In this document: piece by piece, positions 1-47,849 of the stretch
Layout: every line of letters starts with the position of its first letter
How positions within the stretch are numbered: the first letter of the stretch is position 1
Origin: Deltaproteobacteria bacterium
GTDB taxonomy: Bacteria; Myxococcota_A; UBA9042; DTJE01
Length of the DNA: 47,849 nt
NCBI GenBank assembly: GCA_029555025.1
Contig: JAKPTZ010000014.1
Span: 1-47,849 of the forward strand
Direction: 5' to 3'
The notes under the pieces: model-generated
Seen by the model: only the letters and a program-made list of their open reading frames with translations
What the model was told of the DNA's origin: nothing
Databases searched by the model: none
Position numbers and translations under genes: made by a program

Positions 1-514
1 CTGCCAGTACTTCGAACTTGCGGCCCAGTCTGGAAAGGCTTTGCCGACGGACGACGATGCGCCGATGCCATGTATCGGCCGGGATCAGGCGGCGCAGATA
101 TGTTCGGACCTGGGCGGCCGACTGCCCACACGCAAGGAATACCAGTCGATGTTCGAAGACCGCGAATTTTCATGCGCGAACACGGTGATGTCGGGGCTGG
201 ACCAGTTTAACGGCCTGGTCCGCAGGCTCAGGGCGCGGGAAATCCGGCGTATGAAGGACGGGCCTGGATGCGGCACCGGGAAGTTCAGGAAGGCGTGCGA
301 AAAGTACCGCGATGGAAACACGGCCGAGGGCCTGTGCGACGTGTTCGGGAACGTCGCGGAATGGACCGCGGACGGTGGCGCCGTGGGGGGCGGGTTCAGG
401 TCGAACGCGGCGGCGATGCGGGGCGAAGTGGCGGCGACCGGTCCGCAAATCGACGTCGGGTTCAGGTGCATCATCCTGGATGAGCACCTGGTCGAAGACA
501 GGGGGATCTTCTGA
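1..514 (+). CDS. FGE-sulfatase-like (SUMF1/EgtB fold) domain protein, 5' partial
   Basis: The reading frame is open at the first base of the window and runs to the TGA at 512-514, so only the C-terminal part (about 170 residues) is visible. The segment GLCDVFGNVAEWTADG, a following Gly-rich GGGFRSN and the terminal VGFRC are the hallmark end of the FGE-sulfatase fold. The Cys pair that makes true formylglycine-generating enzyme catalytic (GGSYxC...C) is not present, so I do not call it a sulfatase-activating enzyme; many family members are binding or structural domains. The next gene, one base downstream, is a close paralogue over the same region (about half of residues identical by eye), pointing to a tandem duplication. 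The N-terminus, and any signal or membrane anchor, lies outside the window. An internal TTG at 41 is unlikely to be the real start because the frame continues upstream with good coding sense. Confidence 0.8.
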   Translation, partial: CQYFELAAQSGKALPTDDDAPMPCIGRDQAAQICSDLGGRLPTRKEYQSMFEDREFSCANTVMSGLDQFNGLVRRLRAREIRRMKDGPGCGTGKFRKACEKYRDGNTAEGLCDVFGNVAEWTADGGAVGGGFRSNAAAMRGEVAATGPQIDVGFRCIILDEHLVEDRGIF

Positions 515-515
515 A

Positions 516-1556
516 ATGCTGGGCGGCATCTTCACATTCCTGATCATCGTGCTGGTCGCCGGGGTGATGACCGTCGCCTGGTTCGGACTGGGATTCGCCG
601 AGCTGCTGGCAAGCGTCAGGGACTTTTTCATCAACACCGACATTTACTGGATAACCGGGTCCATCGCGGTCGCGTGGCTGGTCGCGAAGATCTGGAACAG
701 GATTACCGGCGCCGGCACCCTGGGGGCGTTCCTGCAAGTCTGCTGTATCGGCTTCGGTCTGTGGTTCGGGCTGATTCCGCTGATCAATTCCAACCGGACG
801 AACGCGGACTTCAAGTGCACGAACGATTTCGAATGTAACTGGAACGCCCAGTGTGTAAGAGACTTCTGCGTGGTGCCGTTTCGGGACGAAGACACGTTCA
901 TCGGCAAGTCCGAATTCACCCAGGGCAGTTACAAGGCCTGGCTGACCAGGACGATCACGGACGAGTGCGACGGGATCGGGAACGAACGGAAGGCCGGCGA
1001 GTGTCGGCGCGGGGTCGAAGACAAGGTCGCGGCCAGGTTCCAGCAGGTTATCGACCCGGCGCGGTGCGGATATCTTCACGACGGCGACACGCCCGAGTCG
1101 GCCCTTTTCATCAACGACGACGCCCCGATGCCGTGCATCGGCAAGGACGACGCGGCGGCGATTTGCGCCAGCCTTGGCGGCAGTCTGCCAACCATGGACG
1201 ACTACGACTGGATGTTCGACGACAGGAAGTTCAGTTGCAAAAACACCGTGATGGTTGGCCTGGATGAATTCCATGGATACGCGAAGGTCCTGAAGAAGCG
1301 CGAAGCCGAAAACCTGATGTACGGCCCCGGATGCGGCACGGGCAAGTTCCGCAGGGTCTGCGACAAGGCTGCCCATGGCAACAACGAAGAAGGCCTGTGC
1401 GACGCATTCGGCAACCTGGCAGAATGGACCGCTGACGGCGGCTCCATCGGCGGCGCCTGGTGGAACACCGCATCCACGATGCGCGAACCCCAGGCCCTTA
1501 CCGGCCCCAAATCCTGGGTCGGCTTCAGGTGCGTGGTGCCGAAGGACGGGATCTAG
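516..1556 (+). CDS. Membrane-anchored FGE-sulfatase-like domain protein
   Basis: This is a 346-residue protein. The ATG at 516 lies one base after the upstream stop, with a GGGGGAT purine run about 9-15 bases before it. A longer open frame begins at 312, but that part is an out-of-frame shadow of the previous gene. Residues 1-95 hold about three hydrophobic segments (LGGIFTFLIIVLVAGVM, then a stretch near IYWITGSIAVAWLVA, then QVCCIGFGLWFGLIPLI). A short Cys-rich patch follows (KCTNDFECNWNAQC..DFC), then the FGE-sulfatase-like domain ending GLCDAFGNLAEWTADG, GGAWWNTA and VGFRC. The domain probably sits on the outer face of the inner membrane. The catalytic Cys pair of real FGE is missing. Together with the truncated upstream gene this is a tandem paralogue pair, probably one transcription unit. 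The function is not known. Confidence 0.85.
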   Translation: MLGGIFTFLIIVLVAGVMTVAWFGLGFAELLASVRDFFINTDIYWITGSIAVAWLVAKIWNRITGAGTLGAFLQVCCIGFGLWFGLIPLINSNRTNADFKCTNDFECNWNAQCVRDFCVVPFRDEDTFIGKSEFTQGSYKAWLTRTITDECDGIGNERKAGECRRGVEDKVAARFQQVIDPARCGYLHDGDTPESALFINDDAPMPCIGKDDAAAICASLGGSLPTMDDYDWMFDDRKFSCKNTVMVGLDEFHGYAKVLKKREAENLMYGPGCGTGKFRRVCDKAAHGNNEEGLCDAFGNLAEWTADGGSIGGAWWNTASTMREPQALTGPKSWVGFRCVVPKDGI

Positions 1557-1559
1557 AAG

Positions 1560-1575
1560 AAAAAGCTGCTTTTTT
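1560..1575. terminator. Short A/T-flanked hairpin between convergent genes
   Basis: AAAAAG-CTG-CTTTTTT lies four bases after the stop of the FGE-like gene and before the 3' end of the convergent restriction gene. The 6-bp stem is followed by T residues on the + strand and is nearly symmetric, so it could act in either direction. The stem has only one G-C pair and the loop is three bases, so this is a weak call. Confidence 0.3.
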
Positions 1576-1671
1576 GACAACAAGCGCCAAGCCGGACTTA
1601 CTCAAGGCCAGAGGTTCATGGTCGGCTTCAGTTGTGGGCTATCGAATATCGGGACGGAGTGAAAAACACCA

Positions 1672-2331
1672 CTATTCAACCTTCGCGAGCCACCTTGCAC
1701 GAACCGCCTCAAAATGACTTAAGCGACCACCAATCTTGGCAATCTCTTTCGGATAGAAATGCAGCATGGCGTCGCAGAATTCAAGCATCCATGCGCGACG
1801 TGAACAGTTGGCATTTACAACGACCCTGTTGGCGTTGGCGATCTGGATCTGGCCCCAACCAAGAGCCCCAATGGTCAGGCAATCCCAGGAAAGGAACTCA
1901 ATCGGTACGAAATGCACGTCAGTAACCTGAATCGACACGTCATCAACTGTGTAACTGACCATCATGATGCAGAAGCAGTTCGAGTCATCTTCGTAAAACC
2001 TGGACAGGCGCTCCACCGATGTCAGGTTCGGCATGTTGAACCTCGTGTCGGTTCGGTGGGTCTTAACATCGACGACATAGTACAAACCGTCCGAGCCCTT
2101 AAAGGCCATGTCGGCCATGGCACGGCGGGCAAAACTTGACGAGTATTCGGTGCAAAGCGGGCCCAGAATGCTGGCCAGATTATCAGCGATCAGTTCCTCG
2201 ATCGCGTCCCCAACGGCGCGGGGGTGATCCGCCGTCTGTATGGACAGAAAGTCAGGACAGTTGTTTATCAGGAGCTTCACTTCTTCCTGAATCTGCACAT
2301 ACGCGGTTCCGCTGAAGATCGCGCTTGTCAT
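1672..2331 (-). CDS. Type II restriction endonuclease, PD-(D/E)XK fold (putative)
   Basis: The 219-residue product is encoded directly after a DNA methyltransferase, and its ATG overlaps the methyltransferase TGA by four bases (ATGA). A PD-(D/E)XK-type active site is visible: Glu45 in GDAIEELI, Asp74 in MADMAFKG, then Asp88 and Lys90 in YYVVDVKTH. The E45/D74/D-x-K spacing is close to that of EcoRV (E45, D74, D90, K92), although I cannot align the rest. Downstream it has FNMPNLTS and an aromatic, Gly-rich stretch LGWGQIQIANAN, the kind of conserved block a sequence-specific nuclease would have. Small size and tight coupling to the methyltransferase support a type II restriction-modification pair. 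The target site cannot be read from sequence. The gene looks more AT-rich than the neighbouring addA (about 50-53 % GC in two sampled rows), which fits horizontal gain. Confidence 0.75.
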   Translation of the reverse strand: MTSAIFSGTAYVQIQEEVKLLINNCPDFLSIQTADHPRAVGDAIEELIADNLASILGPLCTEYSSSFARRAMADMAFKGSDGLYYVVDVKTHRTDTRFNMPNLTSVERLSRFYEDDSNCFCIMMVSYTVDDVSIQVTDVHFVPIEFLSWDCLTIGALGWGQIQIANANRVVVNANCSRRAWMLEFCDAMLHFYPKEIAKIGGRLSHFEAVRARWLAKVE

Positions 2332-3317
2332 TCATTGACCTCAAAAAGCGATGACTGGTCGTCTGCCTGCCGGGACACCTTACGTTGTTCGGCCAACGTG
2401 TTCCGATCCCAGAAATATCCGTCGGAGTAGCCCTGAATGGATTGGTCGGCCGCAGCGGCCTGAAGGCGGGCCTCGCCCAGAAGACAATACTCAAGTTCGG
2501 TCTCGATGCCGATATGCCGGCGTCCGAGCTTGGCGGCGACAACCGCGGTGGTACCGGAACCGGCAAACGGATCAAGGATCAGATCGCCAGGGCGGGAGTT
2601 GGCCAGAACGAGCTTGGCAATAAGCTTTTCGGGCTTCTGAGTGGGATGATCCGTATTTTCAGGCATGGACCAGAAAGGGACCGAAATATCTGTCCACAGA
2701 TTCGAAGGGTGCGTGATCCGATAAGCGCCATCATCGCCGTCAACCCAGTCCTTGGGCGCGCCGGACGCGTCACGGTAGGGGGCAACGACACGACGCTTCT
2801 GCTTGACCGCATCGACATCAAAATAATAATCGTCGGACACAGTGGCAAACCAGATATCTTCAGAACAGTTCTTCCAGTTTCGCAGGGCGCCACGGCCCTT
2901 TTCGCGTTCCCAGGTAATCCGGTTTCTTACCATGAAATGCCTTTCAAGAACCTGACAGATCAAGCCCGATGATCGCCATTCACTGCACACGTAAATCGAC
3001 GCCGTTTCCTTCATGACAAGCCTGGCAAGCGACAGCCACGAATCCAGCCATTCTGCATAGGCATCGTCGTCCTGACGCCTGAACCGGGTTTTACTGAAGG
3101 TCTTTGTCATGTTGTACGGTGGGTCGGCAACTATCAGGTCAATTGACGCCGCCGGCAGTCTGCGCAGGACGTCACGGCAATCACCAAGGATTGTCCGGTT
3201 CAGGCAGGACTCCAGATCTGCAACCGCTTCGGCTGGAACCAACCTCTCTGACAGACTCCTGCGCTGTTCGTCCGTCAGAGTCAACGTCCTGTTTCTGGGT
3301 GCTCTGGCAACCGCCAT
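2328..3317 (-). CDS. Site-specific DNA methyltransferase, beta class (N6-adenine or N4-cytosine), of a type II R-M system
   Basis: The 329-residue protein has catalytic motif IV DPPYN (residues 65-69) before AdoMet-binding motif I DPFAGSGT (249-256), the order that defines beta-class amino-methyltransferases. DPPY most often marks N6-adenine methylation. Between them is a target-recognition region with WEREKGRGALRNWKNCSED, and near motif I stand the family residues HPTQKPEKL. It would protect host sites from the nuclease encoded immediately downstream, with which it overlaps by four bases. The start at 3317 has an AGGA about 6 bases upstream. A perfect CCGACAC/GTGTCGG dyad lies about 50 bp upstream of the start. 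The recognition sequence is unknown. It lies 129 bp downstream of addA, so it may be read from its own promoter. Confidence 0.92.
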   Translation of the reverse strand: MAVARAPRNRTLTLTDEQRRSLSERLVPAEAVADLESCLNRTILGDCRDVLRRLPAASIDLIVADPPYNMTKTFSKTRFRRQDDDAYAEWLDSWLSLARLVMKETASIYVCSEWRSSGLICQVLERHFMVRNRITWEREKGRGALRNWKNCSEDIWFATVSDDYYFDVDAVKQKRRVVAPYRDASGAPKDWVDGDDGAYRITHPSNLWTDISVPFWSMPENTDHPTQKPEKLIAKLVLANSRPGDLILDPFAGSGTTAVVAAKLGRRHIGIETELEYCLLGEARLQAAAADQSIQGYSDGYFWDRNTLAEQRKVSRQADDQSSLFEVNE

Positions 3318-3367
3318 CGTTTTTCCTGAAATCTGGCGCCGTCATCAACGGCGACCCAGCATTACGC

Positions 3368-3383
3368 CCGACACAAGTGTCGG
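3368..3383. promoter_or_regulatory. 16-bp dyad upstream of the methyltransferase
   Basis: CCGACAC-AA-GTGTCGG is a perfect 7-bp inverted repeat with a two-base centre in the addA/methyltransferase gap. No T-tract follows on the minus strand, so an operator is more likely than a terminator. Restriction-modification operons are often controlled by self-repression at such dyads, but no controller gene is present here, so the role is inference. Confidence 0.3.
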
Positions 3384-3446
3384 TCAACAATGAACCGCCA
3401 GTCAACCCTTCCCGACCGTCGCAACATCGGCATTCATCCGGGCAAA

Positions 3447-6400
3447 TCACCACGACAGCCAGGTGGCGCTGCGCATGTAAAGCAGGCCGACCGTTTCGAT
3501 GGTCCAGCCGGCCGCGGTCAGGGACTGACGGTAGGCCTCAAGCTGGGGCATGTATTCATCCAGGCCCGCCGATTTCACAAAGTTGGCGCCGGGCACCGGG
3601 TTTCGCCTGCCCGCCTTGAAATCGACGACAATCGCCCGCTTTCCGGGGAAGGTCACCAGCAGGTCCATGCGGCCGGCGTGGAACCATGGGCTGTCCGGCG
3701 TCGATGTATTGACGCCCGCAAACGGCATCTCGAAGTGCAGCGTCGCTTCCGGTGACCTCAGCCGGGCAAGAAGTTCGGGCTGGTGCAGTTCAAGCCGTTC
3801 AAGGATTGCCGCAAGCCAACCGGCCAGCGCATCGTCATGAATGCCGTACCGCGATTCCAGGAAGGCGCGGGCGGCCCCGACGTCGGCCCCTGGTCGCAGG
3901 CCCGTGGATTCCATCCAGGAGTGAACCAGGTTACCCCACGCCGAATCGGAAATCGGGTCATCCCCTGCCATTTCATCCAGCTTCGGGGGATGAAGCGGGT
4001 CGGCACCGTAAACCACACTCACGGCGGGCAACAGCCCCTGGATCATGGCATCAAGTGCATCCGCGTCTGCCGTCTTCCATGCCTCGGCCGCCATCGACGG
4101 CGACACGGAAATCCATCCGGCCGGGGGACATGGTTTCACTGGGAAAGGCGCGGCCGCCCTGACATGTGCCCTGATGGTTGTGTCGATTTCATTCGGTGCC
4201 GCCAACTTAACCAGCTTGACGCCTTCCATGGGCACATCGTCGGCCATCCACAGATCCGACAAGGCGCCATGAATTCCAACATTGTGGGATCCAGTTGCAA
4301 AAGTTACCGACCTGACGGCCCTGGTGACGGCCACATATACCAGACGCAGCAACTCTTCTTCGCTGCGCTTCGCATCGATCCCGGCTGCCAGCCTGGATAC
4401 CGGATCCGGTCGCGGGTGAATCCCCTGTTCAGGATCATGGCTGACGCCAAGAAGCGCCAGTTCCCGGCCATCCAGCACCATCGAACCCCTGGATACGCCG
4501 CCGAAGCCACCACCTCCGGCAGGACTCCCAATCGACATCACGCAGACGTGGTCGTATTTCAGCCCCTTGGCTTGGTGAATCGTCGTGCAACTGACGCTTT
4601 TCTTGCCTCGGTACAGTTCGACTCGCGGGACCTCGCCGGCTTCCTTCGGGTCAAGCATCGTGACGACGGCCTCGGGATCCACGGTGTCCGCTTCCGCCTG
4701 CCTGATCCAATCAAGGATCACTTCCAGTTCGCCGACGGCATCCATGCCGCCAGGGCCTTTCAGAAGGATGCTTCGCCAGTGCAGCGCCGCCGCCATTTCT
4801 TCCAGGACATCGGCGGTGGGAACGCGCCCGATTTCGGACCTGGCTTTTTCCAGAACAGGCCTGACCCGCGCAAAGGCGACAAAATCCCGCTGACCGAAAA
4901 CCGCCGGATCAAGGCCCTGGGCCGACGCAGCCCAGGCGAGCCCCCGAATGCCGCCGTCCGCCGGAAGAAGGCCACTACCCGCCCTGAAAGCGGCCAAAGC
5001 CCCGTCCGAAAGACCGATCATCGGAAGCCGCCACAAACCGGCCCAGGCAATATCATCGGAACTGTCCCACAGCGCTGACACAACCGTTCTGATGTCGCCC
5101 GCGACAATCCCCTTTGCAAGTTCACGACTTCCGTCCAGAAACGCATCGCCGGAATTCCCGGCCCGCAGAATCGATCTGATCCGGTTGCGTGCGTTGATGG
5201 CATTCGCCCAGCTGGAACACAGGACGGCGGCGGTGTCGTCACCTCTGCCTTCGAAATTCCAGGCATGCATGATTCGGTCACAGAAGACGTCCAGGGCGGC
5301 ATTGTTGAAATCGGCCGGAACCCATTTCGGGGCGTTCGGCGTTGATGCCTCCAGGGTAACCATCACAATGGGTTCCGGGTATGGCGCGGATGGCGGCAAT
5401 TCGTCCCTGCCCCTGGATTCATTCGACTGGACGTGGTCGATCGTGGTAACCCCGGGCAGGCCGGGAAAATCCCCATGGCCATGGATGGCCCGATCGAACA
5501 GGGCCTTCTGGGCCGTGATCATCTCCGGGGTACTTCGATAATTGGTGTCGAGCTGCTCGACCGGGAAGCCGGCCTGGATTGATCTCTGTTCCAGTTCTTT
5601 CAGGCCTGCCGGTTCGGCGCCGCGGAACAGATAGATGCTCTGCCTGGAATCGCCGACATAGAAAGTACGCAACGACCGCCCGTCCCCCGGCAGATTTTCG
5701 ATTGCCCGGAACAGGCTGAATTGGGCCGGGCTGGAATCCTGAACTTCATCGACCAGCAACGCGTCGAAACGTCTGCGAAGCCGGTCGGGACGATCCTCGC
5801 GTCTGCACAAATCGATCGCCGCCCGGGTCAGCAGGTCGTGATCCAGCGCCCCAGATGCCGCGGCCATGCGAAACGCCTTCGACCGGGCCATGCGGGTGAT
5901 TTCCATGATGTCCGCCCGCATCCTGTCACAGGCGTCGATATCCTTTGCGATGAACCCATCCGGGTTGGTCATGGCAAAATCGTGAAGGCTCAGTTCGACA
6001 AGTCCCAGATCCACTTTGATGGCGCGGAAGGCGCTTTCCAGACTGCGCCTCTCTTTGGCCGTGCTGTTTTTGATCACGGCCGAATACCACTTGAACAGCC
6101 CTTCCGGGACCGATCCCTGGAACCCCCCGTTCCTCCAAGCAGCTATTGGAGGCCAGGATTTCTGAATATTCACGTTCGGCAACGTTTCAATTTTCGGATT
6201 GGTCTCAATCACGGCCTGAAGTGAATCCCGGCACCCGGACAAAACCTTCCCCAGCACATCGTTTCCGCCAGCCAGTTCGACGGGCGAACCGTCGATGCCG
6301 GAGGGCATATCACGCACGGTCTGCGAAACCACTTTTAGCAGTTCACGAAGGCCCATCTGTTCCAGCAGCCGGCCGGCCGCTTCCGGCACATTCCCATCCT

Positions 6401-6872
6401 CCGGATCAATCGTTTCGCGAATGGCGGCATCGAACACCGCCCCCGCATCCCCCTGGCCCACCGGAAAATCAAGCCAGGCCGGCGCACCGCCATCGTCGGT
6501 CGGCAGACGCGCGTCCAGGGCAAATTCGCCCAGCAGACGCAGAACAAAGCTGTCCGTTGTCCCGGCTGGCGCGTTTGGCAGTTCCGCCAATGCCTGCCGG
6601 ATGAATTCCGGGTCACACGGAACCACGTCGCTGTAACAGTCGGCAAAGTCCTTTTGAAACTTTTCGGGAACCGGCTCGCCAAGCGACTGCCGAAGACAGT
6701 TTGACACCGCTTCAATCAATTCCGCAGCGGCCTTGCGTGTGAATGTGATCGCAACGATACGGTCGGGTGGGATGCCGCCGGAAAGCAGGCCCAGGTATTC
6801 CCTGACCAACCGGGTCGTCTTTCCTGTACCGGCCGCCGCAGATACCACTTTGATATGGTTGGTGTTGTCCAT
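3447..6872 (-). CDS. addA: AddA/RecB-like UvrD-family helicase-nuclease
   Basis: The 1141-residue protein has a full set of superfamily 1A helicase motifs: Walker A SAAAGTGKTT (residues ~11-20), Ia IVAITFTRKAAAEL, II LLVDEVQDSS, III YVGDSRQSIYLFRGAEP, IV LDTNYRS, V TTIHQAKGLKYDH and VI RLVYVAVTRA. The C-terminus carries a RecB-type nuclease: GRMDLL (D1070), VVDFKAG (D1084, K1086) and QLEAYR (from Q1110). Both activities therefore look intact. It should pair with the upstream addB product to unwind and resect double-strand breaks for recombination, and to destroy foreign linear DNA. The start at 6872 is set by an AAGGAG about 7 bases upstream, and the gene begins only 3 bases after the addB stop. 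It is somewhat shorter than classical AddA (about 1200 residues) and sequence-divergent, so RecB-like is an equally fair label. Confidence 0.9.
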   Translation of the reverse strand: MDNTNHIKVVSAAAGTGKTTRLVREYLGLLSGGIPPDRIVAITFTRKAAAELIEAVSNCLRQSLGEPVPEKFQKDFADCYSDVVPCDPEFIRQALAELPNAPAGTTDSFVLRLLGEFALDARLPTDDGGAPAWLDFPVGQGDAGAVFDAAIRETIDPEDGNVPEAAGRLLEQMGLRELLKVVSQTVRDMPSGIDGSPVELAGGNDVLGKVLSGCRDSLQAVIETNPKIETLPNVNIQKSWPPIAAWRNGGFQGSVPEGLFKWYSAVIKNSTAKERRSLESAFRAIKVDLGLVELSLHDFAMTNPDGFIAKDIDACDRMRADIMEITRMARSKAFRMAAASGALDHDLLTRAAIDLCRREDRPDRLRRRFDALLVDEVQDSSPAQFSLFRAIENLPGDGRSLRTFYVGDSRQSIYLFRGAEPAGLKELEQRSIQAGFPVEQLDTNYRSTPEMITAQKALFDRAIHGHGDFPGLPGVTTIDHVQSNESRGRDELPPSAPYPEPIVMVTLEASTPNAPKWVPADFNNAALDVFCDRIMHAWNFEGRGDDTAAVLCSSWANAINARNRIRSILRAGNSGDAFLDGSRELAKGIVAGDIRTVVSALWDSSDDIAWAGLWRLPMIGLSDGALAAFRAGSGLLPADGGIRGLAWAASAQGLDPAVFGQRDFVAFARVRPVLEKARSEIGRVPTADVLEEMAAALHWRSILLKGPGGMDAVGELEVILDWIRQAEADTVDPEAVVTMLDPKEAGEVPRVELYRGKKSVSCTTIHQAKGLKYDHVCVMSIGSPAGGGGFGGVSRGSMVLDGRELALLGVSHDPEQGIHPRPDPVSRLAAGIDAKRSEEELLRLVYVAVTRAVRSVTFATGSHNVGIHGALSDLWMADDVPMEGVKLVKLAAPNEIDTTIRAHVRAAAPFPVKPCPPAGWISVSPSMAAEAWKTADADALDAMIQGLLPAVSVVYGADPLHPPKLDEMAGDDPISDSAWGNLVHSWMESTGLRPGADVGAARAFLESRYGIHDDALAGWLAAILERLELHQPELLARLRSPEATLHFEMPFAGVNTSTPDSPWFHAGRMDLLVTFPGKRAIVVDFKAGRRNPVPGANFVKSAGLDEYMPQLEAYRQSLTAAGWTIETVGLLYMRSATWLSW

Positions 6873-6875
6873 CGT

Positions 6876-9800
6876 TTACTCCTTGTCGCCAGAACCCGAC
6901 TCAGCATCTTCGTCTTCAGGCACGCCCTCGGCGCCCGGAAACGCATGGAACCGGCACACAGCCTTGAAGGGGCAATGGTCGTGTCCTTTGTCGCCATTGC
7001 TCAGTACCGGACATGTAGTCGGATGTGGAAAGATCGGGTATTCACCGCTGCGCATCATCCCCAGAAGCTGCCCAAGCAACTTTCTGGTTGCTTCCAGACT
7101 TGTTCCTGCCTGGTCAAATGCAAATTCAATGACGTCGCCATCGGGCGCAGTGCGAATGAAATCGTAAACAAGTGACGTACCTTCCACCGATCCAGGGTCA
7201 TCCGCCGGGGCCGTGCCATCAAGGCGTGCCTGTTCAAGCGCAATCGCATACACCGGAAGCTGCGGCCTGGTGCCTGCTGCGGCGGCAGTGCGCAATGCGG
7301 AATACTGAGTACCGGTCTTGAAATCGCAGATCTCGACAACCACGCCACCTTCGGGCCCCTTGAAATAGCGAATCCGGTCGACCGAACCGCGGATCGCGAC
7401 ATCGGGCTGGTCACCCAACATTACCGTCATTGCAGAACCGGTTTCTTCGCCGTCGTAAGCCCCGAATTTCCATTCTGGCGCACCACCGACAATTCGGCCC
7501 TGTTTCGTCAAATCCAGAGTTGATTCCCTGACCAGGGTGGCGGCAGCCTGCCGAATTGCGGCCTGCGTGCCCGGGTCCCTTGACCATGCGCCCACGGAAG
7601 CCAGTACCTTCTGGTTGTCGCAGTGGGCCAACAGGTTTTCATCAGCAGGATCCTTACCAAAGACAACCGCTTCGATCGCCATGCTTATCCAGGATACCGC
7701 AGCCGTCACATGACTCTTGACGCTCATCTTCGACCTGGCATCAGCCACCAGCGCTTCAAATGTCGCAGATTTCTTGAAGTCTTTGAGGTTGCGCAACAGT
7801 ACATCCTCGTTCAGTTCCTCCACGGATTGTACGCGGGCCTGGACGTACAGCTTCAGGTGGTTCCCCCATCTGTTGGCAAGACCCAACCTGGCTTTTGCCA
7901 ATGCCGGTGTTGCATCGGGAAGATCTTTGACAGCGTCTTCCAGGTGGCGTCTGGTCGCGGCCGTCAGGGATTCGGACAAAAACCTGACAGATTCCACGAC
8001 GTCTGCTCTGGTGGCCGGCCGCCACCTTGGATCGGTTCCGATCTCTTCAAGGGCCGCGTGCACGGCGGTACCGACTTCGGCCGCGCTGAGTTCTTCCTCC
8101 AGGTCCTCCGATTTCTTCAATCCCAACGTCGTCTTCAGGTATGCCTGAAACAGGCAGTGTGTCATCGGCTCAAATCCCGACGATGTGGACAGCACCTTGT
8201 CCCGCGCAATCTTCGCAACATTAATTGCGGATCCGTCCCCGAGGTAGGGTCTGATTGACTTCGGCAGGAACCCCCAGTCCGTCGCGATGGTTTCGGCCAG
8301 GGTCAGTTTCTTCGGATCCTTTGTATCCGGGACTGACGACCCAGCATCGGCTGGCGGCTCCGCGCCGGGGGCCAGGTCAACACCCCGTTCGTACGTCCCG
8401 CCGCCCCGGATCCATTCGACCGTCGCCATCAACGCCGCGTGGTCAGCTTCGTTGTCGCCGCAGGCCACAGGCCCGGCAACCGGCACGACCGCGTCTTCAA
8501 CGACCAGGGCAGCGTGGTTCCGGGTTTCTTCCGTTTCAACGGCCAGGCCATAATTGCGAAGACCGTCCGCCGGTTTGTGGGACAGGAGCCTTATCAAACG
8601 ATGGGACACCGGAACCGCCGCACGCCCGTCGGCCGCCCTCTGCACGACACAGGCCAGCGACCGTTCCGCCCGTGCGGCAGCCGCCCCTGCCTGCGCCATC
8701 AGGAATGAAACGTACGCCGAGCCCCCGCAGCGCCCCCACGTCGCGGCCACATCATCGGTGAAAAACGGATCGGGCGACGGCGCCTGCCCGACTCCCTTCG
8801 AATGCATCCCGGTAAGCAGACACAACCGGGACGGACGCCCGTCATAATTCGCGTAATCAAGCAGGGTCACGCCACGATTGATGCTGCCGCTGGAAACCGC
8901 ACCGCCCAGCACATCGTCCAGCACGTCGGGGGTGGCCGGGCGGGCAGCGTTCTGACCAAGCGCCTTCTGAATTGACATGGCAACCCGATCCTTGAACGTC
9001 ACCAGCGACAGCTGGTTCAGATACGCCCGCAGGTGACCGATGGTCGGCCCACGCAACGCCTTCAGCCATTCAAGCCTCTGCCACAGAAGTATCGCCGCCC
9101 TGCGGGTTGACGTCTTCGCGCCGGGGTTGTTACCGACCGCGTCCAAAGCCGCGATCCACGCATCCAGCGTGCCCCTGATCATGTGACAATCCTTCAGGGC
9201 ATCGGTCACCGATCTGCGGTGCAACGCCAGATCGTCCTGTTCTGCATTCAAGGCGTCGTCTTGCCCGGCATCCTCATCGGACGCAGCCTTCTTCAGCCCG
9301 GCTATACGCGTCCCCAAGGCGGCAGCCTCGGCTTCCTGGTACGACGCACGTCCCAGAAGCGGACTCTGGAACAGTTTTCGCATCGTTTCGCCCACCAGAA
9401 TCACCGAATCGGAACCAGAATCGTCAAACCAGGGCAGTATCGAATGTGTCAGGATGGCCAGCGCATGGCGCGACAGGCGCTGGGCCTGGTCAACAGCCGC
9501 TGGAATGCCGCTGCGCGCCAGGGCCGACGCAATCCGATCCCGGTCATCAGCCCCTGCGAAAAGCACCAGCACGCCTTCCGGGTCGCCACCGGCATCACGG
9601 AAATCCATCACGTTCTTCACGACCCATGCGGCCTCGCTGACAACATCCGCAGCCAGTGCCGTTTCAGGCGTCGCATCCGGCGACACAACGGGCGCGGCCA
9701 ACCTGATCGCGCCAAGCCCGGAAAGCAGGCGTTCGAAATATCGGTTCGGCCCTGGTGGTGACAACAGATCCGTCCCCGGCAGACCGAAACCAACGGCAAA

Positions 9801-10256
9801 CACCTGGGCAAAGCCCAATCGTCCTGCTTCACCGCCTGCTTCGATTCGTTCAACAAGCGACAGCAACGCATCCGTGTCGTCACCACCGCCCCAGCCAGCG
9901 TCAAGCAACGGCCAAACTTCGGCAGGCAGATCTTCGGTCGCAAGGCCCTCGATACGAATGTCGGCAAGATGCCCCTTCAAAACTTCCGCAAGCCCCGGCC
10001 GAGCGTTGACAGATTCCCATGGATGCCCTGCCGGAACTTTCGGATCGGCTTCCAGATGGTCGCCACTTTTCGGCCGCAGGCTGGGCGTTTTCAGGGACAT
10101 CGCGAGCCCGCTCGGCGTGACAACCTCAACCCCGACCATTCCACCCCTTGCCGCAATCCACCGCTTGACCGCATTTGCCGAGGCGGCCGTCCTGCACAGA
10201 ACCAGGGTTCGACGCAAGTTCTCGTCGCCAGAAACCATCGGATCGAGCCAGAACAT
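6876..10256 (-). CDS. addB: AddB-like PD-(D/E)XK nuclease subunit
   Basis: The 1126-residue protein is encoded directly before addA. The C-terminal RecB-family nuclease is plain: GSVDRIRYF, then VEICDFKTG (D-x-K) and QLPVYAIAL. Cysteines that could hold an AddB-type 4Fe-4S cluster are present: one in the segment MTHCLFQAY before the nuclease, and three near the end spaced C-x12-C-x5-C (CPVLSNG...CPFKAVC). The N-terminal half (starting LRRTLVLCRTAASANAVKRW) resembles the degenerate helicase half of AddB; I see no clear Walker A. It is expected to form the AddAB helicase-nuclease with the next gene. The start at 10256 has GAGGTG about 5 bases upstream. The last 20 residues are an acidic tail (EDEDAESGSGDKE). 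The family is very divergent, so the name rests on domain order and gene context. Confidence 0.8.
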   Translation of the reverse strand: MFWLDPMVSGDENLRRTLVLCRTAASANAVKRWIAARGGMVGVEVVTPSGLAMSLKTPSLRPKSGDHLEADPKVPAGHPWESVNARPGLAEVLKGHLADIRIEGLATEDLPAEVWPLLDAGWGGGDDTDALLSLVERIEAGGEAGRLGFAQVFAVGFGLPGTDLLSPPGPNRYFERLLSGLGAIRLAAPVVSPDATPETALAADVVSEAAWVVKNVMDFRDAGGDPEGVLVLFAGADDRDRIASALARSGIPAAVDQAQRLSRHALAILTHSILPWFDDSGSDSVILVGETMRKLFQSPLLGRASYQEAEAAALGTRIAGLKKAASDEDAGQDDALNAEQDDLALHRRSVTDALKDCHMIRGTLDAWIAALDAVGNNPGAKTSTRRAAILLWQRLEWLKALRGPTIGHLRAYLNQLSLVTFKDRVAMSIQKALGQNAARPATPDVLDDVLGGAVSSGSINRGVTLLDYANYDGRPSRLCLLTGMHSKGVGQAPSPDPFFTDDVAATWGRCGGSAYVSFLMAQAGAAAARAERSLACVVQRAADGRAAVPVSHRLIRLLSHKPADGLRNYGLAVETEETRNHAALVVEDAVVPVAGPVACGDNEADHAALMATVEWIRGGGTYERGVDLAPGAEPPADAGSSVPDTKDPKKLTLAETIATDWGFLPKSIRPYLGDGSAINVAKIARDKVLSTSSGFEPMTHCLFQAYLKTTLGLKKSEDLEEELSAAEVGTAVHAALEEIGTDPRWRPATRADVVESVRFLSESLTAATRRHLEDAVKDLPDATPALAKARLGLANRWGNHLKLYVQARVQSVEELNEDVLLRNLKDFKKSATFEALVADARSKMSVKSHVTAAVSWISMAIEAVVFGKDPADENLLAHCDNQKVLASVGAWSRDPGTQAAIRQAAATLVRESTLDLTKQGRIVGGAPEWKFGAYDGEETGSAMTVMLGDQPDVAIRGSVDRIRYFKGPEGGVVVEICDFKTGTQYSALRTAAAAGTRPQLPVYAIALEQARLDGTAPADDPGSVEGTSLVYDFIRTAPDGDVIEFAFDQAGTSLEATRKLLGQLLGMMRSGEYPIFPHPTTCPVLSNGDKGHDHCPFKAVCRFHAFPGAEGVPEDEDAESGSGDKE

Positions 10257-10303
10257 AAGTCACCTCGCCATCATTCACCTGGCCCTTTTGGGGCCACTTC
10301 AAC

Positions 10304-13300
10304 TCACACAACCCTTTCAACCCCGGGCCCGGAAATGGTACTGCGGCCGCCGGGCTGTCGGGAAACATCGATTCTTGTAACGATCCTCTGCTTCAATGCC
10401 TCGACGTGCGAGATGATCCCGATCAGCTTGCCGTCGCGACGAAGTTCACCAAGCGCGTCCATGGCGGAGTTCAGCGCTTCCTGATCCAGTGTTCCAAACC
10501 CTTCATCCATGAAGAAGGAATCGATTCGAATCCGCCGGCTTGCAAGCGACGACAGCCCAAGCGCCAGGGCCAGACTGACAATGAATGTTTCGCCACCGGA
10601 CAGATTTCTGACCGTGCGGGCATCGCCGCCCTGCCAGTCGTCAACGACATCAAGATCCAGCGATGCATTGCCATGTTTGTCGGCTGGGGCCATCTGCAGA
10701 CTGTAGCGGTCAGAAAGCACTTTCAGATGTTTGTTCGCGTCGTGAATCAGATGTTCGAAGGTAATTCCCTGGGCGAACTGCCTGAAATTTTTGCCATCCG
10801 ACGATCCGATCAGTTTGTTCAACTGTTCCCAGCGCCTAACCACAACCTGCTGTTCCTGAAGCTTTCCAAGCTGGTCTCGGGCACGCTCGCGCTCGGCATT
10901 GTCCATGTCCATCCGGTTCTTCAATTCACCAAGCTGACGGTTGCCTGCCGCAAGGTCCTGTTTCGCCTGGTCAAGACGTTCCCGCACAGTCGCCTTGTCA
11001 AGGTCGGTCAGGGCGCGATCGCGTTCTTCTGCCATTCGGCGTGCGTTTTCGGCGGTCTTCGTTTCAATGGCAACCTTCCGCGTGTCCAATTTCGCGCGTC
11101 TTTCGGCCAGCAGTTCGATTTCGGCGTCAGACAGGCGCGACGCAACGAAAGCGGCTTCGTCGGCAAATCCCCTGCGCGAAAGGGCCGCAGAGAATTCGGC
11201 TTCGGCAGCCCCAAGTCCGACCCTGCCCGCGGCAATCGCCTTAGCGTTTTCATCAATCTGATCCAGGACGGATTTCAGATCGGACTGAATGGAGGACAGG
11301 CTCTGTTTTGCGATGTCGCGGTTTGACATCGCCATCCTGGCGGCTTTGGCCAGACCGGCTTCGAAAGCATCGACATCCGGCTCAGAAAGAACCTGCGCGC
11401 GCCGGGCTTGAAGGTTTTTCAGGGTGGCTTCTGCGTCTTCAAGGCGCTTCCTGGCTTTTTCAAGGTCTTTGACGTCCCTGTCGAGGCCATCTTGCCGCGC
11501 CGCAATGCCGGCCCGCAAAGATTGAAGATCCTTTTCCAGACTGTTCTTCTTGCTTTGCCAGTCGGACCACGCCTGCCTGCGCCGGTCAAGTTCCTGCAGA
11601 ACCGCGTCGGGATGATCAAGGCGATCAGGCCCGATTCCCCATACAGCCACCAGACCCGCGACTTCTGCGGCAACGACGCTGAGCCTGGTTTCAAGTTGGG
11701 CCGTTTCGGTCACCATCTTCGTGATGGATTCGGCGGCAGCATCCTTTCTGACTTCGGCCTTCTGAATGTCATTATCGGCCTGGATAAGCCTTTCCCTGCA
11801 ATCCTGATAGGTACGCGATGCATCAGCCAGTCTTGTATCGACTGCCAGTACGGCATTGATGACCACAGCGGCCCCGGCCTGTGCCGTGGCGGCATTTTCT
11901 GCCCTTTCCCCCAGGATTGCGGACAGTCCCGACGCGGTGGCATCGAACCCGCAGGAAACCGCGTTCTGCGAAAGAATGTCCTGCGACTTCCGAAGAGCCT
12001 GTTCTGCCTTTTCGCGGGCAACCTGATTCGACCGGATCCCGGCCTGCAATGCGGACTTCTTCCGGTCCAGTTCCCCGCTTGCCGCACGCAAATCATTAAG
12101 CCGAAGCATGGTTTCGGCCATTTTTGTATCGGTCTCATCGTCTGTCGGAACATTCCCGGCGGCCCACGGATGATCCAGGGAACCGCACAACGGACATTCG
12201 ACGCCGGGCCGCAGAAGCTTTTCACGCTGTTCGGACAACTGCATGACGGCGACCTGCAAGTTCTTCGCCTTATTCAGCAGGACAAGCTGGTCGTCCAGAA
12301 TTGCGACGATTTTTCCATTTTCCGCCAAGCCACGTTCACACTCATCGATGGACTTCCTGGCGTTTTCATCCTGGTCTGCCAGCAACTTGAGATCTTCTTC
12401 GACCTTGGTGCGAACCTCGACGGCTTCAGATGCGCGCCCAAGATCGGCCACAAGTTTTGCCAGCCGATCCCTTTCCAGATCCCACCACGAAACGTCATGG
12501 CCAAAAAGCAGGTCTTCGCGGCTTTTCTGAAGCCCCTTCAAGTCGCGTTCGGCCTGGGCTTCACTGTCCTGAAGTTCTTTCCGGCGCGTCCGAAGTCCTT
12601 CAATTTCATTGCCGATTCCATTCAGCTTTTCGGTGTATTCATTCAGGGCGTCGCGCAGGACCGACAGCTTCCTGCGATCGGTATCCAAACCGTCCAGTTT
12701 CAGCCGGACTTCACCCAGCCGCGATTCAAGCGTCGCGTCGCAAGCGTTTTTGTCCAACTGCTCGTTAACAGTCCCAAGGATTGCTTCACTGTCCGCAATC
12801 TGCCCGCGGATATTGGTCAAGGCGACCTTAAGTTCGTCAACAGCCGCAGCCTTGGTGGTAACTTCAAGCCTGATTTCACCAAGCTGATTTGCGGCACCCC
12901 TGATATCGCCATCAAGCTCGCGCGCCTTCCGGATCACTGGAACATTCTGCTGGACTGCGGCATCTGCCGACAAAACAGCCGCGGCCGCATCTTTTACGGC
13001 CAGGTCCGCCTTCACTTCGGCTTCACGCAACCCGGGCAGGTTTTCGGCAAGGTCGGCGGCCCGTTTTTCCTGTTCCACAAGATTGTCGCGGGCGTTTTTC
13101 AGACTCTGCCATTCCCCGGCAAGCCTGGCGGCCGTTTCAGCCAGTTCCAATCTTGCCGCGTCCTGCCTGAATCCATCGACATCCGCTTCCAGGTTAGTCC
13201 GTTCGACGGACAACTGCCCCGCCTCATTAACAAGTTTCTCAATCAATTCAAGCCACTGCAGGGCCGCTTCGTATTTCTGCGCCAGCTTCCCGGCATCATC

Positions 13301-14002
13301 GACGGCCACCTGGACGACCTTGACGCTTTCTTTCAAAGCGGCGACTTCATCTTCCGTCAGGACCTGGATGCCATCGACAGTCGCCTGCATGGCCTTCAGG
13401 GATCCGACCTGTGCGGAATGGCGCGCAAAAACCTCTCTGGAGATGTCCGCGTACAGTTCGCCGCCGGTTATCTTTTCCAGCAGTTCGGCCCTCGCCCCCG
13501 AATCCATCTTCAGAAACTCGGCAAACGCGTTCTGGGCCAGCATCACTGATTTTGTGAAACGCCCGAAATCCAGGCCGGTGATCTCTGCAACAAATGCAGC
13601 CGTATCTGATTTCGTGTCCGTCAGTGGCTTTCCCGAAGGGACTTCTGAAACCTCATGGCTCGACGGCTGAAGGTTTCCATCCGCCTTTCCACGCGCACGA
13701 CGCTGTGTCCAGGTTGCACGGTATCGACAACCGTTCGACTTCTCAAAGACGACCTCTGCCATGCAATCTGCCTTTCCCTTCGTCATTATCTCGTTGCCGC
13801 TGGTCGTTCCGAACTTTCCAAGGCGCGGAGTCCTTCCGAACAGGCCCAGGCAGATTGCGTCCAGGATCGTTGATTTGCCCGCACCGGTCGGGCCGGTGAT
13901 GGCAAATATGCCGGACTCGACATAGCCGGGATCCGTGAAATCAATCTTCCAGTGGCCCGCCAGCGAATTCAGGTTTTCGAACTCGACCGAGACAATTTTC
14001 AT
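10304..14002 (-). CDS. sbcC: SbcC, SMC-like ATPase of the SbcCD nuclease
   Basis: The 1232-residue protein begins MKIVSVEFENLNSLAGHWKI, with Walker A GPTGAGKST at about residues 35-43. Two long coiled-coil arms flank a zinc-hook motif CPLCG near residue 600. The C-terminal half supplies the ABC signature NLSGGETF (~1134) and Walker B FFMDEGFGTLD (~1160). This is the full Rad50-like plan. With SbcD it forms an ATP-dependent nuclease that opens DNA hairpins and palindromes and processes protein-blocked ends. The ATG overlaps the sbcD stop by four bases (ATGA), with a GGGGG run upstream inside sbcD. The addB gene follows after 47 bp, so these DNA-end genes are probably co-expressed. A 713-residue open frame on the opposite strand is a shadow caused by GC-rich codon bias. 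Confidence 0.96.
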   Translation of the reverse strand: MKIVSVEFENLNSLAGHWKIDFTDPGYVESGIFAITGPTGAGKSTILDAICLGLFGRTPRLGKFGTTSGNEIMTKGKADCMAEVVFEKSNGCRYRATWTQRRARGKADGNLQPSSHEVSEVPSGKPLTDTKSDTAAFVAEITGLDFGRFTKSVMLAQNAFAEFLKMDSGARAELLEKITGGELYADISREVFARHSAQVGSLKAMQATVDGIQVLTEDEVAALKESVKVVQVAVDDAGKLAQKYEAALQWLELIEKLVNEAGQLSVERTNLEADVDGFRQDAARLELAETAARLAGEWQSLKNARDNLVEQEKRAADLAENLPGLREAEVKADLAVKDAAAAVLSADAAVQQNVPVIRKARELDGDIRGAANQLGEIRLEVTTKAAAVDELKVALTNIRGQIADSEAILGTVNEQLDKNACDATLESRLGEVRLKLDGLDTDRRKLSVLRDALNEYTEKLNGIGNEIEGLRTRRKELQDSEAQAERDLKGLQKSREDLLFGHDVSWWDLERDRLAKLVADLGRASEAVEVRTKVEEDLKLLADQDENARKSIDECERGLAENGKIVAILDDQLVLLNKAKNLQVAVMQLSEQREKLLRPGVECPLCGSLDHPWAAGNVPTDDETDTKMAETMLRLNDLRAASGELDRKKSALQAGIRSNQVAREKAEQALRKSQDILSQNAVSCGFDATASGLSAILGERAENAATAQAGAAVVINAVLAVDTRLADASRTYQDCRERLIQADNDIQKAEVRKDAAAESITKMVTETAQLETRLSVVAAEVAGLVAVWGIGPDRLDHPDAVLQELDRRRQAWSDWQSKKNSLEKDLQSLRAGIAARQDGLDRDVKDLEKARKRLEDAEATLKNLQARRAQVLSEPDVDAFEAGLAKAARMAMSNRDIAKQSLSSIQSDLKSVLDQIDENAKAIAAGRVGLGAAEAEFSAALSRRGFADEAAFVASRLSDAEIELLAERRAKLDTRKVAIETKTAENARRMAEERDRALTDLDKATVRERLDQAKQDLAAGNRQLGELKNRMDMDNAERERARDQLGKLQEQQVVVRRWEQLNKLIGSSDGKNFRQFAQGITFEHLIHDANKHLKVLSDRYSLQMAPADKHGNASLDLDVVDDWQGGDARTVRNLSGGETFIVSLALALGLSSLASRRIRIDSFFMDEGFGTLDQEALNSAMDALGELRRDGKLIGIISHVEALKQRIVTRIDVSRQPGGRSTISGPGVERVV

Positions 14003-15279
14003 CGCGCACCCCCTTCGTCGCCGGGCGAAGGTTCGGCGGATCCGTCGCGATTCCTTAATGCGTACAGGATTTCATCGAACATCGCTTCAAGCGCCGCCTG
14101 ATCATCCGGAAGGACGGTCGTGGCGGCCAGTCTGCGCCTGAAGACTTCGACCGGTTCCAGATCCTCCAGTTTTTCGTCCGGGGACTTCGCCAGCATCACG
14201 GCCGACTTTCGCTGGTGGTCATGAATTCGCAGAGCCTGAACGCACGAGTCATCGACGGCCGCGTGCACGCGACCAGCCAGGTCGGACAAGTCATGGTCGC
14301 CCTCGTAATGCACATCGATCCAGATTGATTCGCCGGCTGACTTCAAGGCCGTCAGCGCCCTTTCAATTTCGTCCCACGACTTCCCGTGAACAGACCCAAG
14401 TTTCTGCCACACAGGAACCTGAATGTGGGCGACATCCGGCGGCATCCCTGGAACATCAGGAAAATCGACCAGATACACGAACCTGTTCTGGTCGGCTGCA
14501 TCGAAACCAAGCTGAAGCGGCGACCCGGAGTACCTGAAATTCTGGCGATCCCCTATGCGCTGGGGTTTGTGCAGATGGCCCAGCGCCACATAATCGACCC
14601 ATTCCGGGAACATCCCGCCATCAACGCCCCCCAGGTTCCCGACGTACAGCTTGTGTTCACTTTCCGAGTCCTGGCTTCCAATCACATAAAGATGGCCCGT
14701 GACGACCGCCGGCACATGACGACCACGCGCCAGGGCGACGGCTTCCTGACGGACCTTGTGAAGGTGCGTGCACACCCGGTCGTAATGGCTGGCAATACCG
14801 GTTGCGTACTTGTCGAGCTTCGCTTCAGCGCCCTCACCGGCCTCGGAAAGCCTGACATCGCCTTCACGCAGATAAGGCACTGCCGCCACGACGGCCATCG
14901 CATTTCCAGCCCCATCATGCAGGGTGACTACTTCATCTTCGGGGTTTTCGCGGGCCGCCCCCACAACATAGATATTCAACAGTCGCAGCAGTTCCTCGGA
15001 CGCGGAAATCAGCGACGGCGAATCGTGGTTACCGGCGATTATCACGACGTTCCTGCAGCACGTTGCCACCAGGGAAGCCAGAAAACGGTAATAAAGTCCC
15101 TGATTTCCTGACCCCGGCACCGAACTGTCAAAAATGTCGCCGGACACGACCAGCACATCGACGCTGTTATCCCGGATGACACCGAGCATCCATTCCATCA
15201 GGTTTTCAAATTCGGCGGTGCGCGACTGCCCGTGAAGCCGCGCGCCAAGGTGCCAGTCGGATGTGTGCAGCAACCTCAT
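13999..15279 (-). CDS. sbcD: SbcD, Mre11-like nuclease subunit
   Basis: The 426-residue protein starts MRLLHTSDWHLGARLHG. All metallophosphoesterase motifs of SbcD are present: DWH, VVSGDIFDS, IAGNHDSPS, VTGHLYV and LGHLHKP, which bind the two metal ions that cut DNA. An in-frame extension to 15387 exists, but the ATG at 15279 begins exactly at the family N-terminus and has AGAGGG 6 bases upstream, so I use it. The product partners SbcC, encoded immediately downstream with a four-base overlap. The C-terminal part (EPVEVFRRRLAATTVLP onward) is the usual capping and SbcC-contact region. This is the first gene of the sbcD-sbcC-addB-addA run. Confidence 0.96.
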   Translation of the reverse strand: MRLLHTSDWHLGARLHGQSRTAEFENLMEWMLGVIRDNSVDVLVVSGDIFDSSVPGSGNQGLYYRFLASLVATCCRNVVIIAGNHDSPSLISASEELLRLLNIYVVGAARENPEDEVVTLHDGAGNAMAVVAAVPYLREGDVRLSEAGEGAEAKLDKYATGIASHYDRVCTHLHKVRQEAVALARGRHVPAVVTGHLYVIGSQDSESEHKLYVGNLGGVDGGMFPEWVDYVALGHLHKPQRIGDRQNFRYSGSPLQLGFDAADQNRFVYLVDFPDVPGMPPDVAHIQVPVWQKLGSVHGKSWDEIERALTALKSAGESIWIDVHYEGDHDLSDLAGRVHAAVDDSCVQALRIHDHQRKSAVMLAKSPDEKLEDLEPVEVFRRRLAATTVLPDDQAALEAMFDEILYALRNRDGSAEPSPGDEGGAR

Positions 15280-15379
15280 TTCATCCCTCTGCTGTCGAGA
15301 AAGCGAAGCGTACATCACCCAGCGGCAAGATTTCTGCCGCAAAAGATATGGCGCTCGGACGCGACCGACCAGTTCCGAA

Positions 15380-15841
15380 TCAACCAATCCGTTCCGTGCG
15401 GAATCTGTCAGATATGTACGCGCGCATCAGGAAACACGCTTCCGCCAGGATCTCCGCTGAATTCACAACCTGCTTGACCACACATCGCTGGAAAAAGTCT
15501 TCACCGGAATGCCATTCATCCTCGACATAATCGATCGCGTATCCCCGTTCCCTGAAGGCCGGCCACATCTCGGACTCCATACGTCCAACAGCCTCCTCGC
15601 GGCGCTCCTCGTCAATGGCATCGTCGCAATCGATTGCCGCAGTAAGAAACACACGAACATTCCAATTTCCGTCATCCAGCGGCTCGAACCAGCCGAACAC
15701 ATTGTCAGGGCCACGGGACACCCAGATATCACCGTCAACAATTTCGAATTTCAGTTCAGGATACATGAGTGGAAGCGGTTTTCTGGCAACTTCCTCCACT
15801 TGAAAGCGTTCCAATAACGAAACCAATTCTTCAAGGTTCAT
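15380..15841 (-). CDS. Hypothetical protein, acidic, about 153 residues
   Basis: I do not recognise this protein. It is soluble and acidic, with no signal or membrane segment, and carries several Trp and Asp/Glu-rich stretches (DGDIWVSRGPDN, AIDCDDAIDEERREE, YVEDEWHSGEDF). Alternating strand-like and helical segments suggest a small alpha/beta fold; a YbjN- or chaperone-like fold is possible but not supported by any motif I can name. The start at 15841 (MNLEELVSLL) has GGAG nine bases upstream; an alternative ATG at 15856 has none. It is divergent from the gene at 16036, with a 21-bp dyad between them, and lies 100 bp upstream of sbcD in the same direction. Confidence 0.65.
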   Translation of the reverse strand: MNLEELVSLLERFQVEEVARKPLPLMYPELKFEIVDGDIWVSRGPDNVFGWFEPLDDGNWNVRVFLTAAIDCDDAIDEERREEAVGRMESEMWPAFRERGYAIDYVEDEWHSGEDFFQRCVVKQVVNSAEILAEACFLMRAYISDRFRTERIG

Positions 15842-15903
15842 CTTGTGAGGCTCCATAATTCAAGTACGGATGATAATCTAACACATCGACGGACCTTACA
15901 CAG

Positions 15904-15924
15904 GCCAGGCCGAATCGGGCTGGC
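15904..15924. promoter_or_regulatory. 21-bp operator-like dyad in divergent gap
   Basis: GCCAGGCCGA-A-TCGGGCTGGC is two 10-base arms about a central A with 9 of 10 positions paired. It lies in the 194-bp gap between the divergent genes at 15841 (-) and 16036 (+). The size and symmetry are typical of dimeric repressor sites. It could also fold in RNA, but no T-tract follows. Confidence 0.35.
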
Positions 15925-16035
15925 ATCGTGTGCCCAATTGGAGCCGTTCCGAACATGCAAGCACGGCCACGATGAACGCCAGGAATGGAGCAAAGTTAAC
16001 CCAAACAGCCCCTTGATGCGGCCGTGGGGATGAAG

Positions 16036-17286
16036 ATGACCACAACGCGCAAGACTCAAGCTCCCCAAGAGGACGCAGTTGAAATCATCCCGCACAAGTG
16101 GGAATTCAAGGCCCGTTTTCGACGCGGGTCATTCGGATGGCGGTCACAACCAGCCATCCAGCGCGTGAAGGAAGCCGTTGCCGAGATCACGAAGGTCGCG
16201 CGAAGGAATCCGGTGCTGGGTGCCGAGGGTGCGGTTATCTTCCTGGAACGCGTTTCGCCGGCACTCGAGCAGGTCGATAGTTCGTCGGGTGCAATTGGCA
16301 CGGCCGTCTGCAACGCGATCAGGGTCCTGGTTCCAATTATTGCCGGGGCCCCGGCGGACGCCAGAACCCGCACCATATGGCTGGAACGACTTTTTCAGGC
16401 AAGCGTCGGCGACGATGTTGCGTACATCGACATTCTGACCGACTACTGGGGCGAATTGTGCGCGTCCAAAGGGGTGGCGTCCCAGTGGGCCGACGACCTT
16501 ATCGGGACGACGCGACTGGCGCTTGGCCCTGACAAGCGGCTGCATGGATACTTCCATGGAACATCGGCCTGCTTGAGCGCCCTTCTGACTGCCGAACGAT
16601 ACGACGAGCTTATTGAATTGCTCCAACATGAAAGATTCTGGGCGCACAAGCAATGGGCGGTCAGGGCACTGGCGGCCCGGGGCAGGAATGACGAGGCCAT
16701 CGAAATGGCCGAGGCTTGCCGCGGGCCCTGGGCCAACAATTTTCAGATTGACAGGATCTGCGAGGAAATCCTGCTGACATGCGGCAGGATCGACGAAGCC
16801 TATGCCAGATACGGGTTATCGGCCAACCGCTGCGGCACCAATGTGGCGACATTCATGGCGGTCACACGGAAATACCCGACCAAGGCCCCCGCCGAAATCC
16901 TTGCAGACCTTGTCAAATCAACGCCCGGCGAGGAAGGAAAATGGTTCGCCGCCGCAAAGGACGCGGGACTGTTCCGCGAGGCGCTTTTCCTGGCCGAACG
17001 TTCGCCCTGCGATCCGAAAACCCTGACCCGCGCGGCCCGGGATCATATCGATCGCCAGCCTGCATTCGCGCTTGGGGCTGGTCTTCTGGCGCTGTATTGG
17101 TTGTTCCAGAATCACGGATACAAAATTACCAGCCCCGATATACTGGCCGCATACAACAACACGATCGACGCCGCCGGACGAACCGGCCAGATTGATGCGA
17201 CCGTGAAAAAGATCAACCGGATGGCAACTTCGCTTATGGGCGGAAACAGTTTCGCGGCCCACATTCTTGAAGACAAACTGCACTGA
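16036..17286 (+). CDS. Conserved helical-repeat protein of unknown function
   Basis: This is a protein of about 416 residues, predicted almost entirely alpha-helical, with paired Ala-rich helices resembling degenerate TPR or SEL1-like repeats (WAVRALAARGRNDEAIEMA, EEILLTCGRIDEAYARYGL). The block EGKWFAAAKDAGLFREALF followed by SPCDPKTLTRAARDH recalls a conserved bacterial family that I remember as unassigned; I know of no established role. There is no signal peptide or membrane segment. Start choice: ATG 16036 has GTGGGG about 7 bases upstream; ATG 16030 and GTG 16024 are in frame and cannot be excluded. The gene stands alone between a divergent hypothetical gene and a small membrane protein gene. 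Confidence 0.75.
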   Translation: MTTTRKTQAPQEDAVEIIPHKWEFKARFRRGSFGWRSQPAIQRVKEAVAEITKVARRNPVLGAEGAVIFLERVSPALEQVDSSSGAIGTAVCNAIRVLVPIIAGAPADARTRTIWLERLFQASVGDDVAYIDILTDYWGELCASKGVASQWADDLIGTTRLALGPDKRLHGYFHGTSACLSALLTAERYDELIELLQHERFWAHKQWAVRALAARGRNDEAIEMAEACRGPWANNFQIDRICEEILLTCGRIDEAYARYGLSANRCGTNVATFMAVTRKYPTKAPAEILADLVKSTPGEEGKWFAAAKDAGLFREALFLAERSPCDPKTLTRAARDHIDRQPAFALGAGLLALYWLFQNHGYKITSPDILAAYNNTIDAAGRTGQIDATVKKINRMATSLMGGNSFAAHILEDKLH

Positions 17287-17496
17287 TGGCAACGGGAGTC
17301 GCCTTGTGTCTAACCACCTGATACCGTGTCCAGATTTTTTCGTTGACAAAACTATCCAAGTTGGGAACATTCCGAAGTCGGCGCAGCACTAAAAACCCGC
17401 AACTTCCAGGCGTTACAACTACAACCAAAGACAAGAAGACCGAAAAGCTCAACGACAGTGGCATAATCGGGCCGGGATTTGCGGGGTGGGGCGGCA

Positions 17497-17763
17497 ATGA
17501 CCCTGATACCAAGCATCGTCGGGATGGTCGGCGCGGCAATGATATTGCTGGCGTACCTGCTGCTGCAGATGGGAAGGATGACGACCGAGGGGCTGTGGTA
17601 CACGGTCGTGAACCTGGTCGGGTCGCTGATGATCCTGTTTTCCCTGTTTTTCGACTTCAACCTGCCCGCGCTGTTCATCGAGGTCGTGTGGATTTCGGTC
17701 AGCGTCGTGGCGCTTGTACGCCTGTTCATGAAGCGCCGGCGCGCAAGGGGCCCGGAAGCTTGA
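17497..17763 (+). CDS. Small integral membrane protein, CBU_0592-like
   Basis: The 88-residue protein consists of three hydrophobic helices (PSIVGMVGAAMILLAYLLL, YTVVNLVGSLMILFSLFF, LFIEVVWISVSVVALVRLF) and a basic C-terminus (KRRRARG). The layout, with a short polar turn after helix one and VNLVGS in helix two, matches the small CBU_0592-type membrane family, whose function is unknown. An in-frame TTG at 17479 exists, but the ATG at 17497 has GGGGTGGGG upstream and begins at the first helix. It converges on the DUF4143 ATPase gene with one base between their stop codons. A TTGACA at 17343 could belong to a promoter, but its -10 partner is poor. Confidence 0.75.
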   Translation: MTLIPSIVGMVGAAMILLAYLLLQMGRMTTEGLWYTVVNLVGSLMILFSLFFDFNLPALFIEVVWISVSVVALVRLFMKRRRARGPEA

Positions 17764-17764
17764 T

Positions 17765-19084
17765 TCAGGGACGGAAGCCATCTTCGGCAAGGCCCAGCAT
17801 GTATTTCCAGGCAGGAACAACGGTAATCAGCCCGTGATCGGCATCCACTGTTGAAGATTCGTCCAGAGTCACGATCGTTCCCGTCGAAACATTCAGTGCC
17901 TTCATCGCCTCTGCCAGCCCTGTGACTTCACGGTGACGTGTCGCCGAATCGGCCATGTTTTCACAGACCTGCACCAGATCAAGCCCGCCATCGGATCGCC
18001 GCACGACAAAATCGACCTCGCGACCGCCTGGCCCCCTGTAATAGGCGATGTCCGGAAAATGCCGCCTGATCGCCAGAAATACCGCGTTTTCCAGCATGTG
18101 GCCGGTATTCGCCAGCACACCCGATGAAAGGGATCGAACCAGTCCCTGGTCAACGCAATAGATCTTTTTCGGGTTCGTGTTGACCCTGGCCGCTGACGAA
18201 TCGAACAGCTTCACGGAAAAGAGCAGATACGCATCCTGCAACCATTCCAGGAAGTCGGAAACAATTGCCTTGGTCGCCTTGTGACCGGTGGACTTCAGAA
18301 AGCCGGTCAAACTGTTGTGGGAATACATCGAACCGGCGTTGTCGATCAACCGGCGCGTCAGTTCCGACAGCATCCTTGGATGCGCCACATTATGCCTTTC
18401 GACGATATCGCGGTACATGATTGCGCCGAAGTACTCCTGGTGTACTTTTGTTCGCAGCCTGCGATCAAAGCCGGTCACTTCCGGAAAACCGCCACGAAGC
18501 ATGAATTCATCGAAGGCCTGACGTATCAGGAAGCGCTGCCTGCTGGTTGGAACGGCCGGTGCCTGAATACCCCTTGAATCAAGATATTCCGGGAATGAAA
18601 AAGGGAATACTTCCCAGGGAATCGACCGGCCCCGCATCTGCGTCGCAATTTCAGACGACAACATCTTCGCAGAGGAACCGGTCAGATAAACCTGACAATT
18701 TTCGGTGCGCAGAAGCCTGTCCACGAAGGGCTCCCAATCTGCAACCTCTTGAATTTCATCAAAGAAACAATGGATGGTTTCCACATTCTTTTTTTCGGGA
18801 AACCTGGACCAGTAAGCGTCGATCACGGCGGCCGGACCCTGGCGCCGAAGCTCGGCAAGCCTGTCATCAAAGAAATTGACGGCCAGTATGTTCTGGCGTG
18901 GAAGCCCGCCGTCTATCAGACCTTGCATCAACTGATTCATATAGGTCGATTTGCCGCTGCGTCGAACCCCCATGAAGACGCCCGCCTTGCCCGGGATCGC
19001 CGGTGTATTCAAACGCCGGGGAATCCCCGTGACTATCGGAGCCTCGTGCGAGTCCCGGATTATTTCCTTAAGGATTTCCTTCAT
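17765..19084 (-). CDS. AAA-family ATPase with DUF4143 domain
   Basis: The 439-residue protein has Walker A GVRRSGKSTYMNQL (residues ~39-52), Walker B CFFDEIQEVADWEPF and a sensor-like YLTGSSAKMLSSE, then GRSIPWEVFPFSFPEYL, the typical AAA_14 block. The C-terminal DUF4143 region contains GGREVDFVVRR followed by LDLVQVC. In most members this second strand reads E-x-K, giving a nuclease-like site. Here the Lys is replaced (QVC), so nuclease activity is doubtful. The biological role of this widespread family is not settled. The start at 19084 has AGGG about 9 bases upstream. Directly upstream lies a regular array of AACYGGYAA sites (19103-19217) that may control it. It follows rmuC in the same direction after 171 bp. 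Confidence 0.9.
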   Translation of the reverse strand: MKEILKEIIRDSHEAPIVTGIPRRLNTPAIPGKAGVFMGVRRSGKSTYMNQLMQGLIDGGLPRQNILAVNFFDDRLAELRRQGPAAVIDAYWSRFPEKKNVETIHCFFDEIQEVADWEPFVDRLLRTENCQVYLTGSSAKMLSSEIATQMRGRSIPWEVFPFSFPEYLDSRGIQAPAVPTSRQRFLIRQAFDEFMLRGGFPEVTGFDRRLRTKVHQEYFGAIMYRDIVERHNVAHPRMLSELTRRLIDNAGSMYSHNSLTGFLKSTGHKATKAIVSDFLEWLQDAYLLFSVKLFDSSAARVNTNPKKIYCVDQGLVRSLSSGVLANTGHMLENAVFLAIRRHFPDIAYYRGPGGREVDFVVRRSDGGLDLVQVCENMADSATRHREVTGLAEAMKALNVSTGTIVTLDESSTVDADHGLITVVPAWKYMLGLAEDGFRP

Positions 19085-19102
19085 ATCTTCACCCTACACA
19101 AT

Positions 19103-19217
19103 AACCGGCAAATCGCAGACACGGCAAACCGGCAATAATTGCTTACCAGTTTCCAAACAAACTGGCAACAAAACATTACCAGTTATCACCAAAACCGGCA
19201 ATGATTCCGATCCGGTT
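19103..19217. repeat. Array of alternating AACYGGYAA sites, 33-bp period
   Basis: A 9-base motif AACYGGYAA occurs at 19103-19111 (+), 19127-19135 (+), 19143-19151 (-), 19160-19168 (+), 19176-19184 (-), 19193-19201 (+), and as a diverged copy at 19209-19217 (-). From 19127 on, copies alternate in orientation every 16-17 bases, so the DNA is three diverged 33-bp units (19127, 19160, 19193), each an inverted pair. As a result two perfect hairpins can form: CCAGTTT/AAACTGG (19146-19165) and CAAAACCGG/CCGGTTTTG (19190-19220). The array fills most of the gap between rmuC and the ATPase gene and sits 19-133 bp upstream of the ATPase start. It could be an operator array or an RNA structure at the rmuC 3' end. 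Confidence 0.75.
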
Positions 19218-19255
19218 TTGTTACGCGAATCTGCCCTGAGCGGAAAACCAATGGG

Positions 19256-20572
19256 TCAAACAAGTTCGCCTTCAGCGTTTCCGGCTTCGGCTTCGTAGTC
19301 GTCGTCGGGCATGGCGTCGCCCTTTTCGGGCAGGGAAAGGATGGTCGCGGCTTCGGCAACGGACAGGCTCTGGACCGACGACAGTTTGCTCTTCATCTTC
19401 TTCGTGCGGGTGCCGGCCGATTCAAGCGTCTTTGACGCTGCGTTGATCTGCTTCTGAACCTTTTCCAGGAAATCACCGAATGTCTCGAACTCGGTTTTGA
19501 CAGCGGCCAGGACCTTCCAGACCTCGTGCGAACGCTTTTCGATGGCAAGGGTCTGGAAACCGACGCGCAGGCTGGAAAGGATCGATGACAGCGTGGTCGG
19601 GCCCGCCACGATCACCCGGTAACTGTTCTGGATCTCGCCCACCAGGCCGGGCTGGCGCAGGATTTCCGAATACAGGCCCTCGGACGGCAGGAACATGATG
19701 CCGAAGTCGGTCGAAAGCGGCGGGTTGATGTACTTGTCGTGAATGTCCTTGGCCGACGTCCGCACCGCGCGGGCCAGTGCATCGCCGCATTTCTTGACGC
19801 CATCCATGTCGGCCGCCTGGACGGCATCCAGCAGGCGTTCGTAGTCTTCCTTGGGGAACTTGGCGTCAATCGGCAGCCAGACCGGATCGCCACCGTCTTC
19901 CGCGCGGCCGGGAAGCCTGACCGCGTACTCGACGCGATCCGAGTTATTCTTCGGCGACACGTTCTGCGCGTACTGGTCAGGGGTCAGGATTTCTGACAGG
20001 ATGGCGCCGAGCTGGTATTCGCCCCAGGTGCCGCGATCCTTGACGTTGGTCAGGACGCGCTTCAAACCGCCCACGTCGGACGCCAGGGTCTGCATCTCGC
20101 CAAGGCCGCGCTGGACAGCCTCGAGTCTTTCGGAAACAAGCTTGAACGACTCGCCCAGACGCTTTTCAAGCGTGGTCTGCAACTTTTCATCAACGGTCCT
20201 GCGCATCTCGTCCAGCTTCTTTTCGTTGCTTTCCTGGATCTGCGCGAACTTGTTTTCGACCGCGATCCGCATGCGGTCAAGGGCCTCGATATTCTGCGTG
20301 GTGATGTCCTTCAGGACGCCGCGCTGCTCCTCGCCCAGTTTGTGCATGGTGCCGACCAGCGTATTGTTGGCTCGTTCCTGCTGTTCAGCGACTTCCTTGC
20401 GCAGGCCGCGGCTGTGGGTTTCCATCTCCTGACGGACACGCTGCATTTCGTCGCGGACGGTAGCATCGGTGTTCGCCGCGTTCAGCCTGCCGACCTTACC
20501 CATGACAGCAACCAGCATCGCCAGCACGGCCGCAAGCATCACAATCGCGATGATAATCAATATGTTAAGCAT
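19256..20572 (-). CDS. rmuC: RmuC-family DNA recombination protein
   Basis: The 438-residue protein has an N-terminal membrane anchor (MLNILIIIAIVMLAAVLAML), a long coiled coil (residues ~35-170) and the RmuC core with its signature blocks LKRVLTNVKDRGTWGEYQL, PIDAKFPKEDYERLL and LSTDFGIMFLPSEGLYSE. The core has a restriction-nuclease-like fold. The E. coli homologue limits inversions at short inverted repeats, and relatives act against incoming DNA. An upstream in-frame extension to 20659 is rejected because the ATG at 20572 begins at the anchor and has GAGGGGG about 7 bases upstream. The C-terminus ends in a variable acidic tail (EAEAGNAEGELV). The gene is divergent from the small antitoxin-like gene at 20743. 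Confidence 0.95.
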   Translation of the reverse strand: MLNILIIIAIVMLAAVLAMLVAVMGKVGRLNAANTDATVRDEMQRVRQEMETHSRGLRKEVAEQQERANNTLVGTMHKLGEEQRGVLKDITTQNIEALDRMRIAVENKFAQIQESNEKKLDEMRRTVDEKLQTTLEKRLGESFKLVSERLEAVQRGLGEMQTLASDVGGLKRVLTNVKDRGTWGEYQLGAILSEILTPDQYAQNVSPKNNSDRVEYAVRLPGRAEDGGDPVWLPIDAKFPKEDYERLLDAVQAADMDGVKKCGDALARAVRTSAKDIHDKYINPPLSTDFGIMFLPSEGLYSEILRQPGLVGEIQNSYRVIVAGPTTLSSILSSLRVGFQTLAIEKRSHEVWKVLAAVKTEFETFGDFLEKVQKQINAASKTLESAGTRTKKMKSKLSSVQSLSVAEAATILSLPEKGDAMPDDDYEAEAGNAEGELV

Positions 20573-20742
20573 GGATAACCCCCTCAAGCGCGCCACCGGG
20601 GCGCCGTAACCCAGATATTGCCCCTTCCGTCTTCCGCCGTACACCGGATTCTGTTTCAACCGAAAGATAACCTGTCTGGCGGCAAGATTCCTGCCTGAAA
20701 AATATGTTACTCTTGCGGCGTACCAGGTTTCTGGAGGTCAAA

Positions 20743-20901
20743 ATGACTCAAACTGAACAAGTCGCATCTCCGTGGGACGACTTTTTTGCCAGTCCCGACA
20801 GAGTCCCGCAGGACTTCATGTTGCATCGCGACCGAGAACCTCCACAGGAACGGGATATCTTCACCGAGCGCGACGATGTCCGGCAAGATCTCCGCCAGTG
20901 A
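20743..20901 (+). CDS. Orphan VapB-like antitoxin tail (52 residues)
   Basis: The 52-residue product contains SPWDDFFASPDRVPQDFM followed by HRDREPPQERDIF. This pattern matches the C-terminal, toxin-binding tail of VapB antitoxins (W-D-x-F-F ... V-x-x-D-F-M ... R-x-x-P-P-Q-E-R). The N-terminal AbrB-like DNA-binding half is missing, and I find no trace of it in other frames upstream. The ATG at 20743 has a strong GGAGG 7 bases upstream, so the short frame appears translated; a weaker in-frame start at 20704 would add 13 residues. No PIN-domain VapC toxin follows. It may be a decayed remnant, or a free tail able to neutralise a VapC encoded elsewhere. Confidence 0.6.
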   Translation: MTQTEQVASPWDDFFASPDRVPQDFMLHRDREPPQERDIFTERDDVRQDLRQ

Positions 20902-20966
20902 TTCAATTTCCACGCCCCAGGTTGTAAACTGCCACCTGCAACAATCGCCCATCGAGGCAATACAAA

Positions 20967-23135
20967 ATGCAGCACCTGAAGAACCCCTTGCGACTGGCGG
21001 CAGCGGCCGTGGCAACGGTCGCGGCGGCCGTTATCGTCGCCGGCTGTGCCGACGGCAGCAACGGCAATCCCGACATCGTTGAATGCATCCCCACCTGCGC
21101 CGAAGGCCAGGAATGCGGGGGCGATGGATGCGGCGGATTCTGCGGCACGCCCGACGGCATGTGCGCCGACGGCCTGAAGTGCGACGGCATGTCGTGCATC
21201 GCGAATCCCTGCCCGGCCGGCTTCGTCCTGGTCCCGGCGTGGACGTACAGGATGGGCTCGCCGGACAACGAACCGGGCCGTGTCACCGGCGGCGGCGACG
21301 AGACCCTTCACAAGGTCACGATTTCAAAGCCTTTCTGCATGGCTGAAACCGAAGTGACCAACGCCGAATGGGCGGCAGTCACGGCGACGACCCCATCATA
21401 TTTCAAGGACGCGGGCGATAATGTGGCAGTCCAGAACATCAACTGGTACGACGCCATCAAGTTCCTGAACATGAAATCCGTGGGCGACGAACTGACGCCC
21501 TGCTATTTGACGGACATGGAATCGGGCACGCATGGCGGAGGGTGCGTTACCGGCCAGATCCAGTGCAACGGCGACTTCCACTTCGGGTCGGTTTCCCGTG
21601 TGCCTGGATGCACCGGATACCGCCTGCCGACCGAAGCCGAGTGGGAGCTTGCCGCGCGTGCCGGCCACGACACCGATCCCGACGAATTCGAAGGCCTTCA
21701 GCCTGCCCAGGGACTGCAGTGCCAATCCCCGAACCCCCGCCTGGATCCGTTCGCGTGGTACTGCGGAAACGCCGCCGCAACGTATGAATCAGCATACGAC
21801 TGCCGTGACTGGAGCCCCCTTGAAACATGCGGTCCGCAGCCCGTCGCGCGGAAGGATCCGAACGCCTGGGGCCTGTACGACATGCTGGGCAACGTGTTCG
21901 AATTCACCCAGGATCAATACTGGTGGCACACGGCCGATCCCCAGACGGACCCGCTGCTTGACGACGAAAACGGGTACAACCGGGTGATCCGTGGCGGCTC
22001 GTGGTCGGCAGCCGCGGCCTTTGCCAGGGTGGCTTCCCGCGCGGCCATGGGCCCCACCGATCGGGGCGACGTCGGCCTGCGGCCCGTCATTGACCCGCCG
22101 ACCTCTGCACTGGGGCCGATGATACAGGCCCGCCTTGCGGCAGGCCTTGACGGCACCGATGACAGCGCGCGAACGAACCGGATCGCGCCAGCCGCAGGAA
22201 ACATGGCGCCAGAAACATCCGGAAGAAGCTCGACTGACGGCAGCGGGGCCGAAGCAGCCATGCCGGAACCTGCCCCCGGGGCAGAAGACCAGGAACAGGA
22301 GGTCGTCTTCGCGGGTCCGACGTACCGCGTGGTGTCGTTCAACCTGATGTGCAGCGTGTGCGGCGCCGGCTACGACGATTGGGAAGAACGCCTGGTCTAT
22401 TTCGGCGACATGTTCGAGACAATCCAGGCCGACCTGATCGGCATCCAGGAAATCGTCTTCGATTTCGAGGTCGATCAGTTGCTGGCCGAACTTCCAGGTT
22501 ACGCCGCGTACTTCTACAAGGGCGACGGTGCCGACTTCTTCGCCTATCCGGACGCGACCGTCCTTTACCGCACGGACCGGTTCGAACTGCTTGACCAGGG
22601 CGAATACTGGCTTTCGCCGACGCCCGACGTTCCGTGGTCGATGGGTTACTCGCCCGGCCAGTCGATTCCCAGGGTCGTGGCCTGGGTCAAGTTGCGGGAC
22701 AGGACAACCAGCCAGATCGTCTATTTCGCGACCACGCACTACGACTCGACGCATCCGCACCAGGAACACAGCGCGCCCCAGATGATCCGGACGGTCGAGC
22801 AGTGGGCAGTCGAAGCCCCCGTCATCCAGACCGGCGACTTCAATACCGAACCACGCGACCCGGCGTTCAACATCCTTACAAACGGAATCGACGCAACCGG
22901 ATTCCACATGGATGACACGTTCGCAACCGTTGGAAACTACTGGAACAGCGACGTCAACACACCGAAGAACCCGCCATACGACCCGATCAACCGGATTGAC
23001 CACATCTTCACGGCGGGAGCTGATTTTTCAACGAAGTTCTGGTGGGTTGACCTGCGCAAGTTCGGGCCCGACACCCTGTACCCTTCGGATCACCGCCTGA
23101 TCTGGGCCGAGATCGTGATGAACGGTCCGTACTGA
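20967..23135 (+). CDS. Lipoprotein fusing an FGE-like domain to an endonuclease/exonuclease/phosphatase domain
   Basis: This 722-residue protein has a signal peptide ending at AGC27 (lipobox-like), then a Cys-rich segment (residues ~38-80: IPTCAEGQECGGDGCGGFCG). An FGE-sulfatase-like domain follows (~82-375: VPAWTYRMGSP, YRLPTEAEWELAARAG, LYDMLGNVFEFTQD, VIRGGSWSA, GDVGLRPV). After a low-complexity Ala/Pro/Glu linker (~380-450) comes a complete EEP hydrolase domain (~450-722). EEP catalytic blocks are all visible: VVSFNLM, IGIQEI, VLYRTDRFELL, ATTHYDST, QTGDFNTEP, INRIDHIFT and YPSDHRLIW. The FGE part lacks the catalytic Cys pair. The EEP part could cleave nucleic acid, phospholipid or phosphosugar outside the inner membrane; the substrate cannot be told. 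ATG 20967 has GAGG about 10 bases upstream. The gene appears monocistronic. Confidence 0.9.
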   Translation: MQHLKNPLRLAAAAVATVAAAVIVAGCADGSNGNPDIVECIPTCAEGQECGGDGCGGFCGTPDGMCADGLKCDGMSCIANPCPAGFVLVPAWTYRMGSPDNEPGRVTGGGDETLHKVTISKPFCMAETEVTNAEWAAVTATTPSYFKDAGDNVAVQNINWYDAIKFLNMKSVGDELTPCYLTDMESGTHGGGCVTGQIQCNGDFHFGSVSRVPGCTGYRLPTEAEWELAARAGHDTDPDEFEGLQPAQGLQCQSPNPRLDPFAWYCGNAAATYESAYDCRDWSPLETCGPQPVARKDPNAWGLYDMLGNVFEFTQDQYWWHTADPQTDPLLDDENGYNRVIRGGSWSAAAAFARVASRAAMGPTDRGDVGLRPVIDPPTSALGPMIQARLAAGLDGTDDSARTNRIAPAAGNMAPETSGRSSTDGSGAEAAMPEPAPGAEDQEQEVVFAGPTYRVVSFNLMCSVCGAGYDDWEERLVYFGDMFETIQADLIGIQEIVFDFEVDQLLAELPGYAAYFYKGDGADFFAYPDATVLYRTDRFELLDQGEYWLSPTPDVPWSMGYSPGQSIPRVVAWVKLRDRTTSQIVYFATTHYDSTHPHQEHSAPQMIRTVEQWAVEAPVIQTGDFNTEPRDPAFNILTNGIDATGFHMDDTFATVGNYWNSDVNTPKNPPYDPINRIDHIFTAGADFSTKFWWVDLRKFGPDTLYPSDHRLIWAEIVMNGPY

Positions 23136-23229
23136 AACGGCCTTCCGGAGTCTTACCAACATATCCGGCCCGACGCACCAGCCTGACAGGCAAACAGAAT
23201 TTGATTTTGTGGAAATCCTTGTCCGGAAG

Positions 23230-24738
23230 CTATTCCGACAGAAGTCTTAAGTACTTGTCGGCAACGGGATCGCCCGGACGCGTCTGGCGCAACTCCAGAA
23301 AAAGCTGACGTGCCTGTTGGCGGTGGCCGGCGCGATAGGTTGCCACCGCAAGATTCTTCAAGAAGAACGGCCTGTTGCCAAGCGAGACGATGCAACCCTG
23401 AAAGACTTCGACGGCCTTTTCCGGCTGATCCACGTCACCGTAAATGTACGCATTTCCAAGGTTGCGGCAGACCTGCGGGCTGTCGGGATACGCCTGCCAG
23501 ACGTGCGACCACAGCTTCACTCCGTCACGATAGACCGCACCCTGGGAATGCGCGGCAAGGCCAAGCGCCACGACAAGAATCACGGCCGCGACCCCGGCCA
23601 TCATCCTGACCGGCCTTGCTGTCCGCGACAGCAGCGGCGACACCGCCGCCCCGGCGGCCAGTGCCAGGCCCGCAAGCACCAGATAGATGTAACTGTTGGC
23701 ATACTGGCGCGACAACGGCACGACGCCCGACTGCGGGATGTATGCCGCGACAGCCAGGGCCAGCCCGACAAATGCCGGGTGACGGCGGATGCCGGTCCAC
23801 ACGACAAGGGCAAGCATCCCGACCACGACCAGGCCGCCGATGGCAAGTGTCGGCATCGAAGGCCCTGCCGCCGGATCCAGGTACTTCGGCAGCAGGTCGA
23901 ACGGCCAGAACACGATCCGAGCATGCCAGCCGGCGCCCGCAAGCACGCGTTCGACCAGGTCGCTTCCGCGCGAACCCTGCAGGGCACCCATTCCGGTTTC
24001 CAGCCTGTGGGCAATCACGGCAAGCGCCGCGTTAATCCCGATGATGAACGCCCACAGGGAAAGACCAGCCCCCTTGCGCCAGGCCCAGTGGCTTTCCCGC
24101 ACTTCCAGGGGCGCGTCGCCCGGACGGACCGGCCGCCGAAGGTCAAGCACCAGCAGAAGAACCGGGACGAGAAGCGCCGATGGCTTGGAAAGGGCCGCAA
24201 GCAGGCAGAGCCCGGCGGCGGGAAGCCTTGCCCGAATCCCGCGATCACGCGCGGGAATGCCAAGAAATGACGCGAGCGCCATCACCGAGAACATCGCGGC
24301 CAGCAGATCCTTGCGGCCGGACACCCATGAAACAGGTTCCCCGACAGCGGGATGCACCGCGAAAAGAAGCGCGACCCCGGCGGCGACCCAGACGCGGCAC
24401 CCCAGGTTAAGTGCCAGGATATAAAGGATTATCCCAATGATCACATGAATCATCAGGTTGACGGTGTGGTACCAGGCAGGGTTCAGGCCCGCAACGAAAT
24501 GATCCGCGACATAACTCCCGACCGTCACGGGAACCGGATATCCAAGATACGGGGTCATCAGGTGATCGGCCAGGCTGACCGACCCTGGATCGGTCACCGC
24601 CCGGTTCTGGACAACGTGCAGGTCGTCATCCCAGTTCACGAACTTGAACCCGGCCACCTGGCCGAAAACGACAACCGTGGCGACGATGACGGCAAGCAGG
24701 CCAAGCATGATATCGCGTACGTGGTTCAGCTTTCTCAA
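23230..24738 (-). CDS. TMTC-like multi-pass GT-C glycosyltransferase with C-terminal TPRs
   Basis: The 502-residue protein opens with one membrane helix followed by FVNWDDDLHVVQNRAV, a luminal loop with acidic residues where GT-C (PMT/TMTC) enzymes keep their catalytic Asp. PAWYHTVNLMIHVIIGI and FAVHPAVGEPVSWVSGRKD follow, both strongly typical of TMTC-like proteins. About 9-10 membrane helices run to residue ~400. The last ~85 residues form TPR-like helices (CRNLGNAYIYGDVDQPEKAV onward). A role in transferring a lipid-linked sugar to extracytoplasmic proteins is inferred from the family. The longest frame begins at TTG 24738; ATG 24708 (MLGLLAVIV) is an alternative, and neither has a strong ribosome site. 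It lies downstream of, and in the same direction as, the toxin-antitoxin pair, 80 bp away. Confidence 0.8.
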   Translation of the reverse strand: MRKLNHVRDIMLGLLAVIVATVVVFGQVAGFKFVNWDDDLHVVQNRAVTDPGSVSLADHLMTPYLGYPVPVTVGSYVADHFVAGLNPAWYHTVNLMIHVIIGIILYILALNLGCRVWVAAGVALLFAVHPAVGEPVSWVSGRKDLLAAMFSVMALASFLGIPARDRGIRARLPAAGLCLLAALSKPSALLVPVLLLVLDLRRPVRPGDAPLEVRESHWAWRKGAGLSLWAFIIGINAALAVIAHRLETGMGALQGSRGSDLVERVLAGAGWHARIVFWPFDLLPKYLDPAAGPSMPTLAIGGLVVVGMLALVVWTGIRRHPAFVGLALAVAAYIPQSGVVPLSRQYANSYIYLVLAGLALAAGAAVSPLLSRTARPVRMMAGVAAVILVVALGLAAHSQGAVYRDGVKLWSHVWQAYPDSPQVCRNLGNAYIYGDVDQPEKAVEVFQGCIVSLGNRPFFLKNLAVATYRAGHRQQARQLFLELRQTRPGDPVADKYLRLLSE

Positions 24739-24818
24739 TTCAAACGTCCGTGCCAGCCTTTGGCCATTATAGAATGATGTGGCCGATATGCCATCCCGGG
24801 CGCGGTTCCAGCCAGGAA

Positions 24819-25253
24819 TCAGGGCGCACGACCGAACTCGATCCGAAGCGGCCCGTCGGCACGCTGACTCATATTCTTCAGACCGGTCTCCAGAAGTTCA
24901 GCCAGGCTGTCCTGCCTGCCAAGCCTGGTGGCCATCCAGAGCCGCAGAAGCACCTCGGTGTTGTAATCCATTCCTGAAGGTTCATCATGACGGCTTTCCC
25001 ACTGCGACACGACCGAATGATTTGCCATGTTCAGCACGCGGGCCAGATCGACCTGCCGGAGCCTGAAATATGACCTGATGAATCCCACCTGGGAGCCTGT
25101 CAGCCGCGCGGCCTTGACAAGCAGCAGGCGCACGGCACTGTCCTGTATCCAGCCCATGTCGATGTCGGGAACCATCTGACCCCAGACCTCGATCATCGGA
25201 GGATCGACCAGGGTCACCGGAAAACCAAGATCCATGAAAATCACATCAGCCAT
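24819..25253 (-). CDS. XRE/MqsA-like antitoxin of a type II toxin-antitoxin pair
   Basis: The 144-residue protein has a helix-turn-helix of the XRE/MqsA type at about residues 56-95 (VGFIRSYFRLRQVDLARVL, then NHSVVSQWESR). The N-terminal ~50 residues would contact the toxin or form a dimer; the two Cys pairs of classical MqsA zinc domains are absent. The ATG at 25253 lies three bases after the stop of the DUF4258 gene, the toxin-first order seen in mqsRA and higBA operons. The protein probably also represses the operon by binding the GTTAG-N3-CTAAC palindrome at 25610-25622. The C-terminal tail (GLKNMSQRADGPLRIEFG) has no recognised motif. Confidence 0.7.
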   Translation of the reverse strand: MADVIFMDLGFPVTLVDPPMIEVWGQMVPDIDMGWIQDSAVRLLLVKAARLTGSQVGFIRSYFRLRQVDLARVLNMANHSVVSQWESRHDEPSGMDYNTEVLLRLWMATRLGRQDSLAELLETGLKNMSQRADGPLRIEFGRAP

Positions 25254-25256
25254 GAG

Positions 25257-25589
25257 TCAGTTCTCCAGTTCCGCCAGCCTTACCACCGTGACCACAAGCA
25301 TCAGTCCCTGAAACGCAACGATAACGCGCAGTTCGCGACCATCGACATCCTTCCCCTCGAAGCAGTAGCTCCAGCGCCCGCGCTCCTTGACGAAGCGGTC
25401 TCTTGAAGGCACCGGATGCCCGTGAAGAAGCGCATGCTCAATATCCGGGGCCCGGACCGACCTTTCCAGGCTCCACTGCCTGGCGTGCGGCAGCATCAGG
25501 TATTCACGACGCCGGGCCGCCTTCCTGACGCGCGTCACAAGTACCGAGCGCCTGAGCCTTGGAACCAGGGGCACAGAATCGTCGATCAT
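25257..25589 (-). CDS. DUF4258 domain protein, probable toxin of a type II pair
   Basis: The product has about 110 residues. It is small and basic (RLRRSVLVTRVRKAARRREY), with DIEHALLHG, then RWSYCFEGKDVDGRELRVIV and LVVTVVRL. That matches the DUF4258 pattern of an Arg/His-bearing helix, a Gly turn and C-terminal strands ending in V-T-V. DUF4258 proteins are commonly encoded next to XRE/MqsA-like antitoxins and are thought to act as RNase-fold toxins. Two starts are possible: ATG 25604 (no ribosome site) and ATG 25589, which has GGAG nine bases upstream and is preferred. The gene is followed after three bases by the antitoxin gene. No activity has been shown from sequence; this is family and context inference. 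Confidence 0.65.
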   Translation of the reverse strand: MIDDSVPLVPRLRRSVLVTRVRKAARRREYLMLPHARQWSLERSVRAPDIEHALLHGHPVPSRDRFVKERGRWSYCFEGKDVDGRELRVIVAFQGLMLVVTVVRLAELEN

Positions 25590-25609
25590 CAGGCATCGCT
25601 CCATGGAAT

Positions 25610-25622
25610 GTTAGCAACTAAC
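25610..25622. promoter_or_regulatory. GTTAG-N3-CTAAC palindrome, likely toxin-antitoxin operator
   Basis: A perfect 5-bp inverted repeat with a three-base centre (GTTAGCAACTAAC on +) lies 6-33 bp upstream of the two possible toxin starts. The architecture, two 5-base half-sites with three central bases, is that of operators bound by MqsA-type antitoxins (AACCT-N3/4-AGGTT), but the bases differ. Location at the operon start supports autorepression. Confidence 0.5.
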
Positions 25623-25741
25623 ATGGATTGAAACAAGGCGTGGCCCGGATTCCTTTTTCGAAACCGGGGTTCGTTTGTTTCGTCTGGAAGGGCCAGGGCA
25701 ACGGAAGGATCGAATTGGACGAAGGGTGCCCCGGTTTGTGG

Positions 25742-25800
25742 GAAAGCGCCCGGGATTGTCGAAAGGCGCCCGGGATTGTCGAAAGGCGCCCGGGCTCGCC
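25742..25800. repeat. 20-bp tandem repeat, about three copies
   Basis: The unit GAAAGGCGCCCGGGATTGTC is perfect at 25761-25780, one base shorter at 25742-25760, and diverged in its last bases at 25781-25800. A more decayed copy may precede it near 25720. Each unit carries the palindromic core CCCGGG. It is not a CRISPR, because there are no spacers. Confidence 0.8.
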
Positions 25801-25850
25801 CGAACCTGCCCGGTTTCGTCATGAAACGCCGGTGACTGACCCTCTAATGC

Positions 25851-25881
25851 CGCGTTGCGAAAAAATTTCTGTCGCAACGCG
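25851..25881. promoter_or_regulatory. Perfect 10-bp inverted repeat upstream of the E2-like gene
   Basis: CGCGTTGCGA (25851-25860) and TCGCAACGCG (25872-25881) are exact reverse complements around an 11-base AT-rich loop. It lies 71-101 bp upstream of the ATG at 25952. TTAATTTT follows on the + strand, so a rho-independent hairpin is possible, but no + gene ends nearby. An operator or 5' leader hairpin is more likely. Confidence 0.5.
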
Positions 25882-25951
25882 TTAATTTTCAGTTTTCAAA
25901 AACGGCAGTTGTGATTTACTACATCCGACACAAGTCACCCGCGGGGGAATC

Positions 25952-26812
25952 ATGGGTTACGTTCCAGTCACGAAGCTTGAAGGTGTTTCCGTTTTCCGCA
26001 AGGCGGCCATGGGTACATGGCAGACATGCAAGGATCCCCAGGTTTATTCCATCATGGAAGTCGATGTCACCGACATCATCCCGATGATGGAGGAATACGG
26101 CAAGGAACACGGCGCGAAGATCACGTTCTCGCACGTCGTCGGCAAGGCAATCACCTATTGCCTGCTTCGGCGCCCGGAAATCAACGGCTTTCTGCGCGGC
26201 AGCCGGATCTGGCTTCGCAAGGATGTCCGGCTGAACTATCTGGTCAACATTCCGGGGGAAGGCGCCGAAAAGGTGAAGAAGGCGACGCTTTCGACCACCG
26301 CGATTCCCGACTGCGAAACAAGGACGATTGCCGGCATCGCCCAGGAGCTTTCGGCAAGGGCCGAAGTCGTACGCCAGCAGAAGGACCCGGAAATCAAGAA
26401 GAACATGGACATGTGGAAGGTCATCCCGTGGTGGATGATGAAGTATTACCTGTCCTTCGCGTCATGGCTGATTTACGGCCTGAACATCAACATCCCCGGA
26501 ATCCCGAAGGATCCCTTCGGCTCCGTGATGATTACCAACATCGGCACGATGGGCATCGGGCCGACGTGGGCGCCACTGGTTCCATATTCACGTGTTCCGC
26601 TTCTGATAACGCTGTGCTCGGCGGCCAAGAAGGCATGGGTCGTGAACGACGAAATCAAGATTCGCACGATACTGCCCGTCTGCATCACTTACGACCACAG
26701 GTTCATGGACGGCGCCCAGGCATCCCAGATGTTCGCGGACTTCCATGAATGTTTCCGCAAGCCCCAGGAACTGCTTTTTGCCGGACCGGCGACCGAAAAC
26801 GTCAAGAAGTAG
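25952..26812 (+). CDS. Stand-alone 2-oxoacid dehydrogenase E2-type acyltransferase domain protein
   Basis: The 286-residue protein matches the catalytic domain of dihydrolipoyl acyltransferases: FSHVVGKAITYCLLRRPEIN, FGSVMITNIGTMGI and the active-site block YDHRFMDG (His249, Asp253). It has no lipoyl domain, no E1/E3-binding domain, and no E1 or E3 genes nearby. It also carries an insertion of about 30 residues rich in Trp, Met and Tyr (KVIPWWMMKYYLSFASWLIYG) before the FGSV strand, which could touch the membrane. The chemistry may therefore be acyl transfer (CAT/E2 fold) in another context; the substrate is unknown. The start is set by GGGGGA five bases upstream. An inverted repeat upstream suggests its own regulation. 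Confidence 0.85.
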   Translation: MGYVPVTKLEGVSVFRKAAMGTWQTCKDPQVYSIMEVDVTDIIPMMEEYGKEHGAKITFSHVVGKAITYCLLRRPEINGFLRGSRIWLRKDVRLNYLVNIPGEGAEKVKKATLSTTAIPDCETRTIAGIAQELSARAEVVRQQKDPEIKKNMDMWKVIPWWMMKYYLSFASWLIYGLNINIPGIPKDPFGSVMITNIGTMGIGPTWAPLVPYSRVPLLITLCSAAKKAWVVNDEIKIRTILPVCITYDHRFMDGAQASQMFADFHECFRKPQELLFAGPATENVKK

Positions 26813-26934
26813 GCGATCGGGCTGGCCAGATCGGCCCACACTCCCGGCACGGATACGAATCATCCAGACACGTCCCGGAATCATCCCGACAGGGGCAGGG
26901 ATTGTCACGGCGCGTCGCGATATCAACCCGCGAT

Positions 26935-27480
26935 TCAATCGCACCGGTCGATGAAATCCAGGACGGCCTGAAGCTGGTTCGAAAAGGCCCAGTCGAATAC
27001 CTTCAGCTTGTCGGGAACCATCGGAACCCAGGCCCAGTCGGAGTTTTCGCAATCCAGGGTGATGCTGTCGGAAGGGGCCTCGGCCCAGAAAAGCAGGGAA
27101 AGGTACGGAACACCGTTCGGAAGCACCCTGGCACCGGAACCGATGTACCTTACGGTGACCGAAAGACCCGTTTCTTCAAGGATTTCTCGGATCATGCCCT
27201 CTTCTGCGCTTTCGCCAATCTCGTAGTGGCCGGAAGGAAGGCTCCACCGCCCCTCGCATGGAGGAATGGTCCGCTTCAGAAGCAGAACGCGATCACGATG
27301 GACAAGGATACAGGCGGCGACGGGAATCGGGTTCACATGTTCGGCCAAGGCGTCTTCCCCCTTGTCTGGAACAGACCGCACGACCAAATCCGGCAGATCC
27401 GGCCGGATCCCGCTGGCCCGGCCCAGTTCGCTTTTACCACCTGGTCGCAAACCGTTCAACATCTTGCAGTATTGCATCAT
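26935..27480 (-). CDS. Nudix hydrolase
   Basis: The 181-residue protein has a perfect Nudix box G-x5-E-x7-REILEETGL at residues 84-106. This box binds the metal that cleaves a nucleoside diphosphate linked to another moiety. The region before it (IPVAACILVHRDRVLLLKR) and the following strand (YLSLLFWAEAP) fit the fold. The N-terminal ~45 residues contain a single Cys5, so this is not a clear zinc-ribbon NudC type, and the substrate cannot be assigned. Start uncertain: ATG 27480, 27477 and 27462 are in frame and none has a clear ribosome site. It diverges from the GH92 gene 83 bp away. Confidence 0.88.
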   Translation of the reverse strand: MMQYCKMLNGLRPGGKSELGRASGIRPDLPDLVVRSVPDKGEDALAEHVNPIPVAACILVHRDRVLLLKRTIPPCEGRWSLPSGHYEIGESAEEGMIREILEETGLSVTVRYIGSGARVLPNGVPYLSLLFWAEAPSDSITLDCENSDWAWVPMVPDKLKVFDWAFSNQLQAVLDFIDRCD

Positions 27481-27563
27481 TCGACAGGGCGACTTAAACT
27501 GACAGTTGCTGACAATTCCCGCGCAGGCGGGATCGGTTCCGGCGCACTCATGCGGGGTTCTTC

Positions 27564-29987
27564 ATGAAAGTAAGGTCAGTCATCGAATCGGCTTGCAAAT
27601 CGCCGTCCGGCTTCCGCCTGCCGGCTGGGGCAAAGGCCGCTTGGGCCGGGTTGGTGGCGCCCTGCATCCTGGCACTGGCCGCAGTCCTTTGCGGCGGGTG
27701 CGGCGGGGACGGCGGCAGTTCCGACGTCTTCAACGACACCGGCACCGACGCCATCAGCGACACGGTCACCGATCAGGGAACCTGGTGCGACCCCGAACCG
27801 CTTTACGCCGCAGTCGATCCTTCGATCGGCACGGGCGGGGGTGGTTTCTGGGGCGGCGGAAACGGCTTCATGGGCGCGGCCGCGCCTTTCGGGCTGGTCC
27901 GTCCAGGGCCGGACACCCAGGGCGACGGCGACACCTTCGACCCGACGCACCATTCCGGATACTGGTATCACGACCCTTACATCGCCGGCTTCTCGCAGAC
28001 GCACATGCACGGTACTGGCATAACCGCCTATGGGAACTTCATGATTTCCCCGGTGTTCGACCTTAACGCCCCCCTGATGTACGAATCCGAATACCGGCAG
28101 GCCTTCGACAAGGCGACCGAACTCGCGCGTCCCGGCCATTATGAGGTGACTCTTGAATCCGGGGTCACCGCCGAACTGACCGCCACGCCGCGCGTCGCAT
28201 TCCACCGATACCATTTCCCGGACGACGGACGCGAGCCGTGCCTGATGCTGAACATGGGGCACGCCCTGACGATGAACTTCATCATCGAATCCGCCCTGGG
28301 TTTGGACGCAACGACCGGCGCGTTTTCCGGCCATCTTAAACAACTTGGTGGATTTTCCTTTGAAATCGGGGGCCTTACCGTTTGGATCAATGGCCGCCTG
28401 GTCCAGCCTCCATCCCGCGTCATGTCGTGGGACGACAACTTTGGATTCAGGGACGGCAATGCCGGCTGCGTCGGCGCGATGTCCTGCGTGGTCGCGGCAT
28501 GCTGGCCCGCGGGCACGCCGGAGGTCGAAGTCCGTGTCGCGGTTTCGTTCGTGTCCGCCGAAGGCGCCGCCGCGAATCTTGACGCGGAAGGCCAGGAAAC
28601 ATTTGACCAAACCACCAAGAACACCGCCGCGACATGGAAAGGCCTTCTGAACCGCTTCTGCCCGGAAGGCGGAACCCCGGAAGAACTTGAAACATTTGCC
28701 AGCGCGCTTTACCGGGTATTCCTGATGCCGACGCTGGTGACGGACGCGGACGGCTTCTATCCCGCAATGGACAAGACCGCGAAAAAGGTCGATTGGGGCA
28801 CGTATTACAGCGACTTCTCTCTGTGGGACACTTACCGGACCGAACACCCGCTGCTGGCCCTTGTCTATCCCGAACACCAGCGCGACTTCGTGATGTCGAT
28901 GATCCAGATGGCCCGTGACGGCGGGTACCTGCCTCTGTGGCCGTTTGTCAACGGCGAAACCAACATCATGGTCGGGGCGCCGGCGGAAATCGTGGTCGCG
29001 GACAGTTGGCTGAAGGGTGTCGATTTCCCGCATGAAGAAGGCTTCGACCTTGCCCTGCGCACCGCACTGGGCCCGGCCGACGAGGATTCCCAGTTCTTCG
29101 GCCGCGAAGGCATCGAGGAATACCTTGAAAACGGGTGGGTCGCCGCGGATCTTCAGGGCGGATCGGTTTCAAAGACGCTTGAGTACGCGGTTGCCGACAA
29201 CGCCCTTTGCCTGATGGCCAGGGGGCTGGCCCGTACCGACGCCGAAGGCACGCTGTGCGCAAACAGCCAGACCTACCGTAACCTGTGGCACCCCGATCAC
29301 AAGTTCTTCCTGGGCCGCGCGGCCGATGGAACATTCCCCCGCGCCGCCACGTTCGACCCGGCCGCGATCGCCGGGGACGTCCTTGCTGAAAGCAACGGTG
29401 ACTACACAGAAGGAAACCCCTGGCATTACCTGTGGTTCGTGCCACACGACCCGGCCGGACTGATCGAACTTAACGGTGGCGACGAAACATTCGTTTCGCG
29501 GCTTTCAGGCTTCTTCGCCGACTCCGCCGCGGAAGAGGACGGCATCCCGGACGACATCGAACGCAAGGGCGTTTCCCGCCTTTACTACTGGCACGGAAAC
29601 GAGCCCGGGTTGCACACCGCCTACCTCTTCTCGTCGGCCGGGCGCCAGGATCTCGCCTGCCTGACCGTCCGCGACCTGATGACGACGAACTACGGCCCCG
29701 AGCCGGACGACCTTCCCGGCAACGACGACTGCGGCGCCCTGTCCGCCTGGTACGTCTTTTCCGCGATGGGCCTGTACCCGAACGCCGGGACGAACGACTA
29801 CTGGCTCGGGTGTCCCGTGTTTGACCGCATGCGCGTCCGCCTTCCGGGCGGAATCCTTGAAATCGTTGACGAAACTGGCGACTTGGCCGCAACGGGCGCC
29901 AGGCTTGACGGCGAAGCTGTGGGCGGCGGAACAATCACATGGGAAAGCCTGAAGAACGGCGGTGTGCTGTCTTTCGGCGCTGACTGA
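27564..29987 (+). CDS. Secreted GH92 alpha-mannosidase-like glycoside hydrolase
   Basis: The 807-residue protein has a signal-like N-terminus (hydrophobic residues ~26-42, then CGGC46, an imperfect lipobox) and an acidic Asp/Thr linker (SSDVFNDTGTDAISDTVTD). The GH92 catalytic region follows. Family marks include APFGLVRPGPDT, GFSQTHMHGTG, SQTYRNLWHPDHKFFLGR, EGNPWHYLWFVPHDPAG, GNEPGLHTAYLFS, NDDCGALSAWYVFSAMGLYP and FDRMRVRLPGG. GH92 enzymes are calcium-dependent exo-alpha-mannosidases, chiefly acting on alpha-1,2, -1,3, -1,4 or -1,6 linkages; the precise linkage is not predictable here. The start at 27564 has GGGG about 9 bases upstream. There is no polysaccharide-utilisation operon around it, so it may be single-acting. 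Its stop is 21 bp from the convergent beta-helix gene. Confidence 0.93.
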   Translation: MKVRSVIESACKSPSGFRLPAGAKAAWAGLVAPCILALAAVLCGGCGGDGGSSDVFNDTGTDAISDTVTDQGTWCDPEPLYAAVDPSIGTGGGGFWGGGNGFMGAAAPFGLVRPGPDTQGDGDTFDPTHHSGYWYHDPYIAGFSQTHMHGTGITAYGNFMISPVFDLNAPLMYESEYRQAFDKATELARPGHYEVTLESGVTAELTATPRVAFHRYHFPDDGREPCLMLNMGHALTMNFIIESALGLDATTGAFSGHLKQLGGFSFEIGGLTVWINGRLVQPPSRVMSWDDNFGFRDGNAGCVGAMSCVVAACWPAGTPEVEVRVAVSFVSAEGAAANLDAEGQETFDQTTKNTAATWKGLLNRFCPEGGTPEELETFASALYRVFLMPTLVTDADGFYPAMDKTAKKVDWGTYYSDFSLWDTYRTEHPLLALVYPEHQRDFVMSMIQMARDGGYLPLWPFVNGETNIMVGAPAEIVVADSWLKGVDFPHEEGFDLALRTALGPADEDSQFFGREGIEEYLENGWVAADLQGGSVSKTLEYAVADNALCLMARGLARTDAEGTLCANSQTYRNLWHPDHKFFLGRAADGTFPRAATFDPAAIAGDVLAESNGDYTEGNPWHYLWFVPHDPAGLIELNGGDETFVSRLSGFFADSAAEEDGIPDDIERKGVSRLYYWHGNEPGLHTAYLFSSAGRQDLACLTVRDLMTTNYGPEPDDLPGNDDCGALSAWYVFSAMGLYPNAGTNDYWLGCPVFDRMRVRLPGGILEIVDETGDLAATGARLDGEAVGGGTITWESLKNGGVLSFGAD

Positions 29988-30008
29988 AGACCAATTTATA
30001 TCATCTGG

Positions 30009-33000
30009 TTACGGAAGCGGGCCCGCGCTCGCATATTCGGCGCCGGTGAAGCCGGAAAAGTCGATCGCGTCCGACCTGCCCAGCGAGAAGCGAGGCTGGA
30101 TATCCATCGTACCCCAGTAGTTTGCCGTGCAGATAACCTGGCCGGAAGTCGTGGCGGCGGCAAGCTCGGTCGCCTTGACAACCGTGGGAACGTTCGAAAC
30201 CGGGTACATCGCCTTTTCCAGGGTCGTGGTGCCGTAGTAAGAACCCGAATAGTAATCCTGCACCCCGCAATACAGCTTTGTCGCACCGAAGGACTCGATA
30301 TCCAGGAAACTGGCCGAAGAAGCCGACGACGCCGAAAACACCGCCGTTCCGCCCTGTGAACCGGCCGTGATCTGTCCCGTCACATAGTTGCTGCTGCTGT
30401 CGGATTCCGAATATGAGGCCCTGATCCAGTAAATCTTCTGGCCACCCGGAGTACTCCACGCGCTGGACCATTTCGTTCCGTAGTAATCGGAATCGGTGCT
30501 CACGCTCAGGGCCGGCGATGCGACATCAATTCCGGAATCCAGCGAATTCCCATAGATATTGTTACTGGTGATCTGCGGATTCGGGCTTGACGACGACGAA
30601 AGCAGCAGCACGCCGGCCATGTCGTTGAACTTAATGTTGGAATATGACAGCGTTCCGGCCGAGGAGCCCCTGTACCTGACACCGAAAGCACCGTTGTACT
30701 GAATACTGCAGTGATCGATACCGACCGTCGAATTATTCAGGTAAACGCCGTCGCCCCCGTTATTGCGTACCGTACAGTTGGTCAGTCCAACCGAAGTCGT
30801 GCTTGAGCCGAACTGGATGCCGTTTCCCGTGTTGTACTCGACGGTCATCCTGTCGATCGACAGGTTCCTGAACGACTCGACAAGCACGCCGACGCCATTA
30901 TCCCTGGAAAGCCCACCGGAAACCGTCACCGAGTACGAGCCGCTGTTGGACTTCAGCCACAGGCCCTGACCGCCGTTATTCCTGAACGTGCTTGCGGCAA
31001 TCGAGTGCGTTCCAGTCTCAACGGTCAAGCCAACGCGCCCGTTTTCGAATATCGCGTTCTGAATCGTGCTTGTCCCGGCCCCGAAGACCCTGACCTCCTG
31101 GAAACCCTGCGCCACGTCGCCAAGCGTTCCGAACCGGACGGGGTCGCCCGAAGTGCCGTTCACGTTGAAAGTTGAAGCAGACAGGTTCAGGTCGTAGTCC
31201 CCAATTCCGTTTCCATCCTGATCGACAGGCGCAAAAAGCACCTGGGTTCCGGCCCCCACGTTAAGGGTCGTTCCTGCAAACGTCAGATCCCCGGTGACAT
31301 AGATGGTTCCAATCCACGTCGTTTCCGTGGAGATCGTCTCGCCGCCGAAGCAGTTGCCCTTGGACCACCCGGAATCGAACTCCTGGTTGACGAAACCGTG
31401 CAGGTTTGCCGAAGTCGTCGAGCCCAGGCTGACGCGATCAAGCACGTTCGGGAACACCCCGAAGTAGTTGTGCCGCATGTCGATCACTCCGGACTGGGTA
31501 ATGGCCGACACCTCGCGAACCACCCCGGATTCCAGGCTGACCGCCTTGTGCACAGTCGTGGTGCCGTAATAGGAACCGCTGTAGTAATCCGAAACGGTTG
31601 CCACAATGGTCTTCGCGCCGTACGAAGAAACGTCGTACCAGCGCTGGGTCGCGCTGCTGGCTGATGCCATCTCGGTTCCGCTCGATGAATCCTTCCTGAC
31701 CGCACCGCTGACGTAATTGCTGCTGCTGTCGGATTCACTGTACTGCATCTGCACGCGCAGAATCGTCGCATTCGAGGGATTCGTCCACGTGCCGCTTGCC
31801 TTGGTGCCGTACCAGTCGGAATCGGTCGAGACCGTCAAGCCCACATCCCTGATGACCAGCGCGCCTTGAACCGCGTTCCCGACGATATTGTTGTAATTGA
31901 CGACCGGAGATGGATCGGTTGTTGAATCGGTCCAGACCCTGACGCCCTCGTACGCGTTGCCGGAAATGCGGTTCTTTGTTATCAGGCCCGATCCGCCACC
32001 CGAGAACTCGATTCCCGTTGAACCGTTGTCACGAACGAAACCTTGCGACATGTTGAAGGTTCCACCGGTCAAATACGCGCCGCGCCCAACGTTGGCCACG
32101 ATTTCGCACCCGACGGCGTTAAGCGTGCCTGATGTGACCGTCAACCCGTCAGCCGCGTTTTCACGCAGCACGACACGGTTCATCGTGGTATTGGCGGCCG
32201 AAGCGGTCGAACGAAAGCCCTGCTGCCCGAACCGCATGACCGAATCCTCGACCAGGAGATCCTTCTTCGCCTCGAGCGCGACCGACGCATACTCGAACGC
32301 GGCATTGCGAATCTGTGATCCGGCACCCTGGATCAGGATGCGATTCCAGGCACTCGCATGTTTATGTTCGGTTCCGTAAGAAGTGAAAAGAACCGGAAGC
32401 TGCTGTGTCCCGTTGACGATCAGGGTCCCGTTGACGGTGATGTCGTAATCCCCGACCTGGTCACCGTTCTGGTCGATATACACGAACTGCACGCTCGTTC
32501 CGGCAGCCACCGTCAAGGTCTCGTTGACGGGAACGGTCACGTCGCCCGTAATCACGATGGTTCCGGTCCATGTCGTTGTCGTGACGGTTCCGCCGACGTA
32601 CTGAATCGATGTCAGCGTCACGTCCCTGACCATGAAGGACGTCTGGCCGATCGCATCGCGCACTTCCATCTTAATCGAGTACTGGCCGTCGGCCGGATAG
32701 TCCTTGACCACGACCTTTTCAGTTGACCAGTCCGTATCCCAGGTTCCGTCGTTGGTGAAGTCCCAGCGAACCTGAAGATCCGCCGTCGCCGTCTCTGTGT
32801 CCCGGGAAGAGGAAGCATCGACGGTGATCTGCTTGTCGCCGGAAACGACGGCGGTGAAGCTGGCTATCGGCACATCATTTTTTACCTGCAGCCTGACCGA
32901 GCCAAAACCGGACGAGCCGAGATTATCGACCGCCTTGGCCTGAAGCTGCAGTGAGGTGTTGTTCGGGTAACCTTCCGGCACGACGTATGTGAACTCATAT

Positions 33001-35354
33001 GGGGCCGAGTCGTCCGACATGCCCGTATTGACACCATCCGCCCACAGTTCGACCCTGACGATGTTGCGACCGGGAACCGCCTGGGGATTGACCAGGACGG
33101 TGACGACTGATCCCTGGGTCACCTGGGTGTCGTTGGCCGGCTTGATGAAATCGACTGTCGGGGCGTTGTCATCGCCAACCACGATCTGGCATGTGGCGGT
33201 GTCCTTGTCCCCGCGGTTGTCGGTGACGGTGACCGTGACGGTGAACGTGTCGGCCGCCCCGAAAGTATGATTGACGACCGAATCAAGCCCCGAAACGGCC
33301 GGACTGTCGTCGCCGAAATCGAACTTGAATTCGGCAATCGAACCATCCGGGTCGTCCGATCCAGAGGCATCGAACGTCGCGCTTTCGCCAAGCTTGGCCG
33401 TCGCCGGGCACAGGACTTCCGCGATCGGCGGCTGGTTGACGTCCTGATTGGCCGCGCCCGGGGTGGGTGTGGCAAGTTCGATGAAGTCGTCTGCGTTATT
33501 GTCGGTGTCGGTGTGCGAAAGGTCGCGGGCCAGGCTGTGGTCTGTCGCCGGCTTCGGAACCGCCGTTCCCTCGCCTGCGAAGAATTTATCGGGTGGGAAA
33601 GTGTCATACGCGATCGCATCGACCACGGTCTCGCCGTATCGAATCTGGATGCTGTCGTATCCGTTCTGGTAGTCCACGTCAGAGCTGAACTGATCGCCCA
33701 TGTCGTGAATGGCCGCCTTCGAGTCGGGATGTGCCACCACGAACAAGCCGTCCGAGCCAAGTGTCCCCACCAGGTCGATCTTCTGGTACTCGTCACCGTT
33801 GGCTCCGTTGACACCGATAAGGCTCCAGCCGGACAGCGAAGTACCGGCCGGCCCCCACAGTTCGACGAACGAGTCGAGGTCCGGGCTGCCATTGGTGTCG
33901 ATCATTATTTCGTTAATCAGGATCTTGACCGGGGCTTCCTTCGACTCGCACTTGCCGGCCTCGCACTCTTCCCACGATTCGCAGAATACGGTCGTTCCCC
34001 ATTCAAGACAGCCGTCGTCGTTGTAATCCCGGCACTGGCGCCATCCCCCGTCGCCCACGCATTCGAGCTTGTCCGCATTGTCGCAGCCGTTCGAGCAAGT
34101 CTGGGCACATTCCCCATTGCTGCAGACCAGACTGCCTTCACAATCCTGGGCGGTTCCCCACTCCAGGCAACTGTCGTCGTTGTAGTCGCCGCAGACCTGG
34201 AACTTCGTTGTCGAGCCGGCAAGACACTGCCTTGCACCATCGACCTGGCACTGGTTGGAACAGGAAAGGGCGCAGTTGCCGTTGCTGCACACCAGACCGA
34301 TGTCGCACTGCTTCGGGGAGCCCCATTCCAGGCATCCGTCCTGGTTGTAGTCGTCGCAGGTCACGACCGCGCCCGATTCATCGCACTGGCGGGCCTTGGC
34401 GACCGTGCAATCGTTCATGCACTGGTTCGCGCAGTTGCCGCCGGCGCACACGAGACCCTCGTCGCACGGAGTCGGGGAACCCCACTCCAGGCAGCCGTCG
34501 TTATCAAAATCGCCGCACTCGACGACCGAATTCATCTGGCACTTGCGGGCGCCTTCGACCGTGCAGCCCGGCACGCACTCGGACGAGCAGAAACCGTTGC
34601 TGCACGACTGGCCCTGGCCGCAGTAAAGAACCGTTCCCCATTCAAGACAGCCGTCGCCGTCGTACTCGTTGCAGATGACGTATCCCCCAAGCTCGCACTG
34701 ACGGCTGTTGATCACCGTACACTCGTCCGAGCATTCGGCCTTGCAGACGCCGTTGGTGCAGAACTGGTCGCCGCAATCCTGTTCGCCGCCCCATTCCAGG
34801 CAGCCGTCGGTGTTGTAGTCGCCGCAGACCACCACGCTGTTCATGCGGCAGCGCTTCGCCCCAATCGTGGTGCATTCGCTGACGCATTCCGACGCGCAGA
34901 ATCCGCGCGCGCAGACCAATCCATCGTCGCAGGGAACGGAATTGCCCCAGGCAAGGCAAGCCTCTTCACCGAAGAATCCGCACTCGATCACGTTGTTGGA
35001 GGTTGAGCACATCTTCGCACCGATGGCGGTGCAGTCCTGATCCACACATCCGCTGACGCACTTGCCTTCGCTGCACAACAGTCCCTGCCCGCACGCCTCC
35101 GGCAGCGACCATTCAACACATCCATCATCATCAAGATCCGCACATGTTCTTACGCCGCCCTGCGAACAGTCGGTCGCACCCTCTTCCGGACATGAATCCA
35201 CGCAGGATCCGCCGTTGTCGCCACTCGAATCGCCCAGGACATCCAAAGGCTCATCAACATCATCGGTATCGGGCCCGCCACCGCCACACCCAGCGAACAC
35301 GGCACAAAACGTAATCAACAAGGGAAAACGAAGAAGCGAAAGACTTGAGCGCAT
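30009..35354 (-). CDS. Giant secreted Cys-rich / lamin-tail / PKD / beta-helix lipoprotein
   Basis: This 1781-residue protein starts at an ATG with GGAGG 7 bases upstream. A signal peptide ends at FAGC23, followed by an acidic linker. Residues 51-472 are eight repeats of about 52 residues with eight Cys each (typical core DGCLEWG). Next is a lamin-tail-like domain (~477-625: ILINEIMIDTNGSPDLDSFVEL...), a PKD domain (~650-740: FDASGSDDPDGSIAEF, FDFGDD), an Ig-like Bacteroidetes-type segment, a second PKD-like unit (WDFTNDGTWDTDW), and a long right-handed beta-helix (~940-1781) made of Asn/Gly/Ser-rich parallel repeats. Two ~97-residue modules inside the helix (STDSD.YGTK ... YYSGSYYGTTT) are duplicates. 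It is probably attached to the outer membrane surface, perhaps binding sugars or neighbouring cells. No catalytic site is recognisable. Confidence 0.88.
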   Translation of the reverse strand: MRSSLSLLRFPLLITFCAVFAGCGGGGPDTDDVDEPLDVLGDSSGDNGGSCVDSCPEEGATDCSQGGVRTCADLDDDGCVEWSLPEACGQGLLCSEGKCVSGCVDQDCTAIGAKMCSTSNNVIECGFFGEEACLAWGNSVPCDDGLVCARGFCASECVSECTTIGAKRCRMNSVVVCGDYNTDGCLEWGGEQDCGDQFCTNGVCKAECSDECTVINSRQCELGGYVICNEYDGDGCLEWGTVLYCGQGQSCSNGFCSSECVPGCTVEGARKCQMNSVVECGDFDNDGCLEWGSPTPCDEGLVCAGGNCANQCMNDCTVAKARQCDESGAVVTCDDYNQDGCLEWGSPKQCDIGLVCSNGNCALSCSNQCQVDGARQCLAGSTTKFQVCGDYNDDSCLEWGTAQDCEGSLVCSNGECAQTCSNGCDNADKLECVGDGGWRQCRDYNDDGCLEWGTTVFCESWEECEAGKCESKEAPVKILINEIMIDTNGSPDLDSFVELWGPAGTSLSGWSLIGVNGANGDEYQKIDLVGTLGSDGLFVVAHPDSKAAIHDMGDQFSSDVDYQNGYDSIQIRYGETVVDAIAYDTFPPDKFFAGEGTAVPKPATDHSLARDLSHTDTDNNADDFIELATPTPGAANQDVNQPPIAEVLCPATAKLGESATFDASGSDDPDGSIAEFKFDFGDDSPAVSGLDSVVNHTFGAADTFTVTVTVTDNRGDKDTATCQIVVGDDNAPTVDFIKPANDTQVTQGSVVTVLVNPQAVPGRNIVRVELWADGVNTGMSDDSAPYEFTYVVPEGYPNNTSLQLQAKAVDNLGSSGFGSVRLQVKNDVPIASFTAVVSGDKQITVDASSSRDTETATADLQVRWDFTNDGTWDTDWSTEKVVVKDYPADGQYSIKMEVRDAIGQTSFMVRDVTLTSIQYVGGTVTTTTWTGTIVITGDVTVPVNETLTVAAGTSVQFVYIDQNGDQVGDYDITVNGTLIVNGTQQLPVLFTSYGTEHKHASAWNRILIQGAGSQIRNAAFEYASVALEAKKDLLVEDSVMRFGQQGFRSTASAANTTMNRVVLRENAADGLTVTSGTLNAVGCEIVANVGRGAYLTGGTFNMSQGFVRDNGSTGIEFSGGGSGLITKNRISGNAYEGVRVWTDSTTDPSPVVNYNNIVGNAVQGALVIRDVGLTVSTDSDWYGTKASGTWTNPSNATILRVQMQYSESDSSSNYVSGAVRKDSSSGTEMASASSATQRWYDVSSYGAKTIVATVSDYYSGSYYGTTTVHKAVSLESGVVREVSAITQSGVIDMRHNYFGVFPNVLDRVSLGSTTSANLHGFVNQEFDSGWSKGNCFGGETISTETTWIGTIYVTGDLTFAGTTLNVGAGTQVLFAPVDQDGNGIGDYDLNLSASTFNVNGTSGDPVRFGTLGDVAQGFQEVRVFGAGTSTIQNAIFENGRVGLTVETGTHSIAASTFRNNGGQGLWLKSNSGSYSVTVSGGLSRDNGVGVLVESFRNLSIDRMTVEYNTGNGIQFGSSTTSVGLTNCTVRNNGGDGVYLNNSTVGIDHCSIQYNGAFGVRYRGSSAGTLSYSNIKFNDMAGVLLLSSSSSPNPQITSNNIYGNSLDSGIDVASPALSVSTDSDYYGTKWSSAWSTPGGQKIYWIRASYSESDSSSNYVTGQITAGSQGGTAVFSASSASSASFLDIESFGATKLYCGVQDYYSGSYYGTTTLEKAMYPVSNVPTVVKATELAAATTSGQVICTANYWGTMDIQPRFSLGRSDAIDFSGFTGAEYASAGPLP
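30207..30500 (-). repeat. Beta-helix insert module, copy B
   Basis: A 98-residue segment from STDSDYYGTK to TTTLEKAM. It shares SYSESDSSSNYV, D.ESFGATK and DYYSGSYYGTTT with copy A, more than 400 residues upstream in the same protein. Confidence 0.85.
31539..31829 (-). repeat. Beta-helix insert module, copy A
   Basis: A 97-residue segment from STDSDWYGTK to TTTVHKAV, homologous to copy B at 30207-30500. Identity is high in the blocks YSESDSSSNYV and DYYSGSYYGTTT and low between them. Confidence 0.85.
33939..35204 (-). repeat. Eight tandem 8-cysteine protein repeats (51-55 residues)
   Basis: Eight consecutive units encode C-x3-C-x7-C-x7-C-x7-C-x8-C-x5-C-x4-C (spacing from unit five), with the shared core DGCLEWG and end motif C..G.C. 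Each unit could form four disulfides. Units three to eight are the most alike; the first and second are the most diverged. Confidence 0.9.
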
Positions 35355-35506
35355 CGATGACCTCCGGATGAATCACGAAAGTGTTGAAAAGGCGCCGCAG
35401 TAATTACCACTTTACCAGACCATCTTCAATTGCCGGACAGGTCAAAGCAGGTTCGATTCACCACAACTCTTTGACAAGGGGCCGGGCGGTGATATCGTTT
35501 GTCGCA

Positions 35507-37753
35507 ATGAATGCACATCACTTTGAAAGACCCCGCATGCCGGAATTCGTGCCCGTCAAGTCTCAGGCGATTCTGAAGATCACGACAATGGCTGCGGTAA
35601 TTCTTGCAACCACGGCTTCTGCATTCGCGTTGGAAATGGTCCCTGACGTTCCATGCTGCGATCTGCTCGAAACAATCAACGCCGCCCTGCGATCATCGCG
35701 GCCATCTTCCTGGAGCTGGGCGCTGATGCCGGTGGCGCTGCTTCCGCTTCCACTGCTTGTCTGGCTGGGCGCGGGGTTCATCAGGGATCAGGAAAGGCTG
35801 GGCCCGTCCAGATCCGAGATCATCGCGCTGCTTGCGTCCGCCTGTTTTTCCACCATCGTGATTTTCACCGACGTGTTTTCAAGCCTTTCACCGTGGATCG
35901 ATCCCGACGATGTCGGGGAACTGGCCAGGGTAATGAGCCTGTCAAACGGCGAATACTTCCCAATCCAGGGCGACTACATCCACATGTGGCGACTTTACCA
36001 GGGGCCCATCGCCACGATGTGGTTTGCGCTGTTTGGCGTCTTCTTCAAAAACCACCTGCCGTTCGCGCTGGCACCGCTGATTTCGGTGTTCATGACACAG
36101 ATGACCGGCGCGGCGTTCCTTCGACGCACATTCGGCAGGAACGCCGCCGTCATCTTCATCCTGCTTGTCCCGTTCCACATGGCCTTCATGATGTCGTCGT
36201 CGTCCCACGTGATGTTTGGATTACCGCTGGGCATCATGATGGTCTGGATCCTGGCCGACGCGGGCAGGCGCAATACCGACCGGCACATTCCCCTGTACCT
36301 GCTGTGCGCCGGCATCGCCGTTCAGCTCTACGCCGTCAATATCGCATGGATTTTCACCCTTCCGATTATCGTGACGGCATTCCGGCGGCCATCCGTACGC
36401 ATTCGAAGATGGATTGCCGGCTTTCTGCTATTCCTGCTGCCCCAGGTTTTCACGCTGTTCATGCTGGTGGCGGATCTGCAAGCGGGTAAATCGATTTCCG
36501 GCAACAGGCTCGGGGGTCCGCCGTTTGCCCTGCTGATCGGATCGGCTGTCGTAGCCCTTTTATCGGGAATCGTGCTGATCGGAATCAGGTTCATCCTCGG
36601 GCGAAAATCTCTGGGACAACGCATGGCCGCCAAGCCCGCAATCATGATTCCGTCGATTTTCATTCTCCATTGGGGTGTCGTCGCCGCCGCCGCGGCTTTC
36701 GATCTGATCGAAGGCACCAGTTTCACCTTCGCGCTTGCTTCCGCATACCTTGCGGGCGCCCTGCTGGTTGACCTGCACGCGCGCCGCCTTCTTGCGGCAT
36801 TCGAGCCAATCAGGTCCCGATTCATCCCGGCGGTTGTCGCATTGTCGGCGATCGGATATCTGGCCGCATGGTGCAGTCACGCTGAAGGATTTCGACCACC
36901 GCTTTCAGAACCTTTCAGAACCGATACGACCATCGCGCCCAGGCTGATGAACTTCCTTAAGGATGCCGGGCTGGACGATCGTCAGGCATACCGTGAAAAC
37001 GCCCATCACCTTCACCAGGTCACGATTTCCGTTCCCCTGTACCCGATGTTCTTCCTGCCCAGGGCGGACGGCACCGTGGACGACGAAGAGCCACTTGAAG
37101 TCGTATTCCTGCCAAGAAGAGATTCCGGCGATCCGGCCGGGGATCCGTTCCCGGATGATCCGCACGCCCAGATGTTTTCGCATAACGGGCTCGACGTGCT
37201 TGCCTATCCGTCACGCCTTTCATACGCCGGGCAAGTGGCGACGACCGTCAACTGTTACGGAATCGCATCGGACTTTCGGCCACCCTGGCCCTGGCAGCCA
37301 AGGCCCCTGATGGGCGACAAGATGACATCGGCAAGGGCCATGCTGGGAATTCCCCTTTCCGACGCAAACGACCCGTCCAGACTCGGATACGGCACCGCCG
37401 AAACGGGCCCTGACAAACCGATCCCATCCCGAATCAGACTCAAGACCCCACTCAAGCCGGGCTCCAGGCGCGTGCTGGCGGTTCTTGTTTCAACGGAATG
37501 CGAATCGTATGTGACGATCGACCAGAATCCTGCCGAACTACTGGTCACCCTCGACTACCCCGACTTCTTTGAGGACGGCGACGGCTATCGGGTCGATCTT
37601 TATGAAATCGACGAAAACGGCGGTTTAATCACCGTGAAAGTCCAGGTCGAGGACTGTTCACTTCAAATGCTGGATCTGCTGGATCCCCCGATGGACTGGC
37701 AGTCGATGATGCAGGTTCTGCTTGAACACGGGTTTGACGTAAGGGCCTTCTGA
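35507..37753 (+). CDS. Polytopic membrane protein with C-terminal soluble domain, GT-C-like
   Basis: The product has about 748 residues from ATG 35507. It has roughly 10-12 hydrophobic helices in residues ~20-480. The first large loop contains SSLSPWIDPDDVGEL and GDYIHMWRLYQGPI, and the sequence continues with FALFGVFFKNHLPFALAPLI and NAAVIFILLVPFHMAFM. Overall this resembles GT-C glycosyltransferases that use lipid-linked sugars, but I see no diagnostic motif. The last ~260 residues are soluble, probably extracytoplasmic. Starts are uncertain: GTG 35489 has AAGGGG 8-9 bases upstream, ATG 35537 is also possible, and the longest frame begins at 35381. The gene is divergent from the beta-helix protein gene. 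Confidence 0.65.
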   Translation: MNAHHFERPRMPEFVPVKSQAILKITTMAAVILATTASAFALEMVPDVPCCDLLETINAALRSSRPSSWSWALMPVALLPLPLLVWLGAGFIRDQERLGPSRSEIIALLASACFSTIVIFTDVFSSLSPWIDPDDVGELARVMSLSNGEYFPIQGDYIHMWRLYQGPIATMWFALFGVFFKNHLPFALAPLISVFMTQMTGAAFLRRTFGRNAAVIFILLVPFHMAFMMSSSSHVMFGLPLGIMMVWILADAGRRNTDRHIPLYLLCAGIAVQLYAVNIAWIFTLPIIVTAFRRPSVRIRRWIAGFLLFLLPQVFTLFMLVADLQAGKSISGNRLGGPPFALLIGSAVVALLSGIVLIGIRFILGRKSLGQRMAAKPAIMIPSIFILHWGVVAAAAAFDLIEGTSFTFALASAYLAGALLVDLHARRLLAAFEPIRSRFIPAVVALSAIGYLAAWCSHAEGFRPPLSEPFRTDTTIAPRLMNFLKDAGLDDRQAYRENAHHLHQVTISVPLYPMFFLPRADGTVDDEEPLEVVFLPRRDSGDPAGDPFPDDPHAQMFSHNGLDVLAYPSRLSYAGQVATTVNCYGIASDFRPPWPWQPRPLMGDKMTSARAMLGIPLSDANDPSRLGYGTAETGPDKPIPSRIRLKTPLKPGSRRVLAVLVSTECESYVTIDQNPAELLVTLDYPDFFEDGDGYRVDLYEIDENGGLITVKVQVEDCSLQMLDLLDPPMDWQSMMQVLLEHGFDVRAF

Positions 37754-37825
37754 CGACTGTCCCTGCTAAATCCATCGGCTTGCCGACGCAACATGCTGGA
37801 AATAATCCCGTAACCATTGCGGTTG

Positions 37826-37855
37826 TTGTCCTGTGCCGCCACCGGCTGATACGAT
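37826..37855 (+). promoter_or_regulatory. Candidate sigma-70 promoter for fhs
   Basis: TTGTCC (37826-37831) and TACGAT (37850-37855), 18 bases apart, each match four of six consensus bases. The pair ends 70 bp before the fhs ATG. No recognisable riboswitch was seen in the leader. Confidence 0.25.
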
Positions 37856-37925
37856 TGTGTCCCTGCCGGTCGCGACAGAACCGCGAATCCACGGCTGTTG
37901 AACCAAGTTGAAAGGGGAAACCACG

Positions 37926-39593
37926 ATGAAAACCGATGTCGAAATCGCCCAGGGGGCCGTAACGCGGCCGATTGCCGACATTGCCGAAGATATCGGTATC
38001 GGGCCGGACGAGCTGGAGCAATACGGGCGCGGCAAGGCCAAGGTATCGCTTGCGGCCTTCCGGCGCCTGCGCGAGCGGCCGGACGGCAAGCTGGTTCTTG
38101 TCACCGCAATCAACCCGACGGCCGGCGGCGAAGGCAAGACGACGATGAGCGTCGGACTTGCCGACGCATTCCGCAAAATCGGCATCAAATCGGCGGTCGC
38201 ACTGCGCGAACCTTCCCTTGGCCCTTGCTTCGGGATGAAGGGCGGCGCCACGGGCGGCGGATATTCCCAGGTCGTCCCGATGGAAGACATCAACCTTCAT
38301 TTCACCGGGGACTTCCACGCGGTCACCACGGCCCACAACCTGCTGGCTGCAATCATCGACAACCACATCCAGCAGGGGAACGAACTCGACATAGATGTTC
38401 GACGGATACTCTGGCGGCGCGTGATGGACATGAACGACCGCCAGCTTCGCAACATCGTCTGCGGGCTGGGCGGAAAGGCCGACGGCGTCCCGCGTGAAGG
38501 CGGTTTCGATATCACGGTGGCGTCGGAGCTGATGGCGATTCTTTGCCTTGCCGGCGACATCGATGACCTGAAGGCACGCATCGGCAGAATGATTGTCGCG
38601 TACACGCGTTCCGGAAGGGCGGTGACGGCTTCCGAATTCAAGGTTACCGGGGCGATGGCGCTTCTTTTCAAGGACGCAATCAAGCCGAACCTGGTTCAGA
38701 CGCTGGAAGGAACGCCGGCATTCATACATGGCGGCCCGTTTGCCAACATCGCCCACGGATGCAACAGCGTGATCGCGACCAGGCTGGCGATGAAGACCGC
38801 CGAAGTCGTCGTCACGGAAGCCGGGTTCGGGGCGGACCTTGGCGCCGAGAAGTTCATGGACATCAAATGCCGTTACGCCGGAATCCATCCGGACGCGGTG
38901 GTGATCGTGGCGTCCGTCAGGGCGTTGAAGCTTCACGGCGGCATGCCGAAAAACCGACTTGCCGAAGTCGATATGCGCGCACTGGAAGCCGGCACGGCAA
39001 ACCTGGAAAAGCACATCGAAAACGTTGCCATGTTCGGGGTTCCGGCCGTCGTCTGCATCAACGCGTTCCCGACCGACACAGACGAAGAAATCGCATTCGT
39101 TTCCGAAAGATGTGCCGCGCTGGGGGCCGAATCGGCCGTGTCGCGCGCGTGGGCCCTGGGCGGGGAAGGAAGCGTCGATCTGGCCAAAAAAGTCTGGAAG
39201 GCCGCGGGAACGCCGGCCGATTTCAGGTTCCTTTACGACGTGGACAGCCCGGTTCCGGACAAGATCACGACAATTGCACGCAAGATGTATGGGGCGGACG
39301 GAGTCGAATTTTCGGATTCGGCAAGAAAGACCATCCGCGAACTGGAGGAAGCCGGGCTGGACAAGGTGCCAATCTGCATGGCCAAGACCCAGTACTCGCT
39401 TTCCGACGACCCGGCCAGGATTGGGCGTCCGACCGGATTCACAATCAACGTCCGCGAGATCCGGCCATCCATCGGCGCCGGCTTCATCGTGGCGCTCACC
39501 GGAACCATCATGACGATGCCGGGCCTGCCGAAGCGGCCGGCCGCGGAAGGCATGGACATTTCGAACGACGGAACGATAACCGGATTGTCGTGA
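37926..39593 (+). CDS. fhs: Formate-tetrahydrofolate ligase (formyl-THF synthetase)
   Basis: The 555-residue enzyme joins formate and tetrahydrofolate using ATP to make 10-formyl-THF, feeding one-carbon metabolism (purines, fMet) or the methyl branch of the Wood-Ljungdahl pathway. Diagnostic blocks are [22 protein letters not shown] (P-loop), [55 protein letters not shown] and [16 protein letters not shown]. The length is normal. The start at 37926 is preceded by AAAGGGG eight bases upstream; an in-frame ATG at 37908 lies before that site and is less likely. No folD, metF or other one-carbon gene is adjacent, so it stands alone, converging on the FG-GAP lipoprotein gene. Confidence 0.97.
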
Positions 39594-39614
39594 TTCGGCT
39601 TATGGGTGTCGGTT

Positions 39615-42600
39615 TCAATCCATGCGGGCGCCGCAAAGCCGGTTTCTTAGCACTGTCATTGTCTTGCCGCTCTGGTCGGCCGTCAGGATGTCCACGCAGC
39701 CGTCGGCATCGACATCGGCCGCCTTTATGGCCACCGGCTGGGTACCCGTGAAAAATTCGACCGGGTCGGCAAAGTTGCGCTTTCCGCGGTTCTCGAAGAC
39801 CAGGACCGACGAACGGACGAAGTCCAGCACCAGGATATCGACAAGGCCGTCGTTGTTGACGTCGGCGATATCCAGCGCGACCGGATGCGGGACCGGGTTC
39901 AAGGTGACGGGGCCGCCAGGTTGATAGATGATCATGGCGTGCGGAACCTCGAAACCGACCTCAAGGCCGCGCGCCTGAAGTTCATCCGGCTTGAGGGCGT
40001 ACGACACGACAAGCACCGACGAGTTGCCGTCGCGTGTAAGCGAAACCACGTCCGGCAGTTCTTTCCCGGCGTCCAGGGCTCCCGAACCGAACGCACCCTC
40101 CAGATACCCGGCCGCCACGTCCAGCGGTGGCTGACCGACGGCGAAATCCAGGCTTCCGTCGTACTTGGCCAGGAAACGCCCGTCGCCGATTCCCAGAAAG
40201 ACCGTGAAATCGCTGGTTCCCCTGTTTGCTACAATCAGATCGGTGGGGACGGCGGCCCCGGCTTCGGCCTGGGCAAGCGTGCGGCGCAATGCAAACGCGT
40301 ACATGGCGCCCGGAAGGCGGTTTTCCTGGATAAGCAGCGATTGGATCCCAAGCCCCTCAGGGGTGTGGACGGTGAAGCCGCCCAGGCCGTCGCCAAGCAT
40401 CGGCCTCAGGTAATATCTGGCTTCCTGAAACTCGGTTTTATCTTCATGCCAGACAAATGCGACATCCGTCATGCCATCGGGGTCGGCCAGGTCAAATTCG
40501 CCTGTCGCGAGCACCGCCGGGCGATCTCCCGCAAAGAACGGATTCAGGGTGAACCACCCGATCTCATGGCTTTCCGCCTGAAAGCTGACCGCCAGGGATG
40601 AACTCGGGTCTGCTGGACCGGCAAGATTGGAACCGGCCATCACAAGACCGTGCAGGTCCGTGCGCAATCCCGAATTGGCGTCGAAGATCGGCGGCCCGAA
40701 CATTCCAGAAGCGACCCCGCTGTATGTGCGACCGCCAAGGAAGACCCCTTGTTCCTTCGAAATCCGCCCGTTTTGCGAACGAACCGATCCGGCAAGCGGA
40801 TCGGATGGAATCAAAGTGACCGTGTTGATGGGCTGTCCCGTCCGGGGCCCGGAGGCCAGAATGTTGACTTCGTACCCGGTCAGGATCGCCGCATCCAGGA
40901 AGTCGGCGCCCGAAGATTCCAGCGGCTTGACGAAGTGCCCGGTCGCCACGTCCAGCGGAACCAGCTCGAAGCGGGCCTGGTAGGACGCGTCGAAATGACC
41001 GCCGTCCGGATCGGGCCGGAAATACGTCACCGATATGCCTTCCGACGTCAGACCGAAAAGATCCCCGTACCCGTCGTTATCCCAGTCCGAAATCCAGATG
41101 TGCGTCGCCCCGCCCGACGCCATGCCGATCCCGTCGCCGTCGAACCCGAACTCCAGGCAACTGTCGCCCCCACGGAAGAAGACGACCATGTTTGCGCCCG
41201 AACAAAGCACCAGCACGTCGCCAACGCCATTGCCATCGACGTCCCCGGCCGCGATTCCGGTCGGCTTCAGGCCGGATATCCTCCCCTCGATCATTTCCAC
41301 GCGACCTGAAACTTCATCCAGCCTTCCCACGTACATCGTGGGGGCCTTCGGGCAGTTGTTGCAGGCGACAAGCGTGTCGGGCACGCCATCGCCGCCGCAC
41401 ATATCGGCCGCGCCAGCCGCCAGGAACGGAAGTTCCCCGAAATAGCTGTTTTCGCCCATCAGCAGGTTCCCCGCGAAATCCACAGGAAATACCGTGAAAA
41501 GGCCGTTCAGATCAGATGAAACAAGCACAGCGTTACGTCCGTTGTCGGCAAACCGGCCAATCTCGACGGCGTTCGGACTTGCCGCGCCGATGTATTCGAC
41601 GACAGGCCCCCAGCCGACCAGCGAACCGTCTTCCGCCGTCATCGACAACGATACCTTGACCAGTGACAGCGGCGTTTCTTCAACCTCGGCGAAGGCAATG
41701 TCGGCAAACCCGTCGCCGTTCAGGTCGCCCGCGGCCAGGTCAATCAGGTTCCTTTCGCCCTCGACTGCCGGCACCTCGGAAAATCGGCCGTCGGCGTCCT
41801 GGAAAAGAAACGCGATCTTCCGGGCGTCCTTGTCACGACAGTAGGCGGCCACGTCGTCGGTTCCGTCGGAATTGAAGTCGCCCACGCCCCAAAGGACCGC
41901 ATCGCAATCAAAGCCTTCCGAAACTGTCCTGACGCCTTCGGGCTCGCGCACGAAAACCCCGCGGGAGGTCACGATTCCCCAGCGGTTTTCCGTCGCCGGG
42001 CCGATCCGGATGCCGGAACCGCCGATACCTGCATCAACCGGCGTCGGCACGCTGACGGCCTCGGCCGCGAACTCGACACCACGGGTCACGGACACGGTTC
42101 GAAGCAACGATGATCGATGCGATTCGACCCCGTCCCAGGCTGTGATCTCAATTGTGTACAGGCCGGATCTGAGACCCGAAACCGGGATCACCAGGTTGCC
42201 GGCGTCTGCCGTGGCATACTCTTCGACGCCACCGCCACCCGGACTCCTCCATTTCCACTCGTAATCCTGCATCACGACCCTGATGCGCCGGACCCCGGTG
42301 CCCCCATCAGTAACCCTGAATGCCAGTTCGAACTGTCCGCTTACTGCGGCCCCGGCTTCAGGCGTCGGGGATTCAAAAGATATCTCCGGGGGCAACAGGT
42401 CCACCTCGACCGGAAGTTCGTCCGTGTCGGCCCCGCCACTGTCCATCCCGGCATCGACCCCGCCCGAGTCCGTTCCGATATCGACATCCCCCGGGTCCGT
42501 GCCGGTGTCAGCCGGGATGTCCCCGCCCAAGTCGAACGGGAACGTCGTGTCCAGGCAGCCCGCCGAAGGAAGCGTCGCCGCAATGGTCACAAGTACGAAA

Positions 42601-42629
42601 ACCGGCACCTGAATTGCGTTTTTCCTCAT
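39615..42629 (-). CDS. FG-GAP/VCBS-repeat lipoprotein (second of pair)
   Basis: The 1004-residue protein has a signal peptide with lipobox-like SAGC25, then a striking low-complexity linker of Asp/Gly/Thr (GTDPGDVDIGTDSGGVDAG). Two Ig/cadherin-like blocks follow (SFESPTPEAGAAVSG, YTIEITAWDG), and then many FG-GAP units with calcium-loop motifs such as DFNSDGTDDVAAY, DLNGDGFADIAFA, DVDGNGVGDVLVL, DVNNDGLVDILVL and DVDADGCVDIL. These usually fold as a seven-bladed beta-propeller on the cell surface. It overlaps the upstream paralogue by four bases (ATGA), so the two are co-translated. A binding or adhesion role is inferred. It is the third gene after the RND permease. Confidence 0.9.
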   Translation of the reverse strand: MRKNAIQVPVFVLVTIAATLPSAGCLDTTFPFDLGGDIPADTGTDPGDVDIGTDSGGVDAGMDSGGADTDELPVEVDLLPPEISFESPTPEAGAAVSGQFELAFRVTDGGTGVRRIRVVMQDYEWKWRSPGGGGVEEYATADAGNLVIPVSGLRSGLYTIEITAWDGVESHRSSLLRTVSVTRGVEFAAEAVSVPTPVDAGIGGSGIRIGPATENRWGIVTSRGVFVREPEGVRTVSEGFDCDAVLWGVGDFNSDGTDDVAAYCRDKDARKIAFLFQDADGRFSEVPAVEGERNLIDLAAGDLNGDGFADIAFAEVEETPLSLVKVSLSMTAEDGSLVGWGPVVEYIGAASPNAVEIGRFADNGRNAVLVSSDLNGLFTVFPVDFAGNLLMGENSYFGELPFLAAGAADMCGGDGVPDTLVACNNCPKAPTMYVGRLDEVSGRVEMIEGRISGLKPTGIAAGDVDGNGVGDVLVLCSGANMVVFFRGGDSCLEFGFDGDGIGMASGGATHIWISDWDNDGYGDLFGLTSEGISVTYFRPDPDGGHFDASYQARFELVPLDVATGHFVKPLESSGADFLDAAILTGYEVNILASGPRTGQPINTVTLIPSDPLAGSVRSQNGRISKEQGVFLGGRTYSGVASGMFGPPIFDANSGLRTDLHGLVMAGSNLAGPADPSSSLAVSFQAESHEIGWFTLNPFFAGDRPAVLATGEFDLADPDGMTDVAFVWHEDKTEFQEARYYLRPMLGDGLGGFTVHTPEGLGIQSLLIQENRLPGAMYAFALRRTLAQAEAGAAVPTDLIVANRGTSDFTVFLGIGDGRFLAKYDGSLDFAVGQPPLDVAAGYLEGAFGSGALDAGKELPDVVSLTRDGNSSVLVVSYALKPDELQARGLEVGFEVPHAMIIYQPGGPVTLNPVPHPVALDIADVNNDGLVDILVLDFVRSSVLVFENRGKRNFADPVEFFTGTQPVAIKAADVDADGCVDILTADQSGKTMTVLRNRLCGARMD

Positions 42630-45600
42630 GGCTGGACCTCCTGCCCCGGGCAGGCCCGCGTCCTGTTATGCAGCGTGGAAATCGTCCGTCCCTTGCTGTC
42701 GGCCGTGACAACATCAGGGCATCCGTCGTCATCGACGTCGGCCACGACCATCGCGATCGGACCGGTTCCCACGGGATAGACGTAAGGTGGGGCGAACCTC
42801 CTCTGGCCCAGGCCCGGAAACACCATCAGCGAGGACGAAAATCCGTCCAGAACCAGGATGTCGGCGATACCGTCAACGTTGATGTCGGCAATCGCCGTCG
42901 CCACCGGGGCCTTCGCCGGACTCTCGAGTGCAACCGGCGCTTCGAACGCGACCTCGCTCCCGGCCACATCCTGCGCCGACTTGTCCAGCGAATAGGAGAC
43001 CAGCACATGGCGAGTCAGCAGGGTCACCAGGTCTGGAAGCCGGCTGTCGGCCTCGGCTTCGTCAAGGTTGTCGTCAAGCCTGGTCCTCAGGTATCCCGCC
43101 GCGATGTCCACCGGCTGCCCGCCGACCGCGTGATCCAGGCTCCCCAGTTCCTTCGGCCTGAACATGCCGAACCCCATGGACAGCAATATGGTTACGTCGC
43201 GGGTGAGCTTGTTAAGCACCATCAAGTCGGGCGACGACGGGTCTTCTTCAAGGTATCGCTTCAGCGACCGCCTCATCGCGAACGCCTTCAGCCCGAACGG
43301 ACGGTTCAGTTCGCCAACCGGTACCGCACCAAGCAGGCCGGCCTGTTCGCTGATATTGCTGAACGTCCCGTCCCCGGCACCGAGCATCGGCTGCACCAGC
43401 CAATTGCGGTATTCGCCGTCCAGAAGATGCCACATGAACGCGACATCCATAGCAGCCTTGCCGCCAACGCCCGGGTCAAAATCGCCGACCGCCGCGTACA
43501 TCGGTGATTTATCGACGAAGATCCCTACGGTCTGCGCGACCGCGCTGTTGTGCCCCGCCTCCTGGAAGAGGATGGCCCACGCGGTATGAGGATTCTGGGG
43601 CGAAATCGTGTCATCGCTTGTTACGATCAGGTCGTCCAGCCTTGTCAGGGAAGTCGCCCCGCCACCGTTCAGGTCGATGTCGAAGTTGCCCGCGACCAGC
43701 CCGGTGGGGTACTTGGGCGACAGAAGCAACTCCCCCGCGAACGACACCGGCTGCCCGGATACCGCCTCGGCCGACGCCACCGTAAGGGCAGGCCCGCGAT
43801 TGTCCGGTAACATGTACAAAACCGCCGCGTCAAGGAAGCCGGCGCGCGTCCCCGACAACGGTTCGACGAAGTGACCGACCGCCAGCGAGATCGGGGCGGC
43901 CGGCACAAGTGCCTGCCGGGAGCCGGCCATCCATCCCCCGGCCGCGCTCTTCCGGTAATAGACCACCTTCATCTCCCGCTTGCCGGTCAAAGCCACCACA
44001 TCCAGGTAGCCGTCGAAATCCATATCGGCCAGCGTCACGTCGGTCGCCGAACCGACCAGGAGCGGGCGCCCGTCGGAGACCGGCTCGTAGTAGCCTCCCT
44101 CCCTGACGCCCATGAACACGTCCACCATGTTGGAACCGCCGCACAGGACGGCGATGTCCGGCGCACCGTCCACGTCGATGTCGCCTGCCGCGATGTCCGT
44201 GGGCATGGCGCCAGTGGGCCACTCGTGCACCGATTCCACCCTGCGCGAGGCGTCCTGGCGCAGGCGGGCCACGCCCAGCACCTCGACGTTGCGGGAATCG
44301 ACGACCACCAGCGCGTCATTGTCCTGGCTGGTTTTGCCGAAATTGACCGCAACCATGTCGGAAACGTCGTCAATAAGAAGGTTGTCAGGATCCAGGCTGC
44401 TGTTTTCGCCCATGGAAGGCACGCCGCTTTCATCAATCGGATAGGCCGTGACAAGCCCGCTGCCGGACGCCCCGACCACGACTGCGTTGTTCTGGTCGTC
44501 GGAAAAACGCCCGATGGCGACGTGCGTCGGCCTGACCGCGCCCGAGTAGAACGACGGCGGCCCGTATCCGAGAAAGTCTCCGTACTGGTCCGTGATGGAC
44601 AGCATGATCCCGGTCCACAGGGGCTGGACGTCGGAAACGAACGCGATGTCAGGGAAAGTATCACGGTTGAGATCGCCTGCAGCCAGGTCCTTGACCATGT
44701 GTTCGGTCGGATACGAATCGGCCGCCACGAAAGCGCGATCCGCCCCCTGCAGGAACACGACGATACGTCGGCTGGCGCCCAACCCGCACCAGGCCAGAAT
44801 GTCGTCCATGCCGTCGATGTTCATGTCGAATATCTTGTGAATCTGGCACTCTTCGGCCAGCACCGTCCCGACCTGAACCGCGTGACCGGGGGTGGATCTC
44901 TGGAAAAGCACCAGCTCGTATCCGACCTTCTTCCGGACCCTCCCCAGCACCGCCCAGTCACCGTCGTCCGCAGGCCCCAGGCGAATGCCTTCCACGCTTT
45001 CAAGCGCATCGTTTTCGACAAGCGGCAGAAAGACCCTTTCGCCGCCATCCAGCCCCGGCCTTTCCACAAACACCAGGGGGTGCTCGACCACCGCGTCACG
45101 CCCCGCGACCCCGTCACGGGCCACAACCTTCATGACAAGGTCAGCGCCACGCCACCCCTCTGTCGGAACCACGACGTCGATGTATATTCCCTTGGCGGCG
45201 TCCTCGACAATCCTTGTGTCAACCTCGGCCGCAGGCTCCCCGTCCTGCGGGATCCACTCCCAGGTGAACTGGCCGATGGTAACCCTGACGAAATGAACCT
45301 TGCTGCCCGAATCCGTCACGCGAACCCGGAACGAAAGGTCATCGACAAACCCGGCACCCGCTGCGGGAGTGGGTTCCAGAATCTCGATTTCGGGCCGGTT
45401 GTTGTCGACCAGGATCTTACCGTTCTTTGAAACGGTCCTGCCGTCGCTCGAAAGCGCGATGATTTCGACCGACCGGTTGCCGTCCTCGACAAGGGTCGTA
45501 TCGACATTTATGGAATAGGTGCCAGGCCCGTCCGCCTGAATCACGTATGGCTGTATTTCCGGGTGCTTGTAGAAGCCGGCCGTCAGAGTGGCCGGCTTGC

Positions 45601-45844
45601 CTTCCGGATCCGAATAGTCAAAAACCACCTGGTAAATTCCGGAAACGACCGGCCTTGATTCAGGGGCTGGTGTCGTAAAGCGGATCGCCAGATCCGATAT
45701 CGCGACTTCAGGCGAGATATCCGCCGGCAGATCGCCTCCACCGGTGTCAAAGGGGAACGGCTTATCGCCGCAGCCGGATGCAGCCGCAATGAAGACCAGC
45801 ACGAAGGCCGGAAACCGGGCCTTCACAAGGCGTCCGTCAGTCAT
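42626..45844 (-). CDS. FG-GAP/VCBS-repeat lipoprotein (first of pair)
   Basis: The 1072-residue protein has a signal peptide ending AASGC25, a short acidic linker, N-terminal Ig-like blocks (TTPAPESRPVVSGIYQVVF, EILEPTPAAGAGFVDDLSF), and FG-GAP units: DMNIDGMDDILAW, DLNRDTFPDIAFV, DIDVDGAPDIAVL, DMDFDGYLDVVAL, DINVDGIADILVL and DVDDDGCPDVVTA. It is a paralogue of the next gene, with the same layout and similar end blocks (PVGTGPIAMVVADVDDDGC against FTGTQPVAIKAADVDADGC). The start at 45844 has GGGGGGAT upstream; a GTG at 45868 is in frame but lies before that site. It starts 20 bases after the RND permease stop. Confidence 0.9.
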   Translation of the reverse strand: MTDGRLVKARFPAFVLVFIAAASGCGDKPFPFDTGGGDLPADISPEVAISDLAIRFTTPAPESRPVVSGIYQVVFDYSDPEGKPATLTAGFYKHPEIQPYVIQADGPGTYSINVDTTLVEDGNRSVEIIALSSDGRTVSKNGKILVDNNRPEIEILEPTPAAGAGFVDDLSFRVRVTDSGSKVHFVRVTIGQFTWEWIPQDGEPAAEVDTRIVEDAAKGIYIDVVVPTEGWRGADLVMKVVARDGVAGRDAVVEHPLVFVERPGLDGGERVFLPLVENDALESVEGIRLGPADDGDWAVLGRVRKKVGYELVLFQRSTPGHAVQVGTVLAEECQIHKIFDMNIDGMDDILAWCGLGASRRIVVFLQGADRAFVAADSYPTEHMVKDLAAGDLNRDTFPDIAFVSDVQPLWTGIMLSITDQYGDFLGYGPPSFYSGAVRPTHVAIGRFSDDQNNAVVVGASGSGLVTAYPIDESGVPSMGENSSLDPDNLLIDDVSDMVAVNFGKTSQDNDALVVVDSRNVEVLGVARLRQDASRRVESVHEWPTGAMPTDIAAGDIDVDGAPDIAVLCGGSNMVDVFMGVREGGYYEPVSDGRPLLVGSATDVTLADMDFDGYLDVVALTGKREMKVVYYRKSAAGGWMAGSRQALVPAAPISLAVGHFVEPLSGTRAGFLDAAVLYMLPDNRGPALTVASAEAVSGQPVSFAGELLLSPKYPTGLVAGNFDIDLNGGGATSLTRLDDLIVTSDDTISPQNPHTAWAILFQEAGHNSAVAQTVGIFVDKSPMYAAVGDFDPGVGGKAAMDVAFMWHLLDGEYRNWLVQPMLGAGDGTFSNISEQAGLLGAVPVGELNRPFGLKAFAMRRSLKRYLEEDPSSPDLMVLNKLTRDVTILLSMGFGMFRPKELGSLDHAVGGQPVDIAAGYLRTRLDDNLDEAEADSRLPDLVTLLTRHVLVSYSLDKSAQDVAGSEVAFEAPVALESPAKAPVATAIADINVDGIADILVLDGFSSSLMVFPGLGQRRFAPPYVYPVGTGPIAMVVADVDDDGCPDVVTADSKGRTISTLHNRTRACPGQEVQP

Positions 45845-45864
45845 TTCATCCCCCCGCGAAACGA

Positions 45865-47849
45865 TCACTCATCGACGTCGAACGTGGCTGCCTCGGCCCT
45901 CTTCTGCAACCTTCGGCCCTTGATCGTGAACCGATCCATCCAGATATAGACGACCGGCACGACGATCAATGTAAGAAAAGTCGAGGAGATGACGCCGCCG
46001 ATGACCGATATCGACATGGGCACGCGGAACTCGGCCCCCGCACCGGTCCCGATCGCCGTCGGAAGCATGCCCAGAACCATAGCGGCCGATGTCATCAGGA
46101 TCGGACGCAGCCTGGTCGGCCCGGCTTCCAGAAGGGCGTCGGTGATGGACAGGCCCTTTTCGCGAAGCTGGTTCGTGTAATCGACCAGCAGAATCGCATT
46201 TTTGGTGACAAGCCCCATCAGAAGGACAATCCCAATCATCGCGATGATGTCCAGGCTGATCCCGAAAAGGAAAAGGGTCACCAGCGCGCCGACCAGCGCC
46301 AGCGGCAGCGAAAGCATGATCGTCAGGGGATGCACCAGCGATTCGAACTGGGATGCGAGCACGAAATAGATGAAGACCACGCCCAGAATCAGTGCAAGGG
46401 CCATGTTCGCAAACGTTTCGTCCATCATCTCCGCGTCGCCGGCGAATTCGATGCGGTAGCCGTCCGGTTTCTGTATGGTTTCCAGCTTCGGCTTCAAATC
46501 CTTGATCACGCTTCCAAGCGGCCGCCCGGCAAGGTTCGCCGTTATCGTCACGTACCTTTCACGGTTCTGGCGTTCGATGGTCGCCGGAAGAACGGTGTCC
46601 TTCACATTGACCACGTCACGCAGCCCGACCATTCCGCCGCGGTTCGTCGGAACCTTCAGGTCAAGCACTGATTCCACGTCGGCCCTGTCTTCCGGACGAA
46701 GCTGGACGCGCACATCGATGTCCCTGCTTCCGTCGCGGAACCTGGCAACGGGGGCACCGGTCAGCCCGATTCGCAGGGTCATCGCGGCCTGGGCGAAAAC
46801 GACGCCCATGTCGCCCGACCGCTTGCGATCGACGACAAAGCTCTTTTCCGGCATGCCCGGTCGGAACGAAATGGCGGCGTCACGGATGCCTGTGGTCGAT
46901 TTGACCATCTCAAACGCTTCATTCGCGATCCTGCCCAGTTCCTGATAGTCCGACCCGCGGATCCTCATGGTGAATGCGGCCGACATCAATGCGAAGGACT
47001 GGCCGAAGATGTCGGCATCGTTCAGGCTGTAAACCAGTCCCGGAATCGCCGCCAGCCGTGGACGCAGGACTTCCATCATGTCAGTCACCGAACGGTCGCG
47101 TTCGTTGCGCGGAGTGGTCAGAACATATATGTACGCCCGGTTTACGGCCTCATCCGGCCCGACGGTCGTTGAAATCGTCGTGACTTCAGGTAGTTCGTCA
47201 ACCATGCCTTCAACAATGGCGGTCACGCGATCCATTTCAGACAACGGGGTCCCGGCCGGCAGTTCAAGGTTCATCGAAAACGCGGACTGGTCGCCGCGCG
47301 GGATGAACTGGGTGCCCATCAACTGAACAAGCCCAAGGCTGCCCGCAAACAGTGCGATTGCCGCAATCACGACGGTCTTGCGGTGGGAAATGGCCCACAA
47401 AAGCATCCGGCGATATGTGGAATCAAGCGCGTCGTAACCACGTATGAAGAAACCGAAAAACTTGTGCTGACGCCGCTTCTGGTGATAGTCCGGCGGGATG
47501 TCCTGGACAAGACGGGCCGAAAGCATCGGGTCCACCGTCAGCGAAACGACCAGGGACACCAGAACCGCCGCCGCGACCGTGATCCCGAATTCCTTCAGGA
47601 ACCTGCCGACCAGGCCGGCCGTGAACGCGATCGGAACAAAGACCGCGACGATCGTGAAAGTCGTCGCCATGACCGCCAGCGCGATTTCGGCGGTTCCCTT
47701 GTGGGCTGCCGTGAACGGATCCTCGCCGCGCTCAAGGTGGCGGAAGATGTTTTCACGCACGACGACCGAGTCGTCAATCAGCATGCCTATGGCAAGTGAC
47801 AGGGAAATCATCGAAATCAGGTTCAGGGAAAACCCGAGCTGCCAGATCA
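45865..47849 (-). CDS. RND-family efflux permease (HAE1/AcrB-like), 5' partial
   Basis: At least 660 residues are visible and the frame stays open to the window edge, so the first part lies outside. Central landmarks of RND pumps are present: LIDDSVVVRENIFRHLERG (with the conserved Asp pair in the fourth membrane helix), PMLSARLV, the periplasmic SVDxx-type docking region (GTQFIPRGDQSAFSMNLELP), and the C-terminal half with IVLLMGLVTKNAILLVDY and the RLRPILMTSAAMVLGMLP block. It exports drugs, lipids or other compounds using the proton gradient with a membrane-fusion protein, presumably encoded upstream outside the window. Two FG-GAP lipoprotein genes follow at 20 bp and with a 4-bp overlap, an unusual companion set. 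Confidence 0.95.
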   Translation of the reverse strand, partial: IWQLGFSLNLISMISLSLAIGMLIDDSVVVRENIFRHLERGEDPFTAAHKGTAEIALAVMATTFTIVAVFVPIAFTAGLVGRFLKEFGITVAAAVLVSLVVSLTVDPMLSARLVQDIPPDYHQKRRQHKFFGFFIRGYDALDSTYRRMLLWAISHRKTVVIAAIALFAGSLGLVQLMGTQFIPRGDQSAFSMNLELPAGTPLSEMDRVTAIVEGMVDELPEVTTISTTVGPDEAVNRAYIYVLTTPRNERDRSVTDMMEVLRPRLAAIPGLVYSLNDADIFGQSFALMSAAFTMRIRGSDYQELGRIANEAFEMVKSTTGIRDAAISFRPGMPEKSFVVDRKRSGDMGVVFAQAAMTLRIGLTGAPVARFRDGSRDIDVRVQLRPEDRADVESVLDLKVPTNRGGMVGLRDVVNVKDTVLPATIERQNRERYVTITANLAGRPLGSVIKDLKPKLETIQKPDGYRIEFAGDAEMMDETFANMALALILGVVFIYFVLASQFESLVHPLTIMLSLPLALVGALVTLFLFGISLDIIAMIGIVLLMGLVTKNAILLVDYTNQLREKGLSITDALLEAGPTRLRPILMTSAAMVLGMLPTAIGTGAGAEFRVPMSISVIGGVISSTFLTLIVVPVVYIWMDRFTIKGRRLQKRAEAATFDVDE

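What the first reader, a model, noticed from the sequence alone, without database searches (positions are those of the whole stretch)
19103..19217. Regular array of alternating AACYGGYAA sites upstream of a DUF4143 ATPase
Six copies of a 9-base motif plus one diverged copy sit in 115 bp. From 19127 onward they alternate orientation every 16-17 bases, giving a 33-bp period of three inverted pairs, while the spacer bases differ. Selection for the sites, not simple duplication, could explain conserved motif with diverged spacers. Half-turn-like spacing with alternating direction suggests cooperative binding by a protein or an array of hairpins. The ATPase or a regulator could be the binder.
Basis: partly seen in the sequence, partly recalled or inferred. 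Interest (0 to 1): 0.62.

Follow-up and report, generated by a model that had tools for sequence, protein, structure and literature searches.

The report
Self-addressed binding sites before ATPase gene
A row of evenly spaced, alternating 9-letter sites sits in the promoter of an ATPase gene and travels with that gene across many bacterial phyla, which suggests that this very common family of candidate anti-phage ATPases binds and controls its own gene, each subfamily through its own DNA word.

Summary
The array is real. Six exact AACYGGYAA sites and one diverged copy alternate every 16-17 bp directly upstream of an AAA_14/DUF4143 ATPase gene. The paired pattern occurs nowhere else in the 3.49 Mb genome. 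Relatives of this ATPase at 48-58% identity, from many bacterial phyla and with unrelated neighbour genes, carry the same site at the same rigid spacing (15/17 bp). In about half of them a sigma-70-type promoter overlaps the first site. In 379 related genomes the pair pattern occurs in five: three are this ATPase's promoter, two look like chance. The rule is general: about 55% of 158 DUF4143 genes, and 53% of a second set of 80, have significant upstream repeats, against about 20% of control genes. The repeat is shared mainly between genes whose proteins are at least ~50% identical. AlphaFold2 shows AAA+, a winged helix and a PD-(D/E)xK-like domain. Best explanation: the ATPase binds its own promoter through its winged helix and limits its own expression. 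Binding and repression are inferred, not shown. Hairpin, transposon-end and chance readings fit worse. The family is PADLOC candidate defence system PDC-S01; I found no report of promoter sites for it.

The parts
17765..19084 (-). AAA+ ATPase gene (AAA_14-DUF4143, COG1373 type, PADLOC PDC-S01), 439 aa; winged helix at residues about 236-310, PD-(D/E)xK-like domain at about 327-434 with E356-x-D358 and Q372-V-C374
19209..19217 (-). site 1, diverged copy (AACCGGATC), in phase with the array
19193..19201 (+). site 2 AACCGGCAA
19176..19184 (-). site 3 AACTGGTAA
19160..19168 (+). site 4 AACTGGCAA
19143..19151 (-). site 5 AACTGGTAA
19127..19135 (+). site 6 AACCGGCAA
19103..19111 (+). site 7 AACCGGCAA, out of phase (24 bp from site 6)
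19173..19201 (-). weak promoter-like pair built from sites 2 and 3: TTGCCG - 17 bp - TAATGT; inferred (another weak candidate lies at about 19098-19127; relatives have better promoters inside the array)
19085..19255 (.). intergenic region between rmuC and the ATPase gene that holds the array

Best explanation
The array is an operator for the ATPase's own gene. The ATPase is built like an archaeal AAA+ ATPase or an origin-binding initiator: an AAA+ motor, a lid, a winged helix and a PD-(D/E)xK-like domain. It recognises AACYGGYAA through its winged helix. Several subunits bind side by side in alternating orientation, one inverted pair per 32-33 bp (three helical turns), and the AAA+ domains probably contact one another. 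In relatives the sites cover the -10 box and the expected transcription start, so occupancy should shut off transcription and hold the protein at a low, self-limited level. If phage infection or ATP-driven remodelling draws the protein off, its promoter would open. Each subfamily has changed winged helix and site together, so that many paralogs (up to 35 in one genome searched) need not cross-talk. Shown: the sites, their spacing, the promoter overlap in relatives, and their linkage to the ATPase lineage. Inferred: that the ATPase is the binder, that binding represses, cooperativity, and the induction trigger.
For: (1) The site follows the protein, not the host. 21 window-type ATPase genes from many phyla hold 58 sites in their last 140 bp, against 44 in about 27 kb of coding sequence and 4 in 3.1 kb downstream. 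Neighbour genes are not shared: 1 shared pair among 23 loci. (2) Rigid geometry: >< 15 bp sixteen times, <> 17 bp nine times. (3) Reverse test: the pair pattern occurs in 5 of 379 genomes, three of them at this ATPase (G000, G002, G033); the other two are not near one, and the reversed control pattern hits three genomes. (4) Promoter overlap: TTGAC[AG] near -80 and a -10 box near -57 inside the first site in about half of the relatives. (5) Generality: significant upstream repeats in 55.7% of 158 DUF4143 genes versus 20.7% of 261 controls (p 4e-13); repeated in 18 other genomes, 52.5% of 80 versus 18.2% of 132 (p 3e-7; 3 of 93 ORFs overlap the first set). (6) The repeat motif is shared at 50% or more protein identity (19-38% of pairs against 0-6% for random segments) and hardly below. 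(7) Residues that separate the AACYGGYAA subfamily from the AAGGAGAA subfamily are enriched in the winged helix: 27% versus 13%, p 0.003. (8) AlphaFold2 pLDDT 92 with a clear winged helix; Foldseek's best hits are SSO1545 and Orc1/Cdc6 bound to origin DNA.
Against: No binding, footprint or expression data. Whole-chain TM-scores to PDB hits are low (0.43 for SSO1545, 0.31 for Cdc6), so likeness is domain by domain. The window's own promoter is weak and ambiguous. Linkage and co-divergence could also arise if an unlinked regulator followed the gene, though none is shared. About 45% of DUF4143 genes showed no significant repeat with my scoring. Dyads coincide with the best promoter more than by chance (41.5% versus 24%) but only slightly more than control-gene dyads do (34%, n=32). 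The winged-helix enrichment rests on two subfamilies.
Confidence: 0.72

Rival explanations
1. A separate transcription factor of the host, not the ATPase, binds the array and regulates the ATPase gene.
For: Alternating inverted sites over a promoter are typical of ordinary repressors; nothing here shows which protein binds.
Against: The same site occurs before this ATPase in many phyla with unrelated neighbours; the pair pattern is confined to this locus in its genome and nearly absent elsewhere, so no regulon; paralogs in one genome have different motifs.
Confidence: 0.12
2. The inverted pairs are RNA hairpins in the leader of the ATPase mRNA (attenuator or protein-binding leader).
For: The transcript strand folds better than shuffles (z -3.8).
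Against: Alternating inverted sites must fold, so the z-score does not discriminate. Across relatives A.C mismatches (10) are about as common as G.U pairs (14) at the two variable positions and 19% of stem positions are broken. The first site lies at the -10 box, upstream of the transcript, in many relatives. Sister subfamilies use direct repeats that cannot form hairpins. No Rfam match.
Confidence: 0.05
3. The sites are not regulatory but a recombination, partition or replication element (transposon end, parS-like or origin-like) that the ATPase acts on, as Orc1/Cdc6 acts on origins beside its gene.
For: Initiator-like AAA+ plus winged-helix fold; alternating arrays resemble transposase or initiator sites; the gene is scattered across phyla and relatives also occur on plasmids.
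Against: Sites occur on one side of the gene only (4 in 3.1 kb downstream); no transposase or partition partner is shared; sites overlap a promoter in relatives.
Confidence: 0.09
4. Chance or simple tandem duplication of a 33-bp unit.
For: The three 33-bp units are 74-78% identical to the first.
Against: The same 9-mers recur with different spacers in unrelated genomes before the same gene; expected number by chance in 115 bp is 0.002.
Confidence: 0.01

Closest known systems
PDC-S01 (PADLOC phage-defence candidate; COG1373 / AAA_14-DUF4143 ATPases)
   Same: The window ATPase hits the PDC-S01 models (E 1.7e-105). Published descriptions give ATPase plus PD-(D/E)xK and call it the fourth most common defence in prokaryotes (PMC12988326).
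   Different: No promoter sites or self-regulation are mentioned in the passages and papers I could read. The window subfamily lacks the usual ExK residues (QxC instead).
Archaeal Orc1/Cdc6 with origin recognition boxes
   Same: AAA+ plus winged helix; Foldseek match to Cdc6/Orc1 on DNA. From general knowledge: paralog-specific inverted sites near its own gene.
   Different: Sites cover a promoter rather than a known replication origin; the protein has a C-terminal PD-(D/E)xK-like domain; low whole-chain TM-score.
SSO1545 (2fna) and PABY2304 (2qen), archaeal AAA+ ATPases
   Same: First and third fold matches.
   Different: 12-13% identity; no known DNA sites to my knowledge.
RptR and WYL repressors (BrxR/CapW) of defence islands
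   Same: Repressors bound at repeats in a defence promoter; RptR uses three direct repeats (PMC12255303).
   Different: Those are small dedicated repressors; here the presumed effector ATPase itself would be the repressor.

Membership tests
AAA_14-DUF4143 (COG1373) ATPases | AAA_14 and DUF4143 domains above Pfam cut-offs | tested here: met
   107 bits against cut-off 27; 60.2 against 28.1
PDC-S01 candidate defence system | match to PADLOC PDC-S01 models | tested here: met
   351 bits, E 1.7e-105
PDC-S01 candidate defence system | protects against phage | not testable with these tools
   the literature calls validation pending for most such candidates; some relatives sit beside BREX-like genes or viperin
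Active PD-(D/E)xK nuclease | catalytic acidic residue plus (D/E)xK | tested here: not met
   E356-x-D358 kept, but Q372-V-C374 stands in place of ExK throughout the subfamily
Autoregulated operator | site linked to the regulator gene across genomes | tested here: met
Autoregulated operator | site overlaps the promoter | tested here: inconclusive
   seen in about half of the window-type relatives; weak and ambiguous for the window itself; promoters predicted, not mapped
Autoregulated operator | the gene product binds the site and changes transcription | not testable with these tools
   needs a binding or reporter assay
Orc1/Cdc6 initiators | AAA+ plus winged-helix fold | tested here: inconclusive
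   significant Foldseek hits (2qby 6e-8, 2v1u 2e-7) but low whole-chain TM-score
Orc1/Cdc6 initiators | array acts as a replication origin | not tested
   no assay available; promoter overlap argues for regulation

The most novel reading that the evidence does not exclude
The whole PDC-S01/COG1373 family is a set of orthogonal, self-addressed AAA+ DNA-binding defence factors: each protein nucleates an ordered oligomer on its own promoter array, the array acts as a sink that holds the protein inactive until infection, and site specificity diversifies like a self/non-self label so that many paralogs can coexist in one genome.
Probability: 0.2. Interest if true: 0.85.

Novelty: new variant of a known kind. 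Interest (0 to 1): 0.66.

Why it matters
PDC-S01 is reported as the fourth most common defence candidate in prokaryotes, with tens of thousands of copies and no known mechanism (PMC12988326). If most members carry their own recognition site in their promoter, the DNA target of many members can be read from sequence. That makes binding, autoregulation and the link to defence directly testable, and gives a large natural set for studying how winged-helix specificity evolves. A presumed effector ATPase acting as its own repressor would be an unusual way to control a defence gene.

Tried and rejected
RNA hairpin leader: no Rfam match and no preference for pairing-preserving changes; the good fold score is a by-product of inverted sites. 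Transposon ends: no matching array downstream. Regulon: the pair pattern is unique in the genome. Conserved partner gene: none (the first attempt was spoiled by antisense frames of the ATPase itself). A crude 9-mer repeat score gave only a weak signal (p 4e-4) and was replaced by a local self-match score against dinucleotide shuffles, then applied unchanged to a second gene set. NCBIfam and PDB sequence searches of the ATPase found nothing; the viral fold library gave nothing specific. Literature searches for DUF4143, COG1373, AAA_14 and COG1672 with upstream repeats found nothing relevant.

Full report
Observation. The array is as described. Exact AACYGGYAA sites lie at 19103+, 19127+, 19143-, 19160+, 19176- and 19193+, with a diverged seventh at 19209-19217 on the - strand. 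From 19127 on they alternate with steps of 16 and 17 bp, a 33-bp unit present three times with changed spacers. About 0.002 exact sites are expected in 115 bp by base composition. The inverted-pair pattern is found nowhere else in the 3.49 Mb genome. The array lies in the 171-bp gap between rmuC and an AAA_14-DUF4143 ATPase gene on the - strand, ending 18 bp before the ATPase start codon.

The site follows the ATPase. A scan of public genomes with the ATPase gave relatives from Beta-, Gamma- and Deltaproteobacteria, Acidobacteria, Planctomycetes, Spirochaetes, Verrucomicrobia, Hydrogenedentota, Coprothermobacterota and others, mostly at 42-58% identity; related genomes gave more. Nearly all relatives above about 48% identity carry AACYGGYAA-like sites directly upstream. 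In 21 such genes I counted 58 sites in the last 140 bp, 44 in about 27 kb of coding sequence and 4 in 3.1 kb downstream. The geometry is rigid: facing pairs are 15 bp apart (16 cases) and back-to-back pairs 17 bp (9 cases), so one pair takes 32 bp, three helical turns. Some members read AAGTGGTAA instead, and a 42%-identity relative (L062) has a different word, CCAACATGG. Flanking genes are not shared. In the reverse direction, the pair pattern hits 5 of 379 related genomes; three of those hits are this ATPase's promoter, two are not near one, and the reversed control pattern hits three genomes.

The sites sit on a promoter in relatives. In about half of them a TTGAC[AG] box near -80 is followed after 16-18 bp by a -10 box lying inside the first site (near -64 to -56), with the second site near the expected start point; L048 has TTGACA-17-TATAAA and L057 TTGACA-17-TACAAT. 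These are consensus matches, not mapped promoters. In the window itself the promoter is weaker and could be built from the sites themselves (TTGCCG-17-TAATGT), so the reading there leans on the relatives.

The rule is general. The genome has 13 DUF4143 paralogs and most show other repeats of their own upstream. Across 158 DUF4143 genes, 55.7% have an inverted or direct repeat in 150 bp that beats 40 dinucleotide shuffles, against 20.7% of 261 control genes of the same loci (p 4e-13). The same statistic applied unchanged to 80 genes from 18 other genomes gave 52.5% versus 18.2% of 132 controls (p 3e-7), with 3 of 93 ORFs overlapping the first set; there the inverted repeats carry the signal and the direct repeats alone do not reach significance (p 0.07). 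These genes also have stronger promoter-like boxes than the controls, though the controls include genes inside operons. The repeat of one gene is found before another mainly if the proteins are similar: Z>2 in 19-38% of pairs at 50% identity or more, against 0-6% for random segments, and 2-5% below 50%. Some subfamilies have inverted pairs, some direct repeats (TTGCAATTGGACG in L004, CAATTAGCCGGT in L211), some a single dyad. Plasmid relatives in Bacteroides, Sulfuricurvum, Calditerrivibrio, Acinetobacter and the archaeon Methanomethylovorans appear to have their own repeats too, by eye only.

The protein. AlphaFold2 on 34 sequences gives pLDDT 92 and pTM 0.91: AAA+ core, lid helices, a winged helix at about 236-310 and a PD-(D/E)xK-like domain at 327-434. 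The closest solved folds are SSO1545 and PABY2304 (archaeal AAA+) and Orc1/Cdc6 on DNA, with low whole-chain TM-scores. The nuclease-like domain keeps E356-x-D358 but has Q372-V-C374 where ExK is usual, so cleavage is doubtful in this subfamily. Positions that separate the AACYGGYAA from the AAGGAGAA subfamily are twice as frequent in the winged helix as elsewhere (27% versus 13%, p 0.003), as expected if that domain reads the site; this rests on two subfamilies only.

Interpretation. The simplest account is that the ATPase binds its own promoter array through the winged helix, as an ordered row of subunits, and limits its own expression. Linkage, geometry, promoter overlap in relatives and co-divergence are shown; the identity of the binder, repression, cooperativity and release during infection are inferred. 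A separate regulator is possible but would have to follow the gene through many phyla without sitting next to it. An RNA leader is unlikely: variable positions break pairing (10 A.C mismatches against 14 G.U pairs) and sister families use direct repeats. An origin- or transposon-like role cannot be excluded but the one-sided placement on a promoter argues against it.

Relation to known systems. PADLOC calls the protein PDC-S01, described as the fourth most common defence in prokaryotes, identified by guilt-by-embedding, with validation pending for most such candidates (PMC12988326). An Acinetobacter plasmid relative lies next to WYL, DUF1819 and DUF1788 genes, which I read as BREX genes, and an archaeal one near viperin, which fits defence; the window locus itself (SbcC-like and SbcD-like genes, named by eye from the ORFs, and RmuC) is not an obvious defence island. 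I found no paper describing promoter sites for this family, but the library is open-access only and most subscription papers are missing, so absence of a report is weak evidence. I rate it a new variant of a known kind: autogenous operator control, but by a presumed effector AAA+ ATPase and apparently family-wide.

Noticed in passing
L279 (genome contig C4), 744-6583: Five copies of a 78-nt repeat (64-86% identical to the first, most ending CTTAACTTCCGGTTTAA) bracket single genes at 1.3-1.8 kb steps, at least three of them DUF4143 ATPases. This looks like a cassette array of ATPase genes; attC character was not tested and no integron integrase passed the family cut-off.
   Followed up: partly
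L270 2474-6194: An Acinetobacter plasmid relative of the ATPase lies next to WYL, DUF1819 and DUF1788 genes (BREX-like). Relatives occur on 225 plasmid records, 169 of them Acinetobacter.
   Followed up: partly
L271 2504-6278: An archaeal (Methanomethylovorans) plasmid relative lies near a viperin gene and has a direct repeat, roughly TAGATTATRATCG, upstream.
   Followed up: no
window 17765-19084: The PD-(D/E)xK-like domain of the whole window subfamily has Q-V-C in place of ExK, suggesting a changed or lost nuclease activity.
   Followed up: partly
L160 upstream of 4467; L128 upstream of the ATPase gene at 4833-6116 (- strand): Other DUF4143 subfamilies have striking upstream direct repeats, for example TTTTCATCGAAAATTGACGACAGAGTTGTGGA-type units three times (L160) and GTTTTTCTCTCGATAAGGAC-type units four times (L128).
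   Followed up: partly
G395 and G392 (genomes of L062 and L059): 31-35 DUF4143 genes in a single genome of 2.8-6.3 Mb, an unusual expansion.
   Followed up: no
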